Below, one piece after another: positions 1 to 38,078 of a DNA stretch of 38,078 bases. Under the pieces are notes generated by a model. It did not search any database and was not told the origin of the DNA. It worked only from the letters and a program-made list of their open reading frames with translations. Both the position numbers and the translations under genes were made by a program. This stretch comes from Lachnospiraceae bacterium (GTDB taxonomy: Bacteria; Bacillota; Clostridia; Lachnospirales; Lachnospiraceae). The stretch is taken from the NCBI GenBank assembly GCA_017620155.1, contig JAFZQY010000023.1:1-38078 (forward strand), given 5' to 3'. How positions within the stretch are numbered: the first letter of the stretch is position 1; every line of letters starts with the position of its first letter.

Positions 1-300
1 CTGGAGAAGGCTTCGGAGATGGGTTTCGGTGCCGTGCTGTTTGAGGGGAATATCAATTTCTACAGCAAATGCGGATTTACCTTCGCAAGAGAGTTCGGTA
101 TACGATATCATGATCTGCCTGAAGGAGAGGATGATTCCTTTTTTCTGTGCAGAGAGTTGATTCCAGGGTATCTCGATGGTATCACAGGAGTGTATCAGAC
201 ACCGAAGGGATACTATGTGAAGGATGAAGATGTGGAGGAGTTTGACAAGGGATTCCCGCCTAAGGAAAAGCTGAAGCTTCCGGGGCAGATATTTGGGTAA
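1..300 (+). CDS. GNAT-family N-acetyltransferase, 3' part
   Basis: The reading frame is open from the first base, so the gene starts before the window and only about 99 C-terminal residues are present. The segment GNINFYSKCGF matches the end of the acetyl-CoA-binding fold of GNAT proteins (motif B region, where a Tyr often acts as general acid). The tail has PKGYY and FPPKEKLKLPGQ, which I associate from memory with a group of Firmicute GNAT enzymes. The acyl acceptor cannot be read from this part. It is followed after 44 bp by a separate gene with its own ribosome binding site. Confidence 0.8.
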   Translation: MEKASEMGFGAVLFEGNINFYSKCGFTFAREFGIRYHDLPEGEDDSFFLCRELIPGYLDGITGVYQTPKGYYVKDEDVEEFDKGFPPKEKLKLPGQIFG

Positions 301-344
301 TCTTCCAGCTGAGTAACAATCAATCTGCATATTTGGAGGCTGTC

Positions 345-839
345 ATGAGCAAACGAGCGAGACAGTATATTGGCCTGTTTGTGGCGATAATTTCATATTA
401 TATTATTCACGAAGGAGCCCATCTGGCATACGCGCTGATCACAGGAGTGTATAAGCAGGTCAATATAATAGGGCTTGGTGTTCAGATAGACGTATTTGCT
501 GAAAAGATGACAGACAATCAGATGGGGATGTTTTGCCTCGTGGGTTCCCTTGCTACGATCATAACCGGATATATTCTTGTGGGGGTAATAAACATTTTGA
601 TCAAATCGCCCTCAGATATATTTAAGGCGTGCATGTACTATGTGACAATAATAATGATGTTTATGGATCCGTTGTATTTATGTGTTCTTTGCTCCATTTT
701 TGGCGGAGGGGATATGAATGGGATATCTCTTATCATTTCTGAAATTGCCGCAAGAGTAATATATGGAATCCTGTTTATCGTCAATGCAGTGATTTTTATC
801 AAAGTGGTTTTGCCAAAATATAAGATGGCTTTTCAATAG
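345..839 (+). CDS. Small integral membrane protein with HEGAH (HExxH-like) motif
   Basis: The ATG at 345 is chosen because GGAGG lies five bases before it; an upstream TTG in frame overlaps that site and is less likely. The 164-residue product has about four hydrophobic segments. The first carries HEGAH, an HExxH zinc-binding signature inside a membrane helix, as in M50-type intramembrane proteases. A later membrane segment has MDP, and M50 proteases supply a third zinc ligand from an Asp in a later helix. These are visible motifs; protease activity is an inference. The protein is shorter than typical site-2 proteases and shows no PDZ domain. It is likely transcribed with the upstream acetyltransferase gene. 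It could also be an inactive relative. Confidence 0.7.
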   Translation: MSKRARQYIGLFVAIISYYIIHEGAHLAYALITGVYKQVNIIGLGVQIDVFAEKMTDNQMGMFCLVGSLATIITGYILVGVINILIKSPSDIFKACMYYVTIIMMFMDPLYLCVLCSIFGGGDMNGISLIISEIAARVIYGILFIVNAVIFIKVVLPKYKMAFQ

Positions 840-867
840 AAAATAGAAGACTGAATCGATGTGAAGA

Positions 868-896
868 TTGACACAGACACGTATCTCAGATAAAAT
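868..896 (+). promoter_or_regulatory. Sigma-A-type promoter of the upstream uvrB copy
   Basis: TTGACA at 868-873 and TAAAAT at 891-896 are separated by 17 bp, close to the vegetative consensus. The start codon of the truncated uvrB copy lies 55 bp downstream. Confidence 0.75.
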
Positions 897-897
897 A

Positions 898-911
898 CAA
901 ACAGATGTTCG
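898..911. promoter_or_regulatory. LexA (SOS) operator candidate
   Basis: Read on the minus strand this is CGAACATCTGTTTG. It has both half sites, CGAAC and GTTYG, at the spacing of the Gram-positive LexA box. It lies directly after the -10 element, where a repressor would block initiation. uvrB is a known LexA target in Bacillus subtilis. I see no comparable site before the complete uvrB at 5631. Confidence 0.6.
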
Positions 912-951
912 ATGCGGATTTAATTAAGATTTTGAGGGTGTTTTGTGAGAA

Positions 952-1224
952 ATGGAATTTAAACTTCATTCCGAATATCAGCCTACCGGCGATCAGCCGA
1001 AGGCCATAAAAGAATTAGTAGAGGGTTTCAAACAGGGCAACCAGTTTGAAACCTTACTTGGCGTTACGGGTTCCGGCAAGACCTTCACGATGGCTAATGT
1101 CATTGCGCAGCTGCAGAAGCCGACTCTGATCATCAGCCACAACAAAACCCTCGCGGGCCAGCTGTATTCCGAGATGAAAGAATTCTTCCCCGAGAACGCG
1201 GTGGAGTATTTTGTATCCTATTAG
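952..1224 (+). pseudogene. uvrB: uvrB 5' fragment (90 codons), excinuclease ABC subunit B
   Basis: This encodes the first 90 residues of UvrB, including Walker A GVTGSGKT at residues 37-44, and then meets an immediate TAG. The protein differs from the matching part of the complete copy at 5631 at about five positions. The DNA differs at roughly 30-35 of 270 bases, mostly silent, counted by eye. The last 38 bp before the break are identical. The fragment ends just before the [12 protein letters not shown] segment (the beta-hairpin region that grips DNA), so it cannot support repair. It keeps an intact promoter and a LexA-like box, so a 90-residue peptide could still be made after DNA damage. 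I read it as the original 5' end of the chromosomal gene, cut by an insertion. Confidence 0.9.
1183..1220 (+). repeat. 38-bp direct repeat, left copy (possible attL core or crossover site)
   Basis: This stretch inside the truncated uvrB is identical to 5862-5899 in the complete uvrB. It begins at codon 78 in both copies, so both are in the same reading phase. Identity stops abruptly after the shared CCTA: the left copy continues TTAG and the right copy CTAC. Upstream of the repeat the two copies diverge to well under 90% identity. Confidence 0.85.
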
Positions 1225-1236
1225 CTCTATTCATAC

Positions 1237-1258
1237 ATGCCACAATATCTTGTGGCAT
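1237..1258. repeat. Perfect 9-bp inverted repeat near the left junction
   Basis: ATGCCACAA and TTGTGGCAT flank the loop TATC, starting 16 bp inside the left break. There is no T-run after it, so it is not a standard terminator. A recombinase-binding or protein-binding site is possible. Confidence 0.55.
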
Positions 1259-1335
1259 TAACCCAAGAGAAAATCCATATATAGTAGCAAGGTAACGTTA
1301 TAAGGACTGTGTGGACTATATGGACAGGGTACTAC

Positions 1336-1353
1336 AGGTGAGGCAATTGTCCG
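1336..1353 (+). repeat. 18-bp direct repeat, left copy
   Basis: AGGTGAGGCAATTGTCCG occurs here and again at 5527-5544, close to the two ends of the element and in the same orientation. The central CAATTG is palindromic. Confidence 0.7.
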
Positions 1354-1384
1354 GCTGTTGTACCTCCGGCTGTTAGAATGGCAC

Positions 1385-1447
1385 TACCGCAAATGTCTTC
1401 GGCAAAATACCGCAAATGTCTTCGGCAAAATACCACAAATGTCTTCG
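1385..1447 (+). repeat. 23-bp tandem repeat, about 2.7 copies
   Basis: Units start at 1385, 1408 and 1431. Each reads TACCGCAAATGTCTTCG followed by GCAAAA. The third unit has one change (ACCACA) and stops after TTCG. The array ends 8 bp before the -35 of the ATPase promoter, so it may be a set of regulator-binding sites. Confidence 0.8.
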
Positions 1448-1454
1448 TTGATGA

Positions 1455-1482
1455 TTGAAAATAGCTGATAATGGAGTATAAT
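1455..1482 (+). promoter_or_regulatory. Promoter of the AAA/DUF4143 ATPase gene
   Basis: TTGAAA at 1455-1460 and TATAAT at 1477-1482 are separated by 16 bp. The start codon follows 46 bp later, and a GAGG lies about 12 bp before it. Confidence 0.6.
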
Positions 1483-1528
1483 ACATAATATAGATTAATA
1501 CATATGCTTTGCGAGGTAAATAACCAGA

Positions 1529-2815
1529 ATGAACTATATAAAACGAATATGTGACAGCGAATTGCGAGACAAACTGGATGCTTTTGGAGCTGTACATGTT
1601 ATAGGTCCTAAATGGTGTGGGAAAACAACAACCGCTAAACAATTTGCCAAAAGCTATATTGAAATGCAGGACCCCGATATGAGGGATTCCTATATACATA
1701 CTGCCCAAATCAAACCATCTAATCTGCTTGTTGGAGAGAATCCTCGTTTGATCGATGAGTGGCAGATTGCTCCGAATTTATGGGATGCTGTAAGAGTTTC
1801 TGTCGATAAAAGAAACGAATCCGGCTTATATATTCTTACCGGTTCAAATTCCATAGATAAGACCGCAATCATGCATACCGGAACCGGCAGAATCGATACA
1901 CTCCAGATGTATCCAATGAGTCTATATGAATCAGGGGAGTCAAACGGTAAAGTTTCTTTAACCTCGTTATTTGAGAATAAAGCGCTTGCGGATGAAGAAT
2001 GCATTTCTGATCTCACGATTGATGGAATAATACAGGCCGCGTGCCGCGGCGGATGGCCATCTATTATGAACAAAAAAACAGATAAAGCAAAACTGATGGT
2101 TTCCGGAAGCTATTTTGATAGCCTTTGCAGAGACGACGTTAGTAATGTGGATAGCGTGAAAAGAGAAGAGCAGGGTACACGTCTTTTGCTTAGATCCTAT
2201 GCCAGAAACATATCAACATTTGCTTCCAACCGTACGATTCTGCGGGATATTAATGCAAATTACTCCATGGGAGAAACTACGTTTTACGATTATTTAAGTG
2301 CTCTAAAAAAACTATATGTGATCAAGGATGTAGAAGCATGGTGCCCGTCGATAAGATCCAAAACGGCAATTCAATCGTCTGATAAAAAAGAGTTTATAGA
2401 TCCTTCAATAGCCGTCGCTGCTCTCGGCGTCGGCCCGGAATACTTCAATACCGATCTTAAGGCTTTCGGGTTTATTTTTGAAACTTTATGTATAAGGGAC
2501 CTGCGTGTTTACTCTTCGTCAATGGGCGGAACAATATCATATTACCACGACAGATATGGTTTGGAAGCAGACGCTGTACTTCACCTGAAGGATGGCAGAT
2601 ATGCGTTGATTGAGATAAAGCTTGGCAGTAATGAAATTGAAGAAGGAGCTTCGCACCTTAATGAAATAGAGCGACTGATAGCAGAATACAATTCTCATGA
2701 GAAGCAGGTTCCGCTCAGATTACCTGATTTAAAGATGGTGCTTACTGGTACACCTTTTGGTTACAAACGAGAGGATGGTGTTTTTGTTATTCCGATAGGA
2801 TGCTTGAAAAACTAG
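1529..2815 (+). CDS. AAA-family ATPase with DUF4143 C-terminal domain
   Basis: This 428-residue protein has Walker A GPKWCGKT at about residues 26-33, a Walker B-like RLIDEWQ near residue 94, and a sensor-like YILTGSN. This is the order of the AAA_14 domain. The C-terminal part has GLEADAVLHL and, later, YALIEIKLGS. That D...E-x-K arrangement is typical of the PD-(D/E)xK-like fold of DUF4143. The length is normal for the family, so the gene looks intact. The function of the family is not settled; these genes are very common as lone accessory genes in anaerobe genomes. The gene has its own promoter and upstream repeats. I infer accessory cargo, possibly a self-regulated or addictive gene, but nothing here shows a toxin or antitoxin. 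Confidence 0.85.
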   Translation: MNYIKRICDSELRDKLDAFGAVHVIGPKWCGKTTTAKQFAKSYIEMQDPDMRDSYIHTAQIKPSNLLVGENPRLIDEWQIAPNLWDAVRVSVDKRNESGLYILTGSNSIDKTAIMHTGTGRIDTLQMYPMSLYESGESNGKVSLTSLFENKALADEECISDLTIDGIIQAACRGGWPSIMNKKTDKAKLMVSGSYFDSLCRDDVSNVDSVKREEQGTRLLLRSYARNISTFASNRTILRDINANYSMGETTFYDYLSALKKLYVIKDVEAWCPSIRSKTAIQSSDKKEFIDPSIAVAALGVGPEYFNTDLKAFGFIFETLCIRDLRVYSSSMGGTISYYHDRYGLEADAVLHLKDGRYALIEIKLGSNEIEEGASHLNEIERLIAEYNSHEKQVPLRLPDLKMVLTGTPFGYKREDGVFVIPIGCLKN

Positions 2816-2853
2816 AAAGCATAGAGATTGATGTATCGGTAGGAGGTAAAAAG

Positions 2854-3195
2854 ATGCCTAAATACACGGATGATGAAATAAGAAATATGAAGATTACATG
2901 TAAGATAGCAGGTGAGTATTTAGGAATATCTTCGATGGCTGTGAGCATTGGGATGAGAAACAATCTTCTCCCTATTGGATTTGCAATCCATAATGAAGAA
3001 AACGATAGACCATATTCAGAAAGTTGGTCATATCTGATTATTGCAGAGCGACTAATAGCATACAAGTTTGGGAGAATCTCGAAAGTGCAGGTTCAAAACA
3101 TTGAAAAGAATCTTTCAACCATTATAGAGCAGTTCGAGGAAATGAAAAAAGACCTGGTTTTTCTATTAAGCGAAAACGGGGATCAGCAGAAATAG
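2854..3195 (+). CDS. Small HTH-like protein of mobile-element type
   Basis: The ATG at 2854 is chosen because AGGAGG lies just before it (TAGGAGGTAAAAAG). An earlier in-frame start at 2800 would overlap the ATPase gene and has no such site. The 113-residue product has a segment, TCKIAGEYLGISSMAVSIG, that looks like a helix-turn-helix, then WSYLIIAERLIAYKFGRI and a charged, coiled-coil-like C terminus. From memory it resembles small winged-helix or excisionase-like proteins in conjugative elements of Firmicutes. This is a weak resemblance. It may control the element or be cargo. Confidence 0.6.
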   Translation: MPKYTDDEIRNMKITCKIAGEYLGISSMAVSIGMRNNLLPIGFAIHNEENDRPYSESWSYLIIAERLIAYKFGRISKVQVQNIEKNLSTIIEQFEEMKKDLVFLLSENGDQQK

Positions 3196-3293
3196 AATTG
3201 TTTGATTACGCGTTTTCGCTTGGCAAGTATTCGAATCTACAAAAGAGATATGAAGGGAAAGAATTACCGGAATGGAGAGTGAAAAAGGAATAG
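3153..3293 (+). other. Open frame without a supported start, possible gene remnant
   Basis: In the third frame, overlapping the end of the small HTH-like gene and the start of the next, the sequence reads as protein-like (for example ELFDYAFSLGKYSNLQKRY) up to a TAG at 3291. No start codon with a ribosome binding site is seen. It could be the tail of a gene lost by deletion, or chance. Confidence 0.2.
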
Positions 3294-4273
3294 TAAAGTT
3301 GTCAAGAAAACAACTCTATAACGATATTTGGGAAATGTCTGTTGCAGGAGTTGCTCGAAAGTATAATCTGAATTATGCCAAGTTGATTGAGACGTGTAGG
3401 GTATCCGATATACCTTTTCCTTCTTCGGGCTACTGGACGAGACGGAATTGTGGAAAAGATGTTTCTTCGGAGATAATACTGCTCAGTGGGGCTGGAGATG
3501 AAATAGTAGAACTACTCACCAATGATTCTGTGGTCAAGAGACTAAGAAAAAACAATAATGCTAATGATATGTCTATTGAACAGGGGAATGAAGACAAATC
3601 CCCCAATATGATAGATACCTATGATGATAGTGTTATACAATCGCAGGTTTTGAGTTTTCTTAGTAAAGAGGAAAGGATAAAAGTCCTTGCTGTGGCGTGT
3701 AATCTGAAGATAGAGGGCAATAACAGACTTCATAAGGCATTGACACAATACAAGAAAAAGATTGCAGATTATAACGAACAGCTAAAAAAGGCGCAGAGTC
3801 AGAGATACTATAACCCACGATATAATAAGCCGGCGAATGAACCGAGTTTCTTTAGCGAGGTTTCGGATGAAGGGACAAAGAGACTTATGGGCATATTGGA
3901 TGCTCTGTATAAGGCAATCGAGAAACTGGGCGGAACAGTAAATGAGGATCTGTCAATAAAACTCAATGATGATGTTGTCAGGCTCAGGGTAGCTGAATCA
4001 AAAGACAAAATCAAACATGAATTGACAAAGCAAGAAGCTCAGGAACTTCTAAAGTATCAGGATGAACTAAAAAGGCATTCATGGGCTTCGAAACCGCAAA
4101 TCAGACAATATGATCACGTGTTCAATGGAAGATTGCGTATTGTATTTGGCGAAAAAAGTTATATTCGAGATTCCGAGAAAGAAAAACTTGAGGATCGTTT
4201 AGGGGATATTGCTAATGAAAAGGATACGTGCAAAATATGTGTATGGTCTTTCGGCCACCCCGGAGAGAAGTGA
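3272..4273 (+). pseudogene. Hypothetical protein with N-terminal DNA-binding-like domain, 3' truncated
   Basis: The 333-codon frame begins with KLSRKQLYNDIWEMSVAGVARKYNL and later FPSSGYWTRRNCGK, which looks like a helix-turn-helix-type N-terminal domain seen in many uncharacterised proteins of mobile regions. The middle is charged and predicted coiled coil (QYKKKIADYNEQLKKAQ). Family-like sequence appears to end at LEDRLGDI near 4206. The last 20 or so codons (including CKICVWSFG) are the helicase fragment read in the wrong frame. The gene therefore seems to have lost its 3' end in a deletion that joined it to the next gene. The start lacks a close ribosome binding site. Confidence 0.6.
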
Positions 4274-5375
4274 TCATTTGGATGATATAGTATATATGCT
4301 TCTGGGTCCTGTTCGACATAAGTATTCTGTTAAGGAACAGGCAGATGCACAGGGGTTGGAACGATATGTCTGTCCAAGATTTACAAGGGTAGTTAATATA
4401 TCCGGGGAGAAACTTGATATACATAAGGCTGATGCTCTGATAGCGGACAGTGTAGTGAGAAATGAACAGATTGTATCTGATGTTGAGCAGGCTATTGTCT
4501 CCGGCAGGACTCCGGTGATACTGACCAAACTAAAGAAACATGCCGAACAGTTAAATGAAATACTTCAGGGAAAAGCAGATCATGTTTTTTTGATATACGG
4601 CGGACAGACTATGAAGCAGAATCAGGATATCAAAGACCAAATGTTTCGTATCCCGTCAAATGAAACTCTTATCCTAATAGCGACCGGGCAAAAGATAGGA
4701 GAGGGCTTCAACTTTCCGAGATTGGATACGCTTATGCTCGCGGCACCTGTAAAGTTTGAGGGTCGGCTTATACAATATATCGGCCGTCTGAATCGTTCTT
4801 ATGAAGGTAAGAAAGATGTGATGGTTTACGATTATGTAGATCCGCATATAGTATTCTTCGACAGGCAATACAAAAATCGCCTTAAGACATACAGAAAACT
4901 TGGATATCAGGTAATATCCAACCCGGTTATAGAGAAGCAGAAAGCTAATATGATCTTTAATGGAAGAGATTATACAGAGATTTTCGAGCGGGATCTGATA
5001 GAAGCAGATCGAGAAATTGTAATAGCAAGTCCTGATCTTAGAAGAAACAAAGTAGATCGGCTTATTGCATTGTTAAAACCAAGACAGGAAGCCGGTGTAT
5101 CTGTAACGGTTATCACAATGGAACCGGATTCGACAGGATATGGAGATACTATAGAACTCCATATATTGATTGATGAAATGAAAAACAGCGGGATTCATAT
5201 ACGCACAACACTGGACGAGGGAGAACATTATGCTGTAATAGACCGAAAACTCGTATGGCACGGTGGCATGAATCTGCTTGGAAAAGCTGATGTTTATGAC
5301 AATCTTATACGCGTGGAAAACGAACAAGCAGCTGCGGAATTGATGGAGATTACAGAGCGGATCGCTGATAGATAA
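4215..5375 (+). pseudogene. Superfamily 2 helicase C-terminal half with PLD-like domain, 5' truncated
   Basis: The frame opens straight into KYVYGLSATPERSD, helicase motif III (SAT). It continues through a full helicase C domain: VILTKLKKHAEQL, LIATGQKIGEGFNFPRLDTL and QYIGRLNRS (motifs V and VI). A C-terminal segment, HYAVIDRKLVWHGGMN, resembles the end of PLD-type nuclease domains, though a canonical HxKxxxxD is not visible. Walker A and the DEAD/DEAH box are absent, and the frame is closed by a stop just upstream, so more than half of the protein is missing. Intact relatives that I recall are large helicase-PLD proteins, some with a primase (TOTE-type conflict systems). As it stands the product cannot be an active helicase. 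Confidence 0.75.
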
Positions 5376-5472
5376 ATGATGATATGAGGCCGTCTTTCAC
5401 AAGAGCGGGCTTGAAAAGGACAGTGTTTCTGCTCGATACAAACGCTTATACGACTAAAAATGTATCATATAG

Positions 5473-5501
5473 TTCATATTGTCCGTATGGTGATATATAA
5501 T
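5473..5501 (+). promoter_or_regulatory. Possible promoter of the complete uvrB
   Basis: TATAAT at 5496-5501 has TTCATA 17 bp upstream at 5473-5478, a weak -35. It is the best candidate between the helicase fragment and uvrB. No LexA-like CGAAC-N4-GTTYG is seen in 5376-5630. Confidence 0.35.
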
Positions 5502-5526
5502 TCGTACAGTTTGGATTATAAAAAAT

Positions 5527-5544
5527 AGGTGAGGCAATTGTCCG
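5527..5544 (+). repeat. 18-bp direct repeat, right copy
   Basis: Identical to 1336-1353 in the same orientation; it lies 86 bp before the start of the complete uvrB. Confidence 0.7.
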
Positions 5545-5586
5545 TTTGATGAGCATGGGACATATATGGCAGACAAAAACTGGTGA

Positions 5587-5605
5587 ATAGTAATCATTTT
5601 ACTAT
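5587..5605. repeat. Inverted repeat in the uvrB leader
   Basis: ATAGTAA and TTACTAT are perfect 7-bp arms around TCATT, 25 bp before the uvrB start codon. It could be an operator or a weak hairpin in the leader. It is absent from the leader of the truncated copy. Confidence 0.45.
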
Positions 5606-5630
5606 CAGATTTTGAAGGATAATTGAAGAA

Positions 5631-7619
5631 ATGGACTTTAAATTACATTCAGAATATCAGCCGACCGGCGACCAGCCGCAGGCAATAAAGGAATTAGTTG
5701 AGGGTTTCAAACAGGGCAACCAGTTTGAGACTCTTCTTGGCGTTACGGGTTCCGGCAAGACCTTTACGATGGCTAATGTGATAGCCGCTCTGAACAAACC
5801 GACACTGATCATCAGTCATAACAAAACACTCGCCGGACAGCTGTATGGAGAGATGAAAGAGTTCTTCCCCGAGAACGCGGTGGAGTATTTTGTATCCTAC
5901 TACGATTATTACCAGCCTGAAGCATATGTGCCTTCGTCAGACACATACATTGCGAAGGATTCATCCATAAATGATGAGATAGACAGACTGCGTCTTTCGG
6001 CGACAGCTTCTCTTGCCGAGAGACGGGATGTGATTGTCGTGGCTTCGGTTTCATGCATATACGGCCTCGGCTCTCCGAAAGAGTTCAAGGCGATGAGCGT
6101 TTCCTTGAGGAGAGGGCAGCAGATCGACAGGGATGATGTCATAAGAGGGCTCGTGAACATACAGTATTCGCGTAACGACATGGAACTGTCGAGAAGTACG
6201 TTCAGGGTACGCGGAGATGTTCTTGAAGTAGCTCCATCCACATCTTTTCACGGGCCGGATTATATCATCAGGATAGAGTTTTTCGGTGACGAGATAGACC
6301 GTATTTCGGAGATCGATCCTCTTAATGGGAAGATCTTAAGGTCGCCCGAACATGTCATGCTTTTTCCCGCTTCACATTATGTGGTTGAACAGGATACATT
6401 AAACAGAGCCTGTGATACCATCAGCGAGGAGCTTACGGAAAGGATCAGCTTTTTCAAATCCGAGGATAAGCTCTTAGAGGCGCAGCGTATATCCGAGAGA
6501 ACGAATTTCGATATCGAGATGCTCAGGGAGACCGGATTCTGCTCGGGCATCGAGAATTATTCAAGACATTTTGCGGGGACTGCACCCGGTGAACCGCCAA
6601 AGTGTCTTCTTGATTATTTTGAAGACGATTTTCTCATCATAATCGACGAGTCCCATATGACGATCCCGCAGATCAGAGCCATGTATGCGGGGGACCGCTC
6701 AAGGAAGACCACTCTCGTGGATTATGGCTTCAGGCTTCCCAGCGCACTGGACAACAGACCTTTAAGCTTCGAGGAATTTGAATCTCATATAGATCAGATG
6801 ATGTTCGTGTCCGCGACTCCTTCGGATTATGAAGCCGACCATGAACTGCTCCGTACCGAGCAGGTCATCCGACCCACCGGACTGCTTGATCCGGAAGTGG
6901 ATGTACGACCCGTGGAAGGCCAGATCGATGACCTGTTAGGGGAGATCAGAAAAGAGATCTCGAAGAATAACAAAGTCATGATTACGACACTTACGAAGAA
7001 GATGGCAGAGGATCTGACCAAGTATCTCAAGGAGGTCGGAGTCAAAGTCAATTACATGCATTCGGATGTCGAGGCTCTTGAGAGAGCGAAGATAATAAGA
7101 GACTTAAGACTGGGTGTTTTTGATGTACTGGTCGGGATCAACCTTTTGAGGGAAGGTCTGGATATACCGGAGGTTACGCTGGTGGCGATACTTGACGCGG
7201 ACAAGGAAGGTTTCCTTCGAAGCGAGACGGCGCTCATCCAGACTATCGGACGCGCGGCGCGTAATTCGGAAGGGCATGTCATCATGTATGCGGATGCCAT
7301 GACGGATTCCATGAAGAATGCGATAGATGAGACGAACCGCCGCCGCAAGATTCAGGAGGCATATAATAAGGAACACGGGATCACTCCGAAGACGATCGAG
7401 AAGTCCATTCGCGATCTTATAAGTATCTCCAAAGAAGTTGCAAAAGAAGAGATGCGATTCTCCAAGGATCCCGAGTCGATGGATAAACAGGAACTTAAAG
7501 CACTTATCGATAATGTTGAGAAACAGATGAGAAAAGCTGCTGCGGAACTTAACTTCGAGGCGGCTGCCGAACTCAGAGACAAGATGGTCGAATTAAAAAA
7601 GATGATGTACGAGGAATAG
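5631..7619 (+). CDS. uvrB: UvrABC excinuclease subunit B
   Basis: This 662-residue protein has the full UvrB layout. It shows Walker A GVTGSGKT (residues 37-44), the beta-hairpin region [12 protein letters not shown] (about 90-101), the DEAD-like IIDESHMT, the helicase C segment with [14 protein letters not shown] and IGRAARN, and a C-terminal UVR motif ([17 protein letters not shown]) that contacts UvrC. UvrB is handed the lesion by UvrA and positions UvrC for incision in nucleotide excision repair. The first 77 codons appear to come with the inserted element; the rest joins the resident gene at the 38-bp repeat. The gene is intact in frame. The uvrA start codon is 9 bp after its stop, so the two are one operon. 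Its upstream region is the element's, with only a weak promoter seen. Confidence 0.97.
5862..5899 (+). repeat. 38-bp direct repeat, right copy
   Basis: Identical to 1183-1220 and in the same codon phase. Exchange between the two copies would delete 4,679 bp and leave one complete in-frame uvrB behind the upstream promoter. Confidence 0.85.
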
Positions 7620-7628
7620 ATAAAAAAT

Positions 7629-10553
7629 ATGAGCTCTAAAGATAAGGAAAACGAAACAGCGGTAAAGATGCGCCCCAGAGATTACATCAAGATACGGGGG
7701 GCGAACGAACATAATCTCAAGAATCTGAATCTGGATATCCCCAGAGGACAGTTTGTCGTCTTCACGGGCCTGTCCGGATCCGGAAAATCTTCACTCGCAT
7801 TTGACACTATATATGCAGAAGGTCAGCGCCGGTACATGGAGTCTCTTTCTTCTTATGCCCGCATGTTCTTGGGACGCATGGAGAAGCCGAATGTGGAGAG
7901 ACTTGAGGGACTTTCTCCCGCAATATCGATAGATCAAAAATCCACTAATCATAACCCCAGATCCACGGTCGGGACCGTGACCGAGATCTATGATTATTTC
8001 AGACTGCTCTATGCCAGGGCAGGCGTACCTCACTGTCCCAAATGCGGACGCGTGATCGCGAGACAGACCATCGACCAGATCACCGACCGCGTGCTTGATC
8101 TTCCCGAGGGGACCAGGATCCAGATCCTCGCCCCCGTAGTCAGAGGACGTAAGGGTGAGCACACCAAGGTTCTTGAGAGTGCGGCTAAGAGCGGTTATGT
8201 CAGAGCAAGGATCGACGGCAGTCTTTATGAACTGTCCGAGGAGATCAAACTCGACAAGAACATCAAGCATAATATCGAGATCGTCGTGGACAGGCTCGTG
8301 GTCCGCGAAGGTATCAAATCCAGGCTCACCGATTCCGAGGAGAGCGCTCTTAAACTCGCCGGCGGCCTTCTGAATGTGGATACCGGTGACGGGGAGATGC
8401 TCACTTTTTCGCAGAATTTCGCATGTCCCGATTGCGGGATATCCATAGGCGAGATAGAGCCCAGGAGTTTCTCTTTCAACAATCCCTTCGGCGCATGTCC
8501 CGAATGTGCCGGTCTCGGATACAAGATGGAATTCGATGTCGATCTCATGATCCCCGACAGGAGACTGAGCTTCAACGACGGTGCGGTACAGGTCATGGGC
8601 TGGCAGAATTCCAAGGACAAAAAGAGCTTCTCGCATGCTCTTCTTGAAGCCCTGTCCAAGGCGAACGGTTTCAGTCTGGATACCCCCTTCAAAGATCTGC
8701 CCGAAGACATACAGAACAAATTCCTTTACGGCGGGTTCAAAGAGGTAAATGTTCACTATACAGGGCAGCGAGGGACCGGAGATTATCCGATGGAATTCGA
8801 AGGCCTGTTGGAGAACATCAATCGCAGATACCGCGAAACTTACGGTGAGAATTCCAGAGCCGAATATGAGTCTTATATGAGATTCTCACCATGTAACGTA
8901 TGTCACGGCATGAGACTTAAACCGGAGTCGCTGGCAGTGACCATAGGCGACCTGAACATACATGAGATTACATCTCTTTCCGTAAGGGATCTTCAGAAGT
9001 TCCTGAACGAACTTGAACTGACTAAGCAGCAGGCGATCATAGGCAAGCGTATCCTTCGCGAGATCTCAAACAGGGTAGGGTTCCTTGTTAATGTCGGACT
9101 CGATTATCTGACTCTGGCGAGAGCCACGTCATCACTTTCGGGCGGCGAGTCGCAGAGGATCCGTCTTGCGACCCAGATAGGATCGGGACTGGTCGGAGTA
9201 TGCTACATACTCGATGAACCCAGTATCGGACTTCACCAGAGGGACAACGGCAAGCTGCTTAATGCGTTAAAGGATCTGAGGGATCTGGGAAATACGCTGA
9301 TCGTCGTTGAGCATGATGAGGAGACGATGCGTGAAGCAGATTTCGTTGTGGATATCGGCCCGGGCGCCGGAGAGCACGGCGGAGAAGTCGTGGCAGCAGG
9401 CACCATCGAAGACATAATGGCAGTTCCCGAATCGATCACGGGCCAGTACTTAAGCGGCGCAAAGAAGATCGAGATCCCCGACTCGAGGAGAAAGCCTTCG
9501 GGATGGATCAAGGTCATCGGAGCGAGGGAAAACAATCTCAAGAACATAGATGTGGAAATCCCTCTCGGCGTCTTCACATGCGTGACGGGAGTATCCGGAT
9601 CAGGCAAATCTTCGCTGATAAATGAGATAGTCAATAAGCGGCTTTCAAGAGAACTGAACCGAGCCGGAACAGTACCCGGGAAGCATACGGATATAGAAGG
9701 GATAGAGCAGCTTGATAAAGTCATTGATATCGACCAGTCGCCCATCGGCCGTACTCCCAGATCCAATCCGGCTACATATACCGGCGTGTTTGATCAGATC
9801 AGGGATCTTTTTGCATCGACACAGGATGCGAAGGCACGAGGATACACCAAGGGCCGTTTCAGTTTCAATGTAAAGGGCGGACGCTGCGAAGCCTGTGCCG
9901 GTGACGGTATCGTGAAGATAGAGATGCATTTCCTGCCGGATGTATATGTTCCGTGCGAGGTATGCGAGGGGCACAGATATAACCGCGAGACCCTTGAGGT
10001 CAGGTATCACGATAAGAGCATATATGATGTGCTGAACATGACCGTTGAAGAGGCGCTTGTCTTCTTCGAGCATATCCCGTCTATCAGGAACAAGATCCAG
10101 ACCCTGTATGATGTGGGTCTCGGTTACATCCGCTTAGGACAGCCTTCGACGGAGCTTTCGGGCGGCGAAGCGCAGAGAGTCAAGCTTGCCACGGAACTGT
10201 CCAAACGCGGAACCGGCAGGACTATATATATCCTGGATGAGCCTACGACCGGACTTCATTTTGCGGATGTTCATAAGCTCATAGATATCCTCCAGCGCCT
10301 GGCCGAAGGCGGTAATACCGTCGTGGTCATCGAGCACAATCTCGATGTGATCAAGTGTGCGGACTACATCATCGATATGGGGCCCGAGGGCGGAGACGGC
10401 GGCGGAACCGTCATAGCACAGGGGACTCCCGAAGAGGTTGCCAAGGTCAAAAAATCTTATACGGGACAATACCTGGCTAAGATGCTGAAAGATAAACCCG
10501 AGGCAAAACCTGCGGCCAAATCCGCCTCCCGAAAGGAAAAAACAAAGGGTTAA
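7629..10553 (+). CDS. uvrA: UvrABC excinuclease subunit A
   Basis: This 974-residue protein has two ABC ATPase modules. The first has [10 protein letters not shown] near residue 50 and [12 protein letters not shown]; the second has [10 protein letters not shown] and [12 protein letters not shown]. Zinc-binding cysteines appear as CPKCG, CPDCG with CPECAG, and CEACAGDG with CEVCEG. UvrA dimers find helix-distorting lesions and load UvrB. The length is slightly above the usual 940-950 because of a short charged N-terminal extension and a Lys/Ala-rich tail. A start at the internal ATG at 7668 would remove the extension. It is cotranscribed with uvrB and followed by a terminator-like hairpin. Confidence 0.97.
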
Positions 10554-10577
10554 GTTGGGGGACGGATCATCCGATAT
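10551..10577 (+). promoter_or_regulatory. Possible sigma-D/sigma-28 promoter before mreB-flgF-flgG
   Basis: TAAG, 15 bp, then TCCGATAT resembles the flagellar sigma consensus TAAA-N15-GCCGATAA with three mismatches. It overlaps the uvrA stop codon. The hairpin at 10598 would lie downstream, which argues against it. Confidence 0.25.
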
Positions 10578-10597
10578 AATAAACAGCATGGACGCAT

Positions 10598-10635
10598 TGA
10601 CCACCGAAAGGATTCGGAGGGTCAGTGCGCTTTTT
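10598..10635 (+). terminator. Probable terminator of uvrB-uvrA
   Basis: TGACC-A-CCGAA pairs with TTCGG-AG-GGTCA around the loop AGGA, with a small internal loop. A short C and T-rich tail (GCGCTTTTT) follows a few bases later. Confidence 0.5.
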
Positions 10636-10669
10636 GCATTTTACGGAGTCTGAAAATTTTATAAATCTC

Positions 10670-10698
10670 TTTCATAATAGGCGCTGTTGGGGTATAAT
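10670..10698 (+). promoter_or_regulatory. Likely mreB promoter
   Basis: TATAAT at 10693-10698 has TTTCAT 17 bp upstream. The gene starts 67 bp after the -10. Confidence 0.5.
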
Positions 10699-10712
10699 AT
10701 ATCGGATATTAT
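10694..10712. repeat. Inverted repeat over the mreB -10 region
   Basis: ATAATAT and ATATTAT are perfect 7-bp arms around ATCGG. The left arm overlaps the -10 box, a usual place for a repressor operator. Confidence 0.45.
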
Positions 10713-10721
10713 GACTTACCG

Positions 10722-10742
10722 GCCCTCAAAGAGAGGCTTTTT
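10722..10742 (+). terminator. Small hairpin plus T-run in the mreB leader (possible attenuator)
   Basis: GCCCTC pairs with GAGAGGC (one bulged A) around AAA, followed at once by TTTTT, 23 bp before the mreB start codon. The stem is short, so termination would be partial at best. Confidence 0.35.
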
Positions 10743-10765
10743 CAGAATAGAAAGGGAACCGTAAG

Positions 10766-11758
10766 ATGCAATACACAGACATAGGAATCGACTTAGGTAC
10801 AGCGAGTATTCTTGTTTATATCAGAGGCAAGGGCGTCGTTTTAAAAGAGCCCTCGGTAGTAGCTTTTGACAGTAATACTCATAAGATACAGGCTATCGGC
10901 GAAGACGCCAGACTGATGCTGGGTAGGACACCGGGCAACATCGTAGCCGTAAGACCTCTTCGTGAGGGTGTTATTTCGGATTATACCGTTACCGAGAAGA
11001 TGATGAAGTACTTTATTCAGAAGGCACTCGGTAAGAGAAACTTCCGTAAGCCCAGGATCGCCGTGTGCGTTCCCAGCGGCGTTACCGAGGTAGAGCGTAA
11101 GGCGGTTGAGGACGCGACCATTCAGTGCGGTGCTCGCGAAGTATTCATCATAGAAGAGCCTATCGCAGCTGCCATCGGCGCAGGCGTTGATATATCCAAA
11201 CCCTGCGGAAACATGATAGTGGATATCGGCGGCGGTACGACAGACGTAGCAGTTATCTCACTGGGCGGAACGGTAGTAAGCGATTCGATCAAGATAGCCG
11301 GAGATGATTTCGATCAGGCACTTGTTCGTTACATGCGTAAGAAACACAATCTTCTGATCGGTGAGAGCACCGCGGAAGATATCAAGATCAACATCGGTAC
11401 CGCTTACAAGCGCCCTGAGATCGATTACATGGATGTTAAGGGACGTAACCTGGTATCGGGACTTCCGAAGAGCATCAAGGTAAGCTCGGAGGAAACAGAA
11501 GATGCGCTGAAAGAGCCCACGTCACAGATCGTCGATACGATCAAGGGCGTACTGGAGAAGACTCCTCCGGAGCTCGCAGCTGATATCGTCGACAGAGGCA
11601 TAGTCCTTACCGGCGGCGGATCACTGCTAAGAGGACTCGAGGATCTGATCTCGTCTCAGACAGGTATCAATACGATGACAGCCGAAGATCCGATGACCGC
11701 TGTCGCTATCGGTACCGGCAAGTACGTAGAGTTCCTGGCGGGCTACAAAGAAGAATAA
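10766..11758 (+). CDS. mreB: MreB/Mbl-type actin-like cell shape protein
   Basis: This 330-residue protein has the actin-fold nucleotide motifs: phosphate 1 GIDLGTASILVY at the N terminus, phosphate 2 IVDIGGGTTDVAVIS, and the adenosine motif VLTGGGSLLRGL. MreB-family proteins form membrane-bound filaments that guide peptidoglycan synthesis along the cell cylinder. The length is usual for the family. The neighbours are two rod/hook genes, as in Bacillus subtilis, where mbl precedes flhO and flhP; this supports an Mbl-like paralogue rather than the mreBCD-operon copy. A promoter, an inverted repeat over the -10 and a small leader hairpin precede it. The start codon is preceded by AAAGGGAACC. 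Confidence 0.93.
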   Translation: MQYTDIGIDLGTASILVYIRGKGVVLKEPSVVAFDSNTHKIQAIGEDARLMLGRTPGNIVAVRPLREGVISDYTVTEKMMKYFIQKALGKRNFRKPRIAVCVPSGVTEVERKAVEDATIQCGAREVFIIEEPIAAAIGAGVDISKPCGNMIVDIGGGTTDVAVISLGGTVVSDSIKIAGDDFDQALVRYMRKKHNLLIGESTAEDIKINIGTAYKRPEIDYMDVKGRNLVSGLPKSIKVSSEETEDALKEPTSQIVDTIKGVLEKTPPELAADIVDRGIVLTGGGSLLRGLEDLISSQTGINTMTAEDPMTAVAIGTGKYVEFLAGYKEE

Positions 11759-11773
11759 GAATGAGGTTATCAC

Positions 11774-12550
11774 ATGGTTAAAGGTCTTTACACTTCCTAT
11801 ACCGGAATGATCAATGAGCAACACAGGTTGGATACAGTCGCCAACAGTATTGCCAACTTCGACACCATCGGATTTAAGAAAGAGGGAGCGACCAGTCAGG
11901 CCTTTGACGATGTGCTGGCATATAAGATCAAGGATGTCACTGAAGCCGGCAATCTGCCGAGACGCATGGGCATCATCAATCCCGGAGTCAAGATAGGCGA
12001 GAACTATGTTGACTGGTCAGAGGGATCATTCCAGGAAACCGGAAATACCTTCGATCTTGCGATCGCGGGCAAAGGTTTCTTTGCGGTGGAATTTACTTCC
12101 AAATCAGGACAAAGTTCAACCAAATATACAAGAGACGGCAAATTCACTGTGGATATGCAGGGTAATCTGACCACGGTGGATGGAGATTATGTTCTTAATT
12201 CCAACGGACAGCATATCAAACTGGACCCGCTCAAGGAGGCTGTGATAAATACAGGGGGACAGATATACCAGAACGGTACTCTTGTCGGTACGATCGGGGT
12301 GACCGATTTTGCCAATTATGATTATCTTGAGAAATATGGTGAAAATATGTATCAGCCGGTTGAGGGAGCGACTCAGATCCAATCGGCACATCAGATATAT
12401 TCCGGATACCTTGAGCAGAGCAATGTATCCATCGTTGATGAGATGGTCAACATGATCTCGATCCAGAGATCTTACGAGGCAAACCAGAAAGTGATACAGA
12501 CATTTGATTCGAGTCTGGATATTGCAGCAAATCAGTTAGGAAAAGTCTGA
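11774..12550 (+). CDS. flgF: Flagellar basal-body rod protein FlgF/FlhO
   Basis: The 258-residue product has the N-terminal rod/hook signature (SYTGMINEQHRLDTVANSIANFDTIGFK). A central GKGFFAV follows, and the C-terminal region has YLEQSNVSIVDEMVNMISIQRSYEANQKV. Those two ends form the coiled-coil core of axial flagellar proteins, which pass through the type III export channel and build the rod. It resembles FlhO of Bacillus subtilis in its position after mbl. The start is the ATG with GAGG seven bases before it. It is 15 bp from mreB and 29 bp from the next flagellar gene, so one transcript is likely. Confidence 0.92.
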   Translation: MVKGLYTSYTGMINEQHRLDTVANSIANFDTIGFKKEGATSQAFDDVLAYKIKDVTEAGNLPRRMGIINPGVKIGENYVDWSEGSFQETGNTFDLAIAGKGFFAVEFTSKSGQSSTKYTRDGKFTVDMQGNLTTVDGDYVLNSNGQHIKLDPLKEAVINTGGQIYQNGTLVGTIGVTDFANYDYLEKYGENMYQPVEGATQIQSAHQIYSGYLEQSNVSIVDEMVNMISIQRSYEANQKVIQTFDSSLDIAANQLGKV

Positions 12551-12579
12551 TAGGAAGACGTTAACGGAGAGGAGAAGAT

Positions 12580-13398
12580 ATGGTTAGAAGCTTATGGACC
12601 GGCGCGACCGGAATGAACGCACAGCAGACCAATGTTGATACTATAGCGAATAATCTGGCTAACGTTAATACCAACGGATATAAAGCACAGGAAGCAGAGT
12701 TTAAGACACTGCTGTATCAGTCTCTTCAGACCAAGACTACTACAGCCAATGGTGACAGAAAGCCGATAACTTCACAGGTCGGTCTGGGTACCAGAGTGGC
12801 ATCGATCAATTCCGTATTTTCGCAGGGAGCGCTGCTTGATGCAGAATCGGATACGGCATTTGCTATTGAAGGTGACGGATTCTTCGCAGTACGTTGCGGA
12901 GACGGACAGACCAGATATACCAGAAACGGAGACTTTAACTGGTCACTCGGCACGGGCAACACCATAGTCCTCTGCAGTTCCGATGGATATCCGGTACTTG
13001 ATGAGGCCGGTAAGCCTATCAGCCTGGCGAATACTTATATCGTAAACAGGATCACGGTCGATTCCAGCGGTAGCCTGTTATATCCGGATGCCAACGGTGT
13101 TCCTCAGCGTTTGGGTATCACGATAGGAAAATACCAGTTCCAGAATCCTGCCGGCATGGAACGATATGGTGATACACTCTTTTCGGCAACTCCTTCCAGC
13201 GGTGCTGCGATCAATGAGGCGACCAGCAATGCGGTACAGAAGAGCCGCGTTGTTCAGGGATACCTTGAAGGCTCGAATGTGTCTGTGGCAGATGAAATGG
13301 TGGATCTTATAGTTGCACAGCGTGCATATGAAATGAACTCCAAGGTCATCACTACTACAGACAGCATGATGGAAACCGCAAACAATTTGAAACGATAA
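12580..13398 (+). CDS. flgG: Flagellar rod/hook protein FlgG/FlhP
   Basis: This 272-residue protein has the standard N-terminal motif (TGMNAQQTNVDTIANNLANV, then NTNGYK), a central EGDGFFAV, and a C-terminal VQGYLEGSNVSVADEMVDL followed by AQRAYEMNSKV. This is the FlgG family pattern, the distal rod. A strong ribosome binding site (GAGAGGAGAAGAT) precedes the ATG. It lies between FlgF-like and FlgJ-like genes. The main hook gene flgE is usually longer, so this is not the hook protein. Transcription is probably with mreB and flgF, possibly also from a flagellar sigma promoter. Confidence 0.92.
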   Translation: MVRSLWTGATGMNAQQTNVDTIANNLANVNTNGYKAQEAEFKTLLYQSLQTKTTTANGDRKPITSQVGLGTRVASINSVFSQGALLDAESDTAFAIEGDGFFAVRCGDGQTRYTRNGDFNWSLGTGNTIVLCSSDGYPVLDEAGKPISLANTYIVNRITVDSSGSLLYPDANGVPQRLGITIGKYQFQNPAGMERYGDTLFSATPSSGAAINEATSNAVQKSRVVQGYLEGSNVSVADEMVDLIVAQRAYEMNSKVITTTDSMMETANNLKR

Positions 13399-13416
13399 TA
13401 GCTAGAGGTGATTCAC

Positions 13417-13839
13417 ATGTCAGACTTTGATATATCCTCATTAACCGATTACAGTTCCACATTACTTTCCAATATGCAGAGTACTGCAGCATCGGATTCG
13501 ATCAGTTCAAAGGCAAAGTCCATAAGCAAGGACTCTACGGATGACGAATTGCTGGATGCCTGCAAACAGTTTGAAGCATATCTTTGGGAGCAGGTGTATA
13601 AGAATGTCGATAAGACGACCAATGTGTTTGGGAGTCAGTCCGATGGTAGTTATGCCGGCAACATGGTCAATGCTTTCTCTGACACACTGATCCGGGAAGT
13701 ATCCAAGATGAGTGTTGGTGAAGGAGATAATTCGCTGGCCATGAAACTGTATGAACAGCTGAAGAGAAACTATGGTATCGGAGCAAAAACTCCGGAAGAG
13801 AAAGCCGAAAAAATCGACGTAGTCGATAAAACAGAATAA
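13417..13839 (+). CDS. FlgJ-like rod-binding protein
   Basis: The ATG at 13417 is used because AGAGGTG lies seven bases before it; the in-frame GTG at 13408 is part of that site. The 140-residue product has ACKQFEAYLWEQVYKNVDKT and a later YAGNMVNAFSDTLIREVSKM, which match the rod-binding domain found at the N terminus of FlgJ. The muramidase domain of proteobacterial FlgJ is absent, as is usual in Firmicutes. The Ser-rich first 45 residues are probably disordered. It would cap or help assemble the rod built by the two preceding gene products. Confidence 0.8.
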   Translation: MSDFDISSLTDYSSTLLSNMQSTAASDSISSKAKSISKDSTDDELLDACKQFEAYLWEQVYKNVDKTTNVFGSQSDGSYAGNMVNAFSDTLIREVSKMSVGEGDNSLAMKLYEQLKRNYGIGAKTPEEKAEKIDVVDKTE

Positions 13840-13877
13840 TAAGAAAAATTCAAATGATTTTTTCTACTTCGTTACAG

Positions 13878-13929
13878 ACCGCCAACTGTAATGAGACCGT
13901 AAGAAGGGTCTATGCAGTTGGTGGTTTTT
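13878..13929 (+). terminator. Two-tiered hairpin with T-run between flagellar genes and recD2
   Basis: ACCGCCAACTG (13878-13888) pairs with CAGTTGGTGGT (13915-13925), allowing one G-U pair, and TTTTT follows. Inside the loop AGACC (13894-13898) pairs with GGTCT (13907-13911). It can end the flagellar transcript or act as a leader structure of recD2, whose ATG is only 26 bp away. Confidence 0.65.
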
Positions 13930-13955
13930 ATGTAGCGGCGTTTCAGGGGGATAGA

Positions 13956-16172
13956 ATGGAACTTAACGGGTATGTGAGCAACATAAGATATCATAAAGAG
14001 GAAACCGGTTATACGGTTTTCGAACTCGTGAGCGATAACATCGGTTTTACCGTAGTAGCCAAGGTCGCCGACATAGATGAAGGCGCCAATGTTCATGTAG
14101 TAGGCGAAATGGTGATGCACCCGGTATACGGAGAACAGATCAATGCATCGGTATGCGAAGTCTCGGTTCCCGAAGATACCGACGGGCTCCTCATGTACTT
14201 AGGATCCGGCGCGATACGCGGCGTGGGCGAGACCATGGCTTCGAGGATAGTCGAGAAGTTCGGCGCCGAAGCCGCCCATATCCTCGAGAATGAGCCCGAA
14301 AGGCTGGCGGAGGTCAAGGGCATCAGCGAGCGCAAAGCCAGGGATATCGCTCTGCAGTTCAGGGAAAAAGCGCAGACAAGAAAGGCTTTTGTGTTCCTTC
14401 GCGGATACGGCATATCCAACAACATGTCCGTAAAAATCTATGACGAATACGGTGAGGAGATATACGGGATACTTCGGGAGAATCCCTATAAGCTTGCCGA
14501 GGATATCCGTGGCATAGGTTTTAAGACCGCCGATGAGATCGCCGAAAGATCCGGGATCAGGGTCGATTCGCAGTACAGGATCAGAGCGGGACTAATGTAT
14601 GTTCTTTCGCAGGCCATAGCGGAGGGCCATATGTTTCTTCCGATGGGAGAACTGACCGGTAAGGCGACGGAACTTCTGGATATCGATCCCTCATTGATAG
14701 AGACGGAGATAACGAATCTTGCCGTAGAGAGAAAGGTAGTCGTAAAAGGCGAGGATGTGTATGCCTCCGAATACTACTATGCGGAACTTAAATGTGCGGC
14801 GCTGCTTCACGATATTGATTCATATACCGAGCCGATAGTCTCGGAGAAAAAGAAGTCGGCTCTTGCTGCGAGGATAGAGCGGATGGAGACCGAGACGGGG
14901 ATGCATTTCGATCCTCTCCAGAGAGAGGCGATCGAAGCTGCCACATCGGGCGGGATACTTATATTATCCGGCGGTCCCGGAACGGGCAAGACGACAACCA
15001 TAAATGCGCTCATAAAATATTTTACCGATGAAGGGATGGATATCATGCTCGCAGCTCCGACCGGGCGTGCGGCCAAGAGGATGACCGAAGCGACCGGCTA
15101 CGAGGCCAAAACCATCCATCGTCTGCTGGAACTGACCGGAGCTCCGGACGAAGATCATTCACGCGCACATTTTGAGCGTAACGAGGATAATCCGCTTGAG
15201 GCAGATGTGATCATCCTTGATGAGATGTCGATGGTCGATATCTTCCTTTTCCTGTCTCTTCTCAAGGCGATCACACCGGGAACGAGGCTGATCATGGTGG
15301 GAGATGTGGACCAGCTTCCGAGCGTGGGCCCGGGACAGGTATTGAAGGACATGATCGATTCCGGCGCTTTCAAAGTAGTCATGCTTGAACAGATATTCAG
15401 GCAGGAGGAAGGATCGGATATCATCACGAATGCGCACAATATCCGTGCCGGCAGATACCCTGTTCTGGGGACGGACAGCAAGGACTTTTTCTTCCTCGAA
15501 CGCTCCGATGTGAAGGTCATTTATAAGCACATGGTGGAGCTTATCACGAAGATGCTTCCGGGGTATGTCTCGGCCGATCCGATGGACATCCAGGTGCTCA
15601 CTCCCATGAGAAAAGGACCGCTCGGAGTCGAGTCTCTTAATAAGATCCTTCAGCAGTACATCAACCCTTCTTCCAAGGACAAAAAAGAGATCGAATACGG
15701 CGATACGATATTCCGCGAAGGGGATAAGGTGATGCAGATCCGGAACAATTACCAGCTTGAATGGTATGTGGCCGGTGAGTACAATATCAGGATTCAATCC
15801 GGTACCGGAGTGTTCAACGGCGATGTCGGATGCATCAGATCGATCGATGAAGATCAGCGCATGATGACCATAGAATTTGAGGAAGGTCATCTCGTTGATT
15901 ATGAGTATTCTCTCTTTGAAGACCTCGAACCTGCTTATGCCGTTACGATCCATAAATCCCAGGGCAGCGAATATCCCGCCGTGATCATTCCGGTGATCAG
16001 CGGACCTCCGCAGCTTCTTAACAGAAACCTTCTTTATACCGCCGTGACCAGAGCAAAGCGCAGCGTGGTCCTGATGGGCAGCCGGCAGGCGTATCTTAAC
16101 ATGGTTGATAACGACAGGATCAATATGCGTCATACGGGCTTCGCGGACCGTATCAGAGAGGTATGTTCATGA
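13956..16172 (+). CDS. recD2: RecD2-type ATP-dependent DNA helicase
   Basis: The ATG at 13956 is chosen because AGGGGG lies just before it and the family N terminus (ELNGYVSNIRYHKEETGYTVF) starts here; an earlier in-frame ATG at 13854 would put a hairpin inside the gene. The 738-residue protein has an OB-like N-terminal domain and helix-hairpin-helix repeats (SGAIRGVGETMASRIVEKFG). The helicase core follows: Walker A LSGGPGTGKTTT, IILDEMSMVD, and C-terminal VTIHKSQGSEYPAV and LLYTAVTRAKR. RecD2 is a 5'-3' helicase found without RecBC and linked to repair and recombination. Its stop overlaps the comF start. Confidence 0.95.
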   Translation: MELNGYVSNIRYHKEETGYTVFELVSDNIGFTVVAKVADIDEGANVHVVGEMVMHPVYGEQINASVCEVSVPEDTDGLLMYLGSGAIRGVGETMASRIVEKFGAEAAHILENEPERLAEVKGISERKARDIALQFREKAQTRKAFVFLRGYGISNNMSVKIYDEYGEEIYGILRENPYKLAEDIRGIGFKTADEIAERSGIRVDSQYRIRAGLMYVLSQAIAEGHMFLPMGELTGKATELLDIDPSLIETEITNLAVERKVVVKGEDVYASEYYYAELKCAALLHDIDSYTEPIVSEKKKSALAARIERMETETGMHFDPLQREAIEAATSGGILILSGGPGTGKTTTINALIKYFTDEGMDIMLAAPTGRAAKRMTEATGYEAKTIHRLLELTGAPDEDHSRAHFERNEDNPLEADVIILDEMSMVDIFLFLSLLKAITPGTRLIMVGDVDQLPSVGPGQVLKDMIDSGAFKVVMLEQIFRQEEGSDIITNAHNIRAGRYPVLGTDSKDFFFLERSDVKVIYKHMVELITKMLPGYVSADPMDIQVLTPMRKGPLGVESLNKILQQYINPSSKDKKEIEYGDTIFREGDKVMQIRNNYQLEWYVAGEYNIRIQSGTGVFNGDVGCIRSIDEDQRMMTIEFEEGHLVDYEYSLFEDLEPAYAVTIHKSQGSEYPAVIIPVISGPPQLLNRNLLYTAVTRAKRSVVLMGSRQAYLNMVDNDRINMRHTGFADRIREVCS

Positions 16173-16891
16173 CCTCTTTGAAGCCTGCCGGCGAAGCGCT
16201 CATAAGCCTTATCTTTCCGAGAAGATGTCCGATATGCGACCGTCCTGTCAAACCGTACGGATCGCTTGTCTGTGATGATTGTGCGGCCGGAGTTAAGTAT
16301 GTTCACGGTGCTGTGTGTTATAAGTGCGGAAAACCACTGAAAGATGAAGCGGCGGAATACTGTGAGGACTGTGCGCGAACAAGGCATATTTACAGCCGCG
16401 GCATATCGCTTTTTGAATACAGATCCGTATCCGATTCCATATACAGATTCAAGTACAGAGGAAGGCGTGAATATGCGGCCTGGTACGGGCAGGAGATGGC
16501 GCACAGACTGGGCGGCAGACTGCTTGCACTTAATCCCGATGCGCTTGTCCCGGTTCCCATCCATTCATCCAAAATGAGGAGCCGCGGTTATAACCAGTCG
16601 GCGCTCATCGCGAGACAACTTTCGGAGCGGATGAACATACCCGTATGGGAGGATGCCGTGAGGCGTATCAAACGCACAACTCCCCTTAAGGATTTAACGC
16701 CTTCGGAACGAAACATAATTTTGCGGGGGGCTTTCAAATTGGGCGTTAATGATGTAAAATTAAAGACGATTGTAATCATTGATGACATATATACGACCGG
16801 AGCGACGGTTGATGCCGTTGCGGATGTTTTTTTGCGTAACGGAGCAAGGGAAGTTTTCTTTGCATCGCTCGCAACGGGAAAAGGTGTGTGA
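16169..16891 (+). CDS. comF: ComF family protein (phosphoribosyltransferase fold)
   Basis: The ATG at 16169 has GAGAGG eight bases before it; the ATG at 16163 is too close to that site. The 240-residue protein starts with a double zinc finger (CPIC, CDDC, CYKC, CEDC) and ends in a PRTase domain with VIIDDIYTTGATV, the PRPP-binding loop. ALVPVPIHSSKMRSRGYNQS is typical of ComFC. In Bacillus subtilis ComFC is needed for DNA uptake in competence, with ComFA helicase and ComFB. Here the gene before it is recD2, not comFA. The start overlaps the recD2 stop, so translation is likely coupled. Confidence 0.9.
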   Translation: MTSLKPAGEALISLIFPRRCPICDRPVKPYGSLVCDDCAAGVKYVHGAVCYKCGKPLKDEAAEYCEDCARTRHIYSRGISLFEYRSVSDSIYRFKYRGRREYAAWYGQEMAHRLGGRLLALNPDALVPVPIHSSKMRSRGYNQSALIARQLSERMNIPVWEDAVRRIKRTTPLKDLTPSERNIILRGAFKLGVNDVKLKTIVIIDDIYTTGATVDAVADVFLRNGAREVFFASLATGKGV

Positions 16892-16918
16892 TCAAATCTG
16901 TAACAACAGGAGGTAGTT

Positions 16919-17323
16919 ATGGACGTAAGGAATTGCAGAGGCTGCGGAAAACTTTTTAACTATGTCAGCGGACCGTTTATGTGTCCTGCCTGCAGGGAGA
17001 AACTCGAAGAGAAATTCCAGGAAGTTAAGAAGTACATTCAGGAGAACAAAGGCGTGACCGTTTCGGCCGTTGCCGAGGCCTGTGACATAGATTCCAACCA
17101 GATCAGACAGTGGATAAGAGAGGAGCGTCTGGAGTTTGCTTCCGGTGCATCCGAGATCTGCTGCGAGAAGTGCGGTACTCCGATCACAAGCGGAAGATTC
17201 TGCGATAAGTGCAAGAACTCGATGGTCAACAGTCTGAATAATGTATACGCTCAGGAAGCACCCGCCAAGCCCGAACGCAATGACAAATCCGATGGCGGTC
17301 CCAAGATGCGTTTCCTCAGCTGA
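16919..17323 (+). CDS. YvyF-like flagellar operon protein
   Basis: This 134-residue protein has a zinc ribbon at each end, CRGCGKLF with CPAC and CEKCGTPI with CDKC. Between them is a MerR/HTH-like segment (VSAVAEACDIDSNQIRQWI). This is the layout of the YvyF family (TIGR03826, from memory), which in Bacillus lies after comFC and before flgM. Its role is not well known; a regulatory role in flagellar expression has been suggested by its place. A strong AGGAGG precedes the ATG. flgM, flgK and flgL do not follow here. Confidence 0.85.
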   Translation: MDVRNCRGCGKLFNYVSGPFMCPACREKLEEKFQEVKKYIQENKGVTVSAVAEACDIDSNQIRQWIREERLEFASGASEICCEKCGTPITSGRFCDKCKNSMVNSLNNVYAQEAPAKPERNDKSDGGPKMRFLS

Positions 17324-17345
17324 CGGGGCGGAACAGGCTTTTACT

Positions 17346-17738
17346 ATGGTTGACCAGGAAAAAGTAATCCTCATGTCGAGGCTTGCTTCGTATGAGAAAA
17401 ATGAAGGAAAGAAGAATGAGGCCATCGGTCGCTTTTTCAGAGGCGACTATATCGGATGGCAGGTTCTTGGAAGCATAGTCTGCGGAACCATCTGTTTCAT
17501 GATCGTTCTCGCCGGCTATGTTGTCTACGACTTCGAGAATTTCATGCTTGATATATACAAGATGGATCTTCTTGAATATGCCAAGGGGATCCTTATCAAG
17601 TATGTGATCTTCGTGGGAGTTTATGCGGTGATCACATATGTGATATTCGCATTCAGATATGCGGGTGCGCGTAAGAATCTCAGGATATATGCGCATAATC
17701 TGAACAAACTCTCCAGGACATATAACAATAACGAATAA
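17346..17738 (+). CDS. Small membrane protein, two predicted TM helices
   Basis: The start at 17346 is the first that avoids overlap with the YvyF-like gene; no clear ribosome binding site is visible, so translational coupling to the preceding gene (22 bp away) is possible. The 130-residue product has a charged N-terminal helix, a hydrophobic segment (VLGSIVCGTICFMIVLAGYVV), an acidic loop, and a second (YVIFVGVYAVITYVIFAF). A basic C-terminal end, predicted to be helical, follows. I do not recognise a family. It lies between a flagellar regulator-like gene and a membrane protein gene next to cdaA. Confidence 0.7.
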   Translation: MVDQEKVILMSRLASYEKNEGKKNEAIGRFFRGDYIGWQVLGSIVCGTICFMIVLAGYVVYDFENFMLDIYKMDLLEYAKGILIKYVIFVGVYAVITYVIFAFRYAGARKNLRIYAHNLNKLSRTYNNNE

Positions 17739-17750
17739 CGGAGGCCGGAT

Positions 17751-18710
17751 ATGACTTCTCTGGTTATGGCCAAGCAGATGATCAAACGTTTTTACAGCAA
17801 GTATGAAGCGTTTGTTCTTCCGATAATCAAGTTTTTGATCGGACTTATCTGTTTGTCCGTCATTAACAAAAGACTTGGTTACATGTCACAATTAAACAGC
17901 TTTGTGATCGTTCTTATGGTAGCGCTCATGTGCTCGTTTATGCCGCTCAATTTCACGGTTTTTGTGGCGGCGCTTTTTGTGTTGGGGCACATATACAAGC
18001 TGTCTCTGGAATGCCTGCTTGTAGTGGGAGCATTATTCCTCATACTGTTTCTGCTCTACTTCAGGTTTTCACCGAAAGACACCATTGCGGTACTGCTCAC
18101 ACCTATATGCTTCATACTGAAGATTCCTTATGTGATGCCGATAGCGGCCGGACTTCTCGGCACTCCCGCATCGGCTATCTCGGTGGGATGCGGCGTGATC
18201 GTCTACTATGTTCTGGAAGCCATAATCGGCGGAGCGGGATCCATCAATTCTCTTGCCGATGAAGAGATGACCACCAGGCTGAAGTTCGTGATCGATACCG
18301 TATTAAACAACAAACCGATGCTTGCTTTTGTATGTGCGTTCGGAATAACCATAGTCATCGTCTATGTGATACGCAGGCTTAAGATCACATATTCATGGTA
18401 TATTGCGATCGGCGTCGGAGTTCTGGCAGACATAGTTCTGCTGCTCATATTTGATCTGATTTTCGATACACATGTTTCAGGAGGCAATATGATCCTCGGA
18501 TCGGTCGTAGCGATCATCGTGGGCATCATACTGACGTTCCTGTTCTTCCATGTGGATTATGCGCGTACGGAGAAACTGCAGTTTGAGGATGATGAGTATT
18601 ATTACTACGTAAAAGCCATCCCGAAGGTCACGGTTCCCGGCACACAGAAAAAAGTTAAAAAGATCAATTCAACGAAGAAGAAAGGTCAGTCACCCAGCGG
18701 GAATTCATAA
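17751..18710 (+). CDS. Multi-spanning membrane protein upstream of cdaA
   Basis: The 319-residue protein has about eight hydrophobic helices and a highly basic, Lys-rich cytoplasmic tail (KKVKKINSTKKKGQ). GGAG lies seven bases before the ATG. I recognise no catalytic motif. Its TAA overlaps the ATG of cdaA by one base, so expression is tightly coupled to the diadenylate cyclase. A role linked to cyclic di-AMP or envelope control is an inference from this coupling only. It is not an ABC permease by any visible signature. Confidence 0.75.
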   Translation: MTSLVMAKQMIKRFYSKYEAFVLPIIKFLIGLICLSVINKRLGYMSQLNSFVIVLMVALMCSFMPLNFTVFVAALFVLGHIYKLSLECLLVVGALFLILFLLYFRFSPKDTIAVLLTPICFILKIPYVMPIAAGLLGTPASAISVGCGVIVYYVLEAIIGGAGSINSLADEEMTTRLKFVIDTVLNNKPMLAFVCAFGITIVIVYVIRRLKITYSWYIAIGVGVLADIVLLLIFDLIFDTHVSGGNMILGSVVAIIVGIILTFLFFHVDYARTEKLQFEDDEYYYYVKAIPKVTVPGTQKKVKKINSTKKKGQSPSGNS

Positions 18711-19591
18711 TGTCGGGCATACATAATATTTTGCCATATTTTACAAATCTTCATATGATCACCCCGAGGGCTACCGATGTCGTCGAGATACTGATCATCG
18801 CATATATGATTTTCCATATTCTCAGATGGTTACGGAACACCAGAGCATGGTCTCTGCTCAAAGGTTTTTTCGTGATCCTGATCTTCGTCGGCATTGCAGC
18901 CGTATTCCGCATGAACACGATCCTCTGGATCATACAGAATGTCCTTAGCATCGCTGCGATATCGGTTGTTGTGATCCTGCAGCCCGAGCTTCGTAAGGCG
19001 CTCGAAGACCTCGGTGAAAGAAACTTCTTCAACACTTTCTTGAGCGACAATTCCAGATCGAATGACGAGGGACGTTTCTCCGATAAGACCATCAACGAGA
19101 TCGTTCGTGCGTGCTTTGAGATGGGCAAGGAAAAGACCGGCGCGCTCATCGTCATCCGTCAGAATCAGCCTCTTGATGAGTATGAGAGAACCGGAATAGA
19201 AGTTGACGCGGCTGTGACGAGTCAGCTGCTGATCAATATATTCGAGAAGAATACTCCGCTTCATGACGGAGCAGTTATTATAAGCGGGAACAGAGTATGT
19301 TCCGCAACCTGCTATCTTCCCCTGTCCGACAACTTAAGCCTCCCGAAGCATCTCGGGACAAGACACAGGGCGGGCGTCGGTATATCCGAAGTTACCGATT
19401 CGCTCACGGTCATCGTATCCGAAGAGACCGGACGCGTTTCCGTAGCGTACAAGGGACAGCTGGAGACCATGCGCGATCCGGAACTTTTGAAGGAGAAGCT
19501 GGAATCCATACAGAACAAACCGACCGAAGAAAGCCGCAAGCGTAAACGCAGAAAAGAGAAAGAGAGGCCGAAGAATGAAGCTGAAGCATAA
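18710..19591 (+). CDS. cdaA: Diadenylate cyclase CdaA
   Basis: The 293-residue protein has three N-terminal membrane helices and a DAC domain with the two catalytic signatures: DGA at residues 186-188 and GTRHR ending at 220. CdaA joins two ATP molecules into cyclic di-AMP, which controls potassium transport, osmotic balance and cell-wall stability. The C-terminal tail is very Lys/Arg-rich. It starts one base inside the preceding membrane gene and overlaps the YbbR gene by 17 bp. The usual third member of this operon, glmM, is not next to it. Confidence 0.95.
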   Translation: MSGIHNILPYFTNLHMITPRATDVVEILIIAYMIFHILRWLRNTRAWSLLKGFFVILIFVGIAAVFRMNTILWIIQNVLSIAAISVVVILQPELRKALEDLGERNFFNTFLSDNSRSNDEGRFSDKTINEIVRACFEMGKEKTGALIVIRQNQPLDEYERTGIEVDAAVTSQLLINIFEKNTPLHDGAVIISGNRVCSATCYLPLSDNLSLPKHLGTRHRAGVGISEVTDSLTVIVSEETGRVSVAYKGQLETMRDPELLKEKLESIQNKPTEESRKRKRRKEKERPKNEAEA

Positions 19592-20846
19592 GCTTTTTGA
19601 CGACTGGGGCCTCAAGCTCGGCTCTGTCGTTTTTGCGATACTCGTCTGGTTCATAGTTACCAACTTCAATGATCCCGTGGTCCAGTATCGCGTCTACAAT
19701 GTAAAAGTATCTTTCAGAAATACCAATGTGATCACCGATCAGGGACAGACCTATGAGGTCCTCGACGATACCAATGTCATTGATACCGTGACCGTCACCG
19801 GGCCGCGTTCCGTGATCGATGCACTTAACGAAGAGAATATTGTTGCAGTGGCGGATTTCAAGGATCTGACACTGCAGAATACCGTTGCGATCAAACTCTC
19901 CACGAATAAGTACAGCAGTCAGATAGAGAGTATCAGAGGCACCATCGATACGGTGCAGCTGAACATCGAAAATCTCAAGACCAAGACGCTTGCGTTAAGT
20001 ACCGTGACATCAGGTACGGTCAGCGACGGCTATACTATCGGCGAGGTGACTACGGACGAGAACCAGGTACGTATCTCCGGTCCCGAATCTGTGATAGACG
20101 AGATCGTAAGAGCCGAAGTAAATGTTCCTGTTACAGGCTTCAGTCAGGACATCATTACGGATGTTGATATAGTTCTCATGGATGCAAACGGCGAGCCTGT
20201 TCAATCCGGTTACATCACATCCAATATCAGCAAAGTCCGCGTGAAAGTCGAACTGCTTCAGACCAAGCGCGTAGGTGTGGTATTCAGTACCAGCGGAACG
20301 GCAGCCGACGGATATGAGGCCACCGGAACAGTGACCTGCGATCCGGATACCATACTCGTTGCAGGTCGTGCTTCGGTGCTTCAGAATCTCGATAACATTG
20401 TTGTTGAAGATCCGATCAACATCACCGGTCAGGCCGGCAACATGATGACGCTCGTCGATATCAAGGACAGCCTTCCTTCCGGAGTCAAACTTGCGGATAC
20501 GAGTTTTGACGGAAAGATCTCCGTGACGGTCTACATCGATAAGACTACGACGAGGATGATGCAGCTGTCAGCCGATGAGATCCGATGGGTGAATGTTCCT
20601 GAAGGATATACTGTGGAGATCGTAGATCCGGAAGATAAATATAACGTCACGTTCGAAGGCCTCCAGAAGAACCTTGATGCGCTTCAGGTTTCGAACATCA
20701 TAGCATCTGCCGATCTTCAGAATATACTTGAGCAGGAAGACACTGTCGGAGACCATTATCATGTGGTTCTGGATTTCGAAAGTGAGGGTTCGAGAGTTGA
20801 TGTCAGCACCCCTGTTCAGGTATGGATAAAACTTAACGAGACTTGA
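19575..20846 (+). CDS. cdaR: YbbR-domain protein, CdaA regulator CdaR
   Basis: The 423-residue protein has one N-terminal membrane helix (LKLGSVVFAILVWFIVTNF) and a long extracellular part with about four repeated YbbR domains, each with a pattern like VSGPESVIDEI (for example ITVTGPRSVIDAL-type and RISGPESVIDEI). In Bacillus and Listeria this protein binds CdaA and modulates its activity. It overlaps cdaA by 17 bp, which supports a fixed stoichiometry. There is no sign of truncation. Confidence 0.93.
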   Translation: MKLKHKLFDDWGLKLGSVVFAILVWFIVTNFNDPVVQYRVYNVKVSFRNTNVITDQGQTYEVLDDTNVIDTVTVTGPRSVIDALNEENIVAVADFKDLTLQNTVAIKLSTNKYSSQIESIRGTIDTVQLNIENLKTKTLALSTVTSGTVSDGYTIGEVTTDENQVRISGPESVIDEIVRAEVNVPVTGFSQDIITDVDIVLMDANGEPVQSGYITSNISKVRVKVELLQTKRVGVVFSTSGTAADGYEATGTVTCDPDTILVAGRASVLQNLDNIVVEDPINITGQAGNMMTLVDIKDSLPSGVKLADTSFDGKISVTVYIDKTTTRMMQLSADEIRWVNVPEGYTVEIVDPEDKYNVTFEGLQKNLDALQVSNIIASADLQNILEQEDTVGDHYHVVLDFESEGSRVDVSTPVQVWIKLNET

Positions 20847-20871
20847 TAGAAAAAGTCATAGATGATATATT

Positions 20872-20898
20872 TATAATGTTATATGCTTAGTCGCATAT
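20872..20898. promoter_or_regulatory. -10 box and inverted repeat before the HPr gene
   Basis: TATAAT lies at 20872-20877, but no good -35 is 17 bp upstream (TTGATA is 23 bp away). ATATGC and GCATAT form a 6-bp inverted repeat around TTAGTC just after it, a possible operator. Confidence 0.35.
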
Positions 20899-20923
20899 TT
20901 ACTCGGAGGTTACACACAGAATA

Positions 20924-21187
20924 ATGGTTAGTCAAAAGGTTACAATAAAGAATCCAACAGGTCTTCATCTACGGCCTGCAGGAGTCCTATGCAAGGAAGC
21001 TATGCAGTTTAAATCGCTCATAACTTTCACCTTCAGAGAAAATACGGCTAATGCAAAAAGTGTATTAAGCGTCCTGGGTGCCTGCGTAAAATGCGGCGAT
21101 GAGATTGAGATCCATTGCGACGGAGCAGACGAAGAGGAAGCGCTGAATACCCTGGTAACAGCCATAGAAAAAGGCCTGGGAGAATAA
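20924..21187 (+). CDS. ptsH: HPr-family phosphocarrier protein
   Basis: The 87-residue protein has GLHLRPAGV with the phosphorylated His at residue 15, and Ser at residue 46 in NAKSVLSVLG, the HPr kinase site. HPr carries phosphate from enzyme I to sugar permeases of the PTS, and Ser46-phosphate acts in catabolite control. Both sites being present argues for a true HPr and not an NPr-like or Crh copy, which lacks His15. The best ribosome binding site (GGAGG, 20905-20909) is 14 bases from the ATG, unusually far, and no nearer start exists. The gene is monocistronic, ended by a strong terminator; ptsI is not adjacent. Confidence 0.93.
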   Translation: MVSQKVTIKNPTGLHLRPAGVLCKEAMQFKSLITFTFRENTANAKSVLSVLGACVKCGDEIEIHCDGADEEEALNTLVTAIEKGLGE

Positions 21188-21193
21188 ATGATG

Positions 21194-21225
21194 CGGGCCC
21201 GCTGAAGGACAGCGGGCTCGTTTTT
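21194..21225 (+). terminator. Strong rho-independent terminator after HPr
   Basis: CGGGCCCGCTG and CAGCGGGCTCG form an 11-bp stem (one G-U) around AAGGA, followed by TTTTT. Confidence 0.93.
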
Positions 21226-21251
21226 AGTATAAGCAAGTGTGAGGAGATATT

Positions 21252-22925
21252 ATGTTGAATTATAAGAGATACCAGAAAAATCCGGTTGTGGATTATCCCG
21301 AAAGACAGTGGCCGAACAAAGAGATAACCAAGGCACCCATATGGTGCAGCGTGGACTTAAGAGACGGTAATCAGGCTCTCATAGATCCCATGGTAGTTGA
21401 CGAGAAGATAGAGTTTTTCCAGTATCTCGCCAAGCTCGGATTCAGAGAGATCGAGGTCGGATTCCCCGCTGCGAGCCAGATCGAATTCGATTTCTTAAGA
21501 CAGCTCATTGACCGCAAACTGGTTGATGATGACATGAAGGTTCAGGTTCTCACTCAGTGCAGAGAGGAACTGTTAGACAGAACGTTTGAGTCCATCGAAG
21601 GATGCTCTCAGGCGATCGTTCACATCTATAATTCGACATCAACTCTTCAGCGTGATGTTGTCTTTAATATGGACCGCGAACAGATCAAGAACATTGCGAT
21701 CGAAGGCGTGAAGATGGTCAAAAAACATGCCGAGAATTTCCCCGGAAAGATCATTCTGGAATACTCCCCCGAGAGCTTCACGGGTACCGAACTCGACTAT
21801 GCTCTTGAGGTCTGTGATGCGGTAGTTGCGGAGTGGGGAGCCACTCCCGAAAACCCGATCATAATCAATCTGCCCTCGACTGTTGAGATGACTACTCCCA
21901 ATGTTTTTGCCGACCGCATCGAATGGATGAGCAAGCATCTCGCAAACAGAGAGTCGATCATCTTAAGCGTTCATCCTCACAACGACAGAGGTACGGGCGT
22001 AGCGAGTGCCGAGCTCGCAATTCTTGCCGGAGCCGACAGAGTCGAAGGTACACTTTTCGGAAACGGTGAGCGTACCGGTAATGTGGACATACTCAATATC
22101 GCATACAACATGTTCAGTCAGGGCATCGATCCCGGGCTTGCGATCGAGAACATAAACGAGTCGATAGAGATATACGAGAGATGCTGCAAGATCCCTGTGC
22201 ATCCCAGACATCCTTATGCCGGCAAACTGGTATTTACCGCTTTCTCCGGTTCACATCAGGATGCGATCAACAAGGGCGTCAAAGCGATGAAGGAACGCGG
22301 AGGAGACATCTGGCAGGTTCCTTATCTGCCGATCGATCCTGCGGACATAGGCAGGGAGTACGAACCCATCGTGCGTATCAATTCCCAGTCCGGCAAGGGC
22401 GGCGTAGCATTCATCATGGATACCTATTTCGGATTCAAACTTCCGAAGAGCATGCACAGAGAGTTTGCAAATGTCATCCAGCTCATCTCCGAGAAGCAGG
22501 GTGAGGTTACTCCCGATCAGATCATGCAGGCATTCAGGGATGAGTATCTCGAGAAGAAAGAACCCATTCACTTCCGCAAGCTGAAAGTGGATGACTTGAG
22601 CGACGATATCGATTCCGAATTTGATACATGCGTACATGTTAAATATACTGATGACGGTGTGGAGAAAGAATTCGAAGCAGTCGGCAACGGTCCTCTGGAT
22701 GCGACAGTAAGAGGCATGCGCGAAGTCTTCGGCTGCAACATCAAGATCCTTGATTATGATGAGCATGCAATATCCGCAGGTGCGGGTTCTCAGGCTGCCG
22801 CATACATCCATCTGCTCGATGCCGATTCGGGAAGAGCGACCTACGGCGTAGGCGTGAGCTCGAACATAACCAGAGCATCGCTGCGTGCTATTTTCTCAGC
22901 TGTCAACAGACTGGGCATCAGATAA
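21252..22925 (+). CDS. leuA: 2-isopropylmalate synthase
   Basis: The 557-residue protein has the catalytic and metal-binding motifs DLRDGNQAL and VHPHNDRGTG, the GNGERTGNVDI signature, and a C-terminal regulatory domain for leucine. LeuA condenses acetyl-CoA with 2-ketoisovalerate, the first step of leucine synthesis. The length and N terminus (MLNYKRYQKNP, WPNKEITKAPIWCSVD) fit the larger LeuA type. A GAGGAGA site precedes the ATG. leuB, leuC and leuD are not present. Only 26 bp separate it from the HPr terminator, and I see no T-box leader. Confidence 0.95.
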   Translation: MLNYKRYQKNPVVDYPERQWPNKEITKAPIWCSVDLRDGNQALIDPMVVDEKIEFFQYLAKLGFREIEVGFPAASQIEFDFLRQLIDRKLVDDDMKVQVLTQCREELLDRTFESIEGCSQAIVHIYNSTSTLQRDVVFNMDREQIKNIAIEGVKMVKKHAENFPGKIILEYSPESFTGTELDYALEVCDAVVAEWGATPENPIIINLPSTVEMTTPNVFADRIEWMSKHLANRESIILSVHPHNDRGTGVASAELAILAGADRVEGTLFGNGERTGNVDILNIAYNMFSQGIDPGLAIENINESIEIYERCCKIPVHPRHPYAGKLVFTAFSGSHQDAINKGVKAMKERGGDIWQVPYLPIDPADIGREYEPIVRINSQSGKGGVAFIMDTYFGFKLPKSMHREFANVIQLISEKQGEVTPDQIMQAFRDEYLEKKEPIHFRKLKVDDLSDDIDSEFDTCVHVKYTDDGVEKEFEAVGNGPLDATVRGMREVFGCNIKILDYDEHAISAGAGSQAAAYIHLLDADSGRATYGVGVSSNITRASLRAIFSAVNRLGIR

Positions 22926-22940
22926 TATTCGGAGGTCAAT

Positions 22941-23792
22941 ATGAATAAGATCATAGTCACCGGTGCGAACGGACAACTTGGAAGAGCTGTGAATATCGAG
23001 TATTCCGGAAGAAGTGATTTTGAACTGGTCAATACCGATGTAGCGGAACTGGATATCACCGATATCGATGCGGTACAGAGTTTTGTCCGCGAGATCAAAC
23101 CCTATGCGATAATCAACTGTGCTGCGCATACCAATGTGGATGCCTGCGAGACTCAGGTTGATCTTGCATACCGCATCAATGCGATAGGGCCGAGAAACCT
23201 TGCGATAGCAGCGCGTGAAAACGATGCGAAGCTTATGCACATATCCACGGATTATGTTTTTGACGGACACGGTAACAAGCCTTATATCGAGTTTGATGCG
23301 ACCGGTCCCCAGTCCGTATACGGGGCTTCAAAACTTGCCGGCGAGAACATGGTAAAACAGTTTGGCGAGAAGTTTTATATCGTCAGAACCGCATGGCTTT
23401 ACGGTGACGGAAAGAACTTCGCGCGTACGATGATGAGACTTTCCGAAGACCGTGATGAGATCAAAGTTGTTAACGATCAGGTGGGATCGCCCACTTCTGC
23501 GCGTGAACTTGCGAAGTGTGTTGTGAGCCTTCTTGATACTGATAATTTCGGACTGTTCCACGGAACCTGTGAAGGGGATTGCTCCTGGGCAGATTTCGCA
23601 ACCGAGGTATTAAGACTTGCCGGTTCCAAGACAAAGATCGTACCCATTACAAGCGAGGAATACGGAGCGCCTGCAAACAGACCCAACTACTCGATACTTG
23701 ATAACTATATGCTTCGACTGACAGGCGGATATACTTTTGCCGACTGGCATGACGCCATCGAAGTGTACATGAAGGACGAACTTAAGCACTGA
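22941..23792 (+). CDS. rfbD: dTDP-4-dehydrorhamnose reductase
   Basis: The 283-residue protein is a short-chain dehydrogenase/reductase of the extended type with TGANGQLG at residues 7-14 for NADP(H), HISTDYVFDG, and the YxxxK motif YGASK. RmlD makes dTDP-L-rhamnose from dTDP-4-keto-rhamnose. rmlA, rmlB and rmlC are not in the window, so the rest of the pathway must be elsewhere. GGAGG lies a few bases before the ATG. It opens the polysaccharide cluster and is 4 bp from the next gene. Confidence 0.92.
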   Translation: MNKIIVTGANGQLGRAVNIEYSGRSDFELVNTDVAELDITDIDAVQSFVREIKPYAIINCAAHTNVDACETQVDLAYRINAIGPRNLAIAARENDAKLMHISTDYVFDGHGNKPYIEFDATGPQSVYGASKLAGENMVKQFGEKFYIVRTAWLYGDGKNFARTMMRLSEDRDEIKVVNDQVGSPTSARELAKCVVSLLDTDNFGLFHGTCEGDCSWADFATEVLRLAGSKTKIVPITSEEYGAPANRPNYSILDNYMLRLTGGYTFADWHDAIEVYMKDELKH

Positions 23793-23796
23793 TCTG

Positions 23797-24270
23797 ATGG
23801 ATCTTATCAAGACACTGATCAACAACCACATCCTGATCTGCGGCTGCTCATGCTGGATCATTGCCCAGATCATCAAGACGATCATTTATCTGATCATGAA
23901 CAAAGAGCTCAGGATAGAACGGCTTGTCGGTGACGGCGGTATGCCCAGTTGCCATTCGGCAACCGTTGCAGGACTCGCTACCGCAGTCGCTTTTTCCGAG
24001 GGGCTTGGAAGCACCGCATTTGCCATCGCTTTCTTTTTCGCTATAATAGTTATGCATGATGCGATGGGCGTCAGGCAGGAGACCGGCAAACAGGCGCGCA
24101 TCATAAACGATATCGTGACCGAGATCACGGAACGGGGAATGTCGGTCATGTCGATGTCGCCCGACGAAAGACTTAAGGAATTCGTCGGCCATACAGGATT
24201 TCAGGTATGTGTCGGAGCCATTATCGGAGTGATAGTGGCGATCGCGGAATACATGCTGATATTTAATTGA
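23797..24270 (+). CDS. Divergent PAP2-family membrane protein (DUF212)
   Basis: The 157-residue protein has three to four membrane helices and the signatures GGMPSCHSATV and MHDAMGVRQETGKQA. These match the divergent PAP2 family, related to lipid phosphatases. The substrate is unknown; a phosphate group on a lipid is the family guess. It sits between rmlD and gmd in a glycan cluster, where a lipid-phosphate role would fit, but that is context only. Confidence 0.88.
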   Translation: MDLIKTLINNHILICGCSCWIIAQIIKTIIYLIMNKELRIERLVGDGGMPSCHSATVAGLATAVAFSEGLGSTAFAIAFFFAIIVMHDAMGVRQETGKQARIINDIVTEITERGMSVMSMSPDERLKEFVGHTGFQVCVGAIIGVIVAIAEYMLIFN

Positions 24271-24319
24271 TTCATAATCTATACATAATCATTTTATTTC
24301 GAAACAAAGGAGATCATTT

Positions 24320-25384
24320 ATGAGAAATGTTGCATTGATCACGGGAGTAACCGGACAGGACGGTTCATATCTTGCTGAACTTCTGCTTGATAAGGGATAT
24401 GAGGTTCACGGACTTGTCAGAAGACATTCCATAAGCAATACTGCCAGGATCGATCATATCATCCGTTCGGAGTATAACAATGTGAAGTTCTTCCTGCACT
24501 ATTGCGATACTACGGATTCGAGCAATCTGATGCGTCTCGTATCGGAGATCAAGCCTACGGAAGTATATAACCTCGCGGCTCAGTCGCATGTGGGCATCTC
24601 ATTTGAGGTTCCCGAATATACAGCAGAAGCAACAGGCGTCAGCACTCTTAAGCTGCTCGAGGCTCTCCGTGTAAACGGCGGCACATGCAGATATTATCAG
24701 GCATCTACATCAGAGCTTTTCGGCGGACTTCCCGAGACCGCACCTCAGAGCGAGAAGACTCCTTTCCATCCGATGAGCCCTTACGGCGTGGCCAAACTGT
24801 ATTCATACTGGATCACCGTAAACTACAGAGAGTCCTATAACATGTTCGCATGCAACGGTATCCTGTTTAATCACGAATCACCCAGACGCGGCGAGAATTT
24901 CGTTACCCGTAAGATCACTCTTGCGATAGCCAATATCCTTGCAGGCAATCAGGAGAAACTTTCTCTCGGAAACATGAACGCCAAGAGAGATTGGGGCTTC
25001 GCCGGCGACTATGTGGAAGGCATGTGGCGCATACTGCAGAATGATGTTCCGAAGGATTTCGTTCTGGCTACCAATGAGACTCATACCGTAAGACAGTTCG
25101 TTGAAGCTGCATTCGGTGAGCTCGGCATCTCCATCCGCTGGGAAGGAGAGGGCGTGAACGAAAAGGGTTATGACGCCGAGACCGGAAGACTGCTCGTAGA
25201 TGTCAATCCCGAGTTCTACAGACCCGCAGAGGTTGAGTTCCTCTGGGGTGATTCCACTCTTGCCGAAAAAGAACTCGGCTGGAAGCGTAAGACCGATTTC
25301 GCAGGTCTCGTTAAGATGATGATGGATGCGGACATGCGTGAAATCGCCGGAATGAGTTGTGAGGAATATAAGAAAAGCAGATGA
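24320..25384 (+). CDS. gmd: GDP-mannose 4,6-dehydratase
   Basis: The 354-residue protein has [15 protein letters not shown] for the cofactor, STSELFGG, the catalytic YGVAK, and [17 protein letters not shown]. It converts GDP-D-mannose to GDP-4-keto-6-deoxy-D-mannose, the substrate for GDP-fucose synthase, encoded by fcl at 27138. AAAGGAGATC precedes the ATG. The stop overlaps the next start (ATGA). Catalytic residues are present and length is normal. Confidence 0.96.
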
Positions 25385-27117
25385 TCTCTGTTCTTCTGAT
25401 ATGGATATATATGATCATTACGATCGGTACCGCAGGACTGCTTACGGCTTGTCTGTCGAAGCGCCTGCCCGGTTACCGGCCGGGTGATCCGGAAGCGATC
25501 CTTCTATCCGGACTGGTCTTCGTGACCGTATATGCGGAAGTTTGGAGCCTGTTTGGCAAAGTGGGTATCGCAGCAAATATATGTTTATGTGTAATTCTTG
25601 CCGTCTGTGTGTTCATCTTCAGGCGGCCTCTTACGTTAACGGCGTCCGATGCGTTTGTTGTGGTCCGTTCGCGCCGCATATATCTCCCCGTAGTTATCGT
25701 CATAATGATCGTGATGGCGTATGGTGCTTCGCACGGTATGATGCATTATGATACCGGACTTTATCACGCACAGGCGGTTCGATGGATAGAGGAGTTCGGA
25801 TCCGTTCCCGGACTTGCCAATCTGCATACCAGGCTTGGCTATAATTCGTCCGCATTCGTTCTGAATGCTCTTTACAGTTTTGCCGCGACAGGTCAGTCAT
25901 ATCATGTAACGGGGGCGTTTTGCGCACTGCTCCTTGCGTGTGAATGCGTGCTTCCCATCGTAACAAAAGAATCCCCTCTTATCAGCATATCCGGATTCTG
26001 CCGTGTCATGGGACTGTATTACCTGTTTACGATATTCGACGAAATGGTTTCACCGGCGTCGGATTATTATATGGTCTGCCTGGCGTTCATCCTGATCATC
26101 CGCTGGATAAGTGCCAGTGAAAAAAGTGATGCGGCAGGGGCGGACATGGCCGGAACGGAAGAGCTGACTGCGCAGTGCGCCATGCTCTCATTCCTCGCTG
26201 CGTTTATTTTGACCGTAAAGCTATCGGGAGCACTGTTCATATTGCTGGCCGTGATACCCGGAGTGACGCTTTTAAGGTCGCATCGAATCAAAGAGTTCGC
26301 GCTGTGCATATTGGCCGGTATCGTGACTATATGCCCGTACCTGATCCGGAATGCAGTGCTTTCGGGCTGGCTTCTTTATCCTTCCACTACGATAGACCTT
26401 TTTAATTTCGACTGGAAAGTGCCTGTCGATATTGCCTCTTACGACTACAAAGAGATTCAGGTATACGGCAGGGGATACACGGATGTCGCACGTTTCGATG
26501 ATCCGGTGACTGTATGGTTCCCTGATTGGCTTAGGGCGGCGTCTCTTACCGATCGCATCTTAATCTGCGCCGCTATAGTCGGAGTAGTGTACTTTGTGAT
26601 AAAATGTATATGTTATGTGTGCCTGAGGAAAAGAGATGATTTCGGGTCACAGAACATATATCGGTTATACACGGAAGGCGTGGTGAGCGCGGGATTTTTG
26701 TTCTGGCTTCTGACCTCGCCGCTCATGCGTTACGGGTGCCTGTATGTGTATCTGTGCGACGCCGTTATATGGGGCGGCGTACTGGTCCGCATCGTGAGCG
26801 GCCGCGTGCAGCTTAAGAAGATCCTGTACGGCCTGCTGGCGCTCCTGCTCGTATATAAGAGCTGCATGCTGGTGGTAGAATCGGCCCGCGTATTCAGGTC
26901 CGATACCTGGATCAGACAGCAGGACTATGACACGTTTGATGTGCATGCATACGAGCTTACGGATGAAGCGGGAACGAATGCAATCGGGTTTTATGCTCCC
27001 GATTCAGGAGACTGTGCGGGGTATGACGCTTTTCCCTCATCTCCCTGGGACATGGACGGACTGATAGTACTTCGCGGAAACGATATAAGTGACGGATTCA
27101 AAAATATCATGAGATAA
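25381..27117 (+). CDS. Large polytopic membrane protein of the glycan cluster
   Basis: This 578-residue protein has a dozen or more hydrophobic segments. A loop after the first few has [21 protein letters not shown], with an Asp and His that resemble the catalytic loop of GT-C fold glycosyltransferases and of a family sometimes called LIC_10190 (from memory). A GT-C type transferase or ligase acting outside the membrane is possible but unproved. It overlaps gmd by 4 bp and precedes fcl by 20 bp, so it is part of the same transcript and probably acts on a fucose- or deoxysugar-containing polymer. Confidence 0.7.
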
Positions 27118-27137
27118 ATATACGGATGGAGGACATC

Positions 27138-28082
27138 ATGATAGGACATAACGACAAAATATATGTAGCCGGACACAGAGGACTGGTAGGCTCTGCGATA
27201 GTCAGAAACCTGGAATCAAAGGGTTATACCAATATCATCGGAAGAACGCATAAGGAACTTGATCTTACCGATCAGGCAGCCGTACGTGCATTTTTTGATG
27301 AGGAAAAACCCGATGTGGTGGTTCTTGCGGCAGCCAAGGTCGGCGGCATTAACGCCAACAACACCCAGCCCGCGATGTTCGCATACGAGAACATGCAGAT
27401 CCAGTGCAACATCATCAATGAGAGCCACAAGCATAATGTCAAGAAACTTCTTTTCCTGGGAAGCACATGCATATATCCCAGAATGGCACCTCAGCCCATC
27501 CCCGAGGATGCGCTTCTGACAGGGCCTCTTGAGGAGACCAATGAAGCATATGCGATCGCCAAGATATCGGGCCTTGAGATGTGCAAGTTCTATAAGAGAC
27601 AGTACGGCGATGATTATATCAGCTGCATGCCGACCAACCTTTACGGACCTCATGACAATTATGATCTGAGCGGTTCGCATGTCATGCCCGCGATGATCCG
27701 TAAGTTCCATGAGGCCAAAGTAAACGGAAATTCCACGGTTGAATTGTGGGGAACGGGTACTCCTTTAAGAGAGTTCCTCTATGTTGACGACATGGCCGAT
27801 GCGTGCGTATTTTTGCTTGAGAATTATGACGGAGAGCAGCATGTGAATATCGGTACCGGCAAAGAGGTGTCGATTAAGGAACTCGCCGAGACGGTTAAGA
27901 AGACTGTAGGTTTTGAAGGCGAGATCGTATGGAATACGGATATGCCCGACGGAACCCCCAGGAAGCTTACCGATGTGACCAGGCTCCACAGCTTAGGTTG
28001 GAAGCACAAGGTCGATCTTGAAGAAGGCGTGAAGCTGGCTTACGAGTGGTTCAAAGAAAACGTCGATCAGGCAAGAATGTGA
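27138..28082 (+). CDS. fcl: GDP-L-fucose synthase
   Basis: The ATG at 27138 has GGAGG five bases before it; an ATG at 27126 overlaps that site. The 314-residue protein has [11 protein letters not shown] for NADPH binding, FLGSTCIYP, and the catalytic YAIAK. It performs the epimerase and reductase steps that turn the product of gmd into GDP-L-fucose. It forms the natural pair with gmd, though a membrane protein gene separates them. The nucleotide-sugar pathway is complete here apart from GDP-mannose supply. Confidence 0.95.
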
Positions 28083-28095
28083 TTTCGGAGTGATT

Positions 28096-29025
28096 ATGCG
28101 TACTATCAGTATCGTGGTTCCATGCTATAACGAAGAAGAGAATGTTCGCGTATTTTATGACGAGCTGATGAAGAATGCGGATTTCTTTGAGGAGAAGGAT
28201 CTGGTCCCCGAGATCATCTACATCGATGACGGATCGAAGGACAAAACGGTAGAACAGATCCGTATGCTCGCCGAGGAAGACCAGCATGTACACATGGTTT
28301 CTTTTTCGCGGAATTTCGGAAAAGAAGCTGCGCTCTACGCAGGTCTTAAAAAAGCCACGGGCGAGTTCGTGGTCACGATGGATGTCGATCTGCAGGATCC
28401 GCCGTCGCTTCTTCCCGAGATGTTCGGCTATCTTGAAGAAGGGTACGAATCCGTAGCCACCAGACGCGTCTCAAGAAAAGGCGAACCTCCGATCAGATCG
28501 TTTTTTGCAAGGAGGTTTTACCGCCTGATAAACCGCATGAGTAAGACCGAGATCGTGGACGGCGCGAGAGACTACCGTCTCATGACAAGGAAGTTCACGG
28601 ATGCGGTCCTTGAACTGAAAGAGTATAACCGGTTCACCAAAGGCATATTCAGCTGGGTCGGATATGAGACGAAGTGGATCGAATTCGAGAACATAGAACG
28701 TACCAAGGGCGAGACCAAGTGGTCGTTCTGGAAACTGTTCATATATGCGATAGACGGTATAGTTGCATTCACGACCGCGCCGCTTGCGATAGCATCTTTT
28801 CTGGGTGTGCTTTTCTGCGTGCTGGCATTCGTGCTCATAATCGTCACGATCGTAAGAAAAGCCGTGTTCGGAGATCCGACATCCGGCTGGCCGTCCCTCG
28901 TCTGCATCATATCGCTCATCAGCGGAGTGCAGTTATTCTGCTTAGGGATCATCGGCCAGTATATGTCGAAGACCTACATGGAAGTTAAGAACAGACCGCA
29001 GTATCTGATCAGGGACGAATTCTGA
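28096..29025 (+). CDS. Family 2 glycosyltransferase with two C-terminal TM helices (GtrB/DPM1-like)
   Basis: The start at 28096 has CGGAG five bases before it; a GTG at 28090 overlaps it. The 309-residue protein has IVVPCYNEEENVRVF, YIDDGSKDKT and DMDVDLQDPPSLL, the GT-A fold of dolichol/polyprenol-phosphate sugar synthases, followed by two C-terminal membrane helices. Such proteins move a sugar from a nucleotide donor to undecaprenyl phosphate. GT-C type proteins use that product as donor, which would fit the preceding membrane protein at 25381. The sugar is unknown. Confidence 0.88.
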   Translation: MRTISIVVPCYNEEENVRVFYDELMKNADFFEEKDLVPEIIYIDDGSKDKTVEQIRMLAEEDQHVHMVSFSRNFGKEAALYAGLKKATGEFVVTMDVDLQDPPSLLPEMFGYLEEGYESVATRRVSRKGEPPIRSFFARRFYRLINRMSKTEIVDGARDYRLMTRKFTDAVLELKEYNRFTKGIFSWVGYETKWIEFENIERTKGETKWSFWKLFIYAIDGIVAFTTAPLAIASFLGVLFCVLAFVLIIVTIVRKAVFGDPTSGWPSLVCIISLISGVQLFCLGIIGQYMSKTYMEVKNRPQYLIRDEF

Positions 29026-29777
29026 TGGTCAGTATCATCGTACCGGTATATAAGGCAAAAGATTATATCGCGGACACGATTGAATGTGTGAGGAACCAGA
29101 CATATACCGACTGGGAACTCATACTGGTCGAGGATCACTCCGGCGACGGTACGGCGGAAGAGATAAAAAGAGTGATCGGTGAGACCGGCGATGACCGTAT
29201 CAGGCTGATCGAATGTGAAGATAATAACGGCGCCGCACATGCCCGTAATATCGGACTTGATAACGCGCGCGGAAGATATATAGCTTTTCTGGATGCCGAT
29301 GATGTTTGGTATCCTGACAGGCTGAAGACCGGGATGGATTTTATGAATGCTCATCCCGAGGCCGGATTTGTTTTTTCCGCATATGAATTCGGAGATGAGA
29401 ACGGAAAAGGAACGGGACGCATAGTTCATGTTCCTCAGACGCTTGATTATAAACATGCTCTGTCCCGGACCGTGATCTTTACCACTACTACACTTTTTGA
29501 CACCGAGAAGATACCGGTCGAACTTATACATATGCCTCAGGTAAAAAGCGAAGATACCGCAACCTGGTGGCAGATACTTAAGGCGGGCCACACAGCCTAC
29601 GGCATCGATACCGTGACCGCTGTTTACAGAAGACCGGCATCCTCGCTTTCTTCGAATAAGTTTGAAGCGATCCTGCGCATCTGGAATCTCTACAGAAATG
29701 TTGAACATCTGTCGGTATTTAAGAGCGTGGCGTGTTTTGTCGGATGGGCGTTTCGCGCAACGCTGAGGCGTCTTTGA
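29025..29777 (+). CDS. Family 2 glycosyltransferase
   Basis: The 250-residue protein has the GT-A fold: VSIIVPVYKAKDYI, LVEDHSGDGT, and AFLDADDVWYPD (the DxD motif). It ends in a short basic tail. It overlaps the preceding gene by one base (TGATG). It adds a sugar to a lipid-linked repeat unit by inference; donor and linkage cannot be read. Confidence 0.88.
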   Translation: MVSIIVPVYKAKDYIADTIECVRNQTYTDWELILVEDHSGDGTAEEIKRVIGETGDDRIRLIECEDNNGAAHARNIGLDNARGRYIAFLDADDVWYPDRLKTGMDFMNAHPEAGFVFSAYEFGDENGKGTGRIVHVPQTLDYKHALSRTVIFTTTTLFDTEKIPVELIHMPQVKSEDTATWWQILKAGHTAYGIDTVTAVYRRPASSLSSNKFEAILRIWNLYRNVEHLSVFKSVACFVGWAFRATLRRL

Positions 29778-29782
29778 TACAT

Positions 29783-31186
29783 ATGAAAAAGATTGAATCG
29801 CTGAAAAGAATAATCATACTTGAACTGTCTTTGATAGGCATTATCATCGACACGGCGATCTATACTTTCTTCTGGTTTACGATGTACTATCCCGTGCTCG
29901 CGAACAGGGCCAGAGGTCTGAACTATTATTTCAGAGGACATGTTCTTGTCATCCTCATCTACTTTGTTCTCATACTGTTTTTTACGAGCACATTCGGCGG
30001 GCTTAAGGTCGGATATCTGAAACCAGGAGATATCATCTTCTCTCAGATCTTCGGCATCATCGCAGTCAATGTCATCTCGTTTTTCCAGCTCTCGCTGATG
30101 GGTAACTGGCTCGTGCCGGTGCGTCCCATGGTCTACTGCTCGCTGGTTGAGATCGTGTTCAGCATAATCTGGACATTCATATGCAATTCTTTTTATCACA
30201 GAGTATTCCCTCCGAGAAACCTTCTTTTCGTTCACGGAGACAGATCCATAGACGATATCCTGAATAAGTTTTCGACCAGACCCGATAAGTATCTGGTACG
30301 CGATTCGATGAACATATCCCAGGGTATCGAGGCGGTCAAGGCAGAAGGCATGAACGGACATTATAACGGTGTCGTTCTCTGGGATATCCCGACAGCGGAC
30401 CGCAATAAGCTTCTTAAGTATTTCTACAGCGTGAACATGCGCGTATATATGATGCCCAAGATCCCCGATGTGCTCGTTGCGGGTTCGGATTCGATACATC
30501 TTTTTGATACGCCGATCATGCTGACCAGAGAGTATGCGCTGACCGCGGGACAGAGATTCACGAAGAGGACGATCGACATCGTATGCGCACTTCTTCTTGC
30601 GATCATCACTTCACCGATCATGCTGATCACCGCGATATGCATCAAACTCTACGACCGCGGACCCGTCCTGTACAGTCAGATCAGATGCACGCGTGACCGC
30701 AGAGAGTTCAGGATCCTTAAGTTCAGAAGCATGAAAGTAGATGCGGAAAAAGACGGAATAGCCCGCCTCGCATCCAAGGACGATAACCGCATAACTCCGA
30801 TCGGCAAATTCATCCGTGCCGTGCGCATCGATGAGCTTCCTCAGCTGTTCAATATCTTAAAGGGCGATATGTCATTCATCGGGCCAAGACCCGAGCGTCC
30901 CGAGATCATAGATCAGTATATGGATGAGATGCCTGAATTTGCTTACCGCATGAGAGTAAAAGCAGGACTTGCCGGATATGCTCAGGTTTACGGCAAGTAC
31001 AACACGACGCCGTATGATAAGCTCAAGCTCGATCTTATCTATATAGAGAATTATTCCGTATGGATGGATATCAAACTTATGATCCTGACGCTCAAGATCC
31101 TTCTGCAGCCGGAGTCTACGGAGGGCGTGGACGATAATCAGATCACCGCGATGAAGGCAGCGGAAAACGAGAATACGGAAAGCTGA
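29783..31186 (+). CDS. Priming sugar transferase (polyprenyl glycosylphosphotransferase)
   Basis: The 468-residue protein has several N-terminal membrane helices, a middle domain, and a C-terminal bacterial sugar transferase domain: KRTIDIVCALLLAII, ILKFRSMKVDAEKDG, IGKFIRAVRIDELPQ, and GDMSFIGPRPERPE. These are the motifs of the PF02397/WbaP family. It moves a sugar-1-phosphate to undecaprenyl phosphate, the first step of the repeat unit. An in-frame TTG at 29774 has GAGG five bases before it and could be the true start, adding three residues. The gene is 5 bp from the preceding one. Confidence 0.93.
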   Translation: MKKIESLKRIIILELSLIGIIIDTAIYTFFWFTMYYPVLANRARGLNYYFRGHVLVILIYFVLILFFTSTFGGLKVGYLKPGDIIFSQIFGIIAVNVISFFQLSLMGNWLVPVRPMVYCSLVEIVFSIIWTFICNSFYHRVFPPRNLLFVHGDRSIDDILNKFSTRPDKYLVRDSMNISQGIEAVKAEGMNGHYNGVVLWDIPTADRNKLLKYFYSVNMRVYMMPKIPDVLVAGSDSIHLFDTPIMLTREYALTAGQRFTKRTIDIVCALLLAIITSPIMLITAICIKLYDRGPVLYSQIRCTRDRREFRILKFRSMKVDAEKDGIARLASKDDNRITPIGKFIRAVRIDELPQLFNILKGDMSFIGPRPERPEIIDQYMDEMPEFAYRMRVKAGLAGYAQVYGKYNTTPYDKLKLDLIYIENYSVWMDIKLMILTLKILLQPESTEGVDDNQITAMKAAENENTES

Positions 31187-31201
31187 TTCTACGGAGAGAT
31201 T

Positions 31202-32194
31202 ATGGACAACGTTTCGAAGAATAAAAATGATATGAACGGATATTGGAGGGCGGGAATCGATTCCAGAAAGACTGCTCTCCTTTTTGTGCGCGATATATGG
31301 AAGGTTCTTCTGGCTGCGGTCGCAGGAGCGGTCCTGGGAGTGCTTCTGTACCTTGGCTATCATGCCGTGGCAGTAGGACCCGAGTACAAGGCTTACAGCG
31401 AGTTCTATCTGGATTTCGCCATGATGGAGAACGGCGCCGCATACGACTACTATAACGGCTATACCTGGAACGATCTGATGACTACGGATATCATCGCGGA
31501 CCGTACGCTTGCAAACCTTGGCGGAAAAGCAGATATCGCCAAACTCGAACAGGTGACACGCGCGGATATATTCTCCGATATAAGACTGCTTACCGTTACG
31601 ATCACGGATACCGACATGGAGCTCTGCAAAGAGATCCAGACCGCAACGGAGAATGCGCTGGTAAGCTTCGGAGAAGACGCGAAAGAATTTGAGAAGATAA
31701 CCCTGATCAAAACAGTTACTCCCGAGAGGATGATAACCGATGATCGGACTGTGCAGGCAGCGATCCTCGGAGCGATCATAGGACTTCTTCTTTCGATCAT
31801 AGTATTACAGTTTATATACACGCTCGATGATTCGGTCATGGTGCCTTCCGATGTGGCGCGAACCGGACTTGAGGTAAAAGGGATCCTGACAAAAGGAAAA
31901 GATGAAGCACTTGAGTCCAGACTCAATGCTCTTTTCGGAGATGCGTCCGGAAAAGAGGATGAGGCGGTCCATATCGATGCGGCAGCATTCCGGAATACCG
32001 CGGAGGCACTGCCTGAGGTTCCGGCAGGCGCCTGTACAGTCATAGATGCTCCTTACAGGAAAGTTACGGCATCGACTCTTAAGCTGCTTGCGGATCGCTT
32101 GAAAGCTTCCGGAACGGAGCCGGCAGGATGCGTTATCACGCAGGCTGATGAGAAGTTCCTTAAGGCATATTATTCATTCGTACCCAAGGGATAA
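31202..32194 (+). CDS. Wzz/YveK-like chain-length protein with kinase-like tail
   Basis: The 330-residue protein has a first TM helix at about 34-55, an extracellular part, and a second TM near 185-205 (AAILGAIIGLLLSIIVLQFIY). This is the layout of Wzz/CapA-type regulators of polymer length. After the second helix there is a tail of about 120 residues with GACTVIDAPYR and SGTEPAGCVITQ, which resembles the second half of a BY-kinase ATPase but without a P-loop. A separate kinase gene is not in the window. ACGGAGAGATT precedes the ATG. Confidence 0.78.
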   Translation: MDNVSKNKNDMNGYWRAGIDSRKTALLFVRDIWKVLLAAVAGAVLGVLLYLGYHAVAVGPEYKAYSEFYLDFAMMENGAAYDYYNGYTWNDLMTTDIIADRTLANLGGKADIAKLEQVTRADIFSDIRLLTVTITDTDMELCKEIQTATENALVSFGEDAKEFEKITLIKTVTPERMITDDRTVQAAILGAIIGLLLSIIVLQFIYTLDDSVMVPSDVARTGLEVKGILTKGKDEALESRLNALFGDASGKEDEAVHIDAAAFRNTAEALPEVPAGACTVIDAPYRKVTASTLKLLADRLKASGTEPAGCVITQADEKFLKAYYSFVPKG

Positions 32195-32195
32195 G

Positions 32196-32981
32196 ATGAA
32201 GATAGTTTCGCTGGTTTCGGCAGTAGATCGAAATATTGAGGCCATGATCGACGGCATGCATCTGGAATCGGATGCTGTCGTCGTTAATCAATGTGACGCT
32301 GAAGGTGAGAAAGTTCTTAACATAAACGGAAACGATATCAGACAGTTAGACATCATCGGACGCGGCGTCGGAGCAAACAGGAATACTTGCATCGACAATG
32401 CTCCGGAGTGTGACATCCTTCTTTTTACTGATGAAGATATCATCTACGACGAGGGATATCTTAAGAAGATCGAAGATGAATACAATGCGCATTCCGAAGC
32501 GGACGTGCTGCTTTTTAACATCAGGGTATGCGAGGCCAGAAGGACATACTGGAACGATCGCTTCAAGAGGATACGGTTCTATAACTACGGCAGGTATCCA
32601 GCATACAGCATATCGATAAGGCGGGATGCTCTGATGAAGTCGGGCGTGAAGTTTTCGACCGAGTTCGGGGGCGGTGCGAAGTATGCGAACGGCGAGGACT
32701 CGATCTTTCTTCATGAGCTTTTAAAAAGCGGTGTGAAAATCTATGCTACGCCGGAATGCCTCGGCGAAGAGACCGAGCGCGAGTCATCCTGGTTCAACGG
32801 ATATAACGAGAGATTTTTCATCGGAAGAGGCGCGCTCTATGTGAAGCTCTACGGCGCCTTCGCAAAATTACGTGCACTCATCTTCCTGATCCGACATAGA
32901 TACATGTATGAAGAACTCGGCTTCGGAAAGTCTTACGGCCTGATGAAGCAGGGAATGCGCGAGATAAGGAGTATGCAGTGA
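32196..32981 (+). CDS. Glycosyltransferase family 2-like protein
   Basis: The start at 32196 comes one base after the preceding stop; the site before it (AAGGGATAAG) is weak, so coupling is likely. The 261-residue protein has MKIVSLVSAVDRNIEAMI, GVGANRNTCIDNA and LLFTDEDIIYDEGYL, with FTDED as the DxD-like donor motif. A C-terminal segment has EDSIFLHELLKSG. This is a GT-A-like enzyme that differs from the two earlier family 2 genes. Acceptor and donor are unknown. Confidence 0.8.
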   Translation: MKIVSLVSAVDRNIEAMIDGMHLESDAVVVNQCDAEGEKVLNINGNDIRQLDIIGRGVGANRNTCIDNAPECDILLFTDEDIIYDEGYLKKIEDEYNAHSEADVLLFNIRVCEARRTYWNDRFKRIRFYNYGRYPAYSISIRRDALMKSGVKFSTEFGGGAKYANGEDSIFLHELLKSGVKIYATPECLGEETERESSWFNGYNERFFIGRGALYVKLYGAFAKLRALIFLIRHRYMYEELGFGKSYGLMKQGMREIRSMQ

Positions 32982-34117
32982 TCCTGTATATTTGTGTGAC
33001 TCTCATAACCATATTTCTGGCTTATATGTATTGCCGTCCGGAAACTGCTTTGGAAACCGGCGAAGTATTCGGCGCAGATTCCAGAGCACGCAGATTTAAA
33101 GCGGCCTGTCTGATCGCGATCTTTACGATCCTCTTTCTGCTCTCGGCTTTCAGAATAAATGTAGGTAACGATTACGGAACCTATGTTGAGTTCATGCATC
33201 GTCTTTATACGGACAAATATATCGCCGATGCGGGTGTTCCTACTGAGTGGGGATTTAACCTCTTAGCGCGTGTGATCTATGCCCTGTCCGGAGGAGAAAA
33301 TTACATTCTCGTTTTTGCGATCTATGCGTTTATAACGATCCTCTTTTTCCTGATGGCGATACGCGACTTAAGCGTCGATTTCGGACTGAGTTTTCTGCTC
33401 TTCATGACGTTCGGATATTACTTCCAGAGTTTCTCCACGGTCAGGTATTACATGGCCCTTGCTCTTGCCCTGTATGCGATGAAACTGGTGAATGAGAGAA
33501 GATGGATCCCGTTCGTGATACTGGTTCTTTTAGGAAGCGGATTTCACAAGTCCTTACTCGTCATTTTACCGCTCTATTTTCTTGCTTCTTTTGTATGGAA
33601 AAAATGGGGTTACGCTGCTCTGCTCGCGGCGGGCGTTTCATGCATTTTCCTGAAAGATATTTATATGAAGATACTCGTGAAACTGTATCCGAGTTATGAG
33701 GGTACGGAGTATCTTGCGGGCAGCGGTTTTTCATGGATCAATATCATCAGATGCGCAGCCGTTCTTGCGCTGTCGATCTACTGTTACCATGAGTGTGTGA
33801 AAGATGACCGGGCGGGCATGTTTTATTTCCAGTTAAACATCGGTGCACTCGCACTTTATCTGTTCGGATCTTTCCTGCCGATAGTCAGCCGCATAGGATA
33901 TTACCTCACGGTAAGCCACATAGTATTCGTGCCGATGCTTGTTCGCAGCATTAAGAATGTGAAGATAAGAAGACTTGTTTACGCTGCGCTTATCGTTGTG
34001 AGCATCATGTACTTTGCGCTCTATCTTCGCAAGGCATACGACGACGGCGTGCTGGTGCTGCCGTATAAGACATTCTTCTTTGACGACATGGTAAATACAT
34101 TATCGGATGTGATGTGA
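32978..34117 (+). CDS. EpsG-like polysaccharide polymerase
   Basis: The 379-residue product starts with GTG and overlaps the preceding gene by 4 bp. It has about ten hydrophobic segments. [15 protein letters not shown] near residue 60 is a characteristic segment of the EpsG family, with a second conserved region [12 protein letters not shown]. EpsG is the likely polymerase of lipid-linked repeat units in exopolysaccharide systems. A Wzx flippase gene is not seen in the window. Confidence 0.88.
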
Positions 34118-34187
34118 TTTTTTTCGATACGGAAAAACGATATCGGATGTGACGAAACACATTCGATCCCGGAAGGGAGGTATAGGT

Positions 34188-35684
34188 ATGGCAGAACAAT
34201 ATGTACTTGCACTTGATCAGGGAACAACCAGTTCCCGCTGCATACTTTTTGATAAGAGCGGACAGATAAAGAGTCTCGCTCAGAAAGAGTTTACGCAGAT
34301 TTATCCGGAAGCCGGATGGGTGGAGCATAACCCGCGCGAGATATGGTCGTCGCAGCTTGCTGTCGCAACGGAAGCCATGGCCAATATCGGAGCCACCGCC
34401 GAAAGCATTTCCGGAATCGGGATAACCAACCAGCGCGAGACCACTATCCTATGGGACCGCAAGACCGGTGAGCCTGTGTATAACGCGATCGTATGGCAGT
34501 GCCGAAGGACTGCCGACATGATAGACCGGATAGTCGCCGAAGGAAAGAGCGACATGATCCGGGAAAAGACCGGACTCATACCCGATGCTTACTTTTCCGG
34601 AAGCAAGATCGGTTGGATACTCGATCATGTAGAAGGCGCAAGAGAAAGAGCAGAGCGCGGCGAGCTTGCATTCGGCACCGTCGATACATGGCTCATATGG
34701 AATCTGACCGGCGGAGCCGTTCACGCGACTGATTATACCAATGCATCGCGTACGATGCTGTTTGATATCCATAAACTTGACTGGGATGATGAACTGCTTT
34801 CGCTTTTTGGCATACCCCGCGCGATTCTTCCCGAAGTGCATCCTTCGAGTTATATGTTCGGCACGACCGCATCCAATGTACTTGGCGGAGCGATTCCGAT
34901 CACCGGAGTTGCCGGTGACCAGCAGGCGGCGCTTTTCGGACAGTGCTGTTTCAACAAGGGCGAAGCTAAGAACACATACGGCACCGGATGCTTCCTTTTG
35001 ATGAACACAGGTACCGAACCGATAGAGAGCAGATCGGGACTCCTCACGACGATCGCTGCGAGCACTGCAGACAGGATTGAGTATGCTCTCGAGGGAAGCG
35101 TATTTGTAGCGGGCGCATCCATTCAGTGGCTCAGAGACAGCATGAGGATGATCAAGACCGCGGCACAGTCGGAAGAGTATGCGGATGAAGTTTTTGATAC
35201 CAACGGTGTGTACATCGTTCCTGCTTTTACGGGACTGGGCGCACCATATTGGAATCAGTATGCGAGAGGAACCGTGGTAGGCATCACGCGCGGATGCAAG
35301 AAGGAACATTTCATCAGAGCGACGCTCGAGTCCATCGCATATCAGGCCGAGGAGGTCTTACGCGCGATGGAAGCCGATGCCGGTGTATCGCTTCCCGAAC
35401 TCAAAGTGGACGGCGGTGCAAGTGCCAACAACTTCCTGATGAAATTCCAGGCCGATCTGATTGGCAGATGTGTAAGAAGACCTAAGTGCATAGAGACGAC
35501 GGCGCTTGGCGCGGCTTACCTGGCAGGACTTGAGACCGGTTACTGGAAAGACCGTGATGACATAGTTGACAACTGGTCGCAGGGAAGAGCATTTGAACCT
35601 ACTATGGATGAAGAGACCAGAGCGGGGCTTCTCAAAGGATGGAAGCGTGCGGTCAAAGCCGCGCTCGCATGGGCAGAGGACTAA
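34188..35684 (+). CDS. glpK: Glycerol kinase
   Basis: The start has a strong GGGAGG before it. The 498-residue protein has [16 protein letters not shown] at the N terminus, [37 protein letters not shown] and [14 protein letters not shown], all FGGY-family kinase signatures in the glycerol kinase version. It phosphorylates glycerol to sn-glycerol-3-phosphate. glpF, glpD and a regulator are not beside it. Only 3 bp separate it from the aminotransferase gene, so they share a transcript; why they are linked is not clear. Confidence 0.95.
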
Positions 35685-35687
35685 GAT

Positions 35688-36887
35688 ATGGTATCGGAAG
35701 ATTACAAGGCGATGTTACAGGGAAAAAGCATCATCAGGCAGCTGGCGGAATACGCCACAGCCAGAGGTGCCGAGATAGGATACGAGAACGTATTTGATTA
35801 CAGTCTCGGCAATCCCGGCGTACCTGCTCCGCAGGCTTTTACGGATGAGATGATCAGGCTCCTTAAAGAAGAGGATCCGATGAAGCTGCATGGCTATTCG
35901 CAGAGCCAGGGCATTCCCGAAGTAAGACAAAAACACGCCGATTATCTGAACAAGAGATTCGGAATGAATTATACTGCAGAGCATCTTTTCATGACGACGG
36001 GTGCGGCAGGCGCTGTTGCACATGCGGCGAGAGCGGTCACGAAACCCGGCGATGAAGTCATCACTTTTGCTCCGTTTTTCCCTGAGTATATCCAGTATAT
36101 AAACAGGACAGGAGCGAAGCTGAAGATCGTTCAGGCAGATACCGAAAACTTCCAGATAGATTTTGATGCGTTCAGATCTGCTTTTACGGATAAGACCGCT
36201 GCGGTTCTGATCAATACGCCCAACAATCCTTCGGGTGCGATGTACAGCGAAGAAACTCTTAAGACTCTTTCGGGCATAATGCGCAAGATGCAGGATAAGT
36301 ATGATCACGAGATTTTTCTTCTGTCGGACGAGCCGTATCGCGAGATCGTTTTTGACGGGAAGACATGTCCCTATCCCGCGAAGTTTTACGAGAACACACT
36401 GACATGTTATTCGTATTCCAAGTCGCTGTCGGTTCCGGGTGAGAGGATTGGTTATGTTGCGATTAATCCCGAGGCAAAAGATGCGGATCTGATCTCGGCC
36501 ATGTGCGCACAGATCTCGAGAGGGTTAGGACACAACTGTCCGCCTTCGATCATACAGCTTGCGGTTGCGAACACGCTTGGCGTAACCTCGGACATCTCGG
36601 TATACGAGACCAACATGAACACTCTTTATGACGAGCTTACCGGTCTCGGTTTTAAGATCGTAAGACCGGGCGGAACTTTTTATATCATGCCGAAGGCGCT
36701 TGAGGATGATTCGGTTTCATTCTGCAACAAGGCAAAAGAACATGACCTGATACTCGTACCTGCGGACGGATTCGGAGCACCGGGATATTTCAGGATGGCA
36801 TATTGTATCGAGACGGAAAAAGTAAACAGATCGCTTGAAGCGTTCAGGCGTTTTGTCAATGAATGTTACCCCGGAAGGAGAGACTGA
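35688..36887 (+). CDS. Pyridoxal-phosphate aminotransferase, class I/II
   Basis: The 399-residue protein is a fold-type I PLP enzyme: NTPNNPSGAM, LSDEPYREIVF and SYSKSLSVPGERIGY, whose Lys would form the Schiff base with PLP. MKLHGYSQSQGIPEVRQ is the usual substrate-loop region. It resembles the aspartate/aromatic aminotransferase group, but the substrate cannot be read from sequence. Its stop overlaps the uppP start (TGATG). Confidence 0.9.
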   Translation: MVSEDYKAMLQGKSIIRQLAEYATARGAEIGYENVFDYSLGNPGVPAPQAFTDEMIRLLKEEDPMKLHGYSQSQGIPEVRQKHADYLNKRFGMNYTAEHLFMTTGAAGAVAHAARAVTKPGDEVITFAPFFPEYIQYINRTGAKLKIVQADTENFQIDFDAFRSAFTDKTAAVLINTPNNPSGAMYSEETLKTLSGIMRKMQDKYDHEIFLLSDEPYREIVFDGKTCPYPAKFYENTLTCYSYSKSLSVPGERIGYVAINPEAKDADLISAMCAQISRGLGHNCPPSIIQLAVANTLGVTSDISVYETNMNTLYDELTGLGFKIVRPGGTFYIMPKALEDDSVSFCNKAKEHDLILVPADGFGAPGYFRMAYCIETEKVNRSLEAFRRFVNECYPGRRD

Positions 36888-37738
36888 TGACGGATATATT
36901 AAAAGCCGTACTTTACGGAATAGTAGAAGGCATCACGGAGTGGCTGCCCGTAAGCAGCACGGGACACATGATACTTCTTAATGAGTTTGTGAAGATGAAA
37001 CAGTCCGAAGAATTCTTCTCGATGTTTCTGGTTGTGATCCAGCTCGGAGCGATACTCGCGGTCGTGATCCTCTTCTGGAATAAACTGTGGCCTTTTGCAA
37101 AAGCGGATAAGAACACCGATCCGATCAAGGATACTGGCATCTTAAAAGTGTTCGTAAAAAAGCGCTGGATCATGTGGGCGAAGATACTGATCGCATGCGT
37201 GCCCGCCGCGATAGTCGGAGTGCTCTTTGATGATGAACTGGATGCACTTTTTTATAATCCCACATGTGTTGCTGTCGCACTGATCGTATTCGGTATCGCT
37301 TTCATCGTAGTCGAATCACTGAACTTAAAAAATGCGGATGCGGATATGACGATCGATGACATCACATACAGACAGGCACTCGTGATAGGATGCTGGCAGC
37401 TGATCGCAGCGATCTTCCCCGGCACATCCAGATCCGGATCGACCATAATCGGTTCACTTCTTATCGGCGTATCGAGATCGGCTGCGGCTGAATTTACATT
37501 CCTTCTTGCCGTGCCTGTGATGCTGGGTGCGAGTCTTTTAAAGATCGTGAAATTCGGTTTTCATTTTTCCGGTCTTGAAGCGGCTGTCCTGCTCACCGGA
37601 ATGCTCACAGCGTTCGTGGTAAGTATTCTGATCATCAGGTTCCTGCTCGGATACATCCGCAAGCACAACTTCAAAGTGTTCGGATACTATCGTATCGTTT
37701 TGGGACTTGCCGTTTTCGGATACTTTGCGTTCAGATAA
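36887..37738 (+). CDS. uppP: Undecaprenyl-diphosphate phosphatase
   Basis: The start at 36887 is one base inside the aminotransferase stop, with GGAGAG before it. The 283-residue protein has eight or so membrane helices and the UppP signatures EGITEWLPVSSTGHM and FPGTSRSGSTI. It removes a phosphate from undecaprenyl pyrophosphate to renew the lipid carrier used by peptidoglycan and the glycan cluster just upstream. It can confer bacitracin resistance when overexpressed in other bacteria. Catalytic regions are complete. Confidence 0.95.
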   Translation: MTDILKAVLYGIVEGITEWLPVSSTGHMILLNEFVKMKQSEEFFSMFLVVIQLGAILAVVILFWNKLWPFAKADKNTDPIKDTGILKVFVKKRWIMWAKILIACVPAAIVGVLFDDELDALFYNPTCVAVALIVFGIAFIVVESLNLKNADADMTIDDITYRQALVIGCWQLIAAIFPGTSRSGSTIIGSLLIGVSRSAAAEFTFLLAVPVMLGASLLKIVKFGFHFSGLEAAVLLTGMLTAFVVSILIIRFLLGYIRKHNFKVFGYYRIVLGLAVFGYFAFR

Positions 37739-37764
37739 AAATATAAAAGATGCGGATGCAAATT

Positions 37765-37809
37765 TAATTAGAAGAAAAGATTTTTTGTTTTGTATAAAAC
37801 TTCTAATTA
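37765..37809. repeat. 10-bp perfect inverted repeat after uppP
   Basis: TAATTAGAAG and CTTCTAATTA flank a 25-base AT-rich loop containing a T-run. The position after uppP suggests a terminator-like role, but the T-run is inside the loop and the stem is AT-rich, so this is uncertain. Confidence 0.5.
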
Positions 37810-37847
37810 TCAAACTCATATTTGTAAAAAATTATTCAATGTTTTAA

Positions 37848-37876
37848 TTGACACCCCTTTATTATGTTAATAAACT
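37848..37876 (+). promoter_or_regulatory. Promoter of the last gene
   Basis: TTGACA at 37848-37853 is a perfect -35 box. With 17 bp spacing the -10 is TAAACT at 37871-37876, which is moderate. The gene begins at 37960, giving a leader of about 75 bases. Confidence 0.6.
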
Positions 37877-37915
37877 TGAGTTATCCGAGTTTTAATAGGA
37901 TTTTTTGTGAGGAGT

Positions 37916-37931
37916 GGACAATCATTTGTCC
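37916..37931. repeat. Small inverted repeat in the leader of the last gene
   Basis: GGACAA and TTGTCC flank TCAT. It is in the transcribed leader, upstream of the ribosome binding site AAAGGAG, and could fold or bind a regulator. Confidence 0.4.
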
Positions 37932-37959
37932 TAGATGTTTATGAAAGGAGCCATACCGA

Positions 37960-38078
37960 TGGCAGACATTAAGAAACCTGTAGCAACATTAAAGTCAGAT
38001 GTTAAAGTAGCCGTAGCAGACGCAAAGGCAGCAGCACCTGCAGCAGCACCTGCCGCAGCTGAGGAGAAGAAAGCAGCA
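37960..38078 (+). CDS. Ala/Lys-rich protein, 5' part
   Basis: The gene runs off the window after 39 codons. AAAGGAG precedes the ATG by eight bases. The visible part (MADIKKPVATLKSDVKVAVA) is rich in Ala, Lys, Val and Pro, with an AAAPAAAPAAA stretch, so it is likely an unstructured N-terminal region. From memory this style occurs in DUF6465-type proteins of Lachnospiraceae, but the identifying part is outside the window. Confidence 0.7.

Follow-up and report, generated by a model that had tools for sequence, protein, structure and literature searches.

The best overall explanation for the DNA described here is that a family of site-specific integrative elements in the Lachnospiraceae very probably uses uvrB as its attachment gene. 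The window that we analyzed, 38,078 nucleotides, is an entire contig (C43) of a draft genome in 125 contigs, 88.6% complete with 6.6% contamination, and it holds the only two uvrB copies found in that draft. An open reading frame (ORF) of 90 aa (952..1224, + strand) and one of 662 aa (5631..7619, + strand) both match UvrB-type helicase families, and the UvrB-specific domains are found in the latter, confirming an earlier sequence-only reading that a 90-codon uvrB 5′ fragment and a complete uvrB lie here side by side. The two are joined by a direct repeat of 276 nt (948-1223 and 5627-5902; 87% identity, spacing 4,679); blastn aligns them at 87.1% identity over 272 nt with about 35 differences, close to the 30–35 first estimated. 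The perfect, in-phase 38-bp stretch also seen in that reading (1183-1220 and 5862-5899) forms the 3′ end of the repeat, with identical codon phase and the same spacing. Past codon 90 the fragment departs from uvrB and a TAG codon follows. The fragment is the attL side, carrying the putative host promoter side and codons 1–90, and the complete gene is the attR side. Chance is no issue for a repeat made up of two copies of one gene; what goes beyond chance is the fixed end-point within uvrB, which recurs in other genomes.

We read 39 uvrB 5′ fragments in 35 genomes. Apart from one truncated by a contig end and a few that are decayed, their match to uvrB stops near codon 90. At least two UvrB N-termini were present in 37 of 397 genomes of the family (in at least two of these 37 for other reasons), and in most of these hits the replaced N-termini are 80–94% identical as protein. 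Eleven of 37 fragments carry a stop before codon 90 and some fragments are therefore relics. The empty site is visible in related genomes: at 10 of 43 uninserted loci, the gene preceding the intact uvrB is one that precedes a fragment in two genomes. The sequence-only reading had named a lack of empty sites, or 5′ ends that are old in-lineage duplicates, as grounds for abandoning insertion; neither was encountered, and relatives do show an empty site. Its proposal of a one-crossover insertion by an element with its own uvrB 5′ end is supported, as a class, by features that, like the architecture, can be read from the sequences themselves: insertions recur at one codon, a pair of integrase genes neighbors uvrB, codons 1–90 track the integrase, and relatives have the empty site. 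Element-borne codons restore the frame inside the 5′ coding part of uvrB in the class, to which the window is assigned by architecture.

Insertion into uvrB is likely carried out by two tyrosine integrases encoded in tandem. In a scan of named genomes, a uvrB N-terminus lies just 3′ of the first integrase gene (int1) and on the same strand in 75 of 80 int1 loci, and in a second family the same arrangement is seen in four genomes. The distance between uvrB 5′ parts correlates with integrase distance (partial correlation 0.32, p 0.001), whereas the correlation for the 3′ part is weak (0.10, p 0.04), with the step at codon 90. Searched at E 1e-30 against plasmid and phage collections, the integrase gave one distant match in each, at about 28% identity. 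Larger relatives carry an integrase of their own (for instance at loci L042, L046 and L124), and at L046 the element encodes a small HTH protein besides its two integrases. The single relaxase family sought, PF03432, was found above cut-off between fragment and uvrB in three of 13 genomes (G431, G437 and G428) and below cut-off in G429, with no match in the other nine.

A candidate attachment core, GAGTATTTTGT, lies within the 38-bp repeat at 1204..1214 (+), with its right copy at 5883..5893 (+). It is near-invariant in 29 pairs of fragment and complete gene, although codon conservation alone contributes to this too. The sequence-only reading regarded the complete gene as a chimera with codons 1–77 from the element. 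The chimera stands by way of the class, with codons 1 to about 87 probably of element type and the rest of host type, but the point of exchange more likely falls near codons 84–87 than at codon 77. The assignment is carried by the class and not by the window's own 5′ identities, since pairwise comparisons within the genus neither decide where its codons 1–81 came from nor show its codons 1–87 to be foreign. The exact core, catalysis by these integrases, the enzyme that acted on the window copy and present mobility are likewise things that we infer.

The element's putative left end occupies 1225..1360 (+), with the motif GGTGAGGCAATTGTCCGGC at 1337-1355, and a right-end motif of the same type, GGTGAGGCAATTGTCCGTT, lies at 5528..5546 (+; a 25-nt repeat, D8). 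By pattern search the left-end motif begins 106–117 nt past the fragment in 19 of 39 fragments and the right-end motif is found in 15 of 34 complete genes; while motifs are common to fragments and complete genes, just one of 43 uninserted loci has any end motif. Promoter-like sites precede both the fragment (TTGACA-17-TAAAAT, 868..896, +; 11 of 12 positions matching) and the complete uvrB (TTCATA-17-TATAAT, 5473..5501, +). Sigma-70-like sites number 13 in window positions 700-5700 versus 14.9 in shuffles, and the two named promoters are therefore leads. Measured against what we take to be the LexA consensus, a LexA-like box, CAAACAGATGTTCG, with seven of eight core letters lies at 898..911 (+), a score expected by chance anywhere in 450 nt in about 5 of 36 shuffles. 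In G336, a genome of another genus, a similar box, CAAACAGACGTTCG, lies ahead of the complete uvrB, and none was found in the 600 nt before the complete uvrB of the window, where the best score is six of eight. The element appears to bring its own promoter together with uvrB codons 1 to about 87. Such boxes are frequent at these putative promoters, 48 of 64 having the exact core.

The insert itself carries four ORFs, all on the + strand and all apparently cargo: an AAA_14/DUF4143 ATPase (1529..2815) matching the PADLOC candidate PDC-S01; a small protein of unknown family (2800..3195) with relatives at L034 and L131; an unknown protein (3272..4273) shorter than its 441-aa relatives in genomes G001 and G336; and the C-terminal part of a helicase with a PLD-like domain (4209..5375), the PLD match being just below cut-off. 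The N-terminal part of this helicase was not found, and nucleotide identity of the insert to both G001 and G336 ends at 4210. Neither an integrase nor a relaxase is among the four ORFs, the insert does not qualify as an ICE or IME, and a four-gene recombination module of the GInt type is absent from it. Rfam gave no match in window positions 1-10000. Since no int1-type integrase was detected at E 1e-30 in the window genome, an incomplete draft, the enzyme for a 4.7-kb circle would have to come from another source. With attL and attR kept and genes for integration and transfer absent, the insert has the makeup of a CIME; it appears to be a cargo-only member of the family or a decayed derivative, with both ends and a defense-like cargo.

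The first 300 nucleotides of the window (1..300, +) encode the C-terminal portion of an ORF that the beginning of the contig truncates, probably the remains of an older insertion. Positions 1-293 are 98.6% identical to L132:4315-4607 of G336, where the counterpart lies inside a 206-aa ORF ending 376 nt before uvrB. The DNA preceding the fragment is thus element-like, and the insertion in the window is therefore probably the second of a stack. Insert DNA is 90.4% identical between the window and a genome of another genus, against 67.7% identity for the 3′ part of their uvrB genes, and end motif and cargo are common to the window genome (G000), G001 and G336. At the level of sequence, transfer of cargo DNA between genera is evident.

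Taken as a mechanism, integration would start from a circular element in which the attachment core adjoins a promoter and a copy of the first 90 or so codons of uvrB. The two tandem integrases would join this circle to the host uvrB in conserved DNA just before codons that we take to encode the beta-hairpin. The host promoter and 5′ end would stay behind as a dead fragment, in many cases ending in a stop codon where the two DNAs meet. Fusion of the host 3′ part with the 5′ end from the element would allow full UvrB to be made at once. Later elements would enter the restored uvrB and make the previous 5′ copy a fragment in turn, building stacks.

Small units without an integrase might be standing cargo cassettes, moved by the integrase of another uvrB element in the cell, a reading we hold to be possible but not probable. 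In the single-contig cases G000, G001, G002, G034, G065, G348, G181, G220 and G164, the stretch from the fragment to the complete gene has no match to int1 or int2. The identities to another genus, of cargo (90.4%) and of flanking DNA (98.6%), and the likeness of G000, G001 and G336 in end motif and cargo also fit moving cassettes. However, C-terminal stubs of int1 alone remain beside uvrB at L112, L118 and L126, which indicates decay, and G000 lacks an int1 at E 1e-30, though its draft is incomplete.

Two further explanations were ranked low after weighing. A tandem duplication, or RecA-type homologous integration of DNA that happened to include part of the uvrB 5′ end, with no dedicated recombinase in either case, would suit an insert that lacks a recombinase and shares 272 nt at 87% with its target, but homologous exchange would scatter its end-points where we see a single codon in 35 genomes, and it leaves aside the conserved element ends and the integrase linkage; we consider it very unlikely. 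Least probable of all is an artefact of assembly or binning of a metagenome draft: the 125 contigs and 6.6% contamination of the window genome would allow for one, yet the same architecture is present on single large contigs elsewhere, S. arabinosiphila DSM 106076 being one of several named isolates that show it.

CIMEs mostly lie at the 3′ ends of genes, whereas each accretion at uvrB would also change the 5′ end of the gene and its promoter. As described in PMC5704250, CIMEs retain attL and attR, have lost genes for integration and transfer, and are joined by newcomers entering at attR to form tandems; both they and ICE/IME accretion fit the window insert and the stacks. The closest known systems are the dusA islands and SXT in prfC. 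As described in PMC8409611, elements of this kind insert in the 5′ coding part of a gene and restore the frame with their own codons, as at uvrB, and IMEVchUSA3 in dusA provides a new N-terminus 61% identical over 35 residues. The uvrB elements differ from those examples in targeting an SOS gene, in replacing about 90 codons, in having two tandem integrases and, in many, a LexA-like box in the element promoter, and in their host group. Streptococcus ICEs integrate site-specifically at the 5′ ends of genes such as rbgA, ebfC and ftsK and sometimes change the promoter, but the N-terminus is unmodified according to PMC4701971, where uvrB elements exchange about 90 codons. GInts, as described in PMC5385486, have several tyrosine-recombinase genes, with gene 5′ ends as possible sites and an outward promoter in one; they have four essential genes, while the uvrB elements have two integrases, with close homologues at uvrB. 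Among the matches listed in the open-access literature we found no report of uvrB as an integration target; excerpts of PMC3948429 and PMC11773190, which pair uvrB with attachment-site or element terms, concern different subject matter.

Knowledge of the uvrB site makes whole elements delimitable in draft genomes, and the integrase pair could be a starting point for a tool for site-specific integration in Lachnospiraceae. For a large group of gut bacteria, a core repair gene is now seen to hold a precisely defined site of integration, and whether mobile DNA exchanges the SOS control of uvrB and profits from it becomes a directly testable question. We suggest, tentatively, that promoters are exchanged: the element would take the host's damage-inducible uvrB promoter, which would read through the dead fragment into cargo lying nearly always in the same direction, and would repay it with a new N-terminus and a promoter of its own, in most cases bearing a LexA box. 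If so, copies like that in the window, without a LexA-like box before the complete gene, would place uvrB outside SOS control and the cargo inside it, and in the Lachnospiraceae mobile DNA would be passing both the N-terminus and the regulation of uvrB, a core repair gene, from species to species.

The window's 90-codon uvrB fragment (window 952–1224) and complete uvrB (window 5631–7619) begin alike over 276 nt, with 87% identity and a spacing of 4,679, the match running from 4 nt 5' of the start codon through codon 90. An ORF that we read as UvrA-like (window 7629–10553) lies directly downstream of the complete gene. The insert occurs once in the 125-contig draft G000, of which the window is all of contig C43. 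A uvrB-region search of 61 genomes revealed the same end-point in second uvrB pieces of nine relatives besides G000 (G001, G002, G003, G005, G019, G025, G028, G031 and G034). Across the family, a UvrB N-terminus was found in 371 of 397 genomes and two or more in 37, about 35 of which are left after discounting G159 and G306, whose table rows look like one frameshifted gene and a contig-edge copy, respectively. We read 39 fragments from 35 genomes (33 of the 37 plus G002 and G005); G159, G239, G262, G306 and some further G312 and G352 fragments fall outside this set, and within it the rows of L036 and L037 are identical and the second fragment of L122 leaves its contig. In tblastn most fragment matches stop at codon 89–94; longer ends (codons 99–132) were judged by eye to be chance extensions, and codon 76 is the end of one decayed fragment. 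L119 and L120 are decayed close to the junction. Among 37 distinct fragments, 18 show a stop at codon 90 and six at codon 91, and 11 show one earlier than 90.

Codon 89, a serine, was compared in 29 fragment/complete pairs; 26 of the fragments and 23 of the complete genes use TCC. Four complete genes have AGT or AGC there, each paired to a TCC fragment, and L112 shows the reverse pattern. Because these AGT/AGC genes face TCC fragments, the exchange is placed before codon 89. Directly 5' of this codon GAGTATTTTGT is near-invariant across the 29 pairs, and we infer that the attachment core lies there.

Two tandem tyrosine integrase genes, int1 and int2, likely encode the enzyme of these elements. 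Such a pair lies directly 5' of complete uvrB in L042, L046 and L047, one of the two being broken in L047; in L046 the pair is followed by a small HTH protein that matches an excisionase model below cut-off. int1 is present in 30 of 397 family genomes (E 1e-30), with matches in 11 of 392 genomes of the order. When named genomes were scanned with ten int1 queries and the best 80 of 172 relatives kept, 75 of the 80 had a same-strand uvrB N-terminus, complete or fragment, downstream of int1 (within 1.5 kb in 70 and at 1.5–4.6 kb in five). Three of the remaining five loci reach a contig end and two (L172, L226) have no uvrB N-terminus. The record titles name Lachnospiraceae or broader Clostridia. 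Closer int1 homologues also adjoin uvrB in a second family (G618, G635, G638 and G696) and in G227 and G379, the G088 locus runs to a contig end, and uvrB is not beside the distant homologues (about 27–33% identity) of G049, G458, G473 and G641. In the 60 loci having both integrase and full uvrB, integrase distance correlated with uvrB 5' codon distance at rho 0.34 vs 0.16 for 3' codons; the partial correlations were 0.32 (p 0.001) and 0.10 (p 0.04), respectively. Sixty-codon windows starting at 0, 30 and 60 gave 0.29–0.30, and later ones 0.03–0.23. By these sequence comparisons, the uvrB 5' end travels with the element.

A peptidase gene, which we take to be S41/Ctp, stands directly 5' of intact uvrB in 10 of the 43 uninserted loci and directly 5' of the fragment in G031 (L045) and G437 (L240), an empty-site comparison between different species. 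Another upstream neighbour gene is common to G006 and G002; in G002 the fragment lies between it and uvrB, and in G006 no fragment lies there, but HipA-type genes do. An interruption of about 0.3 kb splits uvrB in L155 (3702–6014) and L179 (3318–5586), with no second uvrB 5' copy seen on either locus, and these cells may be without a working UvrB.

The element ends carry a motif of the GTGACC..ATTCGT type or, in the window's group, GTGAGGCAATTGTCC. It begins 106–117 nt 3' of 19 of the 39 fragments and 103–218 nt 5' of 15 of 34 complete genes, and any such motif was found in one of the 43 uninserted loci (170 kb). By our reading, left and right types match in 10 of the 11 genomes scoring both ends. 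The exception, G375, has a fragment preceded by an older right-end motif, as do five of the 39 fragments overall. Just within the left end of the window's element a 23-bp unit (TACCGCAAATGTCTTCGGCAAAA and variants) occurs in three copies (window 1385–1453), and the left end of G336 (L131) has similar letters.

Fragment and complete gene are about 0.5 to 217 kb apart where they share contig and strand. Single-contig distances are 38 kb for G431 (S. arabinosiphila), 32 kb for G430 (A. muris), 40 kb for G435, 39 kb for G437, 66 kb for G434, 105 kb for G438 and, for the tandem of G439, 24 plus 103 kb. In the single-contig genome G075 they are on opposite strands, two fragments (L123, L124) lying 2.8 kb apart and the complete gene about 4 Mb away. 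Genes for a coupling-protein-like ATPase, YqaJ and ParA lie in the S. arabinosiphila interval. Relaxase PF03432 scored above cut-off within the interval in three of 13 genomes (G431, G437, G428), below it in G429, and was absent from the interval in nine (G430, G434, G435, G438, G439, G031, G133, G352, G019); judged by this single family, conjugation genes are therefore no constant feature.

The window insert comprises four co-directional ORFs, encoding an AAA_14/DUF4143 ATPase matching PADLOC candidate PDC-S01, a small protein and a shortened protein, both of no assigned family, and the C-terminal part of a helicase, which carries a PLD-like domain. PF00589 has no match on contig C43 and five other matches in G000. 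Identity to the window is 90.4% for the G336 insert (window 1390–4210) and 85.6% for G001 (window 2279–4210), vs 67.7% and 72.3%, respectively, for their uvrB 3' parts; the cargo has therefore moved between genera. Since DNA just 5' of uvrB in G336 matches window 1–293 at 98.6%, the window fragment is itself probably the attR of an older insertion. At about window 4210 the identity to both inserts stops within an ORF that continues into the helicase C-terminus, which marks a recombination joint in the cargo. The G001 cargo includes two genes of phosphotransferase (APH) fold (L034:7651–9478).

The LexA-like core GAACNNNNGTTC was sought up to 450 nt upstream, with mononucleotide shuffles as controls. 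Exact cores were found at 48 of 64 integrase-locus uvrB N-termini, 11 of 43 uninserted genes and nine of 36 fragments, the sequences not being independent, where shuffles gave 0.3, 0.2 and 0.1; with one mismatch the counts were 58, 29 and 23 (shuffles 8.7, 5.3 and 5.1). The window fragment has, next to a promoter-like site, a 7-of-8 core; its complete counterpart reaches 6 of 8 at best. The maximum is 6 of 8 in G001, G003 and G006 and 8 in G002. L172 has a LexA-like box, AGAACAAAAGTTCG, 3' of int1 (after position 2292), though with no uvrB behind it. ORFs of at least 100 aa within 3 kb 3' of fragments are co-directional with uvrB in 74 cases and opposed in three (first ORF, 32 and one). A gut metagenome study (PMC3998124) describes LexA sites upstream of a rhuM gene and of a phage integrase. 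A RhuM-family gene lies 3' of the fragment in L041.

Att-bearing remnants and accretion are already described, as CIMEs (PMC5704250). The dusA elements and SXT restore a gene 5' end with a new promoter (PMC8409611), and the uvrB elements differ from them in target. Among the matches listed from one open-access library, no paper names uvrB as an integration target. We rate as new in the uvrB elements the target, the long replaced stretch, the integrase pair and the LexA-like box in the supplied promoter.
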